From Vibrio navarrensis (lineage in GTDB: Bacteria; Pseudomonadota; Gammaproteobacteria; Enterobacterales; Vibrionaceae): a stretch of DNA of 64,000 nt. This document shows positions 1 through 64,000 of this stretch, piece by piece. Positions within the stretch are counted from its first letter, which is position 1. Each line of letters begins with the position of its first letter. Position numbers and translations under genes: made by a program. The DNA lies in contig NZ_CP065217.1 of the NCBI RefSeq assembly GCF_015767675.1, positions 1,240,001 to 1,304,000 of the forward strand, in the 5' to 3' direction. The notes beneath the pieces are model-generated. The model was not told where the DNA came from. It was given only the letters and a program-made list of their open reading frames with translations, and did no database searches.

Positions 1-154
1 TTTAAAGCCCGCAGCGGTATCCTTAGTGTTTGGTGAGCTGTTTGCTACTGCCGTGACGCTGATTCTTATTCCGGTACTGTTGGGGCTGTTTTGCCGCAAA
101 CCTCCCATCGTTGAGCCGGAATCACTGGAAGTGCTGTCCGTGGAGCATTCGTGA
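1..154 (+). CDS. RND-family efflux transporter, C-terminal end only
   Basis: This is the last 50 codons of a gene that begins before the window. The reading frame runs through a hydrophobic segment (LVFGELFATAVTLILIPVL) followed by a short charged tail ending in EHS. A phenylalanine-glycine pair, then an alanine-threonine stretch and a proline-containing helix end, is typical of the final transmembrane helix of AcrB-type resistance-nodulation-division pumps. Those pumps use the proton gradient to export drugs, dyes or metabolites across the envelope. The stop codon overlaps the start of the next gene (GTGA), so the two are probably co-translated. The substrate cannot be judged from this fragment. 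Confidence 0.75.
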   Translation, partial: LKPAAVSLVFGELFATAVTLILIPVLLGLFCRKPPIVEPESLEVLSVEHS

Positions 155-1113
155 TTGATTTTATAAAAAACACGGCACATAGTGAGTGCAATTATTCCAA
201 GCGCAACGATGCCATGATGCCCGAAAACCAACCCGTTTTTCAGCTCGTCCCTGAAATCGCCTTACTCGAATCGTTACCAGCGCACCTGAAAAAGCGCTTC
301 ACGCACGCGCTTCACTTGATGCATCAAGAGTGGGGCGAGCGTCGAACGTGGGAAGAAATCGCGACGAAAAGCGCTATTTCTCCCTATCATTTTCATCGTC
401 AATTTACCGAGTTGTTTAACGAAACGCCTGGGCAGTATCTCAGTCGAGTTCGGTTGCAAGTGGCGGTTGGCCTGCTACTAAGCGACGAGCAGTGGAGCGT
501 GATTGACATCGCGCTGTACTGCGGTTTTTCATCATCCCAGTCGTTGGCTAAGGCATTGAAGCGCGAGCTTGGGGTGACTGCCAAACAGATTCGAAACATG
601 GGTTCCCAAGCGACCCCCAAGGAGACACTGGATTTCATCCAGCGACTAGCGCATCCGGGGATGCAGGCGTCGATGGAAAAAGAGCTGGCGCAAGCGATGC
701 CAACCGAACTCGTTTGGTATCCGCAGCGGGGCATGCAAAAACTCAAATTGGAGACGGCAGATTGGGACAGTGTGTTTGAGTTGTATGGTGAGAAGTCAAC
801 ACATTTGATGAGCACGTTACCGCTCAAACAACTGGAGAAGGCGTGGGATGAGATTGACGCGGAAATTGGTAACTGGCAGGTGGCCAAAGCGCGTTACGAT
901 CGAATAATTCCGGAAGGATACTACTTATGCAGCGAGGTCTATCTCGCTTCCGATGTCGCGTACAGCACCGCGTTAGATGCGTTGTTTGATGCGGCGGAAA
1001 AACAGGGTTTGCCGCTGGATCTCAATGGCTACTTGGTGGAGATGATTCGCCATGTCGATACATCGGAGTTTGAAGGGGTAACCTTCTCATTCCAGTTACC
1101 TGTGTTGGTCTAG
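151..1113 (+). CDS. AraC-family transcriptional regulator
   Basis: A 320-residue protein with the AraC-type double helix-turn-helix near its N-terminus (about residues 50-150). The first HTH lies around WEEIATKSAISPYHFHRQF and the second around VIDIALYCGFSSSQSLAKAL. The remaining 170 residues form a C-terminal domain that might be a diverged GyrI-like ligand-binding module; I cannot assign it firmly. The GTG start at 151 has a GGAG five bases upstream and overlaps the stop of the RND gene, which suggests translational coupling and local control of that pump. ATG codons at 214 and 217 are possible alternatives. A degraded copy of the segment just before the HTH lies at 12331-12417 on the other strand. 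Confidence 0.85.
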   Translation: MIDFIKNTAHSECNYSKRNDAMMPENQPVFQLVPEIALLESLPAHLKKRFTHALHLMHQEWGERRTWEEIATKSAISPYHFHRQFTELFNETPGQYLSRVRLQVAVGLLLSDEQWSVIDIALYCGFSSSQSLAKALKRELGVTAKQIRNMGSQATPKETLDFIQRLAHPGMQASMEKELAQAMPTELVWYPQRGMQKLKLETADWDSVFELYGEKSTHLMSTLPLKQLEKAWDEIDAEIGNWQVAKARYDRIIPEGYYLCSEVYLASDVAYSTALDALFDAAEKQGLPLDLNGYLVEMIRHVDTSEFEGVTFSFQLPVLV

Positions 1114-1588
1114 GCGGCAGGCAACTGTTTCTCTCACTCAATCCCTCTTGAACCTGTTTACAATTGAGCAAACACGGACACATTTTGTTCCCATCACCGT
1201 GGAACAATCCCACCACAAAGTCATTGAAGCACACCGTTGGGCTCGTGATGAGTGGATGGTGGCAATCTTAAATCAAGAAGGGATAAAGTGTGAAAACGGA
1301 CCTAGTTACGGTTACATCGCTATTTATGGCATTCGCCGCTCAGTGTGCGGGTTTGTTTTTCTGGCGCCAAGGCTAGTAAACGTGCTCGGCACGGCGTTGA
1401 GTTACTCGGGCATTATCGAGTAGCACAGGTTTTAAGTGGTTTTAAGTCGTGGCGTAATGCCCATTCATGACTGTCTAATAACGTTGTTTTACTGATGTTG
1501 TCGGTAAAGGCAGAAAACGGACAGCTAGTGCCTTGCGACGCGCATAACGTCGGCTCGCATCCGTCGGGCGATGGATGCGAGCCGCTGC
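1114..1588. other. Intergenic region without a convincing gene
   Basis: A 475-base stretch between convergent genes. A 91-codon reading frame from a TTG at 1148 to 1423 has no good ribosome site and no recognised family. A second frame starting at GTG 1290 encodes a short hydrophobic peptide that stops after about 28 codons. Either could be debris. The only structured element I see is the strong inverted repeat at 1551-1584. Confidence 0.5.
1551..1584 (-). terminator. Strong hairpin after the cytochrome c peroxidase gene
   Basis: Perfect 12-bp stem CGGCTCGCATCC / GGATGCGAGCCG with a 10-base loop, five bases past the stop codon of the peroxidase gene. It lacks a clear U-tract on the minus strand, so it may act as an RNA-stabilising end or a weak terminator. 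Confidence 0.55.
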
Positions 1589-2740
1589 TTATTTTTCTTC
1601 GAGCAGATATTCGTAGCGTTGATCGGTGAGTGTTTTCATGAAGGCGACTAACGCGTCCACTTGCTTATCGGTCAAAGCGCGCGATTGAAACTTTGCTTCG
1701 GTGAGCGCTAGGTTTTTATCAACCTCAGGTGCTCGCCAAGGTTGGCCTGTTTCCGGGTTAATCGTGCGGGTTGAGTTATTATATTTGTCGTAAAACAGCA
1801 CCACAGTACGCAAGTCTTTAAACACGCCGTTGTGCATATAGGGGCCAGTCACGGCCACGTTGCGCAGTGTCGGCACTTTAAACTTGCCAGCTTGCGCTTC
1901 ATCGTCGATGCGCGGGTGCTCAAGCAGCCCTTTGTCAATGTGCTCCGCGCCTAGGCCGTTGACCTTACGCACCGCCGTATTCACCGGAACCCCTAAGTTG
2001 TGGTACTCATAGTTGCTAAATGTCTCCCCTTGGCTGTTTGGAAAGGCTTTTAGCTGGTGGCATGCGTTGCAATTGGTGAACTGCTGAGAAAAGAACAGCG
2101 CCTCACCCAACGACTCTTGCTGAGTCAGTTCGACTTCATTGCGCAGATAGCGGTCGTATTTAGAATCAAAGGGCGAAAAAAAGTCGGTTTTTTCAAACGC
2201 GGCAATACTTTCTGTCATGGCAAGATAGGCGGCGTCGGTGTCTGACCATATCGCGTCACCAAATAAAGCCGTGAACCCTTGCACGTAGGCACGGTTTTCC
2301 TTGAGCCTATCGACCACGGCTTGTTTGTTGGGCATGCCCATTTCAAGTGGATTTAAAGGGGGGCCACCAGCTTGACCAGCCAAATCGCGCTCTCTGCCAT
2401 CATGGAAGAGCCCGCCTTTAAATTCACCCGCATCATTACGGGTTATGCGAGGGATTTTATTGGCGTAAGAGGCAGTTGGCGTATTGCGGTCACCAAACGA
2501 CACGCCATCGTCGCCTTTTGAGACCATTCCCTTCAGCTCTGACGCTCTGTTGTCAATAAAAGCATGGTTCGGATTGTGGCAAGTGGCACAAGATTGCGTT
2601 CGATTTTGCGAGAGATTGACATCAAAAAACAACATCTGCCCGAGTTGCTCCTTGGTCATGGTTGAACCATCGCTGGCTGCAATAGGGTAAGCATGAAGTA
2701 ACGTAACAAGACCTAGCCATAACGCTGTGGGTTTGGACAA
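1589..2740 (-). CDS. Di-haem cytochrome c peroxidase / MauG family
   Basis: Periplasmic di-haem protein of about 383 residues. Two haem-binding CXXCH motifs are visible, SCATCH near residue 50 and NCNACH near residue 230, as in bacterial cytochrome c peroxidases that reduce hydrogen peroxide with electrons from small cytochromes. The N-terminus is a hydrophobic export signal ending around YPIAAS. I place the start at the TTG at 2740 because GGAGG lies five bases before it; an upstream ATG at 2767 has no such site. Methionines in the C-terminal half (PYMHNGVF) could be axial ligands. The gene stands alone. MauG-like cofactor maturation cannot be excluded, but no amine dehydrogenase gene is nearby. 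Confidence 0.85.
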   Translation of the reverse strand: MSKPTALWLGLVTLLHAYPIAASDGSTMTKEQLGQMLFFDVNLSQNRTQSCATCHNPNHAFIDNRASELKGMVSKGDDGVSFGDRNTPTASYANKIPRITRNDAGEFKGGLFHDGRERDLAGQAGGPPLNPLEMGMPNKQAVVDRLKENRAYVQGFTALFGDAIWSDTDAAYLAMTESIAAFEKTDFFSPFDSKYDRYLRNEVELTQQESLGEALFFSQQFTNCNACHQLKAFPNSQGETFSNYEYHNLGVPVNTAVRKVNGLGAEHIDKGLLEHPRIDDEAQAGKFKVPTLRNVAVTGPYMHNGVFKDLRTVVLFYDKYNNSTRTINPETGQPWRAPEVDKNLALTEAKFQSRALTDKQVDALVAFMKTLTDQRYEYLLEEK

Positions 2741-3283
2741 AATAACCTCCGTGGTAAGAATGCCCAAGCAGTTGGGCTGTCATAGGTGGCGAAGATTATA
2801 CCTCAAGCACGCGACTAACGAATACTGGATGAAGTCCTCGTATAAGGAAATGATGACAATGAAGGATAGAGGTTCACTCGCGAAGTTTTTATATTTGAAT
2901 CAGTTTCTTATGTTTGGAGTGGATAAGAGCCAATGGGTTATTGCTGTCCGGCATGCGAGTGGGGTCGCATCCAGCCTTCAAACAGTGAAGGTGGAATTGC
3001 AACGCTCGGCATGTTGATGCTTAAGTTGGTACTACCAAAAGCGGATGTACGCTCTGCGTAAGGCGATTGCGCATCACTTGTTTCTAAACACAGAATCATG
3101 GACTGGGAGAGAATAATGCAAGCAAAAGAGGTCGTTTAGCCTTCTAGGTGGCGATGAAATGTAAGGATTTTGCGAAAGCCAGTGAATGGTTGAGTTTGGA
3201 TTTTGAGGGCTTTTGCCCCCATCGGGTGAACGGAATCGAGGCGCTAAATCGTACATTGAAATATTGGCAGCCTAAGGCGCTCA
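2741..3283. other. Intergenic region, no recognisable gene
   Basis: About 540 bases separate the divergent promoter side of the peroxidase gene from the terminator of the chemoreceptor. Short frames exist (for example ATG 2869 to 3017, and one from 3148), but their translations match nothing I recognise and their start regions lack good ribosome sites. I found no integron attC-type repeat or transposase motif here. Confidence 0.5.
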
Positions 3284-3317
3284 AAAAAGCTCAGCATGGC
3301 AACATACTGAGCTTTTT
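3284..3317 (-). terminator. Rho-independent terminator of the chemoreceptor gene
   Basis: Stem AAAAAGCTCAG / CTGAGCTTTTT with a 12-base loop, about 30 bases past the chemoreceptor stop. The A/T ends make it symmetrical, so it could work in both directions. Confidence 0.85.
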
Positions 3318-3344
3318 ACGTTTTTATAGGTCAAGCCGTTCTCG

Positions 3345-4985
3345 TTACACTTTGAAGAAGGCCACTTCCTGTTTGAGATGGTTGGAAAGGGCATTCAAGT
3401 TCTGGCTGGCGACTTGGTTGTTCTCCATTAAGCGAATGGATTCGTTCGACATACTGGAGATTTGTTGCATGGCGACGACTAACTCGCGAACCACTTCCAC
3501 TTGCTCATCGGTGGCAATGACAACGTCACGCACTCGATTGAGTGAGTCCTGAGACTGCTGCTCAATGCTCACCAGCAGCTGGCTTGCTTCCGCGGTATTT
3601 TTCTGGCAACTCTCGACTTTAGGTTGTGTGTTCTCCATGGCGGTCACGCTCGCCACAGTCTGGGCCTGCACTTCTTTGAGCATCGCTTCAATTTGTGTTG
3701 TCGCTTCGCCAGTGCGTTTGGCTAGGTTTCTCACTTCATCGGCTACCACGGCAAAACCTCGTCCGGATTCACCTGCACGTGCTGCTTCTATTGCCGCATT
3801 GAGCGCAAGCAAGTTGGTTTGCTCTGAAATACCGCTGATCATATTGACGATTCCACCGATATCGCGCGTTTTTGCCTCAAGTTGTTTGACCTGAGCCACG
3901 GTGTCATTGACCGCTGTGGTGACAGAAAGCATTTGTTCTGCAACCGCCGCTATGCGAACGCGACCATCGCGCGCATTGTCCGATGTGTTGACCGAGTTTT
4001 GCTCTGTAAGGCTGACCACTTTGGCGATGTCATCAATACTCGCGTGCATGGTTTCTAACTGAGCTGCCATATTCTGAGTCAGAATAGCCTGCTGCTGCGC
4101 TGAATCAAACACCGAGCTAGAGCCGCTAGAAACGGCTTCTACTTGGGTTGCCAACTGCTCTGATGCGCGGCGGATATTGAGCACAATCGAGCTCAGTTTG
4201 TCGGACATCTGTGACAGAGAATGGAGAATGCTACCGCGTTCACTGGGTTCATAGTGCTGAGTGAGTTCGCCGCTGGCCATTAACTGAATCGCATTTTGCG
4301 CCACATACGGTTCGCTGCCTAAGGAAAGACGAAAACTGCGTTCGATCATAAAACCCACCAGTGCGGAGATCACAACCGCGATACCGCTTAAAGCCAGCAT
4401 CAGGCTTTGAAATCCATTGGCTTGTGCTCGCGCTATCGGTGTTAGTTGCTGATTGAGTGATTCTTGATAATCAATAAATTCATTGATTGCCTGTAACCAG
4501 TTGGCGAAATTTGGCCGAACCTTATCCAGCAGGAGCGGCGTGACGTCTTCACCGTTCGATTTTTTCACAATCACTTCTTGCACCAGAGGTAGAGTCTTGG
4601 CTTGTATTTCATCAATTCGTCGCAGAATGTCTCTTTCCATCGCTGAAAACGGAACGCCGTCAGACATCATACGTTGCATGTTTTGCTCAGATTGTTGGTA
4701 GAAGCTTTCCAAATGGCGAATATCATCCTCAAACAGACCAATTTCCTCAGAGCTTCGCGCCATCGCTATATCACGAATCGCAATCGCTCGGTCATGAACA
4801 CTGCCTCGATAGTTGATGGCGTAGCGCTGCTTCACGGAGTTGATGTCGGTCACCTCCTCTAAGCTCATGTCGATAAAATTGACTTTTTGAATACCAATGA
4901 TGGTCAGTACGCCCATCAGAGCGACTAACGTACCAAAGCCTAGAGCCAAACGCGTCCTTACTTTTAACTTTGCGAGGTATTGCAT
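3345..4985 (-). CDS. Methyl-accepting chemotaxis protein
   Basis: A 546-residue chemoreceptor. It has a first membrane helix at residues 10-30, a periplasmic four-helix-bundle-type sensing domain to about 190, a second membrane helix (about 190-215), a HAMP linker, then a long coiled-coil signalling domain. The conserved hairpin tip that contacts CheA and CheW is present ([20 protein letters not shown], then [18 protein letters not shown]). There is no C-terminal NWETF-like CheR tether. The ATG has AGGAG seven bases upstream. The ligand cannot be predicted from sequence. No chemotaxis genes are adjacent, which is usual for Vibrio, where receptor genes are scattered. Confidence 0.95.
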
Positions 4986-5296
4986 TTCATTCTCCTGATA
5001 GCAAACGAAATGGTTGGGGGCGTCCCCCGAACCTATGTTTTTTGGTTTTTTAGAAAGTAGATAGACCTTGTTTTACTTAAAAAATGATAAGCAACGAGTT
5101 AAGGGCAGATTGGTCACAACAAAGCCAAAATTGGCTTTCAGCTTTCAATAGCGAGAGAGTGTTGTGGTTTCACCAGCGTATCTTTGCAAAGAGTGGACGG
5201 GCATGTCCAATCACTTGCCTCGATTGGATTAATTGGTGTAATCAATGGTAACGAACTTAATGATTCAACTCTCTTGTGTATGGCTCGCGCCGTAAG
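4986..5296. other. Upstream region of the chemoreceptor gene with a G/C hairpin
   Basis: AT-rich 311-base region between a chemoreceptor start and an SDR stop. It holds a compact hairpin at 5012-5033 (GGTTGGGGG, loop CGT, CCCCCGAACC) that would lie in the chemoreceptor 5' leader. Read on the plus strand it is followed by T-rich sequence, like a terminator for plus-strand transcripts. A second inverted repeat, AAAGCCAA/TTGGCTTT, lies near 5124-5141. No gene is seen. Confidence 0.5.
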
Positions 5297-6004
5297 TTAC
5301 CAAGGAAGCTCCTTGCCATCATAGGCATAAAATCCGCCGCTTTGTTCAGGCGTTGCCGCTGCAATCAAGCCAATCAAATCGTGCGCAACACAGGCGGGGC
5401 TGAACAGTTTCTCTGGGGCGACATTGCTGTGAAACGGCGCAGAGAGTTTGGTGTCGGTTGTGCCGGGATGCAGTGCCAATACCACGCCTTTTTTCAGTGA
5501 ACGTTGCCATTCAATCGCTAATGTTTTCAGCAGCATATTGAGCGCCGCTTTCGAGGCGCGATAGCTGTACCAACCGCCGAGTTGGTTATCACTGATACTG
5601 CCGACCTTGGCGGAAAGCGTGGCAAACTTGCCCGCTTCACTCTGCTTCAGTTTGGCGGTGAAATGCTTGGCAAGCAGTAGGCTAGGCAAGGCATTGTGGG
5701 TCAGGTTGTAGAGGAAAAAATCCGCATCTAAGGCATTGAGGTTCTTTTCTGGTCCTTTACTTGCCGTATGCAGTACGCCGACACAGTTGATAAGCCAATC
5801 GATTTGGCTAAATTGCTCACTCAGGGCTTGTACCTGCGCTTCTTGGGTGGCATCGAGTGCGTGCCAAGTCAGCCGCGGGTGCTGCCACGTCGGCGTAGTA
5901 CTATGGTAAGTCGCATGCACGTTGGCCTTACTAAACCGGTTCAGCGCTTCTTGCACCATCGCCAAACCAATACCGCCGCTGCCACCGATGATCACGATAT
6001 TCAT
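5297..6004 (-). CDS. Short-chain dehydrogenase/reductase, CsgA-like
   Basis: A 235-residue classical SDR oxidoreductase. The N-terminal Rossmann nucleotide-binding motif is GGSGGIG (residues 7-13). An NCVGVLH stretch stands where NNAG normally lies, and the catalytic pair is in YSYRASK near residue 145. It ends with [11 protein letters not shown], a C-terminal pattern seen in small SDRs annotated as C-factor or cell-cell signalling proteins. Its ATG overlaps the stop of the upstream CRY-DASH gene by four bases (ATGA), so the two are almost certainly co-transcribed and coupled. The substrate is unknown; a role in redox or pterin/flavin metabolism beside a flavoprotein is only inference. Confidence 0.85.
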
Positions 6005-7386
6005 GATGAGCTTTCCTTATTTTGAGGATGATGGATAAGAAGAGACGCGTTGGCGGCGATTGGCCAGTCAACCATATCGACACTATCAAGCGTCAAATTT
6101 TCCAGAGCATTTAGCTTGCCACACTCCGTTCCGCACCATTTGGCAACGAATTCGCCCTTTGGATCGTAAGTGTGCGCCTGTTTGGCGAGGTTGAATTGCC
6201 GCGAGCCGCGTGGATCGGCTCCGACTCCCGCCAAATATTGCCAGTTGCCCCAGTTGGATCCGACATCGTAATCCATCAACTGAGTTTCAAAATAAGCGGC
6301 ACCATAGCGCCAATCTAAGCCTAGTTCGTTGACTAGGCAACTGGCGACTAACTGTCGACCACGGTTGGACATGTAACCCGTTTGATTCAGTTGCCGCATA
6401 CAGGCATTCACAATGGGGAAAGGCGTTACTCCGTGCTTCCACTGTAAAAAGCGCTGCGCATAGAAACTGGTGAGCGGTTTTTTCTCGCCAATCCCAGAGA
6501 AGCGAAACAGTTTTGCGCCATAGCGCCGCGCGTACCAGTAAAAATATTCACGCCACAGTAACTCAAAGAAAATCCAGTAGGTGGAATCGTTCGCGCCATG
6601 TACAGCTTCATAACGCTGCAACATGGCATAAATGGTTTTTGGCGAAACCGCGCCGAGCGCGAGCCAAGGCGAAAACTTAGTGGAATAATCCATGCCGTCT
6701 AACCCATTGCGCGTCTCTTTATAGCGACTGGGGAGCATGGAGGAGAAATAGTGTTGGCAATGCGTCAGCCCTGCTTGCTCACCACCGATAAAGGCGCTGT
6801 GATTCGGCTCGGTAACAATGTCCAGCAAAGGCAACTGCCAGCCTTGATAAATGGGCGGTAAAACACGCGGATAACCCATCGGTGCAGAAAGGGGGAGCAT
6901 TTCTACTTGCTTGCGAAATTGGGTAAAGGTGCTCGGTAGCGCCTCAAGTGCAAACGGCAACTGCGGCTCACTCAATAAGCTGCGCAGAGCTTGCTGATGG
7001 ATGTGCACAGAAGGAAAATCCTGATGAATGCGCGCGATAGCGTGGCGCTCATCTGAGCCCGCCATTGCATCCACATAAATATCCGTAATCTCGACTTGAG
7101 TCAGTAGATGGCGCAGCGCTTGATAGGGCAAAAGTGGCGTCACCCAAAGCTTTTGGCCTAGCGTACTGAGCGAATGATCTAAGTCAGCCAAGGTTTGGTT
7201 GAGAAACTTTTTTTTGGCTTCGCCCCATTGGGTTTGCTGGGCGTAGCGCGCCAAAAATGGCGTAATCGAGGGATAACAGTACAAACAGATCAAGCGATCT
7301 ACTTGCTGTGCGGCTTGCTCAAGTAGCGGGTTATCGTTCACTCGTAAATCGTTGGTAAACCAGTACAGGCCAATTTTTTTACTCAC
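6001..7386 (-). CDS. Cryptochrome DASH (photolyase family flavoprotein)
   Basis: A 461-residue member of the photolyase/cryptochrome family. The N-terminal alpha/beta antenna-binding domain begins [19 protein letters not shown]. The C-terminal FAD-binding helical domain contains [33 protein letters not shown] and [20 protein letters not shown], which match the CRY-DASH branch. Family members bind FAD and usually methenyl-tetrahydrofolate and repair cyclobutane dimers in single-stranded DNA under blue light. The start is a GTG at 7386. It is the first gene of a two-gene unit with the SDR. The family call is firm; whether it mainly repairs DNA or senses light here cannot be told. Confidence 0.93.
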
Positions 7387-7542
7387 GCTATCTTCTCTTG
7401 AAATTGCTTACTTAATCTGATTTTTACGTATCTGGCTCTTTATCGATCAAGACAATATGTGGAGAATTTTTCCGCTACATTCTTCTCGTTCTTACCCATC
7501 TATTGGTGGTCTTTGGAGCCTATTATGTTGATCAGACGCAAA

Positions 7543-7573
7543 AAAACCAAGCGACTTAACCTCGCTTGGTTTT
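7543..7573 (-). terminator. Terminator hairpin downstream of the serine protease gene
   Basis: Twelve-bp perfect stem AAAACCAAGCGA / TCGCTTGGTTTT with a 7-base loop. On the minus strand the closing T run extends as TTTTTTTGCG. Its protease-side arm is the first unit of the tandem repeat at 7562-7627. Confidence 0.8.
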
Positions 7574-7627
7574 GATTAATAGCTCACTTGGTTTTGATTA
7601 ATAGCGCGCTTGGCTGTGATTAATAGA
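7562..7627. repeat. Three tandem imperfect 22-bp repeats
   Basis: Three copies of a 22-bp unit built on YCRCTTGGTTTTGATTAATA, at 7562-7583, 7584-7605 and 7606-7627. Copy 3 differs at a few positions (GGCTGTG for GGTTTTG). They lie in the 3' region of the serine protease gene. Copy 1 forms one arm of the terminator, and the other two repeat that arm without a matching partner. Confidence 0.85.
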
Positions 7628-7642
7628 ACGTGGGTAGGGCTC

Positions 7643-9298
7643 TTATTGGCGTCGTGATCGGCGCAGCCACATCATAGCCAATAAAGCCAATCCGGAGCCG
7701 AGCCCTAAACTACCCGCGTCACTACTATTATTGCTGCGAATGAGATCCAGCGTTTCTTGCAGGATATCGGTGAGCAATTGACGATGTTTTAGCTCAGTGA
7801 GACTCACGTGGCTATCACTCTGTTTACTGTTTTGACTGCGGTGGTACACCAATCGAACTTTGTTACTCGCACTATACATTTCAAGCGAATAACTGCCTTT
7901 ACTCAGTATTTCATTGGTATAGCCGAAGAATACTTTCTCTTTTTTACCGTTTAAGTAAACCGTTAATGAATCTAACCCGCCATCGGACTGGATCCAGTAA
8001 TTAAATGAAAACTCACCTCTTGGCAGGTTATCAAGCACTAACTCAGAGGTTTGATTGGCTTCTAGGTCAGTTGCACTGTGTAACACCTTGCTATCAACTT
8101 GCCAGCGATGATTGTTTTCGTAAGCGCTGTGATTGGGTAGTGCCTTGAGGTAGCTTTTTACTTCGTTAGAGGCGGGCTGAAGCGCATGATAATCTAACCA
8201 CGCGGCGACTTTTCCTTCTTTTAGGTCACTTGATTCAAACTCAAGCAACACACGACCGAGTGTGTACTCAACAATGCTGTAATCCACTTCAATTTGGCAC
8301 TGCTCGCCGGGAGAGAGGTGGCCTGAACAAGTGTCGTTAGCAGGGTCGATAATGGTTAACAAAGTGTTTCCGTTGACCGTCGCTTGAGGATTTTTCAGCT
8401 CAATACTTTTGTTGGATTGATTGGTAAAGGTAAAAATGTGCTTGCGGTTCGCTGCAAGGCCTATGATGCCAATGTTTTTACTTTGACGATAAGAAAGACC
8501 CGCGGTGCGATCCTCAATCCAATTCTGATAGTCACTCACCTTGGTATAGACTCCGGGGTTAAGACCGCAGCCGACGCCCCAACTGACAATACCCATCTGT
8601 TTAAGGCCGTTGGTGGCGTCATACATAATCGGACCGCCGCTGTCACCTTGGCAGCTGTCAACACCGATTTCACCAGCGCAAAATACGTGGTCACCAAGAT
8701 TTTTGTAGCTACTGTTCGATGCTTTGCATTTTGCCAGAGATACGAAGGGCACGGATGCTTGATGAAGCACTCTTGGGTTGTCGCTGCTGACCTTTTTCAC
8801 CGGGTCATAATGACGGCTACCAAAGCCGATCACATTCAATGAGAGATTTTCGTTTAGCTCATTAAAATCATCGCTTTTTGCCACGGTGAGTAAAGGATTA
8901 TTGATGGCACGAGTTAATTCTAAAATGGCGATATCGTCGCCATCAAAGGCCGTTTGGTAATTTTGATGGAGATAAATCTGTTTTATCCCGACTCTAACCG
9001 CAGAAGATAAGTCATCAAAATTGTAGGCATTCACCACCGCCTGTACGTCGGAAGCGAGCGTTTGTCTATCAACGCAATGCGCGGCGGTTAAAACATATTG
9101 ATTGGCGATGAGGCTGCCACCGCAAAATGGCTGAGTTGCGCCGTTTCGGGTTAAGGCGACCATAAATGGCCATGCGTTAGGTTGCGCTTTATCACCGCCG
9201 ATCACTCGAGCTGTGATATCAGATTCCATTCCAGAAGCAGTAAAAGAAGAAAACAGCAGTAACGTTCCAAATGCTGTCGATAGAAGGTTGTGCTTCAT
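7643..9298 (-). CDS. Secreted trypsin-like serine protease with GlyGly-CTERM tail (Ves-like)
   Basis: About 551 residues. A signal peptide (MKHNLLSTAFGTLLLF) is followed by the activation site R|VIGG and an S1 peptidase domain with TAAHC (His), DDIAILEL (Asp) and CQGDSGGP (Ser). The Asp in DSCQGD before the serine suggests trypsin-like preference for Arg/Lys. A beta-rich middle region follows, then a C-terminal Gly/Ser stretch, hydrophobic helix and basic end (LRRSRRQ), the GlyGly-CTERM sorting signal cut by rhombosortase. Known Vibrio relatives (VesA/B/C) leave through the type II secretion system and stay surface-associated. I chose the ATG at 9298, with TGAGG nearby, over one 15 codons upstream. 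Confidence 0.9.
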   Translation of the reverse strand: MKHNLLSTAFGTLLLFSSFTASGMESDITARVIGGDKAQPNAWPFMVALTRNGATQPFCGGSLIANQYVLTAAHCVDRQTLASDVQAVVNAYNFDDLSSAVRVGIKQIYLHQNYQTAFDGDDIAILELTRAINNPLLTVAKSDDFNELNENLSLNVIGFGSRHYDPVKKVSSDNPRVLHQASVPFVSLAKCKASNSSYKNLGDHVFCAGEIGVDSCQGDSGGPIMYDATNGLKQMGIVSWGVGCGLNPGVYTKVSDYQNWIEDRTAGLSYRQSKNIGIIGLAANRKHIFTFTNQSNKSIELKNPQATVNGNTLLTIIDPANDTCSGHLSPGEQCQIEVDYSIVEYTLGRVLLEFESSDLKEGKVAAWLDYHALQPASNEVKSYLKALPNHSAYENNHRWQVDSKVLHSATDLEANQTSELVLDNLPRGEFSFNYWIQSDGGLDSLTVYLNGKKEKVFFGYTNEILSKGSYSLEMYSASNKVRLVYHRSQNSKQSDSHVSLTELKHRQLLTDILQETLDLIRSNNSSDAGSLGLGSGLALLAMMWLRRSRRQ

Positions 9299-9632
9299 AG
9301 ATACCTCAAAAGAACCCACAGTCATTCGTGGGAACGGTACCATACCAGATTTGAATAAATAGTAAACAAAAATGTGGTAAATAGGATTTGTTTAATATAA
9401 ATGCTATTGCATATGAGTTGTTTGCATTTTGTTTGAATAAAGAAACTGCGGTGAAGATCGCCAAAACGTGACAATTTGTGATTATGATTTAGAAAATTAA
9501 CGCCATTTAATAGTTTGAATGTTGTAAATTGCATACTCGGTAATATTCACTATAATTCGTTATTATTTCTGTCAATATACGATGCTAACGTATATGAAAT
9601 TTCTCTCAATTGTCTCAAATTAAGGAAGATAC
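9299..9632. other. AT-rich divergent promoter region
   Basis: A 334-base, markedly AT-rich region between the divergently transcribed protease and diguanylate cyclase genes. It must hold both promoters. I see no clear operator or RNA structure that I could name. Confidence 0.5.
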
Positions 9633-10691
9633 ATGTTGAGTGCGTGGATCGCAAAATGGTTAGAGCTGCGCGTCGATGATGAACGCTACAAGGATTACTC
9701 TTTTCTGGTCATTTCCTTGATGATTCTCGGTTTCACCAATCTATTCTTTCTCTACTACAATATCTTTGTCATACCCAACACGCCAATGCGTAACACCTTG
9801 GCCATCGGTATGGTCTCGTGTGTGATCAGTTTGCTGCTGATGAAAGAGTGTCGAGCGCCAAAGATTGCGGCGTTTATCATGCAGTTAAACATGACCCTTT
9901 CGAGTATGTCGATTATCGTTCAGGAAGGGCACCACGAACTTTCCATTGCCTTCATCTTTATCACCCCGATGCTTTCTATGCTGATTTTGGGTTACAAGCT
10001 AGGTGCTTGGTTTAGCGGCATTACATACCTTATCACTGCCTCTTATGTACTAACGACGATGGACTCTTGGCAGCCCGCCTACTTTGAAACCATCAGTTTT
10101 ATCCATTTCACTACGATATTTGCCTTTTTGTTTTTTGTCGGCTTTTTTTACGACCATAGTCGTCGTCAGTTATTGGAATCTCTGCGTAAATCGAACCAAA
10201 AACTGCAAGACTTAGCGACCCAAGATCAACTGACGGGTTTGGCAAATCGTCGCTGTTTGGATGATTTTTTGCACAATGTACAGCAAACACGTTGGATCGC
10301 CATGATTGATGTGGATGACTTCAAACAGATCAATGACCTGTTGGGTCATGATGTGGGCGATTGCGTATTAATCAATCTTGCGCGTTGTTTGCAGCAAGCG
10401 GCTGAGCCTCGGGATCTGGTTGGTCGCTGGGGTGGGGAAGAGTTTCTCTTCTCGATTGACGCCGACAGTGAACAAGCGGCGCAGGAGAAAGTACAACGCC
10501 TGCTTGATGGCATCGCCTGTTTTGATTTTGCTATTGAGCGGCCAGTCACCGTCAGTATCGGATTAGCGCTTCATCAACCGGGTCAGCATCGTAGCGCGCT
10601 GCTGCATGCTGATGAAGCGCTGTATCTCGCCAAAGCGTCGGGCAAAAATCAGTTTTGCCTTGCGACTGAGAAGTTTGACTATGCGGTATGA
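9633..10691 (+). CDS. Membrane-anchored diguanylate cyclase (GGDEF)
   Basis: A 352-residue enzyme predicted to make c-di-GMP from two GTP. About six membrane helices fill residues 20-175, followed by a short coiled linker and a GGDEF domain from about 190. The substrate and metal residues are visible in MIDVDDFKQINDLLGHDVGD, and the active-site loop is GGEEF, which is normally active. The inhibitory RXXD motif is missing: the equivalent stretch reads EPRD, with Glu in the Arg position. Product inhibition at the I-site may therefore be absent. The 3' end overlaps the convergent hydrolase gene by 13 bases. The membrane part is a sensor of unknown input. Confidence 0.92.
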   Translation: MLSAWIAKWLELRVDDERYKDYSFLVISLMILGFTNLFFLYYNIFVIPNTPMRNTLAIGMVSCVISLLLMKECRAPKIAAFIMQLNMTLSSMSIIVQEGHHELSIAFIFITPMLSMLILGYKLGAWFSGITYLITASYVLTTMDSWQPAYFETISFIHFTTIFAFLFFVGFFYDHSRRQLLESLRKSNQKLQDLATQDQLTGLANRRCLDDFLHNVQQTRWIAMIDVDDFKQINDLLGHDVGDCVLINLARCLQQAAEPRDLVGRWGGEEFLFSIDADSEQAAQEKVQRLLDGIACFDFAIERPVTVSIGLALHQPGQHRSALLHADEALYLAKASGKNQFCLATEKFDYAV

Positions 10692-11779
10692 AGTGGATTG
10701 CTAAACACGGGCGTCATCTTGTTGGTGACATCGCCCATCACTTGTGCCGCTCTAAAGGCGGCGTCCAAACAGATCGACTGCGCTTGTTTTAGCGATGCCG
10801 GAAACTCAACCCAGACAGTTTGAATAGCGTCGTTGCTTTGTAAGTAGTAGCGCTTAGTTCTGCAATCGCTGATGTTGGTCCATAGAGTGAATGAGTTGAA
10901 GGTGATGCCTGCTTTTTTCTCCAATTGCTCTTCAAGATTGTTCGGATGCAGCGCTTCAAACCCTTGCGGAACTTTACATGGGGAAATCATCGCAGCCACC
11001 TGAGCAACACGATCAACCTGAGTTAAATTCTCGTTTTGCAGCAACCGATAGTAGCTAGCACGCTCGAATCTTTGTACCGAGGTATGTCCGCCTGGCGCAG
11101 TAAATACAGGATTTAGATTCGCTGTCTTGGTTTTGTTCCACTGATAGCGCCAGTATGTATCAAGGCTGAGCTGGGTCTGATAATCGGGCTCGTTGGTCAT
11201 CACGGTAAAGTCACGATGATGATAAATGGTCAGTTTGCCGTCATGAATTTCCAAAATGGCTGAATCACCATGCTGGTCAGAAATCGCTGCATGAACCTGC
11301 GCGGGGGCATTGGGATCACCGGGCACGCTGCCGCCGAAAAAGCAGATCTCCATACCCGGTTCTGGGAACGAGAAATAGCTCACCGCTTCTCGCACTGTCG
11401 CGAAGTGATCGAGCATAAATTGCCCCCAACGTAGCACGCTCAGCCCTTTTTGCTCGTCACTGAGTGACCCTTGGTGAAAGGTGCAGTTCGTGTCGTATAA
11501 CACGTTGGCGACAAAACCTTTTTCATTCATACCATCACAAAATCCAAAGCCATCTTCGTCATCGCCTAGCAAGGTGGCTATGCTCGCATATTTTGCCTGC
11601 CATTTGAGCACTTGCTTTTTCATCAGCCCTTCTTTTTTGCGTTCGGCCTTGCTCATGCCGACTGCGTTACCTCCACTTGGGGTAAGCAGTAGTGTGGCAT
11701 CAAGGTGAAACTCCCAATCCATGTTGCGAGCAACGGCGACCTGTTTGTTATCCATATTGTTGAGAATGCGAGTGCACAT
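10679..11779 (-). CDS. Choloylglycine hydrolase / penicillin V acylase family (Ntn amide hydrolase)
   Basis: About 366 residues starting MCTRILNN. In this N-terminal-nucleophile family the methionine is removed and Cys2 becomes the catalytic nucleophile; the conserved Arg and Asp follow in ARNMDW. Members hydrolyse linear amide bonds, such as bile salt conjugates, penicillin V or acyl-homoserine lactones. An upstream in-frame ATG at 11893 would bury the cysteine behind 38 residues, so I use the ATG at 11779 that puts Cys at position 2. No signal peptide is seen from this start. The exact substrate is not predictable; Vibrio lives with both bile and acyl-homoserine lactones. Confidence 0.88.
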   Translation of the reverse strand: MCTRILNNMDNKQVAVARNMDWEFHLDATLLLTPSGGNAVGMSKAERKKEGLMKKQVLKWQAKYASIATLLGDDEDGFGFCDGMNEKGFVANVLYDTNCTFHQGSLSDEQKGLSVLRWGQFMLDHFATVREAVSYFSFPEPGMEICFFGGSVPGDPNAPAQVHAAISDQHGDSAILEIHDGKLTIYHHRDFTVMTNEPDYQTQLSLDTYWRYQWNKTKTANLNPVFTAPGGHTSVQRFERASYYRLLQNENLTQVDRVAQVAAMISPCKVPQGFEALHPNNLEEQLEKKAGITFNSFTLWTNISDCRTKRYYLQSNDAIQTVWVEFPASLKQAQSICLDAAFRAAQVMGDVTNKMTPVFSNPLHTA

Positions 11780-12033
11780 AGTGTTGTTATGTCCTTTGTG
11801 TTGTTTTTGCAAAAGTTGCCCAGCTTGACGCGCCAGCACCAATCGATAAGGTTGTATGCGCTTGGCTGAGCAATAGATGTAGCAGAATGTCATGGGATTT
11901 GGCGGGATGATATATTTAAAATGAGAGTTGTGCTTATTTTTTGGTGTGAAATTCTACTGTCATATTAAGTGGTTAACTTGTGCGGCGAGTTTAGTCAGGC
12001 TGCTTTGCAGCAAAAGAGTAAGTGTGATCTGTT

Positions 12034-12321
12034 ATGAGTAAAAAAATTCATTCTTCCGATTCGACCATTATCAAGCTCTTACAACAGCGAGGTTTGATAA
12101 AAAGCGAAGCCGTTGCAAGGCTCAAGCAGGATGTCTATCGCTTGCATCCCGAAGAGGTGACGAAAGTGAAGAATTATGCCGAGCATTTTGGCATCCATGC
12201 GAAGGAAAAGCTCATCGATGAAATTCTGGATCTGCGCCGAGATGCGTTAATTCATCGTCTGTCGCGTGAAAGTGAAGGCGTCCAAACCACCCCTAAAAGG
12301 CGACTGACGCCGGTTGAGTGA
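12034..12321 (+). CDS. Small hypothetical protein, basic
   Basis: A 95-residue hydrophilic protein with many Lys, Arg and Glu residues and predicted mostly helical. I do not recognise a family. It begins MSKKIHSSDSTIIKLLQQRG and has no signal peptide or membrane helix. The ribosome site is weak. It is isolated between an amide hydrolase gene and the fragment of an AraC-like gene that starts ten bases past its stop codon on the other strand. A DNA- or RNA-associated role would fit the charge but is only a guess. Confidence 0.6.
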   Translation: MSKKIHSSDSTIIKLLQQRGLIKSEAVARLKQDVYRLHPEEVTKVKNYAEHFGIHAKEKLIDEILDLRRDALIHRLSRESEGVQTTPKRRLTPVE

Positions 12322-12330
12322 GGGCTGACA

Positions 12331-12417
12331 GTCTTGATGCATCAGCGTTAGAGCATCGGCAAAGCGCTTTTGCCAGTGTTCTGGTAATGGCTGGAGTAGG
12401 GCAATTTCTGGCACAAG
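12331..12417 (-). pseudogene. Fragment of an AraC-family regulator gene
   Basis: On the minus strand these 29 codons read LVPEIALLQPLPEHWQKRF and on to LMHQD. They align with LVPEIALLESLPAHLKKRF and LMHQE of the intact regulator at 151-1113, and the DNA is similar too. The match begins about 27 residues into that protein and stops just before its DNA-binding domain. The remaining three quarters of the gene are missing, and the frame then runs into the back of the small gene at 12034-12321. I read it as the remnant of a paralogous regulator removed by deletion. Confidence 0.7.
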
Positions 12418-12430
12418 GTTAACACAATAC

Positions 12431-12450
12431 AAAAGCAGCCTCCTTGCTGC
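12431..12450 (-). terminator. Short terminator after the alpha/beta hydrolase gene
   Basis: Stem GCAGC / GCTGC with a six-base loop followed on the minus strand by TTTTG. It sits 24 bases past the hydrolase stop codon. Confidence 0.6.
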
Positions 12451-12473
12451 GGCTCGCTATTCACACGCCTGGG

Positions 12474-13481
12474 TCATTGAGCTTGTGCAACTTGGCCAAG
12501 CCAAGTGTCGAGGGTGTCGAAAAACTCGCGGGCATACGCCTCGTCGCCATACCAATAGAGCTTGATGAGAAACCAAGTCCCCGGCGTCTGGGTATTGAAT
12601 GTCGGATGTTTGAGTAAACTGTGTGTGGCGTTGGCAATCCGCTTGATGGTCAGGCTGTTTTGCCCTTGAAATAGTTTGCTCAGTAGCCGACGGGTGTGGT
12701 TGATATCCACGTTGAGGTCCTGCTCTCCCAGTAAGATGAGCCCGGGTTTTGTCAGGTTTTGGTAATCATTGCTCGCATCAGCAAAAGCGTTCAGTTTGGC
12801 AAAGTGAAAGCGCTCTTCACTCATCAAGTTGGGCTGGTTGGCGTACTGCGCTGTGTAATCGGCGTAGCTGGGACTAGCTTGCCAAAAAGCAATCTCTTGC
12901 AAATGGTGCTGATAAGCCTTGGCGATGTCGCTTTCGCTTGCACCACTCGCTTCTAAGCGTGTTTTCGTTAAGTACCAGCTTTGTTGCAACCAATTGATGG
13001 CAAAGCCGACGCCGATGAAAAAATCCACCTCATCATTGCTCTTTGCGACAGCTGGCACCACCCATCCCGCTTGGCTAAAGCCTATTAAGCCAAGGCTTTT
13101 GGCTTGGTGACGGAAATGGTTTTTGACAAACGCGATGGCGTCGTGAACTTCTTGCTGGCGATCCTGCATTGATTGGTTAAGCCAATTGCCCGTCGAGTTG
13201 CCGACGCCCGGTTTGTCCCAGCTAAACACCGCATAGCCGTTGTTAATCAGCCGCTGCCAAATTGGCTCATAATAGCCGTAGGCGTCATAGCTGAGCGCTC
13301 CGTCACCGTGTACAAAAAGAATCACCCCTTTGCTTTCGGTTGGCTTTTCGGCTGATATATAAACGCCGGCAAGGGTATTGCTGCCACTTTGAAAGTGAAT
13401 GATCTGCTCTTTGGCGTGTAAAGGAAAACTCACGCTCAAACAGAGCAACAAATTGAAGAGAGCTTTTGTCAGGGTTTTCAT
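12474..13481 (-). CDS. Exported alpha/beta hydrolase
   Basis: About 335 residues with an N-terminal signal peptide ending near PLHAKE and an alpha/beta-hydrolase fold. The oxyanion-region motif is FVHGDG. The nucleophile elbow is GFSQAG (Ser near residue 148), followed by an acid in LLGEQDLNVD and a catalytic His in ATHSLLKHP. This layout fits periplasmic esterases or peptidase-like hydrolases of the S9/BAAT-like group. The start is the ATG at 13481, with GGAG eight bases before it; the TTG two codons earlier is less likely. It appears to be a single-gene unit. The substrate is unknown. Confidence 0.83.
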   Translation of the reverse strand: MKTLTKALFNLLLCLSVSFPLHAKEQIIHFQSGSNTLAGVYISAEKPTESKGVILFVHGDGALSYDAYGYYEPIWQRLINNGYAVFSWDKPGVGNSTGNWLNQSMQDRQQEVHDAIAFVKNHFRHQAKSLGLIGFSQAGWVVPAVAKSNDEVDFFIGVGFAINWLQQSWYLTKTRLEASGASESDIAKAYQHHLQEIAFWQASPSYADYTAQYANQPNLMSEERFHFAKLNAFADASNDYQNLTKPGLILLGEQDLNVDINHTRRLLSKLFQGQNSLTIKRIANATHSLLKHPTFNTQTPGTWFLIKLYWYGDEAYAREFFDTLDTWLGQVAQAQ

Positions 13482-13777
13482 CGTCAATTCTCCATATCAC
13501 TTAAATAGCGCTGCTCTTTGCGCTGTCACCTAAGTTTAAATTTGCTTCTAACCGCGCAGACGCAACCGCCTTTTTATCCGGCTTAGGGTTGGTCAGTCAG
13601 GCATCTTTCACCGAAACGGGCACAAAGCGCAGTGTGATGGCGTAACGAAATATCATGGTTGAACCCACTAATTTAAGTGGGTTCAGTATTGATGAAGTGG
13701 GCGAAGAATAAGTGTCCCAGTTTGCTGTTTTGCGCTAATCAGGCCGTCAAAACAGCAAACGGTTTAGTGGCAGCCGT
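13482..13777. other. Intergenic region with two inverted repeats
   Basis: Two clear inverted repeats lie downstream of the SulP gene. At 13661-13684, GAACCCACT and AGTGGGTTC flank a six-base loop. At 13721-13759, TTTGCTGTTTTG and CAAAACAGCAAA flank 15 bases. Neither has a proper T run, so they are weak terminators or protein sites. No gene is seen. Confidence 0.6.
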
Positions 13778-15544
13778 TTAAGCCACTTCGGGGATCGGCT
13801 TGGCGGGCGCTTCTGGATCGGGCTCTTTTTGGATTGCGGGCACTTGGCCATCGCCCACTGCACTGAGGTAACAGCCGCTCAGTTTGACCGCCAAATAAAG
13901 ATCGGCACGCAGCAGGATTCCGCCTTCACTGGTGCTGATGCCCGTGAGTTCACACCAGTTACGCAGGCTGCGTTTTCGCCCGGCGAGCACCAAACGGATG
14001 CCGCGCTGCTTTAATATTGCATGCACATCCGAGAGCATCGCCATCACACTCAAATCGAGGTGGGTAAAACAGGAAACGGCGTCCACCACCACACAGCCCA
14101 CATCGCCGCTGTTTTTCTCCGTGCACTCCAGCAGCCGACGTTTAAAGTAGGGCGCGTTAAAGTAGGTCAGTGGCGAGTTGAAACGGTAGATCACCATGCC
14201 GGGGATAGGGTTGGCTTTGCCCGTGCTGTCGATGGTGCGGATGGTGCCTTCTTCGTCTAGGCCGAGCTCTTGGTCGCTTGGGCGCATCACAATGCGCAAA
14301 AACTGGAATAAGCCGAGTAACACCGCCAAGGTGATACCGGGGATCACACCGACTATTAACACCGCAATAAAAGTGACGCTGGCGAGATAAAACGCGTCTT
14401 TGTCCCGCTTTCTCAATGTCCAAATGCCTTTGAGATCGAGCAGTGACAGCGAAGCGATCACTAACACGACACCTAAAGCCGCAATTGGGATATATTGCAG
14501 TGGCTGGTAGGCAAACACGGCGATGATGGCAATGACGGTGGCGGCGATGATTGACACCAGTTGCGATTTGCCGCCGTTGGCATCGTTAACCGCGGTGCGT
14601 GAGTCCGCGCCGCTGATGGCAAAACCCTGTGAGAACGCTGACGCAATATTGGCAAAACCCAAGGCGCGAAATTCTTTATCTGCATCAATGTCGTAGCCAT
14701 TTTTGGCGGCAAAGCTGCGCGCGGTGAGCATCATGCTGACAAAGCTGACCATGGCTAAGTTCAGCGCTGGCACCACCAGTTCGCGGCTCACGCCAATGTC
14801 AAATTGCGGGGTTTGAAAATCAGGGAAACCACCTTGCGTTACGCCAACCACGCTCACCCCCATGCTGTCCAGATGGAGAAACCACACCGCTGCGGTCGTG
14901 ACCACAATTGCCAGCATCGCCGCAGGCCAACCCGGGCGAAAACGTTTGGTCAGCAGGTACAAAAAGAGGGTAGTTGCACTCATTGCCAGTGTTGGCCAAT
15001 GAAGTTCGCTCAGCAATTTTGGCGCTTCCCATAGCCGTTCCAAAAGGTAGCGCTGCTCAAACTTGAGGCCGAGAACTTTGGCAAATTGGCCAACGATAAT
15101 GGTCAGCGCGACGCCGTTAAGCAGGCCAAGCAATATCGGCCGAGAGAGAAAATCCGCGAGAATGCCGAGTTTAAGACGACTGGCCAAAACGCACCAGATG
15201 CCCGTCATCGCCGTCATGGTCATTACCAATTGCCAGTGTTTGGTGGAATCGCCTGCGGCCAGTGGGGTGACGACCGCGGCAATCACGGCGCAGGTGGCGG
15301 CATCTGGGCCGACAATCAACTGTCTCGATGTGCCCATCAAGGCATAAACCAGCATGGGTAATACGCATGAATAGAGGCCAACAATGGCGGAGACGCCAGT
15401 CAACTGCGCATAGGCGATGGCAACTGGCAGTGCGACCGCGACGACAGAAAGTGCCGCGCGCAGATCGGCGGTGAACCAATCGCGCTGATACTGTTTAAGC
15501 TGAAGTAACCCCGGGAACCACTGCTGTAATATTCTCGCTTTCAA
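13778..15544 (-). CDS. SulP-family anion permease with STAS domain
   Basis: About 588 residues. It has roughly 10-14 hydrophobic helices with the SulP signatures AYAQLTGVSAIVGLYS and VGPDAATCAVIAA. A cytoplasmic STAS domain follows from about residue 440, including VVDAVSCFTHLDLSVMAML. SulP proteins import sulfate, bicarbonate or dicarboxylates, coupled to H+ or Na+. I prefer the TTG at 15544 because GGGAGG precedes it by nine bases; the longer frame starts seven codons earlier. The next gene upstream encodes a D-cysteine desulfhydrase-like enzyme in the same direction, so a sulfur link is possible but not proven. Bicarbonate uptake is an alternative. Confidence 0.87.
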   Translation of the reverse strand: MKARILQQWFPGLLQLKQYQRDWFTADLRAALSVVAVALPVAIAYAQLTGVSAIVGLYSCVLPMLVYALMGTSRQLIVGPDAATCAVIAAVVTPLAAGDSTKHWQLVMTMTAMTGIWCVLASRLKLGILADFLSRPILLGLLNGVALTIIVGQFAKVLGLKFEQRYLLERLWEAPKLLSELHWPTLAMSATTLFLYLLTKRFRPGWPAAMLAIVVTTAAVWFLHLDSMGVSVVGVTQGGFPDFQTPQFDIGVSRELVVPALNLAMVSFVSMMLTARSFAAKNGYDIDADKEFRALGFANIASAFSQGFAISGADSRTAVNDANGGKSQLVSIIAATVIAIIAVFAYQPLQYIPIAALGVVLVIASLSLLDLKGIWTLRKRDKDAFYLASVTFIAVLIVGVIPGITLAVLLGLFQFLRIVMRPSDQELGLDEEGTIRTIDSTGKANPIPGMVIYRFNSPLTYFNAPYFKRRLLECTEKNSGDVGCVVVDAVSCFTHLDLSVMAMLSDVHAILKQRGIRLVLAGRKRSLRNWCELTGISTSEGGILLRADLYLAVKLSGCYLSAVGDGQVPAIQKEPDPEAPAKPIPEVA

Positions 15545-15635
15545 CGAACGCTGCCTCCCAATCAATCGTTAAGTTACTGTAAAGCATACATCAATTGACT
15601 GTAACATTCGTGCCATTTTCCAAACGCAGCGAAAT

Positions 15636-16538
15636 TTATTTATCGCCCCATTTGCGCTGATAACGGGGCAGCATAGTTTCGTTCCCGAGCAACCCGCCTT
15701 GGTGCAGGTAAATGAGCGTTTTGTCGGGGTGATTGGCTAGCCAAGGGCTTAAACATTGCCACATGAGGGGATCGTAAAGCAGATCGAACTCAATATCGGT
15801 TTCGTCTAAAAGCGCTTGCCAAGTTCGGTAGTCCTCATGATATAGCTTGCCGAAATGGTGTTTACGCGGCGCAGTCAGGATGGTCGGATAGTCTTGCTCT
15901 CCAAGCTGAGCAAACTGCTCAATCAGGTAGCGCTCTCCGCCAACGCAAGCACAGGTCAACACTTCGATGCCATGTGGCTTGAGGTATTTGTGCAGGTAGA
16001 GAGCGGTGGTGCCAGTGCCAGAGGGAAGTGCCACGACGAATGACTGCTGGCTGGCAAAGCGTGTCCAGTCGAGGATTTCGCGGGCCAGCTCTTTAACGCC
16101 TTGTTCGGCCAAGGTAAAACGCCCGCCTTCGGGCACCAGATAGCACGTTTCGTTTGGTTGGCGCACTTTTTCAATGTACTCGCTCGGGTGCATTCCCGCA
16201 GCGAGTTTGCCCACTTCAATGATGTTCGCGCCCAGCTCCAGCGCACCGCGATAATTGCCCATCGGCCGCTGTTTGAGCCAGCTAGGCAGATGGTCGACAT
16301 AAAACTCCAGTTGCCAACCTTTGATACGCGCCAGCGCCGCCAAAGAGTAGAGTGAATTCGCTTGGGCGGATCCGTAACTGATTAGCGTACGCACTTGTGG
16401 CAGCTCTTGGGTGAGTAGGGCGCTGAACTTGCGCGCTTTGTTGCCGGAAAAGTGCGAATGCAGCAGATCGTCTCGTTTAAGGAAAAAGGTGCGATTTGCA
16501 AACCGATGTTGCGTGATGGGGCTATTGTTGAGTTTCAT
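15636..16538 (-). CDS. PLP-dependent ACC deaminase / D-cysteine desulfhydrase family enzyme
   Basis: A 300-residue fold-type II PLP enzyme. The Schiff-base lysine is in SGNKARKF, near residue 35, after FFLKRDDLLHSHF. A Gly-rich phosphate-binding loop is in ALPSGTGTTALYL near residue 180. Relatives include D-cysteine desulfhydrase, which degrades D-cysteine to pyruvate, ammonia and sulfide, and 1-aminocyclopropane-1-carboxylate deaminase. D-cysteine desulfhydrase is the more usual activity in enteric and Vibrio species. It lies between ygiQ (upstream, same strand, separated by a terminator) and the SulP gene. Confidence 0.85.
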   Translation of the reverse strand: MKLNNSPITQHRFANRTFFLKRDDLLHSHFSGNKARKFSALLTQELPQVRTLISYGSAQANSLYSLAALARIKGWQLEFYVDHLPSWLKQRPMGNYRGALELGANIIEVGKLAAGMHPSEYIEKVRQPNETCYLVPEGGRFTLAEQGVKELAREILDWTRFASQQSFVVALPSGTGTTALYLHKYLKPHGIEVLTCACVGGERYLIEQFAQLGEQDYPTILTAPRKHHFGKLYHEDYRTWQALLDETDIEFDLLYDPLMWQCLSPWLANHPDKTLIYLHQGGLLGNETMLPRYQRKWGDK

Positions 16539-16577
16539 AGCGGTGAGTACGGGTTAAGTTGTTGGCTTGAGGAACAA

Positions 16578-16604
16578 AATCGCCATCCGAGTGGGATGGC
16601 GATT
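16578..16604 (-). terminator. Rho-independent terminator of ygiQ
   Basis: Eleven-bp stem AATCGCCATCC / GGATGGCGATT with a five-base loop and TTTTG following on the minus strand. It is 16 bases past the ygiQ stop. Confidence 0.85.
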
Positions 16605-16619
16605 GAACATGGGCGTCGA

Positions 16620-18908
16620 TTAGCGCTGCGCTGCGCGCTGTCTGTTTGGCCCATTGCTTGCAGAGCGGCCTCGATTTTGTCCGCCAGCGGGTTTCTGAGC
16701 GCCATGCTTTTTCTGCCCACCTTCGCTGCGCGCGTTACCACTGGCGGTGTTCGACGCTGGGCGCGGTTGGTTGCCACGCGCCGCTTTGTCTCCCGGGAAT
16801 CCCGGTTGTGTGCTGGTGTGCTTAGTGGCAAAGCGGTTTGAACCGTGGCGGCCCGATTTACGACGCTGTGCTGGCGTTCTGGAATCCATATCTTCCGCCG
16901 GCACCAGACAACCCGGCTTGTCGCCAATCAAATACTTTTTACCCATATTGATCAAGGCTTCTCGGATCATTGGCCAGTTTGCCGGATCATGATAGCGCAA
17001 CAGCGCTTTATGCAAGCGACGCTGACGTTCCCCTTTTGCCACAGTCACTTCTTCACGCTGTTTGTACTTAACGCGCTTAAGCGGGTTGGTTTCGGAGTAG
17101 TACATCGACGTGGCGTTACACATCGGCGATGGGTAGAAGTTCTGCACTTGGTCACACTCGTAGTCGTGCTTTTTCAGCCACAACGCCAAGTTCAGCATGT
17201 CTTCATCAGTGGTGCCGGGGTGCGCGGAAATAAAGTAAGGGATCAGATACTGCTTTTTCCCAGCTTCTTTACTGTACTTCTCGAACATCTCTTTAAAGCG
17301 ATCGTAGGCGCCCATTCCCGGTTTCATCATCAGGTTCAGTGGGCCTTTTTCGGTGTGCTCAGGTGCAATCTTCAGATAGCCACCGACGTGGTGCGTTACC
17401 AGCTCTTTAACGTATTCAGGCGACTCAATCGCCAAATCGTAACGTACGCCGGAGGCGATCATCACCTTCTTGATCCCGTCAACTTGGCGTGCCGCACGAT
17501 AGAGATCAATAGTGTGTTTGTGATCGGTATTGAGCTTGTGACAAATACCCGGGAAGACGCACGACGGACGGCGGCAGTTGATCTCCGCTTTCGGATCACT
17601 ACAACCCAAGCGGTACATGTTGGCCGTTGGGCCGCCAAGGTCAGAAATAGTGCCGGTAAAGCCCGGAACTTTGTCGCGGATCTCTTCCAGTTCGTTCAAA
17701 ATCGACTCTTGCGAACGGTTTTGGATAATGCGCCCTTCGTGCTCGGTGATTGAGCAGAAAGAACAGCCGCCAAAACAGCCGCGCATGATGTTGACCGAAG
17801 TTTTGATCATGTCATACGCAGGGATTTTTGCGTTGCCATATTTTGGATGCGGCACACGGGCGTACGACAGCCCAAATACGTAGTCCATCTCTTCGGTTGA
17901 GAGTGGGATTGGCGCTTGGTTGACCCACAATTCACGATCGCCATGACGCTGGATAAGCGCACGGCCAGAATAAGGGTTGGTTTCTAAGTGCAAAATACGG
18001 CTAGCGTGTGCGTATAAGATTCGATCGTTTTGCAGTTTTTCGTAGTTCGGCAGACGCACCGCAGTGGTGGCAGCGTCATGACGTGAGGGACGAATTGTAA
18101 TCGGCTGCGCTTTTGGCTCTTCGTCTTTTTTGGTTTCGCACTGCGTTTCGACCTCGTAAGGGTTTGGCGGAATAAACGCCTCCTTACGCGGTTTTTCAAT
18201 TCGAGAAGAGTCAATAATGGTGTAGCCTTCGGGCTCCGCAGCGAGGTTGACTGCAGTGCCGCGAATGTTGGTCATCTGGGCAATGGATTCGCCGTTTGCC
18301 AGACGATGCGCCACTTCAACCAGAGCTCGCTCGGCGTTACCAAACAGCAAAATATCGGCTTTGGCGTCGAGCAGCACTGAGCGGCGAACTTTGTCAGACC
18401 AATAATCATAGTGCGCGACGCGGCGCAGGCTGGCTTCAATCCCGCCGAGTACAATCGGTACCTCTTTGTAAGCTTCACGACAGCGCTGCGAGTAAACTAA
18501 AGTCGCGCGATCCGGGCGTTTTCCACCTTCGTTATTGGGGGTATAGGCATCATCGTGGCGCAGTTTTTTGTCAGCGGTGTAACGGTTGATCATTGAATCC
18601 ATGTTGCCCGCGGTCACGCCAAAAAACAGGTTCGGTTTACCAAGCGCCATGAAGTCGGTTTTATCTTGCCATTGCGGCTGGGCAATGATGCCTACGCGAA
18701 ATCCTTGCGCTTCCAGTAAACGGCCGATGATCGCCATACCAAAACTTGGATGGTCGACATACGCATCACCCGTGACGATGATGATGTCACAGCTATCCCA
18801 ACCCAGAGCGTCCATCTCCTTTTTACTGGTGGGTAAAAATGGAGCGGTACCGAAGCACTCCGCCCAGTATTTTTTATATTGATGAATTGGTGTGATATCG
18901 CTGTACAT
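16620..18908 (-). CDS. ygiQ: YgiQ family radical SAM protein
   Basis: A 762-residue member of the UPF0313/YgiQ radical-SAM family. The iron-sulfur cluster motif CXXXCXXC is seen in [12 protein letters not shown] near residue 380. The N-terminal half holds the family-specific domain ([18 protein letters not shown]). The last 90 residues are a low-complexity Arg/Lys/Gly/Asn/Ala tail, probably unstructured and RNA- or protein-binding. The gene is nearly universal in gamma-proteobacteria but its reaction is unknown. The ATG has GAGG seven bases upstream. It is a single-gene unit closed by its own terminator. Confidence 0.93.
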
Positions 18909-19048
18909 AAAATAACCTCAGATTTCGCGAGCGCGAATTATAGCGGCTCGTGTGATCAGTATCCACCTCAACATGACCCCAGATTTCACGTGTGTTTAAG
19001 TTCGTTTAGCCTTGCTGAAGAGAATTTGCAGGCCGAGTCAAGGTTAGA

Positions 19049-21589
19049 TTGCAAACGGTGGAATATACTTATGAAACAAGAATGATATTGAAGAATAGTT
19101 TTGCTGTTATGGATGACCTCACGCAGAAAAAATCGGTAGCTGAGCCGATTTCACAACCGCTCAAGCCTTGGAACCACATCATTGACTGGCGGATCGACAC
19201 CTCAGAACAAACCTTTCATTGTGAGGCCGAATGTTGTGCTTGGTTTGGCTTTGACTTAAGCCCAGTGCCTTTGAGCCGATTGATTCAGTCTGTTGCTACA
19301 GAACAGAAAAAGCGGGTGATTGAGACCTTCAAGCAAGTCCTTACCTCGGGCAAGGAACAGTTTTTACGCTGCCCGATATTGCTACCCAATCACGCTTTTA
19401 GTTTGGTTGAGCTGTATGTGGAAAAAATCTCTGCCCATGAACTGCAAGGAACGCTGACACCGCTGTTTACCGTCACCAGTCAGGAAGAGGTGGCGCAGGT
19501 GCTCTACTCGGTGTTTGAAAACGCGCACCACGGAATTTTAGTGACTGATGAAGAGACGCGCATTCTCGCCTGCAATCGCTATTTTGAGCGTGTCACGGGG
19601 TATCTGCGCAGTGAGCTCGCAGGCTTGAAAACCAGTATCTTTAACGCAGATAAACATTCGGACAGTTACTATCAGGCGCTGTGGCAAAACTTGGCTGAGC
19701 ATGGTTATTGGACTGGAACCATACTGACACGCACCGCCTCTGGTGAAAACTTGCCGCAAGAGCTAACCATTCAGCGCGTCAGCGTCGGGAACGGACGCAA
19801 ATTCTATCTTGGACTTAGCACCGATCTGTCGGCCCATTTCGAGCGAATCAATGATAACGAGCACGGCGGGGTGGATCTGCTCACTCAACTGCCAGCCAAA
19901 GATCGTTTTCTCTCCTTGTTAGAAGGTTTGTGCCGAAAACGCAGTAAGGTCTCAGATACAGGCTGTATTTTGTTGGCCATCCAGCCCAATTTTGCTGAGC
20001 AAGAGCTGCCAGATATCAAAAGAGCATTTGCCAACTATTTGCAGCAACAGACCAACGCAGTACTGAGCGGCTATATCGGGCACAACAAATTTGCTGTTTG
20101 TTTGGAGTTTCACCATCCGCAGCGTATTCAGAAAATCCGAGCTATCCGCCGGGCGATCAAACTGTTTTTCCACGCGTTCAAAGCGGCCGATTTACCGTTG
20201 GCACAAGCGCTGTCTTCTGGACGAACAGGGGTCTCCGTGTTGGGACTGGATGCAAAAACCTCGCGCACCTTGTTCTCGCATGCCAATCAAGCGCTACTCG
20301 AAATGCATTCCGGGCAGCAGAATCACATCAGCTTTTATGACCATCAGATGCATGTGCAGATCGATAAGAAAAAGCGTCTGGAAGAACTGCTGATTCGCTG
20401 TGTAAAAGAGGGAAAGCTTGAAGTGCACTACCAGCCGATTGTCAACATTCACCAATGGCGAGTCGAAAAGTTCGAAGCGCTGTGCCGTTTTCCGCCATCG
20501 CTCAGTGCAGAAGCGTCGGTGCAAGAGCTCATTACTATTGCTGAAGATTTGGAAATGATTGAAACCTTGGACCAACAGGTGGCAAGTCAAGCACTGCGTG
20601 ATTTACCGAAACTGCAAGCACTGTTTGGTGAGCAGGTAGGCATTTCGTTCAATCGCTCTGTTCACTCTTCGGTGAGCGTGGATGCCATTCTTGATCAAAG
20701 CGCTTTTCTGATTGATGAAAGTGGCGTTGCACCGCACAGTGTGACACTGGAAATTACTGAAAGTGCCTATTTTGAAAGTGAAGAGCGCCACCATCACGCG
20801 CTGAACGTATTGCGTGATGCTGGGGTGACGTTAGCCGTAGACGATTTTGGCACGGGTTATTCCTCGCTCAGTTATCTCAAAGCGTGCCATTTTGATATTT
20901 TGAAAATTGACCGCATATTCGTCAGCGAGATTAAGTGTTGCTCGAATCAATACCGCATCGTGCGATCGTTGACGGAGCTATCTCATCAGCTCGGCCTTAA
21001 GGTGATTGCCGAAGGCGTAGAAACTGAAGAAGAACTGGAGATTATCAGCAGCATTGGTGTTGATAGTGTACAGGGATTTTTGTTTTCCAAACCTCGTTCG
21101 TTACAAAGCCTGCAAGATGGGGCGTTCGATCTACAACTTTTGCACCAGTACCGTAATAAGTTCGGTGCGAAAGGGGTGATCGCTGAGCTGGCGACTCCCG
21201 CGACACCGCATCTTGATCCCGGAGAGCCCATTTCCTTGGCGCACGAGTATCTTACGAAGGAGGATCTTAACATCTTGCCAGTGGTTGATGAGAAAGAGTG
21301 CGTTGGTTTTGTGGATCGTGAAGCAATGAACCTTCATTTAACCCCACACATGGGCACGGACACCGAAAGCATGAAAGAGGCCTCGCTGTGGAACAAACGC
21401 GTGAATCAAGTGATGGTAACCGCGTTTGAAGAGGTGCATTGGCAAACGCAGCTCAGCGCTTTGCCGAGTGTGATTAACCAGACCGAAGCGTTTCCCTGGA
21501 TTTTGGTCGATGACCAAGGGCACTACAAAGGCTTGGTGGAAATGCATACAATACTCAAGTATTTAACCCAGCAAAACGTGTATCAATAG
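19049..21589 (+). CDS. PAS-GGDEF(degenerate)-EAL-CBS c-di-GMP phosphodiesterase
   Basis: An approximately 846-residue cytoplasmic signalling protein. After an N-terminal PAS-like segment (about 40-140) comes a second PAS domain (about 150-255; FENAHHGILVTDEETRILACN). A GGDEF-like domain follows whose signature is GHNKF, so it should not synthesise c-di-GMP. The EAL domain (about 445-690) has the catalytic set: EAL, SFNRS, EITES, DDFGTGYSSL, KIDRIF, AEGVET and VQGFLFSKP. A C-terminal CBS pair (about 720-840) may bind a nucleotide. It should therefore degrade c-di-GMP under control of PAS and CBS inputs. The start is uncertain: TTG 19049, with AAGG just before it, or ATG 19082. Confidence 0.88.
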   Translation: MQTVEYTYETRMILKNSFAVMDDLTQKKSVAEPISQPLKPWNHIIDWRIDTSEQTFHCEAECCAWFGFDLSPVPLSRLIQSVATEQKKRVIETFKQVLTSGKEQFLRCPILLPNHAFSLVELYVEKISAHELQGTLTPLFTVTSQEEVAQVLYSVFENAHHGILVTDEETRILACNRYFERVTGYLRSELAGLKTSIFNADKHSDSYYQALWQNLAEHGYWTGTILTRTASGENLPQELTIQRVSVGNGRKFYLGLSTDLSAHFERINDNEHGGVDLLTQLPAKDRFLSLLEGLCRKRSKVSDTGCILLAIQPNFAEQELPDIKRAFANYLQQQTNAVLSGYIGHNKFAVCLEFHHPQRIQKIRAIRRAIKLFFHAFKAADLPLAQALSSGRTGVSVLGLDAKTSRTLFSHANQALLEMHSGQQNHISFYDHQMHVQIDKKKRLEELLIRCVKEGKLEVHYQPIVNIHQWRVEKFEALCRFPPSLSAEASVQELITIAEDLEMIETLDQQVASQALRDLPKLQALFGEQVGISFNRSVHSSVSVDAILDQSAFLIDESGVAPHSVTLEITESAYFESEERHHHALNVLRDAGVTLAVDDFGTGYSSLSYLKACHFDILKIDRIFVSEIKCCSNQYRIVRSLTELSHQLGLKVIAEGVETEEELEIISSIGVDSVQGFLFSKPRSLQSLQDGAFDLQLLHQYRNKFGAKGVIAELATPATPHLDPGEPISLAHEYLTKEDLNILPVVDEKECVGFVDREAMNLHLTPHMGTDTESMKEASLWNKRVNQVMVTAFEEVHWQTQLSALPSVINQTEAFPWILVDDQGHYKGLVEMHTILKYLTQQNVYQ

Positions 21590-21677
21590 TTTGTTTCATC
21601 GCCGCCGAGCTATCGATTGCCGTTATTCAGCGCTTTCGGTATCATCCGGGCTCGGTTTACAGTCAAGTTTAACGCTC

Positions 21678-22364
21678 ATGGTCCAGTTTCTACTCTCTTC
21701 ATTTGCACCCATGTTGCTTGGTGCACAGTTGGTTCTCACTCTCGTGCTGGTAAAAGGCGACATTTGCCCGGGGCAGCGTGGTCGTATTCACAAAGTGTTG
21801 CCCGCTCTGGGGCTGATGTGGATGGCGGTTTCCTCGCTGGAAATCGCGGCGTTTTTAGTGGTGTTTGCCATTTTCTACTTTTATTCCAAAGTGCAGACAG
21901 GCAAAACGCGTCAAGAAGGGCCGCTTTGGGTACTGTATCTGGCTGACGGTTTAGCCCTCTCTTTTGTTGCTTTGCAAGCAGTAAAACAGTCTCATTGGAG
22001 CGCCGCGCTAGTCACGGTTCTCCTAACGGTATTACTGGGCGCTATTTTTACTCATCTGCTGTTGGTGATTGCTCGCTCACGTTTGCAGGCTTTTCATCGC
22101 ATTTTGCCTTTTAGTGGCATTATCGCGGCGATGTTGACGGCGCTGGCGCTGCTGGCCGTGGCGTCAGGGTTTGGTGCTGAGCAATTAGAGCAAGTCACAC
22201 CATTAATGCTGGCCAGCCTCGTACTGATGATCGTGGGGGTGGTTATGTGGTGTTGGCATATTTTCTCTGGCAAAGCCGCGCACAAGATTCAATTAGCCAT
22301 TGCGTGGTTGATGCTGTTGGCATCGGCAAGTTGCATGCACATGCTGTTTAGTCTCCCTGCCTGA
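21678..22364 (+). CDS. Conserved inner-membrane protein of unknown function
   Basis: About 228 residues from the ATG at 21678. Seven or so hydrophobic helices are separated by short basic loops (VKGDICPGQRGRIHK, SKVQTGKTRQE). I do not recognise the family. It follows the EAL protein by about 90 bases in the same direction, so both may be on one transcript. A longer frame from 21591 would add a basic, non-hydrophobic leader and is unlikely to be used. Confidence 0.65.
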   Translation: MVQFLLSSFAPMLLGAQLVLTLVLVKGDICPGQRGRIHKVLPALGLMWMAVSSLEIAAFLVVFAIFYFYSKVQTGKTRQEGPLWVLYLADGLALSFVALQAVKQSHWSAALVTVLLTVLLGAIFTHLLLVIARSRLQAFHRILPFSGIIAAMLTALALLAVASGFGAEQLEQVTPLMLASLVLMIVGVVMWCWHIFSGKAAHKIQLAIAWLMLLASASCMHMLFSLPA

Positions 22365-22411
22365 TAGCGCGACAACATTTAGATCTTCTTCACTTTTTAT
22401 CTACGGATTTG

Positions 22412-22456
22412 TGGCTACGCTTACTACTTGAGGTACTCAAAAAAGGAGCGTAGCCA
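22412..22456 (+). promoter_or_regulatory. Hairpin spanning the ribosome site and start codon of the DUF4250 gene
   Basis: TGGCTACGCT at 22412-22421 can pair with AGCGTAGCCA at 22447-22456, a perfect 10-bp helix. A smaller hairpin (TTGAG, loop GTA, CTCAA; 22428-22440) sits inside. The 3' strand contains half of the GGAG ribosome site and the first base of the start codon. If it folds, translation initiation would be restrained. No T run follows, so it is not a terminator. Confidence 0.55.
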
Positions 22457-22656
22457 TGGATTTGAGCAATGTAGAGCGCTTAGACAGTATTATTCTGCTG
22501 GGGATCGTCAATGAAAAGTTGCGCCTAGAATGTGACAGTTTTGACGATCTGGTGAGCACGTATGAAATGGACGTTGAACAGGTGATCGGCAAGTTAGATG
22601 TGCTTGGTTATCAATACGATCCACTGACCAATCAGTTTAAATCATACTCACGCTGA
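22456..22656 (+). CDS. DUF4250 domain protein
   Basis: A 66-residue soluble protein that matches the DUF4250 pattern along its whole length: an N-terminal helix with ILLGIVNEKLRLE, a middle DDLVSTYEMD, and the C-terminal LGYQYDPLTNQFK. The middle part looks like a small helix-turn-helix-like bundle, but no function is established. A strong AAAAGGAG lies seven bases before the ATG, inside the hairpin described separately. It is transcribed toward metR and shares a terminator with it. Confidence 0.8.
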   Translation: MDLSNVERLDSIILLGIVNEKLRLECDSFDDLVSTYEMDVEQVIGKLDVLGYQYDPLTNQFKSYSR

Positions 22657-22663
22657 GCATTTT

Positions 22664-23575
22664 TTAAGCCATCTTGATACCATCAAGGTGGCTTTTGCAT
22701 TGCTGGCGTGCGGTGGCAAAAAACGCTTGCAGATAGCGCTTCTCTTTGTCGCTATTGCGCGTTGCGGCAAACAGGCGGCGCCACAAGCCCTTGCCCAGCG
22801 GGATGCTGGTAATGAGCCCTTGCCGGGAAAATTCGCTAATCGCCCAGTTTGGCAGCGCAGCCACTCCCAGACCCGCCGACACCATCTGCACCAACATCAA
22901 TGTGTTATCCGCTTGCTTCCATTTCGCCGGCTCTACTCCAGCGGGAGCCAGAAAGTGTTTGACCACATCTAAGCGCTGCTTTTGGACCGGGTAAGTCAGC
23001 ATGGTTTGATCAGCCAGATCGCTTGGTTCTAAGCGTGTTTTATTCGCCAATGGGTGACTGGTGGCGGTGATAAGTCGCATCTCAAAATCAAACAGAGGCT
23101 CATAATGGACTTCACCGCGCGGTTGAATGTCTGAAGTGATCACCAAATCCAATTCGCCCGCCATCAGCGCAGGTAAAGGTTCAAAACCAAAACCCGATGA
23201 GAAATCGAGAGTCACGCTCGGCCAAGTGAGTTGATACTCTTTCAGAGCGGGCATGAGCCATTGAAAACAGGAGTGGCACTCGATCGCCATATGTAAACGG
23301 CCATTCACATCCTCTTTTAAGCTAGCGAGCTCGTTTTCCGCTCGGGCAAGCTTGGGCAAAACCTCGTCGGCGACGCGTAGCAAAATTTCCCCTTCCGAGG
23401 TGAATTTCACCGGGCGTGTTTTACGCAAAAATAACTGCCCGCCGATCCTTGCCTCAAGATCTTTGATCTGATGGGAGAGAGCGGACTGAGTGAGGTGCAG
23501 CGCCGTTGCCGTCGCAGTGAGTGAGCCAGTATCGCGTAGCGATGTCAGGGTTTTTAGGTGTTTCAACTCGATCAT
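22664..23575 (-). CDS. metR: MetR, LysR-type activator of methionine genes
   Basis: A 303-residue LysR-family regulator. The N-terminal winged HTH is at residues 1-60 (ETGSL-type turn in RDTGSLTATATALHLTQSAL), followed by the periplasmic-binding-like effector domain. The sequence and its divergent position to metE identify MetR, which uses homocysteine as co-activator for metE and other methionine genes. A MetJ-type operator lies 68 bases upstream of its start, consistent with repression of metR by S-adenosylmethionine-bound MetJ. The stop codon lies within a hairpin shared with the convergent DUF4250 gene. Confidence 0.93.
   Translation of the reverse strand: MIELKHLKTLTSLRDTGSLTATATALHLTQSALSHQIKDLEARIGGQLFLRKTRPVKFTSEGEILLRVADEVLPKLARAENELASLKEDVNGRLHMAIECHSCFQWLMPALKEYQLTWPSVTLDFSSGFGFEPLPALMAGELDLVITSDIQPRGEVHYEPLFDFEMRLITATSHPLANKTRLEPSDLADQTMLTYPVQKQRLDVVKHFLAPAGVEPAKWKQADNTLMLVQMVSAGLGVAALPNWAISEFSRQGLITSIPLGKGLWRRLFAATRNSDKEKRYLQAFFATARQQCKSHLDGIKMA
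22666..22694. terminator. Bidirectional terminator between the DUF4250 gene and metR
   Basis: Stem AAGCCATCTTGA / TCAAGGTGGCTT (one G-U pair) with a five-base loop. T runs flank both sides, TTTT after it on the plus strand and TTTTT-complement on the other. It includes the final codons of metR. Confidence 0.75.
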
Positions 23576-23642
23576 GAATCCCTCTCATCTTCCTTGCTGT
23601 ATGCATGAGTCTTTGTAACTTACCTGGATTTTTTGGAGCTGT

Positions 23643-23658
23643 AAACATCTAGACGTCT
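23643..23658. promoter_or_regulatory. Tandem MetJ operator (met boxes)
   Basis: AGACGTCT at 23651-23658 is an exact match to the MetJ met-box consensus. The preceding eight bases, AAACATCT, match at six of eight positions, giving the tandem arrangement that MetJ dimers need. It lies between the divergent metR and metE genes, nearer metR. Confidence 0.85.
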
Positions 23659-23689
23659 ATTTGTTTTGTGCTGACGTTTGAGCGCATCA

Positions 23690-23702
23690 TGAATTTTTTT
23701 AA
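23690..23702. promoter_or_regulatory. Candidate MetR binding site
   Basis: TGAATTTTTTTAA resembles the MetR palindrome TGAA-N5-TTCA at seven of eight conserved positions. It is placed about 155 bases upstream of the metE start, in the divergent promoter region. The AT-rich context lowers confidence. Confidence 0.4.
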
Positions 23703-23857
23703 TAAACAAGTTGAATATTTGACGCTTGTTCCATGGTGGGATTGGCGAGATAGTTTAGCCATCTGGACATCCTGATGGGATGCAAAGCAAATTGTCGAAC
23801 AAATATAAACTGTCCATCAAATACTAATAGACCAAGCATAGAAAAAGGAATAAGACC

Positions 23858-26146
23858 ATGACGACCACAACGCACATCCTCGGCTACCCGCGTATCGGTG
23901 AAAAACGAGAACTCAAGTTTGCACAAGAAAAGTACTGGCGTGGAGAGATTGACCAAACCGAGTTGAAGAAAGTCGGCGCTCATTTACGCCAGCAGAACTG
24001 GCAAGTGCAAAAAGAGGCAGGGTTGAGCTACGCCACGGCGGGTGATTTTGCTTGGTATGACCATGTGCTGACCACCACGCTGCTGCTTGGTCATGTGCCG
24101 AAACGCCATCGTCATGGCTTTCCTGATCTCGATACCTTGTTTCGTGTTGGCCGCGGTCAGTCCCAGTCTGATTGCGGCTGTCATGGCGCAGCAGCATCGG
24201 ACATGACCAAATGGTTTAATACTAACTATCACTATATCGTTCCGGAATTTAGCCGCGATGATACCTTTGAGGTGAGCTGGCCACAGCTGTTTGAAGAGGT
24301 CAGTGAAGCGGTTCAAGCGGGGCATAACGTTAAACCAGCGCTGCTTGGCCCTCTAAGCTACCTCTATTTGGGTAAAGAAGTGGAAGAAGGCTTTGACCGC
24401 CTGACGCTGCTTCCCCGTCTGCTCAGTGCTTATCAGGCGATTTTGGCCAAGCTGGCAAAACAAGGGGTGACATGGGTACAAATTGACGAGCCGATTCTGG
24501 CACTTGAGCTGGAAAAGCCGTGGCTAGATGCCTTCAAGTTGGCCTATCAAGTGATCCGTGGTGAGGTCAAAGTACTGCTGACGACTTATTTCGATGCCGT
24601 GACCGATTGCTTAGAGCGTGTTGTGGAACTTGACGTGGACGGTTTACATATCGACCTTGCAGCGGCACCAGAGCAACTGGATGAGGTGCTTGCGGTATTG
24701 CCTCCGCATTGGGTGCTGTCTGTCGGAGTGGTGAATGGCCGCAACGTGTGGCGCTCGGATCTTGCGGCGCAATATCAACGCTTGTTACCTGTGAAGGCAC
24801 TGCTTGGTGAACGTTTGTGGGTCGCGAGTTCCTGTTCACTGCTGCACAGCCCGGTAGATTTAGATCTTGAATCAGCCCTTAGCGAAGAAGTACACAGCTG
24901 GTTTGCGTTTGCCAAGCAGAAAGTGTCGGAAGTGGTGCTGCTTGGCCGAGCCTTGGACGGGAACGAGGACGCGATTGCGCAATGTGCGGTGTATAGCCAA
25001 CCGATTCAAGCGCGCAAGTCAGCAAGTCATGTTCATAAGCCGCAGGTACAAGCCCGTGTGAATGCGATTTCGCCCGCGTTTGCTAAGCGCAGTGCCCCTT
25101 ATGTGCAGCGATCCGCGCATCAGGCAGAAGTGCTGAAACTGCCGCTGTTACCAACCACCACGATCGGTTCCTTCCCACAAACGGCAGAGATCCGGGTTCA
25201 GCGCAGTGCCTACCGCGCAGGCCAGTTGTCGCAGGCCGAGTACACCCAAGCGCTGAAAGAGCACATTGCCGACGCCGTGAAACGACAGGAAGCGTTGGAT
25301 CTGGACGTGTTGGTGCATGGTGAAGCAGAACGCAACGACATGGTGGAATACTTTGCTGAAAACCTGGCAGGCTTTCAAACCACTCAGTTTGGCTGGGTAC
25401 AAAGCTACGGCTCGCGCTGCGTGAAACCGGCCATCGTGGTCGCGGACATCGAACGTGAGCAACCCATTACGGTGGAGTGGTCCAAGTACGCGCAATCACT
25501 GACTTCAAAACAGATGAAAGGCATGTTGACGGGCCCAGTGACGATTCTGTGCTGGACCTTCCCACGTGAAGACATCAGCCGCAAAGCGATCGCCCAGCAA
25601 CTGGCTTTGGCGCTTCGTGATGAGGTGTCGGATCTGCAAGATGCAGGCATCAACATCATTCAAATTGATGAGCCAGCGATTCGCGAAGGGTTGCCATTGA
25701 AGAAACGCGATCATCAGGCGTATCTAGATTGGGCGGTCGAAGCGTTTCGCATTGCAGCGGCCAGTGCCAAGCCAGAAACGCAGATTCATACCCACATGTG
25801 CTACAGCGAGTTCAACGAAATTATTGAATCGGTCGCAGCACTGGATGCTGATGTCATCACCATTGAAACCTCGCGTTCAAATATGGAACTGCTTAAAGCG
25901 TTTGAAGAGTTCAACTATCCCAATGAAATTGGCCCGGGTGTGTATGACATTCACTCACCGAACATTCCGACAGAGGAGTGGATTGTGGATTTGATTCAAA
26001 AAGCGGCGCAGAAAATTCCGGTCAAGCGTTTGTGGGTGAACCCAGATTGCGGTTTGAAAACGCGCAACTGGCCTGAGACCGAAGCGGCATTGGCGAATCT
26101 CGTTGCGGCGGCAAAAACATTACGCAAGTCGCTGACAGAAGCATAG
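23858..26146 (+). CDS. metE: MetE, cobalamin-independent methionine synthase
   Basis: A 762-residue enzyme that transfers the methyl group of 5-methyl-tetrahydropteroyl-triglutamate to homocysteine, forming methionine without vitamin B12. The N-terminal half begins [15 protein letters not shown]. The catalytic C-terminal barrel has the zinc ligands in HTHMCYSEF (His and Cys), a Glu in between, and a later Cys in [20 protein letters not shown] is also characteristic. AAGGA precedes the ATG. Control by MetR and MetJ is indicated by the divergent metR and operator sites upstream. Confidence 0.97.
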
Positions 26147-26158
26147 AGCTAAAAAGAG

Positions 26159-26185
26159 CAGGGGATTGATTCAGTCAATCCCCTG
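26159..26185 (+). terminator. Hairpin terminator after metE
   Basis: Perfect 11-bp stem CAGGGGATTGA / TCAATCCCCTG with a five-base loop, 12 bases past the metE stop. The following sequence is only weakly T-rich. It also separates metE from the convergent aspS. Confidence 0.75.
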
Positions 26186-26208
26186 TGAGTTTCACCTGGC
26201 GTGAGAAG

Positions 26209-26601
26209 CTACTTTGCCGCGCAGGTTTGCGCATTGACTAATTGGTCGGCGACCAATTGACCCCGAGAGTTGCGGATCTTGATGCGATACATCAGGCCCA
26301 AATCTAATTGGCTGCGAATTTCGTCGTTGCTACAGTAGCTATGGATGCTATTCGCCAGTACCTGCTCGGTTGGTTTGGCGCCCTGCGCATCGCTGTTGTA
26401 AATCATCATCATCTCAATCACGCTTTTGTTGGCTGAAATGCGCATGATTTTTAACGGACCATGTTCCAGTGGTAACCCTGCCGAGAGCATACCAGCACGA
26501 TTGGAAGCCATCAGTTCCAATTGACGCTCTCTGTCGTCATTTGAAGAGCAGCCTGCTAACGCAGAGAAAGCGAGAGCAGCGCAGATAATTTGCTTAAACA
26601 T
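26209..26601 (-). CDS. aspS: AspS/GspS-beta type II secretion pilotin lipoprotein
   Basis: A 130-residue lipoprotein with signal peptide and lipobox LAGC (Cys at 18). The mature part contains two further cysteines (SYC and QTC) that could form a disulfide. Length, the lipobox and the C-terminal QLVADQLVNAQTCAAK fit the Vibrio/Aeromonas pilotin AspS, which carries the secretin GspD to the outer membrane. In V. cholerae aspS lies next to metE, as here. It directly abuts yciI (stop codon and ATG adjoin), so it is probably in an operon with yciI and yciA. The secretion genes themselves are not in this window. Confidence 0.82.
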   Translation of the reverse strand: MFKQIICAALAFSALAGCSSNDDRERQLELMASNRAGMLSAGLPLEHGPLKIMRISANKSVIEMMMIYNSDAQGAKPTEQVLANSIHSYCSNDEIRSQLDLGLMYRIKIRNSRGQLVADQLVNAQTCAAK

Positions 26602-26898
26602 TTAGAAGACTTTTTTGAATGGTTTGACTATGACTTTAGCATAAACGCCAGCTTCGATGTACGGATCAGCATCTGCCCAAGATTGTGCTTCTTGCAGTGA
26701 AGCAAATTCAGCGATGACGGTCGAGCCAGTAAATCCTGCTTCACCCGGGTTCTCAGAATCAATGGCTGGCATTGGACCTGCCGTAAGCAAGCGTCCTTCA
26801 TTTTGAAGCTGTTGCAAACGAGCAAGATGTTGAGGGCGAACGCTCAAGCGCTTTTCTAATGAATTGTCTACATCCTGAGAAAAAATAACGTACCACAT
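26602..26898 (-). CDS. yciI: YciI family protein
   Basis: A 98-residue protein of the YciI/YCII superfamily (ferredoxin-like alpha/beta fold). It starts [17 protein letters not shown] and has the conserved [18 protein letters not shown] and the C-terminal [17 protein letters not shown]. Relatives bind small molecules or catalyse dehalogenation-like chemistry, but the cellular role of YciI is not settled. It sits between yciA and aspS on the same strand. Confidence 0.88.
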
Positions 26899-27009
26899 GG
26901 TTGATTCCTTCCGTATTTCAAGGTGAATTTGCGCTTAATCTACCGCAGTTTGCTTGGTCCAGACAGAGAAATTCGACGTTTTGTGAAACGGTGCGACAAT
27001 TCTACCTTC

Positions 27010-27402
27010 TTAACGTACGGGTCGCGGTTTGCCTTCGCCGTCAATTGCGACGTAGTTGAAGGTGGCATTACACACCATGAAGCGATCTTCCACACCGTGG
27101 GCGCGGATAGGTTTGACCCACAATTCGAGATCAATCGACATTGAAGTGCGACCAATTTTGGTGCACTCGCCATAGCAGCACACCACGTCTCCTACTTTGA
27201 CTGGCTTTTTGAAGATGATATCGGAGACCGATACAGTAACGATTCGCCCAGAAGAGATCTCTTTGGCGAGAATGCCACCCGCAAGATCGAGTTGTGACAT
27301 GATCCAGCCACCAAAAATATCACCGTTGGCATTGGTATCAGCCGGCATTGCAAGGGTTCTTAGCAGTAGTTGACCCTTTGGAGAGTTGTATTCCTGACTC
27401 AT
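27010..27402 (-). CDS. yciA: YciA acyl-CoA thioesterase
   Basis: About 130 residues of hot-dog fold. The conserved catalytic stretch is MPADTNANGDIFGGWIMSQLD, with the Asp and Asn used in hydrolysis of acyl-CoA thioesters. Start set at the ATG 27402 (MSQEYNSPKG); the frame extends upstream to 27435 but those codons are not conserved in the family. In many gamma-proteobacteria yciA, yciI and yciB (next gene) are neighbours, as here. Confidence 0.92.
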   Translation of the reverse strand: MSQEYNSPKGQLLLRTLAMPADTNANGDIFGGWIMSQLDLAGGILAKEISSGRIVTVSVSDIIFKKPVKVGDVVCCYGECTKIGRTSMSIDLELWVKPIRAHGVEDRFMVCNATFNYVAIDGEGKPRPVR

Positions 27403-27481
27403 TTTGACATCCGCAACAAACAAAACAGCGACCAAGTGGGTCGCTGTAAGAATAAGTGGCGATTATAGCAAATAATCTGGA

Positions 27482-28045
27482 TTATTCATCGCTTGTGATG
27501 TCCGATGACTGGTTTTTATCCTCTTTTGGCATCTGCTTGTAGATGTATATACCAGTCAAAACCGTGAATCCCAATGTGGCGGCCAGCAGACCAAACACTT
27601 TAAAGTTCACCCAAGCATCCAGTGGTAGCTCGTAAGCAACGTAAACGTTGAGGCCGGCACAGAAGGAGAAGAAGGCAACCCATGCCCAGTTGATGTTGCT
27701 CCACACGCGATCCGGTAGCGTGAGTTCTTTGCCGAGCATGCCTTTGATCGCCGATTTACCCATAGCGTGGCTAACCGCTAAGCCAATGGCAAACACAACG
27801 TAAACAATCGTCACTTTCCATTTTATGAAGTTGTCGTCGTGCAAAAAGATGGTCATGCCGCCAAAGACGGCCACCATAAGAAAAGTGATCAACTGCATCT
27901 TTTCTACTTTCTTGTATAGCACGTAAGTAACAACCACTTGCACCGCGGTTGCGGCAATCAGAGCCCCAGTCGCGGTATAGATGTCGTACATCTTATAAAG
28001 AGCAAAAAAGATAATCAGTGGAATAAAATCAAGAATTTGCTTCAT
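27482..28045 (-). CDS. yciB: YciB/IspZ inner-membrane septation protein A
   Basis: A 187-residue membrane protein with about five hydrophobic helices. Typical YciB features are [20 protein letters not shown] at the start and [20 protein letters not shown] in the third quarter. The family has been linked to cell envelope integrity and septation with ZipA and other division proteins. The hydrophilic tail ([14 protein letters not shown]) is likely cytoplasmic. It is first in the direction of transcription toward yciA. Confidence 0.92.
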
Positions 28046-28194
28046 GAGGCAAAGAATTTCCTATTTATTGAATTGTCCACAGTCTATCTAAAACTGACCC
28101 AATGTGAAGAGGTCGAGACAAATGGATACAAAATTGGTTAGGCAAACAGCGTATCGGCGGCTTGCGAGTATCAAAGGGAATGTGCTGTGGTCGC

Positions 28195-28446
28195 TTAGTT
28201 GTAGTAAGCCCCCGATTGATATTCGCTGATGACTTGTTTCATATCGGCTAAGTAGCCTTCACTGCGCAAGTTATCGACGGTGTCACGCAGCTCTTCATCG
28301 GTCATGGCAAAACAGGTGGATTTGCCCGTGGTAAGGTTGAGGTAGTGGTGGTATTCATCCTCGCTGAAGTGGCCGAAGCGGTCTAAAAGCAGAGCTTTAA
28401 AACCATGATGAATCAAACCGTAGTAAGTGCGTCTGTGTAAGCTCAT
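28195..28446 (-). CDS. Small protein resembling the GemA/DUF1018 core
   Basis: About 83 residues from the ATG 28446, which has GAGG nine bases upstream. It begins MSLHRRTYYGLIHHGFKALL. The stretch EDEYHHYLNLTTGKSTCFAM and the following TDEELRDTVDNLRSEGYL look like the core of phage-type regulatory protein GemA (Mu gp16-like), in which a short helix, a TGK-S turn and a closing helix are conserved. No other phage gene is nearby, so it may be a domesticated relative. The match is by eye only. Confidence 0.55.
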   Translation of the reverse strand: MSLHRRTYYGLIHHGFKALLLDRFGHFSEDEYHHYLNLTTGKSTCFAMTDEELRDTVDNLRSEGYLADMKQVISEYQSGAYYN

Positions 28447-28580
28447 GACAAAAATCCTCATGTTCGCTTCAAGAGGTCAAAATGTAAAACCATTGACACT
28501 TCTCTGAGTGAGAAATTTCTTGCAATAGTAGTGCCATGAATGAAACACACTGATCCATAAAGAGATGCAGGGGAAAAACA

Positions 28581-28610
28581 AAAAGGAGTGACAAAAATAT
28601 CACTCCTTTT
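28581..28610 (-). terminator. Rho-independent terminator of the symporter gene
   Basis: Stem AAAAGGAGTGA / TCACTCCTTTT with an eight-base loop, followed on the minus strand by TTTTTGTTTTT-like sequence. It lies about 40 bases past the stop. Confidence 0.9.
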
Positions 28611-28652
28611 CTCTGCATATTTGCAATGTGAGATCGTTTTGCGGTGCGCGAA

Positions 28653-29912
28653 TTACGCTTCTTGCTTCTGCATTTCCGCTTCGCTGGCTTCTTCTTCGAT
28701 CAGCGCATCAACGATAACGGCACAGGCAGCATCGCCAGTAATGTTAAGTGCGGTGCGGATCATATCGAAGATACGGTCAAGAGCGAACAAAAGTGGCAGA
28801 CCTTCGATTGGGATGCCAGCCGCCAGCAAAACCGCCACGACAAGGAAAGATGGCCCAGGTACGCCCGCTTGACCAACCGCACCCAGTGTCGCAGTAATGA
28901 TGATCGCAATGTATGCGCCCATGCCAAGATCGATGTTAAACAGCTGTGCAAAGAAGATAGCGACCAAACCGTAGTAAATCGCATTACCAGACATGTTGAT
29001 GGTTGCGCCAAGCGGCAGAACAAATGAGGCGGTTGAGTTACGCACGCCAAGTTCTTTCTCTACTGTGTCCATCGTGACAGGCAGTGTTGCCATTGAGGAT
29101 GCGGTAGACAGTGCCACGGCTTGTGGCTTTTTCATCGCTAAGATGAATTTCTTCGCCGAGGTTTTGGTGAACAGTTGGATCATCAGCGGGTAAGCGACGA
29201 AGCCGAAGATCAGAATCGCAGCAACGTAGACCACGAACAGTTTGAACACCACCATGAGTGCGCCAAAACCGAACGTGCCGACCGCTTCGGCCATCAGACC
29301 AAACACGCCGATAGGAGCAATGATCATGACTTTGTTAATCATCCACACCATAGCGTCAACGATGCAGTTTACGCCGTTGATGATAGGTTCACGTTTTGCT
29401 TGAGGCTGCTTAGCGACAGCAATGCCAAAGAACATGCAAAAGACAAGGATCTGTAGAATGTTGGCTTCGTTCAGTGATTGGAAAACGTTGGTTGGGATCA
29501 TACCAGTAACGGTTGCCCAGAAAGTAGGGAGTTCACCTTTAGAAGCGTATTCGGCCGAGAACATGCTCTCGATGCCTGAAACGTCGATACTCGCGCCTGG
29601 TTGGAAAACTTCGCCCATCACTAACGCCAGCGCAACGGCAAGTGCAGAAGTGATACCAAAGTAGCTTAAGGTCACCAAGCCCACTTTTCCTGCGGACTGG
29701 CTGTTACCAAGACCAGCAGCGCCAGAAATCAGAGCAACCGCCACTAGAGGGATAACCAGCATCTTGATCAAGTTGATAAAAATAGCACCCAATGGAGCAA
29801 AAGCTGACGCGCTGTCACCCATGAAGGCACCAACGGCAGTACCTGCAATCATGGCGATGACAACTTGTACGCCAATGTTGTTTAGCAAACTCTTTTCTTT
29901 TAACACTTCCAT
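28653..29912 (-). CDS. Dicarboxylate/amino acid:cation symporter (DAACS family)
   Basis: A 419-residue glutamate-transporter-fold protein. It has about eight helices plus two re-entrant hairpins: a serine-rich one near ALSTASSMATLPVTM, and the second with PGPSFLVVAVLLAAG. The NMSGNAIYYG motif (helix 7, sodium binding) and DRIFDMIRTALNITGD (helix 8, substrate Asp/Arg region) are intact. Such carriers import glutamate, aspartate, serine or C4-dicarboxylates with Na+ or H+. It is a single-gene unit with a palindrome about 175 bases upstream. Confidence 0.93.
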   Translation of the reverse strand: MEVLKEKSLLNNIGVQVVIAMIAGTAVGAFMGDSASAFAPLGAIFINLIKMLVIPLVAVALISGAAGLGNSQSAGKVGLVTLSYFGITSALAVALALVMGEVFQPGASIDVSGIESMFSAEYASKGELPTFWATVTGMIPTNVFQSLNEANILQILVFCMFFGIAVAKQPQAKREPIINGVNCIVDAMVWMINKVMIIAPIGVFGLMAEAVGTFGFGALMVVFKLFVVYVAAILIFGFVAYPLMIQLFTKTSAKKFILAMKKPQAVALSTASSMATLPVTMDTVEKELGVRNSTASFVLPLGATINMSGNAIYYGLVAIFFAQLFNIDLGMGAYIAIIITATLGAVGQAGVPGPSFLVVAVLLAAGIPIEGLPLLFALDRIFDMIRTALNITGDAACAVIVDALIEEEASEAEMQKQEA

Positions 29913-30084
29913 AACCTCTGTGCTAACAAAATTTAAAATTCCAGTGTTACCCTCTGAACAAAAACTGTTCTTTGGATAAATATTTCGAGAAGCTTTTTAC
30001 ACGTTAATTTCACATTTATCAAGATGAGTCATTTTTAAATGTTGCGTTTAACGACAACTTTATTGATTAGTGACAACTTTTTGA

Positions 30085-30108
30085 CCAATAGCAAACGTTT
30101 GCTATTGG
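30085..30108. promoter_or_regulatory. Perfect 24-bp palindrome with PurR/LacI-type core
   Basis: Every base of this 24-bp stretch is symmetrical. Its centre, AGCAAACGTTTGCT, resembles the PurR operator (ACGCAAACGTTTGCGT) and related LacI-family sites. It is about 175 bases upstream of the symporter start, beyond the usual promoter position, and about 115 bases past the trp terminator. Confidence 0.6.
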
Positions 30109-30192
30109 CTGTTTCTATAAAACGACGGGATTTTATTGAGAATTTACTGTTTATTGCGCAATGGGAGTGGCGGTGGTGAATGTTAACAAAAA

Positions 30193-30225
30193 GATCGATT
30201 CCCTACTGAAAATAAGAAATCGATC
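30193..30225 (-). terminator. Terminator of the trp operon
   Basis: Stem GATCGATT / AATCGATC with a 17-base AT-rich loop, followed on the minus strand by TTTTTGTT. It is about 27 bases past the trpA stop. Confidence 0.75.
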
Positions 30226-30251
30226 CCATAGAGGTCGGCGTGTCTAACACG

Positions 30252-31058
30252 TCATTTTTGCGTTGCAGATTTCATTGTTGAAACAAAATTGCTGAGGTTA
30301 TTTAACATTTCGTCGGGGTTTGACACGTCAGCCTCAATGATTTTGACCACAGCCGAGCCGGAAATCGCCCCCGCTGCGCCAGCATCAATCGCTTGTTTGA
30401 CTTGCGCGGGCTCAGAAATGCCGAATCCGAGTAGGGCTGGTGGCGCGTTGAACTGGGTGAGTTTCGCCAGCATATCATCAACAGGCATATTTGCTTTGGT
30501 TTCCGCACCGGTAACACCTGCACGTGAGAGCAAGTAGGTATAACCGCCGCCCAATTTCGCAACCTCTTTAAGCGTCTCATCACTGGCCGTTGGTGGTGCG
30601 ATGAAAATCGGATGCACACCAAATTTTTTCGCGGCGGCGACGAACTCGGCGCTTTCGTTGGTGGGAACATCGGCGATCAGCACAGAATCAATTCCCGCCT
30701 TGGCACAGCGTTGATAGAAATCTTCAATCCCTCGCGAGTACACCAGATTGGCGTACATCAGCAGCCCAATCGGCAACTGCGGATACTGGGCGCGGATTTG
30801 GCCAATCAGTTCGAAGCAGATGTCCGGCGTCGCGCCCGAGTCCAATGCACGGATATTCGCCCCTTGAATGGTTGGGCCGTCGGCCAATGGGTCGGAAAAA
30901 GGAATGCCGAGTTCCAAAGCGTCAGCACCTGCTTCGACCAAGGCCTGCATGATGCGCAGTGACTGCTCAGGATTGGGATCGCAAACCGTTACGAACGGAA
31001 CAAATGCGCCTTGTTGTTTCTCTGCCAGACGCTCGAACATGGCTTGATAACGGTCCAT
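30252..31058 (-). CDS. trpA: Tryptophan synthase alpha chain
   Basis: A 268-residue TIM barrel that cleaves indole-3-glycerol phosphate to indole, which is passed to TrpB through a tunnel. The catalytic Glu lies in [11 protein letters not shown] and the Asp in PLADGPTIQ. The phosphate-binding end is [12 protein letters not shown]. It overlaps trpB by one base (TGATG), so the two subunits are translationally coupled. It is the last gene of the operon. Confidence 0.97.
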
Positions 31059-32248
31059 CAGATTGCTCCTTTTTCTTCTAAAATAGCATGTACAGTAAAG
31101 ATGTCTTTATCGCCGCGACCCGACAGGTTCACTACCAGCAGTTGCTCCTTGTCAGGATTGTTGCGTGCCATTTTCAGGGCATGAGCGAGTGCATGCGAAG
31201 ATTCGAGTGCGGGAATGATCCCTTCGCTGCGAGCTAACTCTTGGAACGCATCGAGTGCTTCATCGTCGGTAATGCTGTCGTACTCCGCGCGGCCAATGGC
31301 ATTGAGATGCGCATGCTGAGGGCCGACAGAAGGGAAATCTAGGCCGGCAGAAACAGAGTAAGACTCCTCCACTTGGCCGTTTTCGTCTTGCATGAGTGGT
31401 GCTTTCATGCCAAAGAAGATCCCGGTTTTGCCGTGTTTGAGCGGCGCGCCGTGTTGGTCAGTATCAATCCCTTTGCCCGCAGGCTCAACACCAATCAAAC
31501 GTACCGACTCTTCTTCGATAAAATCAGCAAACATGCCGATGGCGTTGGAGCCGCCGCCCACACAGGCAATCACCGCGTCAGGCAAGCGACCTTCCCGCGC
31601 GAGGATCTGGTTTTTGGTCTCTTCGCCAATCATACGCTGAAACTCACGCACTATGGTTGGAAATGGGTGAGGGCCCGCTGCTGTGCCGAGAAGGTAATGC
31701 GCGGTTTCATAGCTGCCGGACCAGTCGCGTAGCGCCTCGTTACAGGCGTCTTTTAACGTGGCGGATCCAGAGTGCACTGGAATGACTTTGGCTCCCATCA
31801 ATTTCATTCGAAACACGTTCGGGCTTTGGCGCTCCACATCTTTTGCACCCATGTAAACGCGGCATTTCAGGCCAAGCAGTGCACAGGCTAATGCCGCTGC
31901 CACACCATGCTGGCCTGCGCCAGTTTCTGCGATGATTTCGTGTTTGCCCATGCGTTTGGCAAGCAGCGCTTGGCCGAGCACTTGGTTGGTTTTGTGCGCG
32001 CCGCCATGCAGTAGATCTTCGCGCTTGAGATAGAGTTTGGTCTTGGTGCCTTTGGTAAGGTTACGCGTTAAGGTAAGTGCGGTCGGGCGGCCCGCATACT
32101 CTTGCAGCAAGCCCATAAACTCACTTCGAAACGCGTCATCTTCTTGCGCATCAATGAAAGCCTGTTCAAGCTGCTCCAAAGCTGGGACCAGAATTTGCGG
32201 AACGTACTGACCGCCGTATTCGCCAAAGTAGGCATTCAGTTTTGCCAT
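31058..32248 (-). CDS. trpB: Tryptophan synthase beta chain
   Basis: About 396 residues; the PLP enzyme that joins indole and serine. Signatures are [17 protein letters not shown] at the start, the Schiff-base lysine in [18 protein letters not shown], and the phosphate loop in [12 protein letters not shown] place the start at ATG 32248 (MAKLNAY), eight bases after AAGGA; in-frame codons at 32257 and 32269 would make it slightly longer. It follows trpC by about 24 bases. Confidence 0.97.
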
Positions 32249-32272
32249 GGTGTTCATCCTTCTCGTCAATTT

Positions 32273-33691
32273 TTAGTAGTTGCGGATCGCAGCAAACGCT
32301 TGTTGCAACTTCTGTGTATCTTTTTTACCCGGTGCGCTTTCGACACCGGAGTTGAAATCCAATCCTAGGCAACCGAGTGAAGCCGCTTGCTTTGCATTAT
32401 CTGCGTTCAAGCCACCCGCGAGCATCACCTTGCTCGGGTCGCCAATCAAAGTCCAGTCAAACGCTTGGCCTGTGCCACCGCTTTGGTTGCCGACTTGGGC
32501 ATCGAAAAGATGTCTGTCGATATGTTGGGTGAGGCGCTGTGGAGTGTGTTCGGTCACGCCGTAGGCTTTCCAAATCGCGATATGTTCGGCGAGCAGGCTA
32601 CGCAACTGCGTCACATAGTGTTGATCTTCTTCGCCATGCAGCTGCACTGCGGCAAGGCCGAGTGGGCTGGCGGTTTGCGCCACAAATTCAAGCGATTGAT
32701 TTTGGAAAACGCCGACGTAACGTAGTGGCGCGCCACTCATGACCAAGCGTGCGCTGTCGATATCCACCACACGTTTTGATTGCTCAGCGAAAATCAGCCC
32801 GCCAAAAACAGCCCCCGCATGGTACGCTTTGGCTGCGTCGTCTGGCTGAGTGAGCCCGCACACTTTATTCTCACCTAACGTCACTTTGCGCACCGCCAGT
32901 TCAAGATTTTCCTCGGCCATTAGCGAGCTGCCAATTAAGAAACCATCGGCAAACTGAGCCAGATCGCGCACTTGCTGGTGGGTGTAGATCCCCGATTCAG
33001 AGATGACAACCGCATTGGGCGCCAGTTTGCGCAGGGTAGGTGCGAGTAATTTGGTGCGATTCAGATCAGTGGTCAAATCACGCAGGTTACGGTTGTTGAT
33101 GCCTATGACTTTTGCCCCTAAGTTGACCGCGCGGGCTAACTCTTCCTCATTGCTGATTTCGGTCAGCACGCCCATATTGAGTTTGTGGGCAACGTTTGCC
33201 AGCGTTTGGTACTGCTCATCATCCAAAACGGACAACATCAGCAAAATTGCATCCGCTTGGTAGTGTCTTGCCAGCATGACCTGATATGGGTCGAGCATAA
33301 AATCTTTACACAGTACGGGCTGTTTCACTTGCTTGCGTACTTGCGGCAGGAAGTCAAAACTCCCTTGGAAATATTTCTCATCGGTTAGGACGGAAATGGC
33401 GTCTGCATGTCGGTTATACACCGAGGCGATGTAATCCAAATCAAACTCTTGACGAATAAGCCCTTTCGATGGAGATGCTTTTTTGCACTCAGTGATGAAC
33501 ACCGTTTTGCCGGTGGACAGTGCTTGATAAAAGCTGCGATCGGAAGGGATGAGATCCGCTTCGAAGGTATTTAAAGGTTGCTGCTGTTTACGTAAAGCAA
33601 CCCATTGATATTTATCGCGTACAATCTTTGCCAGCACTTCGGCCATTTGCGCTTCTTGCACCGATACGTGCTCGGACAGTTTTTCGCTCAT
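32273..33691 (-). CDS. trpCF: Bifunctional indole-3-glycerol-phosphate synthase / phosphoribosylanthranilate isomerase
   Basis: A 472-residue fusion. Residues 1-255 are the TrpC synthase (FITECKKASPSKGLI, VLCKDFMLDPYQV, VISESGIYTH, GFLIGSSLM). The rest is TrpF isomerase (ENKVCGLTQPDDA, MLAGGLNADNAKQA, GLDFNSGVESAPGKKD). The fused form is the usual arrangement in enteric bacteria and Vibrio. It catalyses the isomerisation of phosphoribosyl-anthranilate and then ring closure to indole-glycerol phosphate. Confidence 0.97.
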   Translation of the reverse strand: MSEKLSEHVSVQEAQMAEVLAKIVRDKYQWVALRKQQQPLNTFEADLIPSDRSFYQALSTGKTVFITECKKASPSKGLIRQEFDLDYIASVYNRHADAISVLTDEKYFQGSFDFLPQVRKQVKQPVLCKDFMLDPYQVMLARHYQADAILLMLSVLDDEQYQTLANVAHKLNMGVLTEISNEEELARAVNLGAKVIGINNRNLRDLTTDLNRTKLLAPTLRKLAPNAVVISESGIYTHQQVRDLAQFADGFLIGSSLMAEENLELAVRKVTLGENKVCGLTQPDDAAKAYHAGAVFGGLIFAEQSKRVVDIDSARLVMSGAPLRYVGVFQNQSLEFVAQTASPLGLAAVQLHGEEDQHYVTQLRSLLAEHIAIWKAYGVTEHTPQRLTQHIDRHLFDAQVGNQSGGTGQAFDWTLIGDPSKVMLAGGLNADNAKQAASLGCLGLDFNSGVESAPGKKDTQKLQQAFAAIRNY

Positions 33692-33703
33692 CTCTTTTTC
33701 CTT

Positions 33704-34702
33704 TCAGGCGTGTGCCGCGAGTTGTTCAACCAGTTGGTAGGCTTTTCCTGAGTTCATCACTTCAATCGCTTGCTGAGTGTTAGCTTTGAGATCTTCATGA
33801 CCAAACAGACGCATCAGCAGTGCGACGTTAACCGCGACAGCACCAAGTTGCGCTTCGCTCCCTTTGCCTGTCAAGAGGTGCGTAATGATGGCGCGGTTTT
33901 CTTGCGGATCGCCGCCCTTAATCGCCTCTAGTGGGTGTGTTTGCAAGCCAAAATCGGCGGGCGTGAGGGTGTATTCATGGATTTTGCCATCTTTGATTTC
34001 CGCAACCGTGGTTTCGCCGTGGATCGCCACTTCATCCAGCCCGCTGCCATGTACCACCGCCGCGCGCTTCATGCCCATTTTCAACATGGTTTGTGCAATC
34101 GGCTTGACCAGCTCTTGGCTGTACACGCCCATCAGTTCGATGTTGGGCCGCGCCGGATTAATCAGTGGGCCGAGGATATTGAAAATCGTACGGGTTTTCA
34201 TGGTTTGGCGCACAGGCATCGCATGGCGGACACCGCTGTGATACTGCGGCGCGAACAAAAAGGCGACGCCAATCTCATCCATCGCTCGGCGGGTATCTTC
34301 GGCGCTCATCGCCAAATTGATGCCAAAGGAGTCAAGCAGATCGGAAGATCCCGATTTGCTCGACACACTGCGATTGCCGTGTTTGGCAATTTTCAGCCCG
34401 CACGCCGCCGCCACAAATGCCGCTGTGGTGGAGATGTTGATGGTGTTGTGCCCATCGCCACCGGTACCGACGATATCAGCAAAGTCGTAATCTGGACGAG
34501 GGAAAGGGTTAGCGTTGGCCAATAAGGCTTTGGCGGCGCCAGCGATCTCATCTGGCGTTTCGCCTTTGATTTTCAATGCGGTGAGCGCTGATGCCATCAA
34601 AATCGGGTCCAACTCACCGCGAATGATAGTATCAAACAGCTGCTGACTCTCTTGCTCACTCAGCGACTGCTGCTGATAAAGTTTGTTGATGATAGTTTGC
34701 AT
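33704..34702 (-). CDS. trpD: Anthranilate phosphoribosyltransferase
   Basis: A 332-residue enzyme transferring phosphoribose from PRPP to anthranilate. The PRPP/Mg site is in [20 protein letters not shown], with [19 protein letters not shown] and later [11 protein letters not shown] characteristic of the family. Unlike in E. coli it is separate from the TrpG amidotransferase. It lies 12 bases upstream of trpCF and 17 bases downstream of trpG. Confidence 0.97.
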
Positions 34703-34719
34703 AATGTCTCTCCCTGTCC

Positions 34720-35298
34720 TTACGCTAGCGCCCAGTCAATGGCATTGGCGAGCAGTGTCGCGCCGTAAGTGGTCATGATCGATTCTGGGTGAAATTGAAA
34801 GCCGCACACCTTGTCTTGCTCATTCACTACCGACATGACCAAGCCGTCCACTTCCGCAGTGACGGTTAAGCTCTCGGGCACTTGTGTGGCGACTAAAGAG
34901 TGGTAGCGAGCAATCGCGAGAGGCGAAGGCAAAGTAGAATAAATCGCGTGACCTTGGTGCGCCATCATCGACACTTTGCCGTGAATGATCTCACCCGCAC
35001 CAGCAACGGTACCGCCATACGCCTCTACGATGGCCTGATGACCAAGACAGATGCCAATCACCGGCACTTTGCCTTTCACGCGTTGAATCAGCTCCGGCAT
35101 CGAGCCCGCTTCTGACGGAGCGCCCGGGCCCGGTGAGAGAAGTACCACAGGTTGTTCGAGCTTGGCGATGGCTTGCTCAATCACCTTCGCAGGGATGTGG
35201 TTGCGGTAAATGGTTACCTTATGGCCAAGTGAGCGGAATTGATCCACTAGGTTGTAGGTGAACGAATCGAAGTTGTCGATAAATACGATGTCAGCCAT
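34720..35298 (-). CDS. trpG: Anthranilate synthase component II (glutamine amidotransferase)
   Basis: A 192-residue class I glutamine amidotransferase. The triad is Cys in GICLGHQAI (about residue 84), His and Glu in [10 protein letters not shown]. It supplies ammonia to TrpE. A stand-alone trpG with a separate trpD is the arrangement in Vibrio. It begins five bases after the trpE stop, so the subunits are tightly coupled. Confidence 0.96.
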
Positions 35299-35303
35299 GT
35301 CCG

Positions 35304-36866
35304 TTACTCCTTATGTGCTTTCTGGATGGCAGAAATAACGGCCTGCGCCTTGCCGCGCGTCTCATCGGCTTCGGCTTGTGGGTCGGAGTCAAATACCACA
35401 CCCGCGCCCGCTTGCACTTGAGCGATGCCATTTTCGACGTAAGCTGAGCGGATCACGATGCAGGTGTCCAAGGTGCCTTCACCCGTTAGGTAACCGACCG
35501 CACCGCCGTAACTGCCACGACGAGCGCCTTCAACATCGCGGATAAGCTGCATCGCGCGAATTTTTGGCGCGCCAGTCAGAGTACCCATATTCATGCAAGC
35601 TTGGTAGGCGTGCAGCGCATCCAGATCTGTGCGAAGTTGTCCTACTACACGTGAGACCAAATGCATTACATGGCTGTAGCGGTCGACTTTGAGCAAATCG
35701 GCAACATGGCGAGTGCCCGCTTGCGAGATTCGTGCGACGTCATTGCGCGCAAGATCCACCAGCATCATATGCTCGGCGTTCTCTTTTTTATCGGAGCGCA
35801 ATTCCAGCTCGATACGGCTGTCGAGATCAAAATCAACCTCACCATTTGCTCGTTTGCCGCGACGGCGGGTCCCCGCAATCGGATAGATTTCCACTTGGTT
35901 GGTGTCTGTTTCGTATTTCAGCGCGCTTTCTGGTGACGCGCCAAATAAGGTAAACAGCTCATCTTGCATGTAGAACATGTAAGGGCTTGGATTGCTCAGC
36001 TTCAACTCTTTATACGCCGCCAGCGGTGAAGGGCAGGGAAGAGTAAAGCGGCGTGATGGCACCACTTGGAAGATGTCGCCTTTGACCACGTACTGTTTGA
36101 GATCGCGGACGATTTGGCAAAAAGCCTCATCGCTGACACTCGGAGTGGCATCCACTTGCGAAAGTTTCACCGCTTGAGGCAGAGTTTTTGGGGCGGCGCA
36201 GAGTGTACTGATTTGTTCAATGCGTGTTTCGAGTACGGATTTTTGCTCTGTGTTGGCAAAGAGTGTTGCTTGCAGATGACAGCTTTCCGTTTGGTGATCG
36301 ACCACCAGCAGTGTCTCTGCGACATAAAAAACGTAGTCTGGGCATCTGTTCGTGGCGCAGGCGTTACCCAAAGGTTCAAAACTGGCCACCAGATCATAAG
36401 CAAACAGACCGCCCATAAACAGCGCATGTTTGTCATGACTACTTAAATCAAAGCTGTGCTGAATTAAACGCAGCGCGTCAAAGCTAGATGCTTCGCGCAG
36501 ACGGGAATCTTCGTCTAAGGTATTGTCGGAGTCGCTGAAGGTTAACGTCAGTGTTTGTCCGTCGAATTGGTGCTTGATCTCAGGTTGGATATTACGCAGT
36601 AAATGCGCTAGCAGATGACGACCGTTATCCGTGAGCGCGTTGCAGGTCACCGTTTGCCCGTAGCAGACAATACGCAAGGCGGAATCGACAATTAGCAGGC
36701 TCTTGAGATCCCGCTTCGAATCAATCTCGGCGGATTCGAGCAACAAGCTGTCCGTCTTGCTTTCGCATAAGGTGTGGAACAGACGGGTTGGGTCTTGTGT
36801 GTATGGGACCGATGCCGTAATCACATCTAACTTGCCCAAGGTTTTGATCTTAATGGCCTTGTTCAC
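35304..36866 (-). CDS. trpE: Anthranilate synthase component I
   Basis: A 520-residue chorismate-utilising enzyme that forms anthranilate with TrpG. The N-terminal [10 protein letters not shown] stretch is part of the tryptophan feedback site. The C-terminal catalytic domain shows [49 protein letters not shown] and the closing [12 protein letters not shown]. The start is a GTG with AAGGAGG five bases upstream, an unusually strong site for a weaker codon. It is the first structural gene of the operon after trpL. Confidence 0.97.
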
Positions 36867-37002
36867 AAGACCTCCTTATTATTTCAAATCTGTTCTAGCT
36901 TCCTGTTGTACATACTCGCACAAAGCAAACGTTCACCCAACGCACAATTTCGTCAATCTGGTGGATATTTAATCGGTTGAACGTGAGTTATACAACAAAA
37001 CA

Positions 37003-37027
37003 AAAAGCCCGCTGTTTAGGCGGGCTT
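37003..37027 (-). terminator. trp attenuator hairpin
   Basis: Stem GCCCGC / GCGGGC (extended by A-T pairs), seven-base loop, then TTTTTGTTTTG on the minus strand. It lies between the leader peptide stop and trpE, the position of a trp attenuator. Confidence 0.93.
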
Positions 37028-37047
37028 CGTATCATGAGTGTCCTCAA

Positions 37048-37173
37048 TTAAAAGTACACGTTTGCCCACCAAGAACTTGTCCAGATGCGCCACCAAGCCA
37101 ACTCAGCTGCATTCGATTTCTCGTCATGCAGAGCAAGTTTCGCTTTTTGCTTTTGGTTAAGTTCTTGTAACAT
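37048..37173 (-). CDS. trpL: trp operon leader peptide
   Basis: A 41-residue leader, starting MLQELNQKQKAKLALHD, with tryptophans at positions 27, 28, 31, 35 and 36. The first half is unusually long and Lys/Gln-rich. When tryptophanyl-tRNA is scarce the ribosome should stall in the Trp cluster near the stop codon and allow an antiterminator to form; the attenuator follows 20 bases after the stop. It was too short to be listed among long reading frames. The start ATG follows GTAAGG by seven bases. Confidence 0.93.
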   Translation of the reverse strand: MLQELNQKQKAKLALHDEKSNAAELAWWRIWTSSWWANVYF

Positions 37174-37208
37174 AGTCGGCCTTACAGTCAGGTACTTTGT
37201 ATTTGTGT

Positions 37209-37240
37209 ACTAGTTAACTAGTGCAAGGGTAAAAAGTCAA
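37209..37240 (-). promoter_or_regulatory. trp promoter with TrpR operator
   Basis: On the minus strand TTGACT (37235-37240) and TTAACT (37212-37217) form -35 and -10 elements 17 bases apart. The -10 lies inside ACTAGTTAACTAGT (37209-37222), a perfect palindrome identical to the core of the E. coli trp operator. Tryptophan-bound TrpR should block RNA polymerase here. The rnm start on the other strand is only about 20 bases away. Confidence 0.93.
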
Positions 37241-37258
37241 CCCCCAAGAAGCAAATAT

Positions 37259-38173
37259 ATGAGAATAGATTTACACAGCCATACCACCGCCTCTGATGGC
37301 AGGCTCACGCCAGCGCAGTTGATTGATCGCGCAATCAGCTTTGAGCTGGATGTTTTAGCTGTTACCGATCATGATACCGTGGAAGCGCTGGAGGAGATTC
37401 ACCGTTATGTGGCGCAGAATCAATTGCCGCTCTCCATCATTAACGGCATCGAAATTTCGACTGTGTGGCAAAACAAAGATATCCATATTGTTGGTTTGAA
37501 TATCGATCCTCAAAATGCTCAACTAAGCCAACTGATCGCTCAGCAACAGGCGTATCGAGTCGCTCGCTCTGAAATGATCGCGCAGCGCCTTGCTAAAGCA
37601 ACGCGAGAAGGAGTGCTTGAAGAGGTCAGAGCGATTGCCGATGGTGCGCCAGTGACTCGCGCCCATTTTGCCAAATGGTTGGTGGATAACGGTTTTGCAA
37701 AAAATATGCAGCAGGTGTTTAAAAAATACCTGACGCGCAACAATCCCGGTTACGTGCCGCCGAATTGGTGTTCAATGGCTGATGCCGTCGGCGCGATCCA
37801 TGCCGCGGGGGGCTTGGCCGTGCTGGCTCATCCGGGGCGTTATGATCTGACGGCCAAGTGGCTAAAACGGTTGTTGCAAGCGTTTGTCGAGGCCGGTGGC
37901 GATGCCATGGAGGTTGCCCAGCCACAACAATCGCAACAAGAAAGACGCACGTTGGCGGATTATGCTATACAATACAAACTATTAGCTTCCCAAGGCAGTG
38001 ATTTTCACTATCCCTCCCCGTGGATGGAATTGGGAAGAAACCTCTGGTTGCCCTCCGGCGTAGAACCAGTTTGGAAAGATTGGGGTTTAGAGTCCGCTCC
38101 TTTGGAGCAAGCACAAACATCCACACTCCAGTCTTATAGAGCCGAGAGGCTCGATAATGAGGAATTACAATGA
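37259..38173 (+). CDS. rnm: PHP-domain 5'-3' exoribonuclease RNase AM (TrpH/YciV)
   Basis: A 304-residue PHP phosphoesterase. Metal-binding motifs are [14 protein letters not shown] at the N-terminus, VTDHDT near residue 40, and HPGRYD and GSDFH later. In E. coli the same gene next to the trp operon (formerly yciV/trpH) encodes RNase AM, which trims the 5' ends of ribosomal RNAs; older work proposed a 3',5'-nucleotide phosphatase. It overlaps yciO by four bases (ATGA), and its start is close to the divergent trp promoter. Confidence 0.92.
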
Positions 38174-38790
38174 GCCAGTTTTTTTACGTTCATCCAGAAA
38201 ACCCCCAGGCTCGCTTGATCAATCAAGCCGTAGCAATCATTCGTAATGGTGGTGTGGTGGTTTACCCGACCGATTCCGGTTATGCACTTGGTTGTCAACT
38301 GGAAAACAAACAAGCACTAGAGCGAATTTGTCAGATCCGCCGACTGGATGAAAAACACAACTTCACCCTGTTATGCCGTGATTTGTCGGAGTTGTCGCTG
38401 TACGCTCGTGTTGATAACACCGCATTTCGTTTGCTAAAGAACAACACGCCGGGCGCGTACACTTTTATCTTCAAAGGAACAAAAGAAGTGCCTCGTCGTT
38501 TGATGAACGCCAAGCGTAAAACCATCGGCATTCGTGTGCCAGATAACCGCATTGCACTCGATCTTTTGGAAGCGATGGGTGAGCCGTTGATGTCAACTTC
38601 CTTGATTTTGCCGGGTAATAACTATACCGAGTCGGACCCCGATGAGATCCGTGACAAACTCGAGCATGCGGTGGATGTGATTCTCAACGGTGGTTATCTG
38701 GGCGAGCAGCCAACCACGGTGATTGACTTTAGCGAAGGTGAGGCGGTTATTGCTCGTCTTGGCGCGGGTGACCCAGCCCCATTTGAGTAA
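38170..38790 (+). CDS. yciO: YciO, Sua5/YrdC-type protein
   Basis: A 206-residue single-domain protein of the YrdC/Sua5 family. Characteristic stretches are [38 protein letters not shown] and [19 protein letters not shown]. YciO is a paralogue of TsaC, the enzyme that makes threonylcarbamoyl-AMP for tRNA modification; its own activity is weak and its role less clear. It is co-transcribed with rnm. Confidence 0.93.
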
Positions 38791-38818
38791 GCCGACACGA
38801 GAAAAATCTGTTTAAGAT

Positions 38819-38842
38819 AAAGGAGCCAAGTGCTCCTTTTTT
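38819..38842 (+). terminator. Rho-independent terminator of rnm-yciO
   Basis: Stem AAAGGAGC / GCTCCTTT, five-base loop, followed by TTTATTAAT. Confidence 0.9.
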
Positions 38843-39008
38843 ATTAATATTCATCAAGTTGTTATTATAAAGTTAACTGTCACCATCGACAGTGCTACTG
38901 GGTGATTTTTAGCGAGAATTTTTCCATGATTCGCCCGATGACGAAGTGCGGAGAGCTTACATTGCGGATTTATTTCCCGTATAATTGCCGCCCCCGATTC
39001 CGAGCTTC

Positions 39009-39080
39009 GGGTAGATAACTAAGTCTGGTCTATGCTTGGTAAGACTACGACGTCTGAGAAGACGACACATAGGTAGATAA
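39009..39080 (+). promoter_or_regulatory. Folded leader immediately before rluB
   Basis: CTATG (39030-39034) can pair with CATAG (39068-39072), whose last bases adjoin the AGG ribosome site. Inside lies a clean hairpin, CGTCT-GAGA-AGACG (39051-39064). The motif GGTAGATAA occurs twice, at about 39009 and 39072. This could modulate rluB translation; it is a structure seen by eye only. Confidence 0.4.
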
Positions 39081-40037
39081 ATGAACGAAAAATTACAGAA
39101 AGTTTTAGCGCGAGCCGGTCACGGTTCACGTCGCGAATTGGAAGCATTAATCAAATCAGGACGTGTAAGTGTAAACGGTGTTGTTGCGAAACTGGGTGAG
39201 CGACTGGAAGACGAAAATGCGGTTGTGCGCATCGATGGTCATGTTGTGTCGGTTAAGGCACAAGAGGAAGTGATCTGTCGAGTGCTGGCGTATTACAAGC
39301 CGGAAGGTGAACTCTGTACCCGCCACGACCCAGAAGGTCGTCGTACTGTATTTGATCGTCTACCTAAGATCCGAGGTTCACGTTGGATTTCTGTTGGTCG
39401 ATTGGACGCGAACACATCCGGTCTGCTGTTGTTCACCACCGACGGTGAACTGGCAAACCGTTTGATGCACCCAAGCCGTCAAGTTGAGCGTGAATACCTA
39501 GTTCGAGTGTTTGGTGAAGTGAACGAGCACAAAGTACGCAACTTAGTTAATGGTGTACAACTAGAAGATGGCCTCGCTCGCTTTGAAGACGTTGTCTATA
39601 CGGGCGGTGAGGGGATGAACCACACCTTCTATGTGGTGATTAACGAAGGTCGTAATCGTGAAGTTCGTCGTTTGTGGGAATCACAAGATTGTACGGTAAG
39701 CCGTCTGAAACGCGTGCGCTACGGTGACATCTATCTGGATAAGAAATTGCCTCGCGGTGGTTGGATGGAGCTGGAACTGAAAGACGTCAACTACCTGCGC
39801 GAACTGGTTGAACTGCGCCCAGAAAAAGAGACGATGATTGAACTGAACAGCTCATCGCGTAAACGTGACCGTGCCCGCAGCCAAAAAATCCGTCGTGCGG
39901 TGAAGCGTCATGAAGAGCGAGTGAGTACGCCAAAAGGTCGCAGCAATAATCCGTCACGTCGCAAGCCCGCGACTAACAAAACAAGTACTGCAAACACGCC
40001 AAACGCACGTCCATCTCGCAGCAATACTCAGCGCTAA
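39081..40037 (+). CDS. rluB: 23S rRNA pseudouridine(2605) synthase RluB
   Basis: A 318-residue RsuA-family pseudouridine synthase. The N-terminal S4 RNA-binding domain starts [19 protein letters not shown]. The catalytic domain has the active-site Asp in [18 protein letters not shown] and conserved [14 protein letters not shown] and [14 protein letters not shown] long basic Arg/Lys/Ser/Asn tail (about residues 260-318) is typical of RluB. It modifies U2605 in the large-subunit RNA. Confidence 0.95.
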
Positions 40038-40067
40038 GTGCTTAAAAGTGATAGCAAAATAGATAGT

Positions 40068-40096
40068 AAAAAGGCTTGCCAGTGGCAAGCCTTTTT
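40068..40096. terminator. Bidirectional terminator between rluB and yciU
   Basis: Thirteen-bp stem AAAAAGGCTTGCC / GGCAAGCCTTTTT with a three-base loop and T runs on both strands. Confidence 0.92.
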
Positions 40097-40104
40097 TATC
40101 GCGG

Positions 40105-40425
40105 TTAATCGCGTTTCCACCGAATGTGGCAGAATTTCTGATCGGGATCTCGGCTAATCAGCATTCTGGCGAACACATCGTCCAAGACATCGTTCTCTTC
40201 GTTGACTAAACCGATAAGCACTTCTGCGTAGATTTCGTCATCGACATCAAAGCCAACGTGGGAAGGCCAATCGCTCGCGACATCAACCAGCTCAGCCGCA
40301 CCACGATCATCGAATTGCGCGGTGAACAAGATCACGTCAGCAGGCTCCAAGTTATCTGCAGCCATCTCTAGAAAGATATCGTACGCGGCATCAATCGCAT
40401 CGTCGTAAGAAATCAGATCCGTCAT
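40105..40425 (-). CDS. yciU: YciU/HI1450 family putative double-stranded DNA mimic
   Basis: A 106-residue, strongly acidic protein. The family stretch AYDIFLEMAADNLEPADVILF is at residues 13-33, and it ends with MLISRDPDQKFCHIRW. Haemophilus HI1450 in this family was proposed from its structure to mimic DNA by its surface charge. It follows efpL by two bases and should be on its transcript. Confidence 0.93.
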   Translation of the reverse strand: MTDLISYDDAIDAAYDIFLEMAADNLEPADVILFTAQFDDRGAAELVDVASDWPSHVGFDVDDEIYAEVLIGLVNEENDVLDDVFARMLISRDPDQKFCHIRWKRD

Positions 40426-40427
40426 GC

Positions 40428-40994
40428 TTACGCTCGGCTCATGTATTTGCGTTCTGCGGTGTTGATGATCACACGATCACCCGTCGCAATGTACTCTGGC
40501 ACCTGTACAATAAGGCCAGTACTAAGACGAGCAGGTTTGGTACGAGCAGAGGCAGAAGCGCCCTTGATCGATGGGTCGGTCTCTTCAATAACCAACTCAA
40601 CAGAAGAAGGCAGCTCTATGCCTACCGCGTCGCCGTTGACGAGGATTACGTGGATGCCTTGAGTTTCTTCGTTGATGAACAGCAGATCGTCTTCAATGTC
40701 AGCGTGTTTGAACACATACTGAGAGTAGTCGACGTTGTCCATGAAGATGTAGTCATCGCCATCGATGTAAGAGAAAGAAACCGCGTGTTTGTTCATTTCA
40801 ACGGTTTCTACCACGTCGTCTGACTTGTAACGCTCTTCTACGCGAGCACCAGTTGTTAGGTCTGTACAACGCATTTTATAGATTTTTGAACCGCCACGGC
40901 CACCAGGGGTTGTCACTTCAATATCTTTAACTAGAAGAGTCTTACCGTTAGATTCGATTGCAAAACCTTTCTTAATTTCACTTGCCTTTGGCAT
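40428..40994 (-). CDS. yeiP: Elongation factor P-like protein EfpL (YeiP)
   Basis: A 188-residue three-domain EF-P paralogue. The loop that reaches the peptidyl-transferase centre reads TTPGGRGGSK, with Arg where EF-P has its modified Lys, the hallmark of EfpL. EfpL helps ribosomes stalled at proline-rich sequences without needing lysine modification. The C-terminal domain ends GDRVIINTAERKYMSRA. It starts a two-gene unit with yciU. Confidence 0.93.
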   Translation of the reverse strand: MPKASEIKKGFAIESNGKTLLVKDIEVTTPGGRGGSKIYKMRCTDLTTGARVEERYKSDDVVETVEMNKHAVSFSYIDGDDYIFMDNVDYSQYVFKHADIEDDLLFINEETQGIHVILVNGDAVGIELPSSVELVIEETDPSIKGASASARTKPARLSTGLIVQVPEYIATGDRVIINTAERKYMSRA

Positions 40995-41209
40995 ATCTGT
41001 TCCTATTGCGTTTTTTAAGAGTTACTCAAAATCGCTGAATTATATACTCAACTCCTGCTAACTTGCGAGTACCAAGAAAAATTACTTCATCACACGGTTT
41101 TCGCTCTTAATCGCGCTTAGCTTTGGCGACGTTGTATTGCGCTTGATTCCGTGGGCTAACTGGGCGAAGATTGCCTAAACATCATAATTATCAAGAATCT
41201 AAACTGGTT

Positions 41210-41977
41210 ATGACCTTACCTGTAATCGATCCAAAAACACCTTTTCAACCTGAATTTCAACCAGTTATCAATGATGTATTGATGTGTCTCAAAGGTGGTC
41301 TCGGAGAAAATCTGCACAGTGTTTATGTTTACGGCAGTGTGGCACGCAAAACAGCCATCGCAGGTTTGTCTAACTTGGATCTTGTGGTAGTGACTCACCG
41401 CCCATTTACGGCAAGTCGTGCCACGGTTCTCAATACCCTAAAATGGCGTGTGCAAAAGGGCTTTCCTCAAGTGATCGGCGTGGCGGTAAAAACTGCCGAG
41501 GTGAAAGACATTGCGTCACTTGATAGCCTGTTCACTTGGGGGTTTATGCTTAAACACTGCTGTGTCTGCGTTTATGGCAATGATTTAGCGGAGTGTTTTG
41601 GCGAGTATGTTCCGAGTTGGGAAATTGCCAAGCACTGGAACATGGACGTGGAAGATTGGCTGGCGGTCTATCGCAATAAAATTGTCCGTGCCAATACGTC
41701 TGAATTGCTGGTGATAAATCAGAAAATCATCGCCAAGAAGCTGCTGCGAGCCAGTTATTCGTTGATCATGCATAAAGACCAACAATGGTTTGATGATCCG
41801 ATCGAGTGTGGAAAACACTTTGTGCAATATCATCCAGAAAAATCGGTTGAGATCCGTCGTCTGACGATTTTGCTGTCTGGCAAACTCATAGAAAAGCGTT
41901 CGGTGATTGGTTTGTTAGACAGTTTTGGCGATTGGCTTGTGAAGCACTATCAGAAAACTGAATTTAAAATCGGCTAA
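41210..41977 (+). CDS. Nucleotidyltransferase-fold protein with altered active site
   Basis: About 255 residues. The N-terminal half looks like a minimal polymerase-beta-type nucleotidyltransferase: VYVYGSVARKTAIAG, then SNLDLVVV. In active enzymes the second motif is D-X-D; here the first Asp is Asn, so metal binding may be impaired. The C-terminal half is helical, like the substrate-binding part of aminoglycoside adenylyltransferases. I cannot name a substrate. Start chosen at the ATG 41210; a TTG at 41171 would add 13 residues. It is followed after 85 bases by the PTS-EAL gene. Confidence 0.7.
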   Translation: MTLPVIDPKTPFQPEFQPVINDVLMCLKGGLGENLHSVYVYGSVARKTAIAGLSNLDLVVVTHRPFTASRATVLNTLKWRVQKGFPQVIGVAVKTAEVKDIASLDSLFTWGFMLKHCCVCVYGNDLAECFGEYVPSWEIAKHWNMDVEDWLAVYRNKIVRANTSELLVINQKIIAKKLLRASYSLIMHKDQQWFDDPIECGKHFVQYHPEKSVEIRRLTILLSGKLIEKRSVIGLLDSFGDWLVKHYQKTEFKIG

Positions 41978-42062
41978 TTGATCGCATTGTCACTAGAGTC
42001 GATACCGAATCATCCTGCTTGTGCTAACTTTAATTGGTAAAAGACAATTTTCAGGTGAGCAT

Positions 42063-44147
42063 ATGGATAAGCAAGCGGCTGCGCCATTGTATTGGCTCGG
42101 ATCTGGTTTGAAAAAACGGCTTAAGTCGCTCTCACTATCCTTATTGGCGGTTAGAGAGGGAATGATTTGGCTGATCCCATGCCTGATGCTTTCTGCGTTT
42201 GCGCTTTTTTTTGCCAGCATTGGTGAGTTTTTCAGTGGAGGGAGGAGCTGGTGGATAGCCACCCTTTACGACATTCATAACGCTATCGCGACTTTTTTCC
42301 CCTACTTGATGACCGCGGCAATTTCTTACGTATTGGCGATGCAATGGAAACTTGCTCGTCCACCTATGGCGTTGTTATCCATGTTGTTTCTTTTGATTGT
42401 CAGCCAAATTGTGCCCGAAGAGCGCACGATGCAAATGTTTCATATCGTCATTGCCATTATTACTCCACTTTATGCTGTGCCGATCTTAGCCCGTTTGCAA
42501 CATGTGCCACAATTGCGCATTACCTCTTCTGAAAGTGGCGGCAAGTTGGTCAAAGAGTCATTGAATTTGGTGTTTCCAGCCTTACTCACGGCCGCAATTG
42601 TGCTCACAATCAACTACCTGCTCTTTAGCTTGCTGAGCCTGACTGTCGCTTTTCAGCAGATCGGCCTAGATTACGCCAATGAACCGTATCAATTTGGTAT
42701 GCTGTTCAGTGCGCTCAACTCAGGGCTGTGGTTTTTAGGGATCCATGGCTATTACTCTTTGCTACCGATGGTGGACCTGCTTCAGCAAGCCAGCCAACTC
42801 AACTATTCCACCTTTGTGGCTGGTGGGGAAGGCCAATACATGATGAACCTGTCTCTGATGGGGACGTTCGTTTTTATTGGTGGCAGTGGAGCGACACTCT
42901 CGCTGGTGGTGGCACTGTTACTGTTTTCTAAGCAAAAAAGTCACCGATTGATCGCCTTGGCATCGATCCCAATAGGGCTCATTAATGTCAATGAAATCTT
43001 GCTCTTTGGTCTGCCAATTATCTTGAACCCTAGGCTGTTTTTGCCCTTTTTGATCACGCCAGTGGTGAATGTGGTTGTTAGCATGCTTGCGGTGGAAAGT
43101 GGTTTTATTGCCGTTCCGAGTGCAAGTGTCCCTTTTAATGCCCCTATTCTTGTCAATGCGTGGTTAGCCACATCGGGAGATCTCAATGGGATTCTACTGC
43201 AACTGTTGAATATTCTGCTTGGTGTAGCGATTTATTACCCAGCAGTGCGAAGTCTGAATCGCTTGTATAGTAATCAGGCGATCAAAATTCATTTCCTCGA
43301 TACGGTGTATGTACGCCGCCAAGAAGAAGCGGAAACGCTTAAAGAGGATCCCATTGCCACCGCCAATGACAGAGCGCGTCGTGACCGAGAAATCGAGAAA
43401 AAATTGGAACACATTGGCAGTAAAGAATTTTGCGTAGAGTACCAACCGCAAGTGTCGGCAGAAAATGGTCGCGTGGTTGGTTGTGAAGCCCTAATTCGAG
43501 CAACAGAGCCCGATGGCACATTGATTTATCCTGGTGCTTTTCTTCCTTGGCTCGAGGTGGCGGGGTTAATGAAAGAGGTGGATTTATGGGTGCTAAAAAA
43601 GGTGGTTTCCGATGTTCAGCAGTGGAATCGCAGTGAAATATACATCCCAGTCAGCATTAATATTACCCCTGATTTTTTGGTTGATCAGGAGTACATGGAA
43701 AAGTTGGAGTACATCATTGCGCCTGTGGCGTCACAAGTCCATATCGAGATCACAGAAGAAACGCTGTTGGTTGACGAGCAAATGCTGGCAATCTCGTTCA
43801 ACCGCTTGCATCAGTTAGGCGTGGAAATATCGATAGACGACTTTGGTACCGGATTTTCATCGCTCTCTTATCTCAATCGCTTTGACGTTGATGCGATAAA
43901 GATTGACCGTTCGTTTGTTTTAGCGCTTGGTAATGAGAAGGGTAAGAAAGTCTTTATGAGTTTGCTGTCGGTCGCCGAGCAGCTCAAGTTAAAAGTCGTG
44001 GTGGAAGGGGTTGAATCGAAACAGCAGTTAGGCCACATTCCGATCCGCGATCATATTTCGGTGCAAGGATGGTACTATAGCCGCTCCCTGCAATACGTTG
44101 ATTTTATTCACTACTGCAAAAAAGCGAACAATATCAAAAGCCTATAG
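42063..44147 (+). CDS. PTS EIIC-like membrane domain fused to EAL phosphodiesterase
   Basis: About 694 residues. Residues 1-410 are a lactose/cellobiose-type PTS permease domain (EIIC), with SGLWFLGIHGYYS and NVNEILLFGLPIILNPRLF matching the sugar-binding His and NE loop. A linker follows, and from about 445 an EAL domain with CEALIR, SINITP, EITEE, DDFGTGFSSL, KIDRSF, VEGVES and VQGWYYS, so phosphodiesterase activity is expected. No EIIA or EIIB domain is present. It probably links sugar sensing at the membrane to c-di-GMP breakdown. The ATG at 42063 has AGGTGA five bases upstream. Confidence 0.9.
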   Translation: MDKQAAAPLYWLGSGLKKRLKSLSLSLLAVREGMIWLIPCLMLSAFALFFASIGEFFSGGRSWWIATLYDIHNAIATFFPYLMTAAISYVLAMQWKLARPPMALLSMLFLLIVSQIVPEERTMQMFHIVIAIITPLYAVPILARLQHVPQLRITSSESGGKLVKESLNLVFPALLTAAIVLTINYLLFSLLSLTVAFQQIGLDYANEPYQFGMLFSALNSGLWFLGIHGYYSLLPMVDLLQQASQLNYSTFVAGGEGQYMMNLSLMGTFVFIGGSGATLSLVVALLLFSKQKSHRLIALASIPIGLINVNEILLFGLPIILNPRLFLPFLITPVVNVVVSMLAVESGFIAVPSASVPFNAPILVNAWLATSGDLNGILLQLLNILLGVAIYYPAVRSLNRLYSNQAIKIHFLDTVYVRRQEEAETLKEDPIATANDRARRDREIEKKLEHIGSKEFCVEYQPQVSAENGRVVGCEALIRATEPDGTLIYPGAFLPWLEVAGLMKEVDLWVLKKVVSDVQQWNRSEIYIPVSINITPDFLVDQEYMEKLEYIIAPVASQVHIEITEETLLVDEQMLAISFNRLHQLGVEISIDDFGTGFSSLSYLNRFDVDAIKIDRSFVLALGNEKGKKVFMSLLSVAEQLKLKVVVEGVESKQQLGHIPIRDHISVQGWYYSRSLQYVDFIHYCKKANNIKSL

Positions 44148-44157
44148 ACGTTGCTGA

Positions 44158-46521
44158 CTAGAATAGCCCTAGTTGTGGCGCTGCGAGTTGGTCAAAATCC
44201 ATGTCGATAAACGGGAGAATCGCATTTGCCACCGGTTTCAACTGTTTGTCGATATAATGCTGATAATCAATGGTGCTTGAGCGGTAATCTCTTGGCTCTG
44301 GGCCGTTGACCGTGATCAGATACTCAATCAACCCCTTGTTCTGGTACTGCAAAGGGCGGCCTAAACGGGCGTTCATCTCATCGGCAAGACGTGCTGCTCG
44401 AACTTGCGGTGGCACATTCTTTTGATATTCGTGTAATTTACGTCTTAACCGTTTTTGATAGACTAAATCGCAGTCAAAATCGCCATTTTGTGTTTGTTCT
44501 ACGGTGTGGCGAACGTAGTCCGTCGGGTCTTCGCCATGAAATATCATCATGTAGAGCTGCTGCTGGAACTTTTGTGCTAGTGGCGTCCAGTCGGTTCGCG
44601 CACTCTCTAGCCCTTTGAATACAATGCTTTCGTTTTCTCTTTCACCGATCAGCCCTGCGTAGCGCTTTTTCGAGCCCGTTTCCGCGCCCCGAATGGTTGG
44701 CATGAGAAACTTGCGATAATGGGTTTCATATTCCAGCTCCAAAATCGAAGTGAGGTTGAATTCTTGCTGAAGATGTCGTTTCCACCACTGATTGATGTCC
44801 CGCACCAGCGATTGGCCAATCGCATCCGCTTGTTGTTGGCTATAAGCGCCATTGAGTGAAACAAAAGTAGAATCGGTATCGCCGTAAATCACCTGATAAC
44901 CTTTTGCCTCAATCAACTTGCTGGTCTGTTTCATGATCTCGTGACCGCGCATGGTAATGCTAGACGCAAGCCGCGTATCAAAGAAGCGGCAACCCGAGGA
45001 GCCGAGCACACCATAAAAGGAGTTCATGATGATTTTAATCGCTTGGGAGAACGCCTTCTCATTGTTCTTTTTCGCTACATCACGAGCGGCCCAAAGTTGT
45101 TCGATCATCTCGGGCAAAAAATGTTGGCTACGATGAAATTGCCCCCCGCGAAAACCGGGTACGGCTTGATGTGCCTCTTTACCCATCTCGAGTTGTAAAC
45201 CTTCGATAAGGCCGAGAGGATCAATGAGAAAGGAGCGGATGATGGATGGGTATAGGCTTTTAAAATCGAGCACCAGCACCGAATCATACAATCCGGGAAG
45301 CGAATCCATCACATACCCGCCAGGGCTAGCTACCCAATTCTCTGGTTGAAGGTTCGGGGCAATATAACCAGCGCGATGCAGTCGTGGCAAATACAAATTG
45401 GTAAATGCGGCCACCGAGCCGCCGACTCGATCCAGTTCCACGCCAGTAAGACGGGAGCGTTCGATGGCAAACTCAAGCAAGTGAGTGTGGGCAAAAATGC
45501 GATTCACCAAAACACAGTCTTGTAAGTTGTACTTGGCGAGCGAAGGCTTGTCTTCGCGAAACATGGTGTTGATTTCCGCCATGCGATCGTGAACATTGTG
45601 GATGGCTTTGCCTTCACCAAGCAGCTCTTGGGAAACGGATTCTAAAGACCAAGAACGGAAATGGTAGGTGGCCGTTTTGAGTGTATCGATGCCGTCTAGC
45701 ACCACCCGACCGGGAATGGTGATGAAACTCTGCTGACTTTGCGTTGAAGAGCGAAAAAAACTGCTTTGGTTGCCGCGGCCCAAGGTGAGCTTTAGCTTGT
45801 GCCATTCAGCCCGTTTGTGCAGTAAACGAAAGTCAAAATCAATCACGTTCCAACCGATGATGACATCCGGATCGAACTGTTCAAACCAGCGAATTAGCCG
45901 CTCTAGCAACTGCTTCTCGTCATCTACCCACTCAATGGGCGTGTGTGAATCTTGAGCTTGGCCAATCATGATGACTCGGCTATCCATTGGACTGTCGAGG
46001 CCGATAGAGTAGAGGATGCCTTTTTCTGAACATTCAATATCCAGCGACACTACCGAAAGTGTTGGCACATAGTCGCCTTTGCGGCATTTGGCCTGTTTGA
46101 CGCGAACAAACTTCTCCTGTGACTGGGGCTTGCCGACAAACTCCACCGATCCTTGAATGAAACGCTCCATCAGAAATCGGTCTGCGAGACGAACATCGGC
46201 CTCTAGCACGAGGATGTCGTGTTGTTGCAGCCAAGCTGCGAGGCTAGTTGACTCTTTTATGGTGGCACAATAGCAGGCAGCCACAGGGTGGTACTCAAAG
46301 TTTTTCAGTGGTAGAGGAGTAAGCTGCGCGTGATGCCCGCCCTCCAGAAGCAAGTTTTCGATACGAGGCAGATCACTTTGCAGCACAAAGAACACCGGTT
46401 TTTCGCCTTCGATCAGCAGTTGGTGAGGGCCATGTGGCGTGCTCAGCCACAACTCAAGTTGAGTTGTGGCAAATTTATCGCGAGATTGGCGTGTTAGAAC
46501 GAACCCAGGTGTGGTGGTCAA
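44158..46521 (-). CDS. polB: DNA polymerase II
   Basis: A 787-residue family-B polymerase used in damage tolerance and replication restart. The 3'-5' exonuclease motifs are visible (SLDIECSEKG, WNVIDFDFRLL, YNLQDCVL). The polymerase motifs are DFKSLYPSIIRSF (motif A), KIIMNSFYGVLGSSG (B) and YGDTDSTF (C). The start is a TTG. No clear LexA box was found upstream, unlike E. coli polB. It is convergent with the PTS-EAL gene, ten bases apart. Confidence 0.96.
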   Translation of the reverse strand: MTTTPGFVLTRQSRDKFATTQLELWLSTPHGPHQLLIEGEKPVFFVLQSDLPRIENLLLEGGHHAQLTPLPLKNFEYHPVAACYCATIKESTSLAAWLQQHDILVLEADVRLADRFLMERFIQGSVEFVGKPQSQEKFVRVKQAKCRKGDYVPTLSVVSLDIECSEKGILYSIGLDSPMDSRVIMIGQAQDSHTPIEWVDDEKQLLERLIRWFEQFDPDVIIGWNVIDFDFRLLHKRAEWHKLKLTLGRGNQSSFFRSSTQSQQSFITIPGRVVLDGIDTLKTATYHFRSWSLESVSQELLGEGKAIHNVHDRMAEINTMFREDKPSLAKYNLQDCVLVNRIFAHTHLLEFAIERSRLTGVELDRVGGSVAAFTNLYLPRLHRAGYIAPNLQPENWVASPGGYVMDSLPGLYDSVLVLDFKSLYPSIIRSFLIDPLGLIEGLQLEMGKEAHQAVPGFRGGQFHRSQHFLPEMIEQLWAARDVAKKNNEKAFSQAIKIIMNSFYGVLGSSGCRFFDTRLASSITMRGHEIMKQTSKLIEAKGYQVIYGDTDSTFVSLNGAYSQQQADAIGQSLVRDINQWWKRHLQQEFNLTSILELEYETHYRKFLMPTIRGAETGSKKRYAGLIGERENESIVFKGLESARTDWTPLAQKFQQQLYMMIFHGEDPTDYVRHTVEQTQNGDFDCDLVYQKRLRRKLHEYQKNVPPQVRAARLADEMNARLGRPLQYQNKGLIEYLITVNGPEPRDYRSSTIDYQHYIDKQLKPVANAILPFIDMDFDQLAAPQLGLF

Positions 46522-46877
46522 AATATCTGCCTGTAGATGCTATTGCTCTGCTGATGTTAGCAAAGTCTACAAAAGGTTCAGAACTTTATCGTCAGATAAG
46601 CCGTGATTGATGGATAATTGAACATTTACTCTATGATAAACATGATGTAGGTAAAATTACTGAGTATTGGTCATAACTAACAGTCTCCTTTTTAAAACAA
46701 AATTGGTAGAGTGACTCGCTATATTCGCGTCTGCATTGAATAAGTCCTTGCTAAAGTTTGCGATTAGGCACATATTCTTAGCAGGCATTTCTGAGGAAAT
46801 GCGGTAGTATAGGCAAGCGTACTGATATCCACATTTATTGTGGGTGCAGAGCCATTGAATAGTGTGGAGATACAAGT
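46522..46877. other. Divergent promoter region of polB and varA
   Basis: A 356-base AT-rich region. Two small hairpins stand in the probable varA leader, GCATTTC-TGAG-GAAATGC (46785-46802) and CCACA-TTTAT-TGTGG (46829-46843). I saw no convincing LexA, CRP or Fur site, and no gene. Confidence 0.5.
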
Positions 46878-47522
46878 TTGATCAATGTTTTCCTTGTAGA
46901 TGATCACGAGCTGGTTCGCACAGGGATACGACGTATTATTGAAGACGTCCGTGGAATGAACGTAGCAGGAGAAGCTGATAGCGGTGAGAATGCAGTAAAA
47001 TGGTGTCGCACGAATCATGCTGATGTCGTTTTAATGGATATGAACATGCCTGGGATTGGCGGCTTGGAAGCGACCAAGAAAATCCTGCGTGTTAATCCGG
47101 ATGTAAAAATCATCGTCTTGACTGTTCATACGGAAAATCCGTTTCCAACTAAAGTGATGCAAGCCGGGGCCTCTGGCTATTTAACAAAAGGGGCTGGTCC
47201 GGATGAAATGGTCAATGCAATCCGCATTGTGAATAGCGGACAGCGTTATATTTCTCCGGAAATCGCACAGCAAATGGCATTGAGCCAGTTTTCGCCAGCG
47301 TCTGAAAATCCGTTTAAAGATTTATCAGAGCGTGAACTGCAAATCATGATGATGATCACTAAGGGGCAAAAAGTCACCGACATCTCTGAGCAGTTGAACC
47401 TCAGCCCGAAAACGGTCAACAGCTATCGCTACCGTTTGTTTAACAAACTGGATATTAATGGTGACGTTGAATTGACGCACCTTGCCATCCGTCATGGAAT
47501 GCTGGATACCGAGACTCTCTAG
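46878..47522 (+). CDS. varA: VarA (GacA/UvrY) response regulator
   Basis: A 214-residue response regulator. The receiver domain has phospho-acceptor Asp in [10 protein letters not shown] (about 54), Thr and Lys (VLTVHT, YLTKGAG), and the C-terminal LuxR-type HTH covers [20 protein letters not shown] and [14 protein letters not shown]. It is the partner of sensor kinase VarS/BarA and activates CsrB-type small RNAs that titrate CsrA, controlling virulence and quorum sensing in Vibrio. The start is TTG, eight bases after GGAG; a TTG start is also used in the E. coli homologue uvrY. uvrC follows after two bases. Confidence 0.95.
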
Positions 47523-47524
47523 TT

Positions 47525-49357
47525 GTGACCCTTCCTTTCGACTCGGTATCTTTCCTTAAGACAGTGACTCATCAGCCCGGCGTTTATCGAATGTATAACG
47601 CCGGCGCTGTGGTGATTTACGTCGGTAAAGCCAAAGATCTTAAAAAACGCCTCTCGAGTTATTTTCGTAAGAAAGTCGACAGTGAGAAAACGCGCGCGTT
47701 GGTCAGTAATATTGCTAAGATTGACGTCACGGTCACGCATACAGAGACAGAAGCGCTGATCCTTGAGCACAACTACATCAAGCAATACTTACCTAAATAC
47801 AACGTGTTGCTGCGTGATGACAAGTCCTATCCTTATATCTATGTGAGTGGTCACAAACATCCTCGAGTTTCTCTGCATCGTGGTGCGAAAAAACGTAAAG
47901 GTGAATATTTTGGACCGTATCCTGACTCCGGAGCGGTAAGAGAAACGCTGCATCTATTGCAGAAAATTTTCCCGGTGCGTCAGTGTGAAGATACGGTTTA
48001 TGCTAACCGTACTCGACCATGTCTGATGTATCAGATCGGCCGCTGTGCAGGGCCTTGCGTGAGCAGTGTGATTTCCGATCAAGAGTACGCTGACCTGGTG
48101 AATTATCTTCGCCTGTTTTTGCAAGGCAAAGATAATCAAGTACTTGAACTGCTGGTTAGCAAGATGGAAGACGCCAGTGTGGCACTGCGCTTTGAAGATG
48201 CTGCTCGTTTTCGCGACCAGATCCAAGCTATTCGTCGAGTGCAAGAGCAGCAATATGTCTCTGAAGACAGTATGGATGATATGGATGTCCTGGGTTTTGC
48301 CCAAGAAAATGGCATAGCTTGTATCCATATTTTGATGATTCGGCAGGGTAAAGTGCTGGGAAGTCGCAGCCATTTCCCGAAAATTCCACAAAACACCACA
48401 GCGCAAGAGGTATTTGATAGCTTCTTAAGCCAGTACTACCTTAGCCACAATGAAGCGCGAACCGTTCCGACGCGCATTATTCTCAATAAGGATCTGGCGG
48501 TGGATGTGGCGGCTATTCAGGAAGCGCTCAGTCAGGTTGCCGGGCGTAAAGTCACTTTTCATGCCAATCCAACTGGGGCGCGTAGCCGTTATCTAAAACT
48601 GGCTAATACCAATGCGCTGACTGCTATTACCACGCAAATCAATCACAAGATGACCATCAACCAGCGTTTCAAAGCACTGCGCGAAGTTTTGGGTAAAGAA
48701 ACCATCCAAAGAATGGAGTGTTTTGACATTTCGCATACCATGGGGGAAAGCACCATCGCGTCGTGCGTGGTCTTCAACACCGAAGGGCCCGTCAAGCAAG
48801 AGTACCGCCGTTACAATATTAGCGGGATTACTGGTGGCGATGACTATGCCGCGATGGGGCAGGCTTTAGAGCGGCGTTATTCGAAACAACTCGACGTGGA
48901 AAAAATCCCTGATGTGATCTTTATCGACGGTGGTAAGGGACAACTAAATCGTGCGCGTGAGATCATTGAACAGTATTGGGGCGATTGGCCCAAACGACCA
49001 GAAATGATAGGAATAGCGAAAGGCGTGACACGTAAACCGGGTTTAGAGACCTTAATTACCGTGTCAGGTGAGGAGTTTAACTTGCCAAGTGATGCGCCAG
49101 CTTTGCATTTGATTCAGCATATTCGTGATGAAAGTCATAACCATGCGATTGCGGGCCATAGAGCTAAGCGAGGAAAGACGCGTAAAACCAGTGCACTAGA
49201 GGGCATTGAAGGAGTTGGACCTAAACGACGCCAAGCATTACTGAAGTATATGGGCGGTTTACAAGAGCTTAAACGAGCCACTGTTGAAGAAATCGCCAAA
49301 GTTCCGGGGATTAGCCATTCTTTAGCAGAAATTATCTATCAAGCATTGAAACAATAG
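47525..49357 (+). CDS. uvrC: UvrABC excinuclease subunit C
   Basis: A 610-residue endonuclease that makes both cuts around DNA lesions with UvrB. The N-terminal GIY-YIG nuclease domain is in [21 protein letters not shown] UvrB-interacting segment is around 200-240, an RNase H-like nuclease has [11 protein letters not shown] and [12 protein letters not shown], and the C-terminus has helix-hairpin-helix repeats ([12 protein letters not shown]). It starts with GTG and lies in the conserved varA-uvrC-pgsA unit. Confidence 0.96.
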
Positions 49358-49403
49358 TGAAAATCCAGCACCATTAACGCGCAAAGTGTAAGAGAATAAT
49401 AAT

Positions 49404-49961
49404 ATGCGTCTAAATATCCCTAACCTCCTGTCATTAATGAGATTATTTCTCATTCCGGTGTTCGTGGTTGTATTCTATCTTCCTTATTCATGGGCACCGT
49501 TTGCGGCAGCGATGGTCTTCTGGGTGGCGGGCTTTACCGATTGGCTCGATGGCATGCTGGCGAGAAAATTGGGCCAAACGTCTCGATTCGGTGCATTTAT
49601 CGATCCGGTCGCAGACAAAGTGTTAGTCGCGACGGCGCTTATCCTTATCACTGAGCATTATCATACAATTTGGGTGACGATTCCGGCAGTCACGATGATT
49701 GCACGTGAAATTATTATTTCTGCCTTACGTGAGTGGATGGCGGAGATTGGCAAGAGGGCAAGTGTTGCTGTCTCTTGGATCGGCAAAGTGAAAACACTGT
49801 CACAGATGTTTGCCCTGTGGGTGTTGATTTGGCGCTATGATGACTGGATGATTTGGCTTGGTTATGCAGCGCTTTATATTGCGACATTCTTAACTTACTG
49901 GTCGATGGTGCAATACCTGATGGCGGCCAAAGATGACTTACTGAGTGAAGAGAATCACTGA
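49404..49961 (+). CDS. pgsA: CDP-diacylglycerol--glycerol-3-phosphate 3-phosphatidyltransferase
   Basis: A 185-residue inner-membrane enzyme, the committed step to phosphatidylglycerol and cardiolipin. The CDP-alcohol phosphotransferase signature is intact: [13 protein letters not shown], then [11 protein letters not shown], which gives the DG..AR, G and D..D residues. About four membrane helices follow. It is the last gene of the varA-uvrC-pgsA unit and is followed by its own terminator. Confidence 0.96.
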
Positions 49962-49968
49962 ATTTAAG

Positions 49969-49992
49969 AAAACGGGCGAAAGCCCGTTTTTT
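49969..49992 (+). terminator. Rho-independent terminator of pgsA
   Basis: Stem AAAACGGGC / GCCCGTTTT with a GAAA tetraloop and following T run. Confidence 0.93.
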
Positions 49993-50210
49993 ATATTTGA
50001 AAATAGCCATTCTGGCCCGTTTAAAGCACATTTGTGGTGAAGTCAAAAGCTCATTTTTAAAGACTAACTGCCTTTAAAATAAGCAATTTGCTGTGTTTCG
50101 CACACTTTCTGCTCAAACGATTCAAAAAAATAAAAATAGTGTTGACTCAGTGAGATGATTGCGTAGAATGCATCCCGTACCCAAGAGGGAGTTACCTCTT
50201 AAGGTTTGAA

Positions 50211-50284
50211 GGCGCGTTGGCAGAGTGGCTATGCAGCGGATTGCAAATCCGTGGACCTCGGTTCGACTCCGGGACGCGCCTCCA
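50211..50284 (+). tRNA. tRNA-Cys (GCA)
   Basis: 74 nt including an encoded CCA. Acceptor GGCGCGT pairs with ACGCGCC; the anticodon loop reads TTGCAAA (GCA); the T loop is GTTCGAC. It is the first of four tRNAs after pgsA, as in other gamma-proteobacteria. Confidence 0.97.
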
Positions 50285-50287
50285 TTT

Positions 50288-50363
50288 GCGACACTAGCTC
50301 AGTTGGTAGAGCGCAACCTTGCCAAGGTTGAGGTCACGAGTTCGAACCTCGTGTGTCGCTCCA
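50288..50363 (+). tRNA. tRNA-Gly (GCC), copy 1
   Basis: 76 nt with encoded CCA. Acceptor GCGACAC / GTGTCGC; anticodon loop TTGCCAA (GCC). Identical in sequence to copy 2 at 50526-50601. Confidence 0.97.
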
Positions 50364-50424
50364 AATTAAAAGATACGGCGAAAGCGGTATTTATAGATGG
50401 TGTCTCCATCGCAAAGATTTGCGT

Positions 50425-50511
50425 GCCCTGGTGGTGAAATCGGTAGACACAAGGGATTTAAAATCCCTCGACTTTCGAGTCGTGCCGGTTCAAGTCCGGC
50501 CCGGGGCACCA
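50425..50511 (+). tRNA. tRNA-Leu (TAA)
   Basis: 87 nt with encoded CCA and a long variable arm (CGACTTTCGAGTCG region). Anticodon loop TTTAAAA (UAA). The acceptor has one G-U pair (GCCCTGG / CCGGGGC). Confidence 0.97.
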
Positions 50512-50525
50512 TTAAAAGACAATAT

Positions 50526-50601
50526 GCGACACTAGCTCAGTTGGTAGAGCGCAACCTTGCCAAGGTTGAGGTCACGAGTTCGAACCTCGTGTGTCGCTCC
50601 A
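50526..50601 (+). tRNA. tRNA-Gly (GCC), copy 2
   Basis: 76 nt, identical to copy 1 over the whole gene; the two flank tRNA-Leu. Likely a local duplication within the operon. Confidence 0.97.
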
Positions 50602-50608
50602 AACATTG

Positions 50609-50634
50609 AACCCAGCAGAAATGCTGGGTTTTTT
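50609..50634 (+). terminator. Rho-independent terminator of the tRNA cluster
   Basis: Stem AACCCAGCA / TGCTGGGTT with a GAAA loop and TTTTGTTTG following. Confidence 0.93.
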
Positions 50635-50768
50635 GTTTGTCTGTTTTCTTCGATTTATCTCTTCTGAAACATTAACTTGTCGACGGAAGCGGAAATTTGT
50701 TGGCAAAAAGGATTGCCTGTTGCTTTCTTATTATGATAAATTCGCGCGCAATCTCGGGCAGTAGTCCT

Positions 50769-50909
50769 GGGGGATACGCGTAGTGACCATTCAGGCTGAT
50801 TGGGAAACTACGTAGGGTAGGTATCGGCAAAGCCTTTTGTCGATAGACGGGATACTAATGTTGCTTAAGCAGCGGCATGTAAATGGGAAACCCAACGTTG
50901 AACTTTTTT
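50769..50909 (+). ncRNA. Candidate structured leader RNA upstream of the norspermidine operon
   Basis: This part of the 540-base gap between the tRNA terminator and the operon start shows dense, simple secondary structure. One helix, CGTAGT (50779-50784) / ACTACG (50807-50812), encloses CCA-T-TCA-GGC-TGA-T-TGG (50787-50803). GTATC (50821-50825) can pair either with upstream GATAC (50773-50777) or with downstream GATAC (50851-50855). The second choice closes two small hairpins, GGC-AAA-GCC (50826-50834) and GTC-GATA-GAC (50839-50848). Next come GTTGC-TTAA-GCAGC (50860-50873) and TGGG-AAA-CCCA (50884-50894), then six T residues (50904-50909). I recognise no known riboswitch. It could be a cis-acting switch or a separate small RNA. 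Confidence 0.5.
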
Positions 50910-51141
50910 AATAATCTCACATTAATCAGCTTCATACTTCCTAAATGCCCTGTATTGCAAAACAGAAGCATTACCGAGCCTTGATTTTTAACACCGACAT
51001 TTACCATTCGTCGTAATGGTCGCTATTCCGTACCCGTCTTTTTAGACCCAATCGGAAGGCTTGGTCATGTCCCAATCTCGTACTAAAAAGTTACACAGTG
51101 CGCAGGGGGCGAGAATCATTTTTTGTTTCAAGGGAAAATGT

Positions 51142-54021
51142 ATGAGCACCGCCTTTGAAGTCGATACTAACGCTATCGCTACAATTTTTTCTTCCCAGGT
51201 TCCGATTGTTGAAGGAACTTACGATTTAACTCCGGATCAAGTACTGCTTGATCAAGCCGCGCACGAGTCTGAAGTTCGTTCATACCCTCGTCGTATCCCA
51301 ATAGCGATTAAGCAAGCATTCGGCTGTTTAGTTGAGGATACTCGTGGTCAGATCTTTCTTGACTGTCTGGCGGGTGCGGGCACTTTGGCGCTGGGTTACA
51401 ACCATCCAGAAATTAATCAAGCGCTAAAAGAGCAGTTGGACTCGGGTCTGCCATACCAAACACTGGATATCGCGACGACCGCAAAAACCAACTTTATCAA
51501 AACAGTAAAAAGTTTCTTGCCACAAGAGCTAGGTGATAACTGTGTCATTCAATTCTGTGGCCCGTCTGGTGCTGATGCCGTCGAAGCGGCTATCAAACTG
51601 GCGAAGCAGACGACAGGTCGCAACACCATGTTTGCTTTCCGTGGTGCTTACCACGGTATGACCAACGGCACAATGGGCATGATGGGTAACCTGAATACCA
51701 AAGCCCGCCGTACTGGTCTGATGTCTGATGTTCACTTTATGCCTTTCCCTTACAGCCTGCGCTGCCCGTTTGGTTTGGGTGGTGATGAGGGAGCGAAAGC
51801 AAGCATTCGTTATATTGAGCGTCTTCTCAATGATGATGAAGCGGGCATCATGAAGCCTGCAGCCATCATCGTTGAGCCGGTTCAAGGCGAAGGCGGTGTG
51901 ATCCCTGCACCTGCATTTTGGCTGCGTGAACTACGCCGTCTCTGTGATGAACACGGCATGCTATTGATTTTCGATGAAATTCAATGCGGCGTGGGTAAGT
52001 CTGGCTACAATTTTGCGTTTGAAGAAGCTGGCATTGTGCCAGATGTTCTGTGCCTTTCTAAAGCAATTGGCGGCGGTCTGCCGATGTCTTTGCTGGTTAT
52101 TAACAAGCAGCACGATACCTGGCGTCCTGGCGAGCACACGGGCACCTTCCGTGGTAACCAGCTCGCGATGGTTTCTGGCGCGAAAGCACTGGAAATCATT
52201 ACTCGTGATAATCTGGTTGAACATGCCAACGTGGCGGGTCAATACCTGCGTCACGGCCTAGAGAAAATCCAACAACGTGTGAACTGTATCGCTGAGGTTC
52301 GCGGTAAAGGCTTGATGCTAGGTGTGGAAATTCGCAAGCCAGGCAGCGAACTCAACAAATTTGGTGAGCCTGTTTCGGATGGCAAGCTGACACTGGCGAT
52401 TCAGCGTGCGGCGCTGGAGCGCGGCCTGATGGTTGAAAAAGGCGGTCGTGACGGCTCTGTGATTCGTTTCCTTCCACCGTTGATCATTTCTTTCGAGCAG
52501 ATCGATTTTGCCCTGCGCGTGCTGGAAGAAGCGATTCTTGCTGCGGGCGGCGAACGTGTTGAAGCAGAGCAGAACCCAGAGTGGAAAAAACACTTCATCC
52601 ACACTGGTGTCAATGGCAGCAAAGAGTTCGCCTCTGTGATGAACCACACCACAGAAGCAATGAAGTCGGTGTTTGAACAAGTCAGCGCCCCTTACTCAGG
52701 AATGGATCCGAAAGCACTTGAGCAAGCGATCTATGCCGTTGATCTAGACAACAAAAACGCTTCATTGAAAGCGGTGATTGACGAAACGGCGGAGCTGGTG
52801 GCGAAAAACTCGATTTTCACTCAGCATCCAGACTGTATCGCACACTTACACACGCCTCCTTTGATGCCAGCAGTGGCTGCTGAGAGCATGATTGCGGCGC
52901 TAAACCAATCCATGGACTCTTGGGATCAATCGTCTTCGGCAACGTATGTTGAGCAGAAAGTGATTGATTGGCTATGTGACAAATATGAGCTAGGCGAGAA
53001 GGCCGACGGCATCTTTACCAGTGGCGGTACGCAAAGTAACCAAATGGGTCTGATGTTGGCGCGCGACTGGATTGCCAACAAGCTGAGCAACCACTCCATC
53101 CAAAAGCTTGGCTTACCTGAGTATGCCGATAAACTGCGTATCGTTTGTTCGAAGAAATCGCACTTCACGGTACAAAAATCCGCTTCTTGGATGGGCCTAG
53201 GTGAAAAAGCAGTCCTGACCGTTGATGCACATCCAAACGGTACTATGGATGTCAGCAAGCTAGCTGAGGCGGTTGAACAAGCCAAAGCAGAAGGATTGAT
53301 CCCATTTGCGGTGGTTGGTACGGCAGGTACCACCGACCACGGTGCTATTGACGATCTTAATGCGATTGCTGACGTGGCAGAGCTGCACGACATGTGGATG
53401 CACGTCGATGGCGCTTACGGTGGTGCGCTGATCCTCAGCAGCCAGAAACCGCGTCTAAAAGGCGTGGAGCGTGCGCAATCAGTGAGCGTGGATTTCCACA
53501 AATTGTTCTATCAAACAATTAGTTGTGGTGCGTTGTTGGTTAATGATAAGCAAAACTTCACTTTCTTGCTTCATCATGCCGACTACCTCAACCGCGAACA
53601 TGATGAGTTGCCAAACTTGGTTGACAAATCAGTGGCAACAACAAAACGCTTTGATGCATTGAAAGTCTTTATGACTATGCAGAGCGTCGGTCCGAAAGCA
53701 CTGGGTGCAATGTACGACCACATTCTAGCTCAGACACTGGAAGTGGCTGATCTAGTTCGTCACCATGAAGGCTTTGAGTTACTGGCAGAACCTTCGCTGT
53801 CCACCGTTCTATTCCGTGCAACCAACGGAACGGATCTGGATGAACTGAATAAAACGCTAAGACTGGAAGCATTGACTCGTGGTGTAGCGGTCCTGGGTGA
53901 AACGATTGTAGATGGTAAGACTGCTCTGAAGTTTACGATTCTTAACCCATGTCTGAAGATTTCAGATTTTGAAGCTTTACTATCTAAAATCAACACTCTA
54001 GCGGAAGAGCTAGCGCAATAA
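51142..54021 (+). CDS. Fused diaminobutyrate aminotransferase / diaminobutyrate decarboxylase
   Basis: About 959 residues. Residues 1-460 are a class III aminotransferase, diaminobutyrate--2-oxoglutarate type (IIVEPVQGEGGVIPAPAFW, FDEIQCGVGKSG, lysine in LSKAIGGGLPM). Residues 480-959 are a group II PLP decarboxylase (FTSGGTQSNQMGLMLARD, MHVDGAYGGALI, lysine in VDFHKLFYQTISCG). Together they convert aspartate semialdehyde to 1,3-diaminopropane, the first half of norspermidine synthesis; Vibrio has this fusion. Start chosen at ATG 51142, after AAGGGA; a longer frame from 51061 lacks a good site. The next gene follows after 15 bases. Confidence 0.93.
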   Translation: MSTAFEVDTNAIATIFSSQVPIVEGTYDLTPDQVLLDQAAHESEVRSYPRRIPIAIKQAFGCLVEDTRGQIFLDCLAGAGTLALGYNHPEINQALKEQLDSGLPYQTLDIATTAKTNFIKTVKSFLPQELGDNCVIQFCGPSGADAVEAAIKLAKQTTGRNTMFAFRGAYHGMTNGTMGMMGNLNTKARRTGLMSDVHFMPFPYSLRCPFGLGGDEGAKASIRYIERLLNDDEAGIMKPAAIIVEPVQGEGGVIPAPAFWLRELRRLCDEHGMLLIFDEIQCGVGKSGYNFAFEEAGIVPDVLCLSKAIGGGLPMSLLVINKQHDTWRPGEHTGTFRGNQLAMVSGAKALEIITRDNLVEHANVAGQYLRHGLEKIQQRVNCIAEVRGKGLMLGVEIRKPGSELNKFGEPVSDGKLTLAIQRAALERGLMVEKGGRDGSVIRFLPPLIISFEQIDFALRVLEEAILAAGGERVEAEQNPEWKKHFIHTGVNGSKEFASVMNHTTEAMKSVFEQVSAPYSGMDPKALEQAIYAVDLDNKNASLKAVIDETAELVAKNSIFTQHPDCIAHLHTPPLMPAVAAESMIAALNQSMDSWDQSSSATYVEQKVIDWLCDKYELGEKADGIFTSGGTQSNQMGLMLARDWIANKLSNHSIQKLGLPEYADKLRIVCSKKSHFTVQKSASWMGLGEKAVLTVDAHPNGTMDVSKLAEAVEQAKAEGLIPFAVVGTAGTTDHGAIDDLNAIADVAELHDMWMHVDGAYGGALILSSQKPRLKGVERAQSVSVDFHKLFYQTISCGALLVNDKQNFTFLLHHADYLNREHDELPNLVDKSVATTKRFDALKVFMTMQSVGPKALGAMYDHILAQTLEVADLVRHHEGFELLAEPSLSTVLFRATNGTDLDELNKTLRLEALTRGVAVLGETIVDGKTALKFTILNPCLKISDFEALLSKINTLAEELAQ

Positions 54022-54036
54022 AGGTAACGGAAAACA

Positions 54037-55281
54037 ATGGCAATTTTACAGATTGGTGCAGGCGGCGTAGGCTGGGTAATTGCACACAAAGCAGCACAAA
54101 ACAACGATGTTCTGGGTGATATTACTATCGCTTCTCGCACGCTAGACAAATGCGAAAAGATCATTGAATCGATTCATGGTCGTAACAACCTGAAAGATTC
54201 GAGTAAGAAACTACAAGCTCGTGCTGTTAACGCTGATGATGTGGATGCACTGGTTGCACTAATCAAGGAAGTTCAACCTGATCTCGTTGTCAACGCTGGA
54301 CCTCCTTGGGTAAACCTGACCATTATGGAAGCGTGTTACCAAGCGAAAGTCTCTTATCTTGATACGTCTGTGGCCGTCGACCTATGCAGCGAGGGGCAAC
54401 AAGTCCCTGAAGCGTACGACGAACAGTGGAAATACCGTGCGAAGTTCGAAGAAGCGGGTATCACTGGCATTCTTGGTGTGGGTTTTGACCCGGGCGTGGT
54501 GTCGGTGTTTGCAGCCTACGCGGTGAAGCATCTGTTTGATGAAATCGACACCATTGACGTGATGGACATCAACGCTGGTGATCATGGTAAGAAATTCGCC
54601 ACCAACTTCGACCCAGAAACAAACCTTTTGGAAATCCAAGGTGACTCGTTTTACTGGGAAAACGAAGAGTGGAAACGCGTACCATGCCACAGCCGTATGA
54701 TGGAATTCGATTTTCCGAAATGTGGGAACTTCAAAGTGTACTCCATGGCACATGATGAAGTTCGCTCGATGAAAGAGTACATTCCGGCGAAACGCATCGA
54801 GTTCTGGATGGGCTTTGGTGACCGCTACCTGAACTACTTCAACTGTATGCGTGATATCGGCCTGCTCAGCCCAGAGCCGTTAACGCTGCAAGATGGCACT
54901 GTGGTTCAGCCGTTACAAGTTCTAAAAGCGATGCTGCCAGATCCGACATCTCTTGCACCGGGCTACACGGGGCTAACCTGTATTGGTACTTGGGTACAAG
55001 GTAAAAAGGATGGCAAACAGCGCAGCGTGTTTATCTACAACAATGCGGATCACGAAGTGGCTTACCAAGATGTGGAGCATCAAGCGATTGCTTACACCAC
55101 AGGTGTGCCAGCGATCACCGCAGCGTTGCAGTTCTTCCGTGGTGAATGGGCGGACGCAGGTGTGTTCAACTTAGAACAGCTTGACCCAGATCCATTCCTC
55201 GAAACCATGCCAAGCATTGGTTTGAGCTGGGATGTTCAGGAACTGGTTCCTGGACAACCGACCATTCACACACTGAAATAA
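54037..55281 (+). CDS. Carboxynorspermidine dehydrogenase (saccharopine dehydrogenase-like)
   Basis: A 414-residue NADPH-dependent enzyme that condenses 1,3-diaminopropane with aspartate semialdehyde and reduces the Schiff base to carboxynorspermidine. The Rossmann motif is IGAGGVGWVIAHKAA at the N-terminus; VVNAGPPWVNLTIMEACYQA and GVGFDPGVVSVFAAYAVKH are typical of the saccharopine-dehydrogenase-like family. Its position between the aminotransferase/decarboxylase and nspC fixes the substrate assignment. Confidence 0.93.
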   Translation: MAILQIGAGGVGWVIAHKAAQNNDVLGDITIASRTLDKCEKIIESIHGRNNLKDSSKKLQARAVNADDVDALVALIKEVQPDLVVNAGPPWVNLTIMEACYQAKVSYLDTSVAVDLCSEGQQVPEAYDEQWKYRAKFEEAGITGILGVGFDPGVVSVFAAYAVKHLFDEIDTIDVMDINAGDHGKKFATNFDPETNLLEIQGDSFYWENEEWKRVPCHSRMMEFDFPKCGNFKVYSMAHDEVRSMKEYIPAKRIEFWMGFGDRYLNYFNCMRDIGLLSPEPLTLQDGTVVQPLQVLKAMLPDPTSLAPGYTGLTCIGTWVQGKKDGKQRSVFIYNNADHEVAYQDVEHQAIAYTTGVPAITAALQFFRGEWADAGVFNLEQLDPDPFLETMPSIGLSWDVQELVPGQPTIHTLK

Positions 55282-55312
55282 GTGTGCGTTAAGAATCTTC
55301 AGTAATGAACTC

Positions 55313-55335
55313 AAGCCGGTGCTTTGCGCCGGCTT
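55313..55335 (+). other. Intercistronic hairpin before nspC
   Basis: Ten-bp stem AAGCCGGTGC / GCGCCGGCTT (one U-G pair) with a three-base loop and only TATT after it. It lies 24 bases before the nspC ATG. It may stabilise the upstream message or give partial termination. Confidence 0.6.
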
Positions 55336-55358
55336 TATTCCGTTAAAGTGATTGAACA

Positions 55359-56492
55359 ATGAATAAAGAACAATTGAAGACGCCATTTTTCATGATTGAC
55401 GAAGCGAAGTTGATCCGAAACTTGGAAATTGCCAAACAACTGAAAGAGATCTCAGGCGTTAAGCTCGTTCTCGCTCTGAAGTGTTTTTCCACTTGGGGTG
55501 TGTTTGACATCATCAAGCCTTATTTGGATGGCACGACCAGCTCTGGTCCGTTTGAAGTGAAACTTGGCTATGAGAAATTTGGCGGTGAAACGCACGCTTA
55601 CAGCGTTGGCTACAGTGAAGAAGATGTGCGTGAAGTGGCCGATATGTGCGATAAGATCATCTTCAACTCGCAATCTCAGTTGGCGGCCTATCGTCACATT
55701 CTGGAAGGTAAAGCGTCGATTGGCCTGCGTCTTAATCCCGGTGTAAGCTACGCGGGGCAAGATCTGGCAAACCCAGCACGTCAATTCTCGCGACTCGGCG
55801 TACAAGCGGATCACATTGATTCGGCGGTATTTGAGAGCATCAATGGTGTTATGTTCCATATGAACTGTGAGAACAAAGATGTCGATGCGTTTATCGCTTT
55901 GTTGGATTCGATCTCACAGCGTTTCGGTCAATACCTAGACAAGCTTGATTGGGTCAGCATGGGCGGTGGTGTGTTCTTTACCTGGCCGGGTTATGATGTG
56001 GAAAAACTGGGCTTGGCACTTAAGGCATTTGCAGAAAAACACGGCGTGCAGATGTATCTGGAGCCGGGCGAAGCGATCATTACCAAAACAACCGATCTGG
56101 TGGTGACCGTGGTCGACATCGTTGAGAACGGTATGAAAACCGCTATCGTCGATTCAGCCACCGAAGCGCACCGTCTGGATACCTTGATTTACAAAGAGCC
56201 AGCGTCAGTGCTTGAGGCATCGGAAACGGGTTCACACGAGTACGTGATTGGTTCTTGCTCTTGTCTTGCTGGCGATCAGTTCTGTGTGGCTAAGTTCGAT
56301 AAACCACTCGAAATTGGCCAACGACTGCACATTCTCGATAGTGCGGGTTACACCATGGTGAAATTGAATTGGTTCAACGGTCTGAAAATGCCTTCGGTTT
56401 ACTGTGAGCGTACCAGTGGTGAGATCGAAAAACTCAACGAGTTTGGCTATGAAGATTTCAAGCGTTCTCTGTCGTTGTGGTCGGTGAGCTAA
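55359..56492 (+). CDS. nspC: Carboxynorspermidine decarboxylase
   Basis: A 377-residue PLP-dependent decarboxylase of the alanine-racemase fold (type III), yielding norspermidine. The PLP lysine is in [15 protein letters not shown] (about residue 41). Substrate and PLP contacts appear in [17 protein letters not shown]-like [32 protein letters not shown] and [11 protein letters not shown] (catalytic Cys region). In V. cholerae loss of NspC reduces biofilm formation. The ribosome site is weak, so expression may depend on coupling with the gene before it. Confidence 0.95.
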
Positions 56493-56524
56493 CTGACTAA
56501 CTAAGATAGATAGACCAAAAAGAC

Positions 56525-56553
56525 AAAAGAGCAGCCGTTGAGCTGCTCTTTTT
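56525..56553. terminator. Rho-independent terminator of the norspermidine operon
   Basis: Stem AAAAGAGCAGC / GCTGCTCTTTT with a six-base loop, T run on the plus strand and A run before it, so it can also serve the convergent ACT-domain gene. Confidence 0.92.
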
Positions 56554-56581
56554 GTAGCAGGGTTATCAGAGAACGAAGTGC

Positions 56582-57094
56582 TTATGACTCTACTATGACC
56601 CGTGTATCTTCACTGAGTGATTCAAGCTCATTAGCAACGTCTTCAATGTCGACTTCAGCCGGTAATTTGATCGCAAGGTTTGCGGTAAACAGGCTCGAAC
56701 TGACACCACCACCGCCAGCAATAAACACGCGTTGACAGTCCATATCGAGAATACTAATGCCTTGACTGTCTAGTACATGAGTGATCTCATTGACGATGCC
56801 CGCTCGGTCGTTGGAATCGACACGTAACTGATGGATCGTATCGCTTTTATTGGCTGTTAAATCCGTATCAACAAATTGCACAAGCAAATCAGCGTGAGCG
56901 GAAAAAGCCTCTTTGACCAAGGTTTCATTTTGTTTGGGTAACTCAACTTTGATCACTGCCGCCACTTGTTCTTCAATAAAGTTGACTTTGCTAATCAACC
57001 ATTTACCACCATTTTCGTGCGTGATTGCCGCTAACTGTTTGATGGTCGTCGGTGACGCCTTGCCGATGAAACTCACGATGAATACACTGTTCAT
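56582..57094 (-). CDS. ACT-domain protein related to GcvR
   Basis: About 170 residues forming two ACT domains (MNSVFIVSFIGKASPTTIKQ and HQLRVDSNDRAGIVNEITHV). It resembles the glycine cleavage repressor GcvR, which senses glycine and binds the activator GcvA, but no gcv genes lie nearby. Start chosen at ATG 57094, with GGGGG five bases upstream; the frame extends 28 codons further without conservation. Confidence 0.8.
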   Translation of the reverse strand: MNSVFIVSFIGKASPTTIKQLAAITHENGGKWLISKVNFIEEQVAAVIKVELPKQNETLVKEAFSAHADLLVQFVDTDLTANKSDTIHQLRVDSNDRAGIVNEITHVLDSQGISILDMDCQRVFIAGGGGVSSSLFTANLAIKLPAEVDIEDVANELESLSEDTRVIVES

Positions 57095-57250
57095 AATTTC
57101 CCCCTGATACATCAGACAACTCATTGATTCACAGAAATAATCCTTTTCAGATTCAGTGTAGAAGTTTTGCGAACCCACCTGATTTGATGGAGGTCATATT
57201 TTCCAACGAATGTGCCAAACCATCCTAAAAACTCTGTAAAAGAGCACAAA

Positions 57251-57272
57251 AAAGCGGCTCTTTAGCCGCTTT
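57251..57272 (-). terminator. Rho-independent terminator of the DUF3943 gene
   Basis: Stem AAAGCGGCT / AGCCGCTTT with a four-base loop, and TTTTTTGTG following on the minus strand. Confidence 0.92.
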
Positions 57273-57288
57273 CTTGCAAAGTGTTTAG

Positions 57289-58200
57289 TTAAAACGTGAC
57301 TTTAAAGTCCAGTCCATAAAACTGATTGTCGTAGGCGTAGCCCGCATCTAAAGCAAATTTCGCCGCGTCTTGATTGCCAAACCAAGGGTTGGAAGTGAAG
57401 TTCACGTCCGCGCTGCCGCCCCACAGATTCGACGCCCAGTGATGAATATGACCCACAGGGTTTAAGAAGAAAATTGAAACATCTCCCGCCAGTTTAGAAC
57501 CGAGCACTTCACCACCATCGGCTACAATACTCTGTTCTGCCTCAAGCATCATTTCGCCGACGACAGCGCCAAAAAAGGGTGTAATAAAAATATCTTGCCA
57601 AGATGGCACTTCAGCAAACGCTTCTACACCATACTCCCAGAAAAAAGTCGACATAGTGGCTGAATAAAGAAATGACTCGAATTCGTTGTAGCCTGCGTGT
57701 CGAGCTGCCGTGTAGTACACGCCGCCAAAATAAGGGTGCATGATGTAGTTCAAGACGTGTTCATCCCTGTCCCATACTGGCCCAGAGGTGACGTTGTCTT
57801 TCCACTTACTTCCCAAGTTACTCAGATCTCGTGAGTCGTCATCCCATTTGGTGATACTTTGTGGCAATAAAGTCATTAAGCCAACAGTGGCGACGCTTAA
57901 ACCCAAGATGGTGTAGGTTTGGCCCATCAGATAATCCCAGTCTTTATCTTGCGGGACGATCAAATACTTAGGCTGGGTGTCGGCATCGAGATCGAGCTTA
58001 AGCTCGCTCTCGTCCAGAGATAGGAGCTGGGCGTTGTTGAAGCTATACAAGCTATCGTTAACGCAGTACTCTTGAAGACAATCCGTTGCGTAGGTAGTTT
58101 CTGTGTGCTTACTGAAATCAAACTGACTGGCCTGGGCTGAAACAGAAGCGGTAAGAAGAAGTCCACTCAAAGCTTTTGTAAGAAGTAATGGCTTTGGCAC
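57289..58200 (-). CDS. DUF3943 domain exported protein
   Basis: About 303 residues, starting at a GTG (58200) with GGAG six bases upstream; codons further upstream read as a poor leader. The signal peptide ends near VSAQAS. The DUF3943 core contains HVLNYIMHPYFGGVYYTAAR, SFLYSATMSTFFWEYGVEAF and SWQDIFITPFFGAVVGE. The C-terminus ends in Phe (DFKVTF), typical of outer-membrane beta-barrel proteins. The function is unknown; a role in envelope or lipid handling is a guess. Confidence 0.8.
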   Translation of the reverse strand: MPKPLLLTKALSGLLLTASVSAQASQFDFSKHTETTYATDCLQEYCVNDSLYSFNNAQLLSLDESELKLDLDADTQPKYLIVPQDKDWDYLMGQTYTILGLSVATVGLMTLLPQSITKWDDDSRDLSNLGSKWKDNVTSGPVWDRDEHVLNYIMHPYFGGVYYTAARHAGYNEFESFLYSATMSTFFWEYGVEAFAEVPSWQDIFITPFFGAVVGEMMLEAEQSIVADGGEVLGSKLAGDVSIFFLNPVGHIHHWASNLWGGSADVNFTSNPWFGNQDAAKFALDAGYAYDNQFYGLDFKVTF

Positions 58201-58371
58201 GAATGTCTCCAGTTTCTTTTGTAAATAATCAAGCGCACGATTATCCCTGAATCTTCTGGGGATGCAAACACCTGTCACAAATTTATCCGAAACAAAGTGC
58301 AAGGCTTCGGGTCTAAGAAGAGAAAATTCATAGGGTTGCTTAACAAAGCAGCGAGAAAGAGGAAAAAGAAC

Positions 58372-59607
58372 GTGAAAATTGCCATGTTGAGTACCGGTGA
58401 AGAAGTGCTTCACGGCGATATTGTCGACACTAACGCCGCTTGGCTCTCTAGCTACTTGTATGAGCATGGTTTCGCTATGGTGAAACGTGCCACGGTTGGC
58501 GACCAGCTATCTGCTCTTACTGAAGAGCTTATGATGTTGAGCTTCAATAATGATGTTGTGATTGTCAATGGCGGTTTAGGTCCCACTACGGACGATTTGA
58601 GTTCAGCCGCGGCGGCACAAGCGGCAGATTGTAAACTGGTCTTGTTCAAGGAGTGGTTGCAGCGCATGGAAGTGATGTATAGCCAGCGTGGCAGTAAAAT
58701 GCCTGAAAGCAACTTGAAACAAGCCATGCTCCCTGAAATCGCACAAATCATTGATAACCCAGTCGGTACCGCCTGCGGGTTTAAAATGCTGATCAATGAT
58801 GCGGTGTTTTATTTCACTCCCGGCGTACCTAAAGAGTTCAAGGTTATGGTGGAGCAACAAATTTTGCCTGATTTGCAGCGTGATTGGCCAAACAATGTCG
58901 CATTCCAGTGCAGCCGTTTGTACACCTTCGGCCTGTCGGAGTCAGCGATATCGGACAAGCTAGATAACTTGAAGCTACCCGCTGGCTATGACCTAGGTTA
59001 CCGCTCTTACTTACCTTTCATTGAAGTGAAACTTTTTGGCCCTCAGGATGCTTTGGAAGAACGCGTCAGAGTGATGCAACTCATCTACAAGTTGCTTGAA
59101 GCGAATGTGGTGAGCGTTGATGAGCCAATGCTTGAACATTTAGGGCATCTATTAGTGGAGAAAGGTTTGACGCTAGCAACGGCAGAACAGTGCAGTTTCG
59201 GCTACCTCACCAGTTGGCTGCAAAGCGATGAACAGATCAGCCAGCAAAGTGGCCATAGTTGGATTTTATCGACCCGCGACAGTGAAACGATTGATAACAG
59301 CAACCCCCTGGCGGCCACCTTTGCATTAGCTGGGGCTACGCGAGAAAAATGCGCCACGGACATTGCGTTAGTCACGGGGCGAATGGAGGAGAATCGATTC
59401 ACCATTGCACTTTCAGCACACGGTGGTGAGTGGGGGATGGTACTAGAGTTTAACCGTCCATATGGACGTAAAGAAGCGGTGAAAATCATCAGCGCCGCTG
59501 CCGCCGATTTGCTGCGTCGCTATTTAGAGCGTAAACCCATGTTTGGCGATTATTTTTCTCTGAAGAAAACCAAAGAGATGTTTTTACCAAGCAGTGTGGT
59601 GAAATAA
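58372..59607 (+). CDS. CinA-family protein (YfaY-like)
   Basis: About 411 residues from the GTG at 58372, which follows GAGG by nine bases. The N-terminal half is a MoaB/CinA-type domain (LSTGEEVLHGDIVDTNAAWLS; NGGLGPTTDD). The C-terminal half corresponds to the nicotinamide-nucleotide amidase PncC domain but its active-site stretch reads TAEQCSFGYLTSWL rather than AESCTGG, so this domain may be inactive, as suggested for E. coli YfaY. A frame extension upstream to 58297 is probably untranslated. Confidence 0.8.
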   Translation: MKIAMLSTGEEVLHGDIVDTNAAWLSSYLYEHGFAMVKRATVGDQLSALTEELMMLSFNNDVVIVNGGLGPTTDDLSSAAAAQAADCKLVLFKEWLQRMEVMYSQRGSKMPESNLKQAMLPEIAQIIDNPVGTACGFKMLINDAVFYFTPGVPKEFKVMVEQQILPDLQRDWPNNVAFQCSRLYTFGLSESAISDKLDNLKLPAGYDLGYRSYLPFIEVKLFGPQDALEERVRVMQLIYKLLEANVVSVDEPMLEHLGHLLVEKGLTLATAEQCSFGYLTSWLQSDEQISQQSGHSWILSTRDSETIDNSNPLAATFALAGATREKCATDIALVTGRMEENRFTIALSAHGGEWGMVLEFNRPYGRKEAVKIISAAAADLLRRYLERKPMFGDYFSLKKTKEMFLPSSVVK

Positions 59608-59633
59608 GCACTGTTGGTCGTCATGTAAAAAAG

Positions 59634-59657
59634 AAGCCGGGTTTGTTCGCCCGGCTT
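59634..59657. terminator. Terminator shared by the CinA-like gene and the nrd operon
   Basis: Eight-bp stem AAGCCGGG / CCCGGCTT with an eight-base loop. On the minus strand it is followed by CTTTTTTACA, a good U-tract for yfaE; on the plus strand by TATTATCGTTTT. Confidence 0.88.
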
Positions 59658-59709
59658 ATTATCGTTTTATTGCTGACCAATATCATAGTTGCTGAGAAGT
59701 TATGCTCAA

Positions 59710-59988
59710 CTAGGCCCGTTTCTCTTTGAGACTGTAATTGACTTGACTCAGCACCACATCGGTCTTGGCCTTGCAAATGCAGGGCAGGATCTCGTTGCCT
59801 TGTGTGTAAGCCATGGCAAAACCAACATACTCGACTTCGCCGGCTTCGAGCTTGCAGCGACACGCACCGCAGTGACCATCACGGCAATTGTACTCCGGCA
59901 GCAGCCCTGCGCTTTCCATCGTCTCCAAAATCGTGTTGGAGCGGTTCGACTCGATGCAGACGAGTTTGTTGATTTTGATCCGCGCCAT
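59710..59988 (-). CDS. yfaE: YfaE 2Fe-2S ferredoxin for ribonucleotide reductase maintenance
   Basis: A 92-residue plant-type ferredoxin. Cluster cysteines are in NCRDGHCGACRC and LPCICKA. YfaE helps reassemble and maintain the diferric-tyrosyl radical of NrdB. It overlaps the nrdB stop region by one base and is last of the nrdA-nrdB-yfaE unit. Confidence 0.95.
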   Translation of the reverse strand: MARIKINKLVCIESNRSNTILETMESAGLLPEYNCRDGHCGACRCKLEAGEVEYVGFAMAYTQGNEILPCICKAKTDVVLSQVNYSLKEKRA

Positions 59989-61121
59989 TAGAGTTCGAAG
60001 CCCTCGAAGTCGTCAATACTCACTTCGTTATCAATTTGGCCGACCAAGTAGGAGGAGATCTCCGCTTCTTGAGGGGCAACTTGCACGTTGTCAGAAGAGA
60101 GCCAAGCATTGATCCACGGAATAGGGTTCGACGTCGCTGCAGGGTAAGCAATCGGTAAACCTACCGCTTGCATGCGGATGTTGGTGATGTATTCCACATA
60201 CTGGCAAAGGATGTCTTTGTTTAGGCCGATCATTGAACCATCTTTGAACAGGTACTCCGCCCACTCTTTTTCTTGCTCAGCCGCTTCTTTGAAGAGATCA
60301 AAACACTCTTGTTTTGCTTCTTCGGCGATCTGTAGGAAGGCAAAATCATCTTGGCCATTGCGCAGCAGGTTGATCATGTGCTGCGTACCAGAAAGATGCA
60401 GCGCTTCGTCACGGGCAATCAGTTTGATGATCTTTGCATTGCCTTCCATCAGTTCGCGCTCGGCAAAAGCAAACGAGCAGGCAAAACTGACGTAGAAACG
60501 AATCGCTTCTAGCGCGTTAACCGACATCAAACACAGATAGAGTTTCTTTTTCAGATCATACAGGCTGACCTTGACGCTTTCGCCGTTGATGGTGTGCGTT
60601 CCTTCGCCATAACGGTGGTAGTCATTCGTCGCTTGGATAAGGTCGTCATAGAAATGCGCGATATCTTTGGCGCGCTTGAGAATGTGCTTGTTTTCTACAA
60701 TATCATCGAAGACGATCGCCGGATCATTGACGATGTTACGAATAATGTGGGTGTAGGAGCGAGAGTGAATTGTTTCCGAGAACGACCAAGTCTCAATCCA
60801 CGTTTCCAGCTCTGGTAGCGAAACCAGTGGCAATAGCGCGACGTTCGGGCTGCGGCCTTGGATCGAGTCCAGCAGGGTTTGGTACTTCAAGTTTGAGATG
60901 AAGATATGCTTTTCGTGATCGGGCAGTTTGTTGTAGTCGATGCGATCGCTTGACACATCCACTTCTTCAGGGCGCCAGAAGAAAGAAAGCTGCTTTTCGA
61001 TCAGCTTTTCGAAGATCTCAAACTTCTGTTGATCGTAACGAGCAACGTTAACCGACTGTCCTAGGAACATCGGTTCTTTGAGTTGATCATTTTTTGTTTG
61101 GTTAAAAGTACTGTAAGCCAT
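59988..61121 (-). CDS. nrdB: Class Ia ribonucleotide reductase beta subunit
   Basis: A 377-residue di-iron protein that holds the tyrosyl radical needed by NrdA. Iron ligands are found in WRPEEVD (Asp), [10 protein letters not shown] and [11 protein letters not shown] (Glu and His), and [15 protein letters not shown] (Glu and His). The C-terminal peptide [10 protein letters not shown] docks on NrdA. SD AGGAAATGAGG-like sequence precedes the ATG, and a hairpin lies between it and nrdA. Confidence 0.97.
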
Positions 61122-61140
61122 AGTGCCTCATTTCCTTTTA

Positions 61141-61162
61141 TACCTCCCCCGTAAGGGAGGTA
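61141..61162 (-). other. Hairpin between nrdA and nrdB
   Basis: Perfect 8-bp stem TACCTCCC / GGGAGGTA with a six-base loop. No T run follows on the minus strand (TATAAAAGG), so it is more likely an mRNA-stabilising element than a terminator; nrdB needs to be made in step with nrdA. Confidence 0.6.
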
Positions 61163-61201
61163 CTCGATAATCTGTCTTTACGGTTTGTGTTTTTACGCGG
61201 G

Positions 61202-63484
61202 TTAGATCTTACAACCGCCGCCAGCACAATCGTCATCTTGTGGTTGAACCGCATCTTTTTGTTCGTCTTTCGCACCATCACGCGTGTTATGGTAGTAAAG
61301 CGTTTTAACACCAAACTTATAGGCAGTGAGCAGATCCTGCAGCAGTTTCTTCATTGGCACTTTGCCGCTGTCGTAACGCGATGGATCGTAGTTGGTGTTG
61401 GCAGAAATCGCTTGGTCAACAAACTTCTGCATGATGCCCACAAGGTGTAGGTAACCATCATTAGAACCAATGTTCCAAAGTAGCTCGTAGTTGTGTTTCA
61501 GCTCTGTGAAATCGGGTACAACCTGTTTCAAGATACCGTCTTTAGACGCTTTTACCGACACATAGCCACGTGGTGGTTCAATGCCGTTGGTTGCGTTAGA
61601 GATCTGAGAGGAAGTCTCAGAAGGCATCAGCGCTGTGAGCGTAGAGTTTCGCAAGCCATGCTCCATGATCTCCACGCGCAATGCATCCCAATCGTAATGC
61701 AAAGGCTCATCACAGATAAGGTCGATATCTTTCTTATAGGTATCGATCGGCAGCAAACCTTTGGCGTAGTTGGTTTCGTGGAACGACGGACACTTACCTT
61801 GTTCTTTGGCCAACGCCACAGAGGCTTTCAGTAGGTAGTACTGAATGGCTTCAAAAGTGCGGTGAGTCAAACTGTTGGCGCTACCATCGGAATATTTCAC
61901 GCCATGTTTTGCCAAGTAGTATGCGTAGTTAATCACGCCCACGCCCAAAGTGCGGCGGTTCATGGTTGACTTGTAGGCCGCTGGTAGTGGGTAATCTTGA
62001 TAATCCAGCAGCGCATCTAGCGCACGTACCACCAGATCAGACAGCTCTTCGAAATCATCCAGTGATTGAATCGCGCCGAGGTTAAATGCAGAGAGGGTAC
62101 AAAGAGCGATCTCACCAGAGTCGTCTTCCACGTTGCTCAGCGGCTTGGTTGGCAGTGCGATTTCCAGACACAGGTTAGATTGGCGCACTGGCGCCACTTC
62201 GGCATCAAATGGGCTGTGTGTATTACAGTGGTCAACGTTTTGAATGTAGATACGGCCAGTTGAGGCGCGCTCTTGCATCAGCAAAGAGAACATCTCAATC
62301 GCTTTGACGGTGGTCTTCTTAATCGACGCATCGTTTTCGTATTTTACATACAAACGTTCGAATTCTGCCTGATCTTGGAAGAAAGCGTCGTAAAGCCCAG
62401 GAACATCGGATGGTGAGAACAGCGTAATATTGCCGCCTTCGACCAGGCGTTGATACATGAGTTTGTTCAACTGCACGCCGTAGTCCATATGGCGAACGCG
62501 GTTCTCTTCGACACCACGGTTGTTTTTCAGCACCAGCAGAGACTGCGCTTCACCATGCCAAAGCGGGTAGAATACCGTCGCCGCACCGCCGCGCACGCCA
62601 CCTTGTGAACAACATTTTACCGCAGTCTGGAAGTACTTGTAGAACGGGATACAACCCGTATGGAATGCTTCACCGCCACGAATTTCAGAACCTAGCGCGC
62701 GGATACGACCTGCGTTGATGCCAATGCCTGCACGTTGAGAAACGTAACGCACAATGGAGCTTGCGGTCGCGTTGATTGAGTCTAGGCTGTCACCACATTC
62801 AATCAGTACACATGAGCTGAACTGACGAGTTGGGGTGCGCACGCCCGACATGATCGGCGTAGGCAGCGAAATCTTAAACGTCGACGTCGCATCGTAGAAA
62901 CGTTTGATATAAGACAAACGGGTCTCGTGGGGGTATTTAGCGAACAAGCAGGCTGCGACCAAAATGTACAGGAACTGTGCACTTTCGTAGATCTGGCCTG
63001 TTACGCGGTTTTGTACGAAGTACTTACCTTCGAGCTGTTTTACCGCCGCGTAAGAGAAATCGAGATCACGTTTATGATCGATGTAGCTATCCAGCTCGGT
63101 GAGTTCTGCTTGGGTATAATCTTGCAGAATGTGCTTGTCATACTTACCCAGTTCAACCATGCGAGTTACGTGGTCAATCAGCGTTGGTGGCTCATACTGG
63201 CCATACGCTTTCTTACGCAGGTGGAACACCGCTAGGCGAGCCGCGAGGTATTGGTAGTCTGGCGTCTCTTCGGAGATCAGATCCGCAGCAGATTTGATAA
63301 TAGTTTCATGAATATCAGACGTGGTGATGCCGTCGTAAAACTGGATGTGCGCACGCAACTCGACTTGAGAGACAGAGACGTTTTGCAGGCCTTCTGCAGC
63401 CCAAGCAATCACGCGGTGGATCTTTTCCAGATCAATATTTTCTTTACGGCCATCACGCTTGGTGACGGTAAGTTGTTGGTTCAT
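61202..63484 (-). CDS. nrdA: Class Ia ribonucleotide reductase alpha subunit
   Basis: A 760-residue catalytic subunit. It has an N-terminal ATP-cone (VTKRDGRKENIDLEKIHRVI). Active-site cysteines are in FSSCVLIE and SNLCLEIALP, with the Asn and Glu nearby. The C-terminal redox pair is in DDDCAGGGCKI, which accepts electrons from thioredoxin or glutaredoxin. It makes deoxyribonucleotides aerobically. The ATG at 63484 is preceded by an AT-rich promoter region with NrdR-like and DnaA sites. Confidence 0.97.
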   Translation of the reverse strand: MNQQLTVTKRDGRKENIDLEKIHRVIAWAAEGLQNVSVSQVELRAHIQFYDGITTSDIHETIIKSAADLISEETPDYQYLAARLAVFHLRKKAYGQYEPPTLIDHVTRMVELGKYDKHILQDYTQAELTELDSYIDHKRDLDFSYAAVKQLEGKYFVQNRVTGQIYESAQFLYILVAACLFAKYPHETRLSYIKRFYDATSTFKISLPTPIMSGVRTPTRQFSSCVLIECGDSLDSINATASSIVRYVSQRAGIGINAGRIRALGSEIRGGEAFHTGCIPFYKYFQTAVKCCSQGGVRGGAATVFYPLWHGEAQSLLVLKNNRGVEENRVRHMDYGVQLNKLMYQRLVEGGNITLFSPSDVPGLYDAFFQDQAEFERLYVKYENDASIKKTTVKAIEMFSLLMQERASTGRIYIQNVDHCNTHSPFDAEVAPVRQSNLCLEIALPTKPLSNVEDDSGEIALCTLSAFNLGAIQSLDDFEELSDLVVRALDALLDYQDYPLPAAYKSTMNRRTLGVGVINYAYYLAKHGVKYSDGSANSLTHRTFEAIQYYLLKASVALAKEQGKCPSFHETNYAKGLLPIDTYKKDIDLICDEPLHYDWDALRVEIMEHGLRNSTLTALMPSETSSQISNATNGIEPPRGYVSVKASKDGILKQVVPDFTELKHNYELLWNIGSNDGYLHLVGIMQKFVDQAISANTNYDPSRYDSGKVPMKKLLQDLLTAYKFGVKTLYYHNTRDGAKDEQKDAVQPQDDDCAGGGCKI

Positions 63485-63584
63485 TCTGCTTTATTTCCCT
63501 AAGAAAACTGATTAAAGCCGCATTTTTGAATCTTTATTCTGAAACGATTGTAAATATCGTTACGGCCTTGTGATCAAAGTCTAT

Positions 63585-63615
63585 CTATACATTGTAGTAC
63601 AAACACAACATATAG
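63585..63615. promoter_or_regulatory. Pair of NrdR-like boxes
   Basis: CTATACATTG (63585-63594) and CAACATATAG (63606-63615) resemble the NrdR box core CWATATATWG on either strand. Their centres are 21 bases apart, two helical turns. They lie about 100-130 bases upstream of the nrdA start, where NrdR, the ATP/dATP-binding repressor of nrd genes, would be expected to act. Confidence 0.6.
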
Positions 63616-63687
63616 GGGCACTACTGTTTGCGGGTAACAAGATAGTGCTATTGGCAGGTCATTTCAAGTTATAGCCTTGGGATGACT

Positions 63688-63696
63688 TGTGGATAA
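63688..63696 (-). promoter_or_regulatory. DnaA box upstream of nrdA
   Basis: TTATCCACA on the minus strand is a perfect DnaA box. E. coli nrdAB is also controlled by DnaA, so the position, about 205 bases upstream of nrdA, is in keeping with DnaA linking reductase expression to replication. Confidence 0.65.
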
Positions 63697-63904
63697 GTGG
63701 CGAAATCGAAAAAAACAGTAAGTAAACACTTACCGATGACAAAAGAGCTCAATTGAGTAGAGAAAAATGACAATTTTGGATCGGTTTAATCTTAACCGTC
63801 AGCAAAAATATTTTTCTTGATCTTTCAGTCATTTTGTAAGCCAAAACTGGATTGTATAAATTGGAAGCAAAAGCACAAAAATAGCGCAAGGAGCAACTAA
63901 AACA

Positions 63905-63927
63905 GGCAGTAGTTTTATGCTACTGCC
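63905..63927 (-). terminator. Terminator of ubiG
   Basis: Eight-bp stem GGCAGTAG / CTACTGCC with a seven-base loop, followed on the minus strand by TGTTTTAG. Confidence 0.75.
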
Positions 63928-63951
63928 GATGAAGTTAGAGCGATATCGAGA

Positions 63952-64000
63952 TCAGAATTTTTGCGTGTGGACAATGTAGTTGACGTCAACATTGCGTCCG
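63952..64000 (-). CDS. ubiG: 3' end of ubiG (ubiquinone biosynthesis O-methyltransferase)
   Basis: The last 15 codons before the stop at 63952-63954 read GRNVDVNYIVHTQKF. This resembles the C-terminus of UbiG, which in enteric bacteria has VDVNYM.HT before the end. ubiG commonly lies between gyrA and nrdA in gamma-proteobacteria, which supports the call. The rest of the gene is outside the window. Confidence 0.65.
   Translation of the reverse strand, partial: GRNVDVNYIVHTQKF

Follow-up and report, generated by a model that had tools for sequence, protein, structure and literature searches.

The norspermidine genes of Vibrio navarrensis are preceded by a stretch of DNA that appears to encode a structured leader, which raises the question of what this leader is and how it might act on the genes behind it. 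The window, i.e. the whole stretch of DNA that we analyzed, comprises 64,000 nt of contig NZ_CP065217.1 (assembly GCF_015767675.1, positions 1,240,001 to 1,304,000, forward strand). An earlier note on this DNA had placed a leader RNA in front of norspermidine genes, and the genes found downstream agree with this placement:

51142..54021 (+), L-2,4-diaminobutyrate (DABA) transaminase/decarboxylase fusion (TIGR00709 above cut-off; decarboxylase half against NF052646 below cut-off)
54037..55281 (+), carboxynorspermidine synthase (NF043000 above cut-off)
55359..56492 (+), carboxynorspermidine decarboxylase, nspC (TIGR01047 above cut-off)

The upstream neighbors of the RNA in the window are pgsA and four tRNAs. 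Norspermidine acts as a signal in Vibrio biofilm dispersal (PMC8079147).

Identity and fold of the RNA

An Rfam scan matched the window RNA to the DABA-DC-AT RNA over the full length of the covariance model (1-149), with a score above the gathering score and with the fusion gene (51142-54021) downstream:

50748..50897 (+), DABA-DC-AT RNA, Rfam RF02951, type Cis-reg (143.7 bits, E 2e-34, gathering score 56.1)

We take this family, from its name, to be an RNA upstream of DABA transaminase/decarboxylase genes; it reportedly originates from Weinberg et al. 2017 (NAR). The catalogued family shares sequence, hairpins and the position upstream of the DABA genes with the window RNA. The structured leader in front of the norspermidine genes is real, and it is an already catalogued, uncharacterized regulatory RNA. 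The earlier note had recognized no known element here and had itself named an Rfam hit among the results that would count against it; this part of its account falls.

RF02951 is present in 217 of 227 Vibrio genomes; none of 14 control genomes carries it. Among the ten Vibrio genomes that gave no match, G183 has its fusion gene where a contig ends; the search for a close homologue of the complete fusion found none in the other nine, two of which are only 73-79% complete. Scanned with the Rfam model under strict filters, 32 of 394 genomes of the order gave matches, and these belong to two genera of one family. From other genera we collected the sequence that precedes the fusion gene (40 stretches; one of them, L238, is a Vibrio contig end, so that 39 were counted). 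The RNA core word GTAGGTA together with the leader open reading frame (ORF) described below occurs in 36 of these 39; the remaining three, L229, L235 and L240, come from operon-bearing genomes and have neither the core word nor an ITEP leader. At laxer settings RF02951 matched 11 of the 14 other-genus loci given to it, 7 above and 4 below the gathering score, the lowest score being 38 bits.

The RNA differs from the catalogued entry in two respects: it ends in the ribosome binding site assigned to a leader peptide, and a wider covariance model (R1) extends it to 9 of the 13 Vibrionaceae genera (92 of 121 genomes). R1 was built on 86 sequences, 23 of which are rows from the fetched other-genus loci. 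With strict filters it matched 21 of 295 genomes in the order sample, every one of them Vibrionaceae. Four weak loci (L147-L150; 15.7-19 bits, below the cut-off) were excluded from all counts.

The fold was examined in an alignment (A1) of 86 of the 111 representatives below 93% identity; the 25 omitted sequences include several long or divergent loci (L109-L112, L145, L215, L221, L227, L230 and L231). Covariation was scored on four hairpins, a different set from the seven helices of the earlier note:

50752..50772 (+), hairpin 1 (50752-50758 with 50766-50772; 96.3% paired, changes on both sides in 4/7 pairs)
50779..50812 (+), hairpin 2 (50779-50785 with 50806-50812; 88.5% paired, changes on both sides in 7/7 pairs)
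50822..50845 (+), hairpin 3 (50822-50830 with 50837-50845; 97.7% paired, changes on both sides in 7/9 pairs)
50859..50877 (+), hairpin 4 (50859-50863 with 50873-50877; 83.0% paired, changes on both sides in 4/5 pairs)
50849..50893 (+), possible 3-bp closing pairing of GGG 50849-50851 with CCC 50891-50893 (RNAalifold), just upstream of the leader start codon

Over A1, 92.5% of the cells in the four hairpins are paired and 22 of the 28 pairs show changes on both sides. None of 500 shuffles reached such values on any of five measures, a count that is not a probability since the sequences of A1 are related. Sliding the partners by 1-3 columns lowered the pairing to 38-52%. Together with the RF02951 match, this strong covariation confirms that the region is structured, as the earlier note had supposed. 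The folding energy of the region is unremarkable (z -1.45; 16 of 200 shuffles fold equally well).

The segments GUAGGUA, UAGA-GGG and CCCAAC vary little or not at all, with GUAGGUA, GGG and CCCAAC invariant in the 86 aligned sequences. Because GGG and CCC are the same in 86/86, covariation neither supports nor refutes the closing pairing. GTAGGTA served as an anchor for orienting and finding copies, and CCCAAC as an anchor in other genera; CCCAAC is found in 132/132 RF02951 loci and played no part in finding those loci.

The earlier note had further proposed a switch in which one strand, GTATC (50821-50825), has two mutually exclusive partners, GATAC at 50773-50777 (alternative A) and at 50851-50855 (alternative B). 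All three words are found at these positions and both pairings are possible in the window; the minimum-energy fold contains a GATAC/GTATC pairing, whereas the centroid has hairpin 3 instead. Neither alternative stem is backed by covariation in the 86 sequences. Alternative A is 79.5% paired with 1 cell changed on both sides and covariation at the shuffled mean, and its second pair is broken in 39 of the 86. Alternative B is 85.7% paired, also with 1 doubly changed cell; its score is 0.180 against a shuffled mean of 0.179, and its fourth pair is broken in 41/86 sequences. Its percentage of pairing and its score lie above all 500 shuffles, by just 1.6 points and 0.001, respectively. Slid versions of either alternative pair less well, as would be expected for words drawn from one aligned sequence. 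In hairpin 3, GTATC supplies the 5' strand: its positions 2-5 (TATC) make up the first four pairs, and two pairs of GTATC have 39 and 42 doubly changed cells. We regard an alternation of GTATC between the two GATAC strands as extremely unlikely.

The six-T run at 50904-50909, with which the structured part had been said to end, is not conserved and lies inside the leader ORF, where the six T form two Phe codons; it was rejected as a terminator. A free-standing small RNA was likewise rejected, no terminator-like site being found at the 3' end of the RNA.

A putative leader peptide at the 3' end of the RNA

The RNA is followed by a short ORF that is absent from the earlier note:

50885..50890 (+), putative Shine-Dalgarno (SD)-like GGGAAA of the leader ORF, assigned by alignment position (AAGGA or AGGAA in divergent copies)
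50898..50984 (+), leader peptide ORF MNFFNNLTLISFILPKCPVLQNRSITEP with TTG start at 50898 and TGA stop (ORF in 130/132 RF02951 loci and 36/39 other-genus loci)

It begins directly after the conserved CCCAAC of the RNA, with at most 3 bases in between, so that CCCAAC sits between the SD-like sequence and the start codon. The 132 RF02951 loci examined are 131 of the 217 Vibrio copies and L076 from another genus. In 130 of them the ORF ends with Thr-Glu-Pro (TEP) and UGA, starting with TTG (102), ATG (19) or GTG (9). L076, whose operon is decayed, has no leader with a TEP end. In L143 the usual ATG start does not share a frame with the ITEP codons, which lie beside a T-rich stretch; this frame break may be an assembly error, slippage or a broken leader.

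Including the 36 other-genus loci there are 166 leaders, with 158 distinct DNA sequences and 128 distinct peptides. Only ORFs with a TEP end entered the 158 (L076, L143, L229, L235 and L240 lie outside), and the counts are not independent, the sequences being related. The last three codons encode T, E and P in 158/158, with codon positions 1 and 2 invariant and position 3 variable: ACT 90, ACC 33, ACG 19 and ACA 16 for Thr, GAA 101 and GAG 57 for Glu, and CCT 146, CCC 5, CCG 4 and CCA 3 for Pro, which shows the least third-position variation of the three. This variation indicates that the peptide, rather than the DNA, is kept. The preceding residue is Ile in 155 of these ORFs, Leu in 2 and Val in 1. 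UGA serves as stop codon in 157 ORFs and UAA in one (L227), and UAG does not occur; for comparison, TGA ends 8 of the 36 window ORFs of at least 200 codons. In the 28-codon class, substitutions at codon positions 1, 2 and 3 number 306/124/586 (163 close pairs).

The leaders range from 21 to 52 codons and share one C-terminus, upstream of which a looser I-S-F-x-L-P-x-C pattern recurs; 136 of the 158 distinct ORFs start with TTG or GTG. We thus find a short ORF under coding selection, kept directly upstream of the operon as in leader peptides, and, as in TnaC, a C-terminal Pro directly before a stop codon read by RF2 in 158/158 distinct leaders. Some leaders are lengthened with the same C-terminus: in L007 and its relatives to 40 codons with repeated CPIL units, and in L118 and its relatives to 52 codons with an inserted middle. 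The genome of L229 lacks the RNA; its fusion gene is preceded by a different short ORF, MVKFLLFKIKRFILSQKSLHTIP, that ends with Ile-Pro-UGA.

Literature searches by the names 'DABA-DC-AT' and 'RF02951' found no papers, and no function of RF02951 was found in the literature searched; the titles and abstract openings of the matches listed do not describe the leader peptide. A profile built from 12 leaders and searched against proteins returned one cluster, hypothetical proteins of Vibrio chagasii, which is weak evidence of absence because ORFs this short are often left unpredicted. As far as these searches reach, the leader, its coupling to the 3' end of the RNA and the reach to further genera look new, though the authors of RF02951 may have seen the ORF. 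The leader peptide makes RF02951 a testable system.

Promoter, spacer and association with the operon

Two further elements flank the RNA and the leader:

50734..50742 (+), extended -10 element TGATAAATT (TGnTA), at the same offset in 102/131 copies
50985..51141 (+), leader-to-gene spacer with variable hairpins (gene start codon at 51142)

Within the 31-nt search stretch TGnTA occurs in 126/131 copies. Its fixed distance before the RNA points to a transcript start near the RNA 5' end, at ~50748; a general sigma-70 scan found no full promoter.

The spacer between leader stop and gene start measures 96-249 nt in 129 loci. No common fold was recovered from it, and RNAalifold on a MAFFT alignment gave no pairs. 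Terminator-like hairpins were found in 46/128 spacers compared to 10/128 after one mononucleotide shuffle each. An intrinsic-terminator-like site is absent from 82/128 spacers, including that of the window, and no terminator is common to all. A strong C excess as in Rho sites was not seen (C 21.1 and G 18.4 per 100 nt in the first 100 nt). In the window, the TEP and stop codons of the leader (50973-50982) can form a stem of 10 pairs with the spacer (51056-51065). As a general feature this pairing was rejected: 11/128 loci reached the threshold versus 7.7% of shuffles, with a mean score of 15.2 versus 14.0.

The RNA keeps company with the operon. Of the 132 loci that the Rfam model alone detected, 129 have the transaminase half of the fusion no more than 1.5 kb downstream. 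At L099 and L130 the ORF behind the RNA and leader has no transaminase match, and the decarboxylase half follows within 1.5 kb. Among the 121 genomes of the family, 93 have a strong fusion-protein match (E below 1e-150, including split or half genes in several genomes), and 89 of these 93 have an R1 match; of the 28 without a strong fusion match, 3 do. The comparison is not independent, since R1 was built partly from copies upstream of the fusion in the same genomes, and nine of its R1-negative genomes were derived by subtraction.

The four genomes with a fusion gene but no R1 match are G589, G593, G599 and G636; in G593 (locus L230) GTAGGTA and the leader are present despite the missing match. 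G431, G590 and G637 have an R1 match without a strong fusion match, all with degraded or partial operons. G590 and G431, whose operons are decayed, have lost the ITEP end, while G637 keeps RNA and ITEP leader with no fusion gene nearby. Loci L076 and L252 retain only fragments of the fusion gene and no ITEP end. At L251 the fusion gene was not found and the synthase gene is shortened; nspC and the ITEP end are kept.

Proposed control of the operon and alternative explanations

Based on these comparisons we propose a composite attenuator, in which the RNA would gate the initiation of an arrest-type leader peptide that controls the norspermidine operon; we consider this reading reasonably probable. 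Two features suggest it. The SD-like GGGAAA or AAGGA and CCCAAC lie in the conserved 3' end of the RNA, from which position we deduce that RNA folding and leader initiation must interact. The sole invariant part of the leader is its last residues before an RF2-read stop, which has the look of arrest at termination. Several observations weigh against the proposal: the spacers have no terminator in common and no strong C excess, pairing of the leader end with the spacer is not general, Pro is mostly encoded by CCT, the ITEP codons of L143 are out of frame, L229, L235 and L240 have neither core word nor ITEP leader, and G637 keeps both RNA and leader although the fusion gene is missing nearby.

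In the proposed sequence of events, transcription would start at the 5' end of the RNA, as the promoter element suggests. The conserved 3' end of RF02951 carries the leader ribosome binding site, and the fold of the RNA would set the frequency of leader translation. The nascent leader would then slow RF2-dependent release while Pro occupies the P site. The trigger is probably a metabolite of the norspermidine pathway, whose members are the first candidates for the ligand. The paused ribosome would decide whether RNA polymerase crosses the spacer and enters the operon, in the manner of TnaC at the tna operon; here we infer the termination step and the direction of control.

TnaC, the leader peptide of the tna operon, is short and ends with Pro and UGA, like the norspermidine leader (PMC8429421). 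Once Trp is bound, the ribosome is held with Pro24 of TnaC in its P site and UGA in its A site; RF2 is blocked and Rho is kept off (PMC8429421). The tna operon is catabolic, whereas the norspermidine operon is biosynthetic; unlike in TnaC, the ribosome binding site here is held by a conserved structured RNA, and the arrest is proposed. Beyond the Pro-UGA end we know of no likeness to TnaC. SpeFL, the leader of speF, has a role in polyamine metabolism, and its C-terminus differs from that of the norspermidine leader. SpeFL is a metabolite-sensing leader that arrests at termination with ornithine and blocks RF1 (PMC8429421), whereas the stop of the norspermidine leader is UGA (one UAA) and never UAG. 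A bacterial RNA that responds to polyamines is the spermidine riboswitch, a SAM-I variant, which, according to PMC10853860, is not carried by norspermidine producers such as V. cholerae. It is a different family from RF02951.

The alternatives differ in what they assign to the RNA and what to the peptide. It is possible that the RNA itself senses a ligand. In a two-sensor version of the attenuator, an aptamer would gate the arrest peptide, and the peptide would sense a polyamine or precursor in the exit tunnel and block RF2 at Pro-UGA. We put this forward tentatively; if true, norspermidine synthesis would be set by RNA and nascent peptide in series, and the Vibrio family would have an arrest peptide of the polyamine pathway, and few bacterial arrest peptides tied to such metabolism are known. 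A fixed, ligand-free fold that holds the leader ribosome binding site, with the nascent peptide doing all the sensing, would be in line with the unchanged ITEP where the RNA has drifted (other-genus loci down to 38 bits) and with the Ile-Pro-UGA end of the different ORF in L229, which lacks the RNA core word; yet GUAGGUA, GGG and CCCAAC are invariant in 86 sequences, more than a ribosome binding site needs, and we find this rather unlikely.

RF02951 could also be a plain metabolite riboswitch that controls the operon alone, with the leader as a translated readout of access to the ribosome binding site (translation keeping Rho off) and the peptide sequence idle. Its long invariant unpaired stretches resemble a ligand pocket, and the ribosome binding site lies within the conserved core. 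An idle peptide, however, would not give T-E-P codons with positions 1 and 2 invariant and the third variable in 158/158 ORFs, nor a UGA stop in 157, so that this explanation appears quite unlikely. A small protein of independent function, in place of a cis-acting leader, would account for the clear coding selection, but only the C-terminus by the stop is invariant, the length varies from 21 to 52 codons and TTG or GTG starts predominate (136/158). The ORF is moreover flanked by a regulatory RNA on one side and the operon on the other, and 2 of 3 decayed or partial operons have lost its end; we hold a free small protein to be very improbable.

Apart from the proposed attenuator, two loci from different genera without RF02951, L235 and L240, have a leader stretch in common, ~200 nt before the fusion gene. 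The stretch is 78% identical over 312 aligned bases including the gene start, with no Rfam match inside it, and is possibly a second, unrelated leader of the norspermidine operon. L235 also contains a lysine riboswitch (RF00168) at 865-1041 (+), divergent from the fusion gene. In the window itself, an ordinary tryptophan operon leader (RF00513, 64 bits) is located at 36999-37101 on the minus strand.
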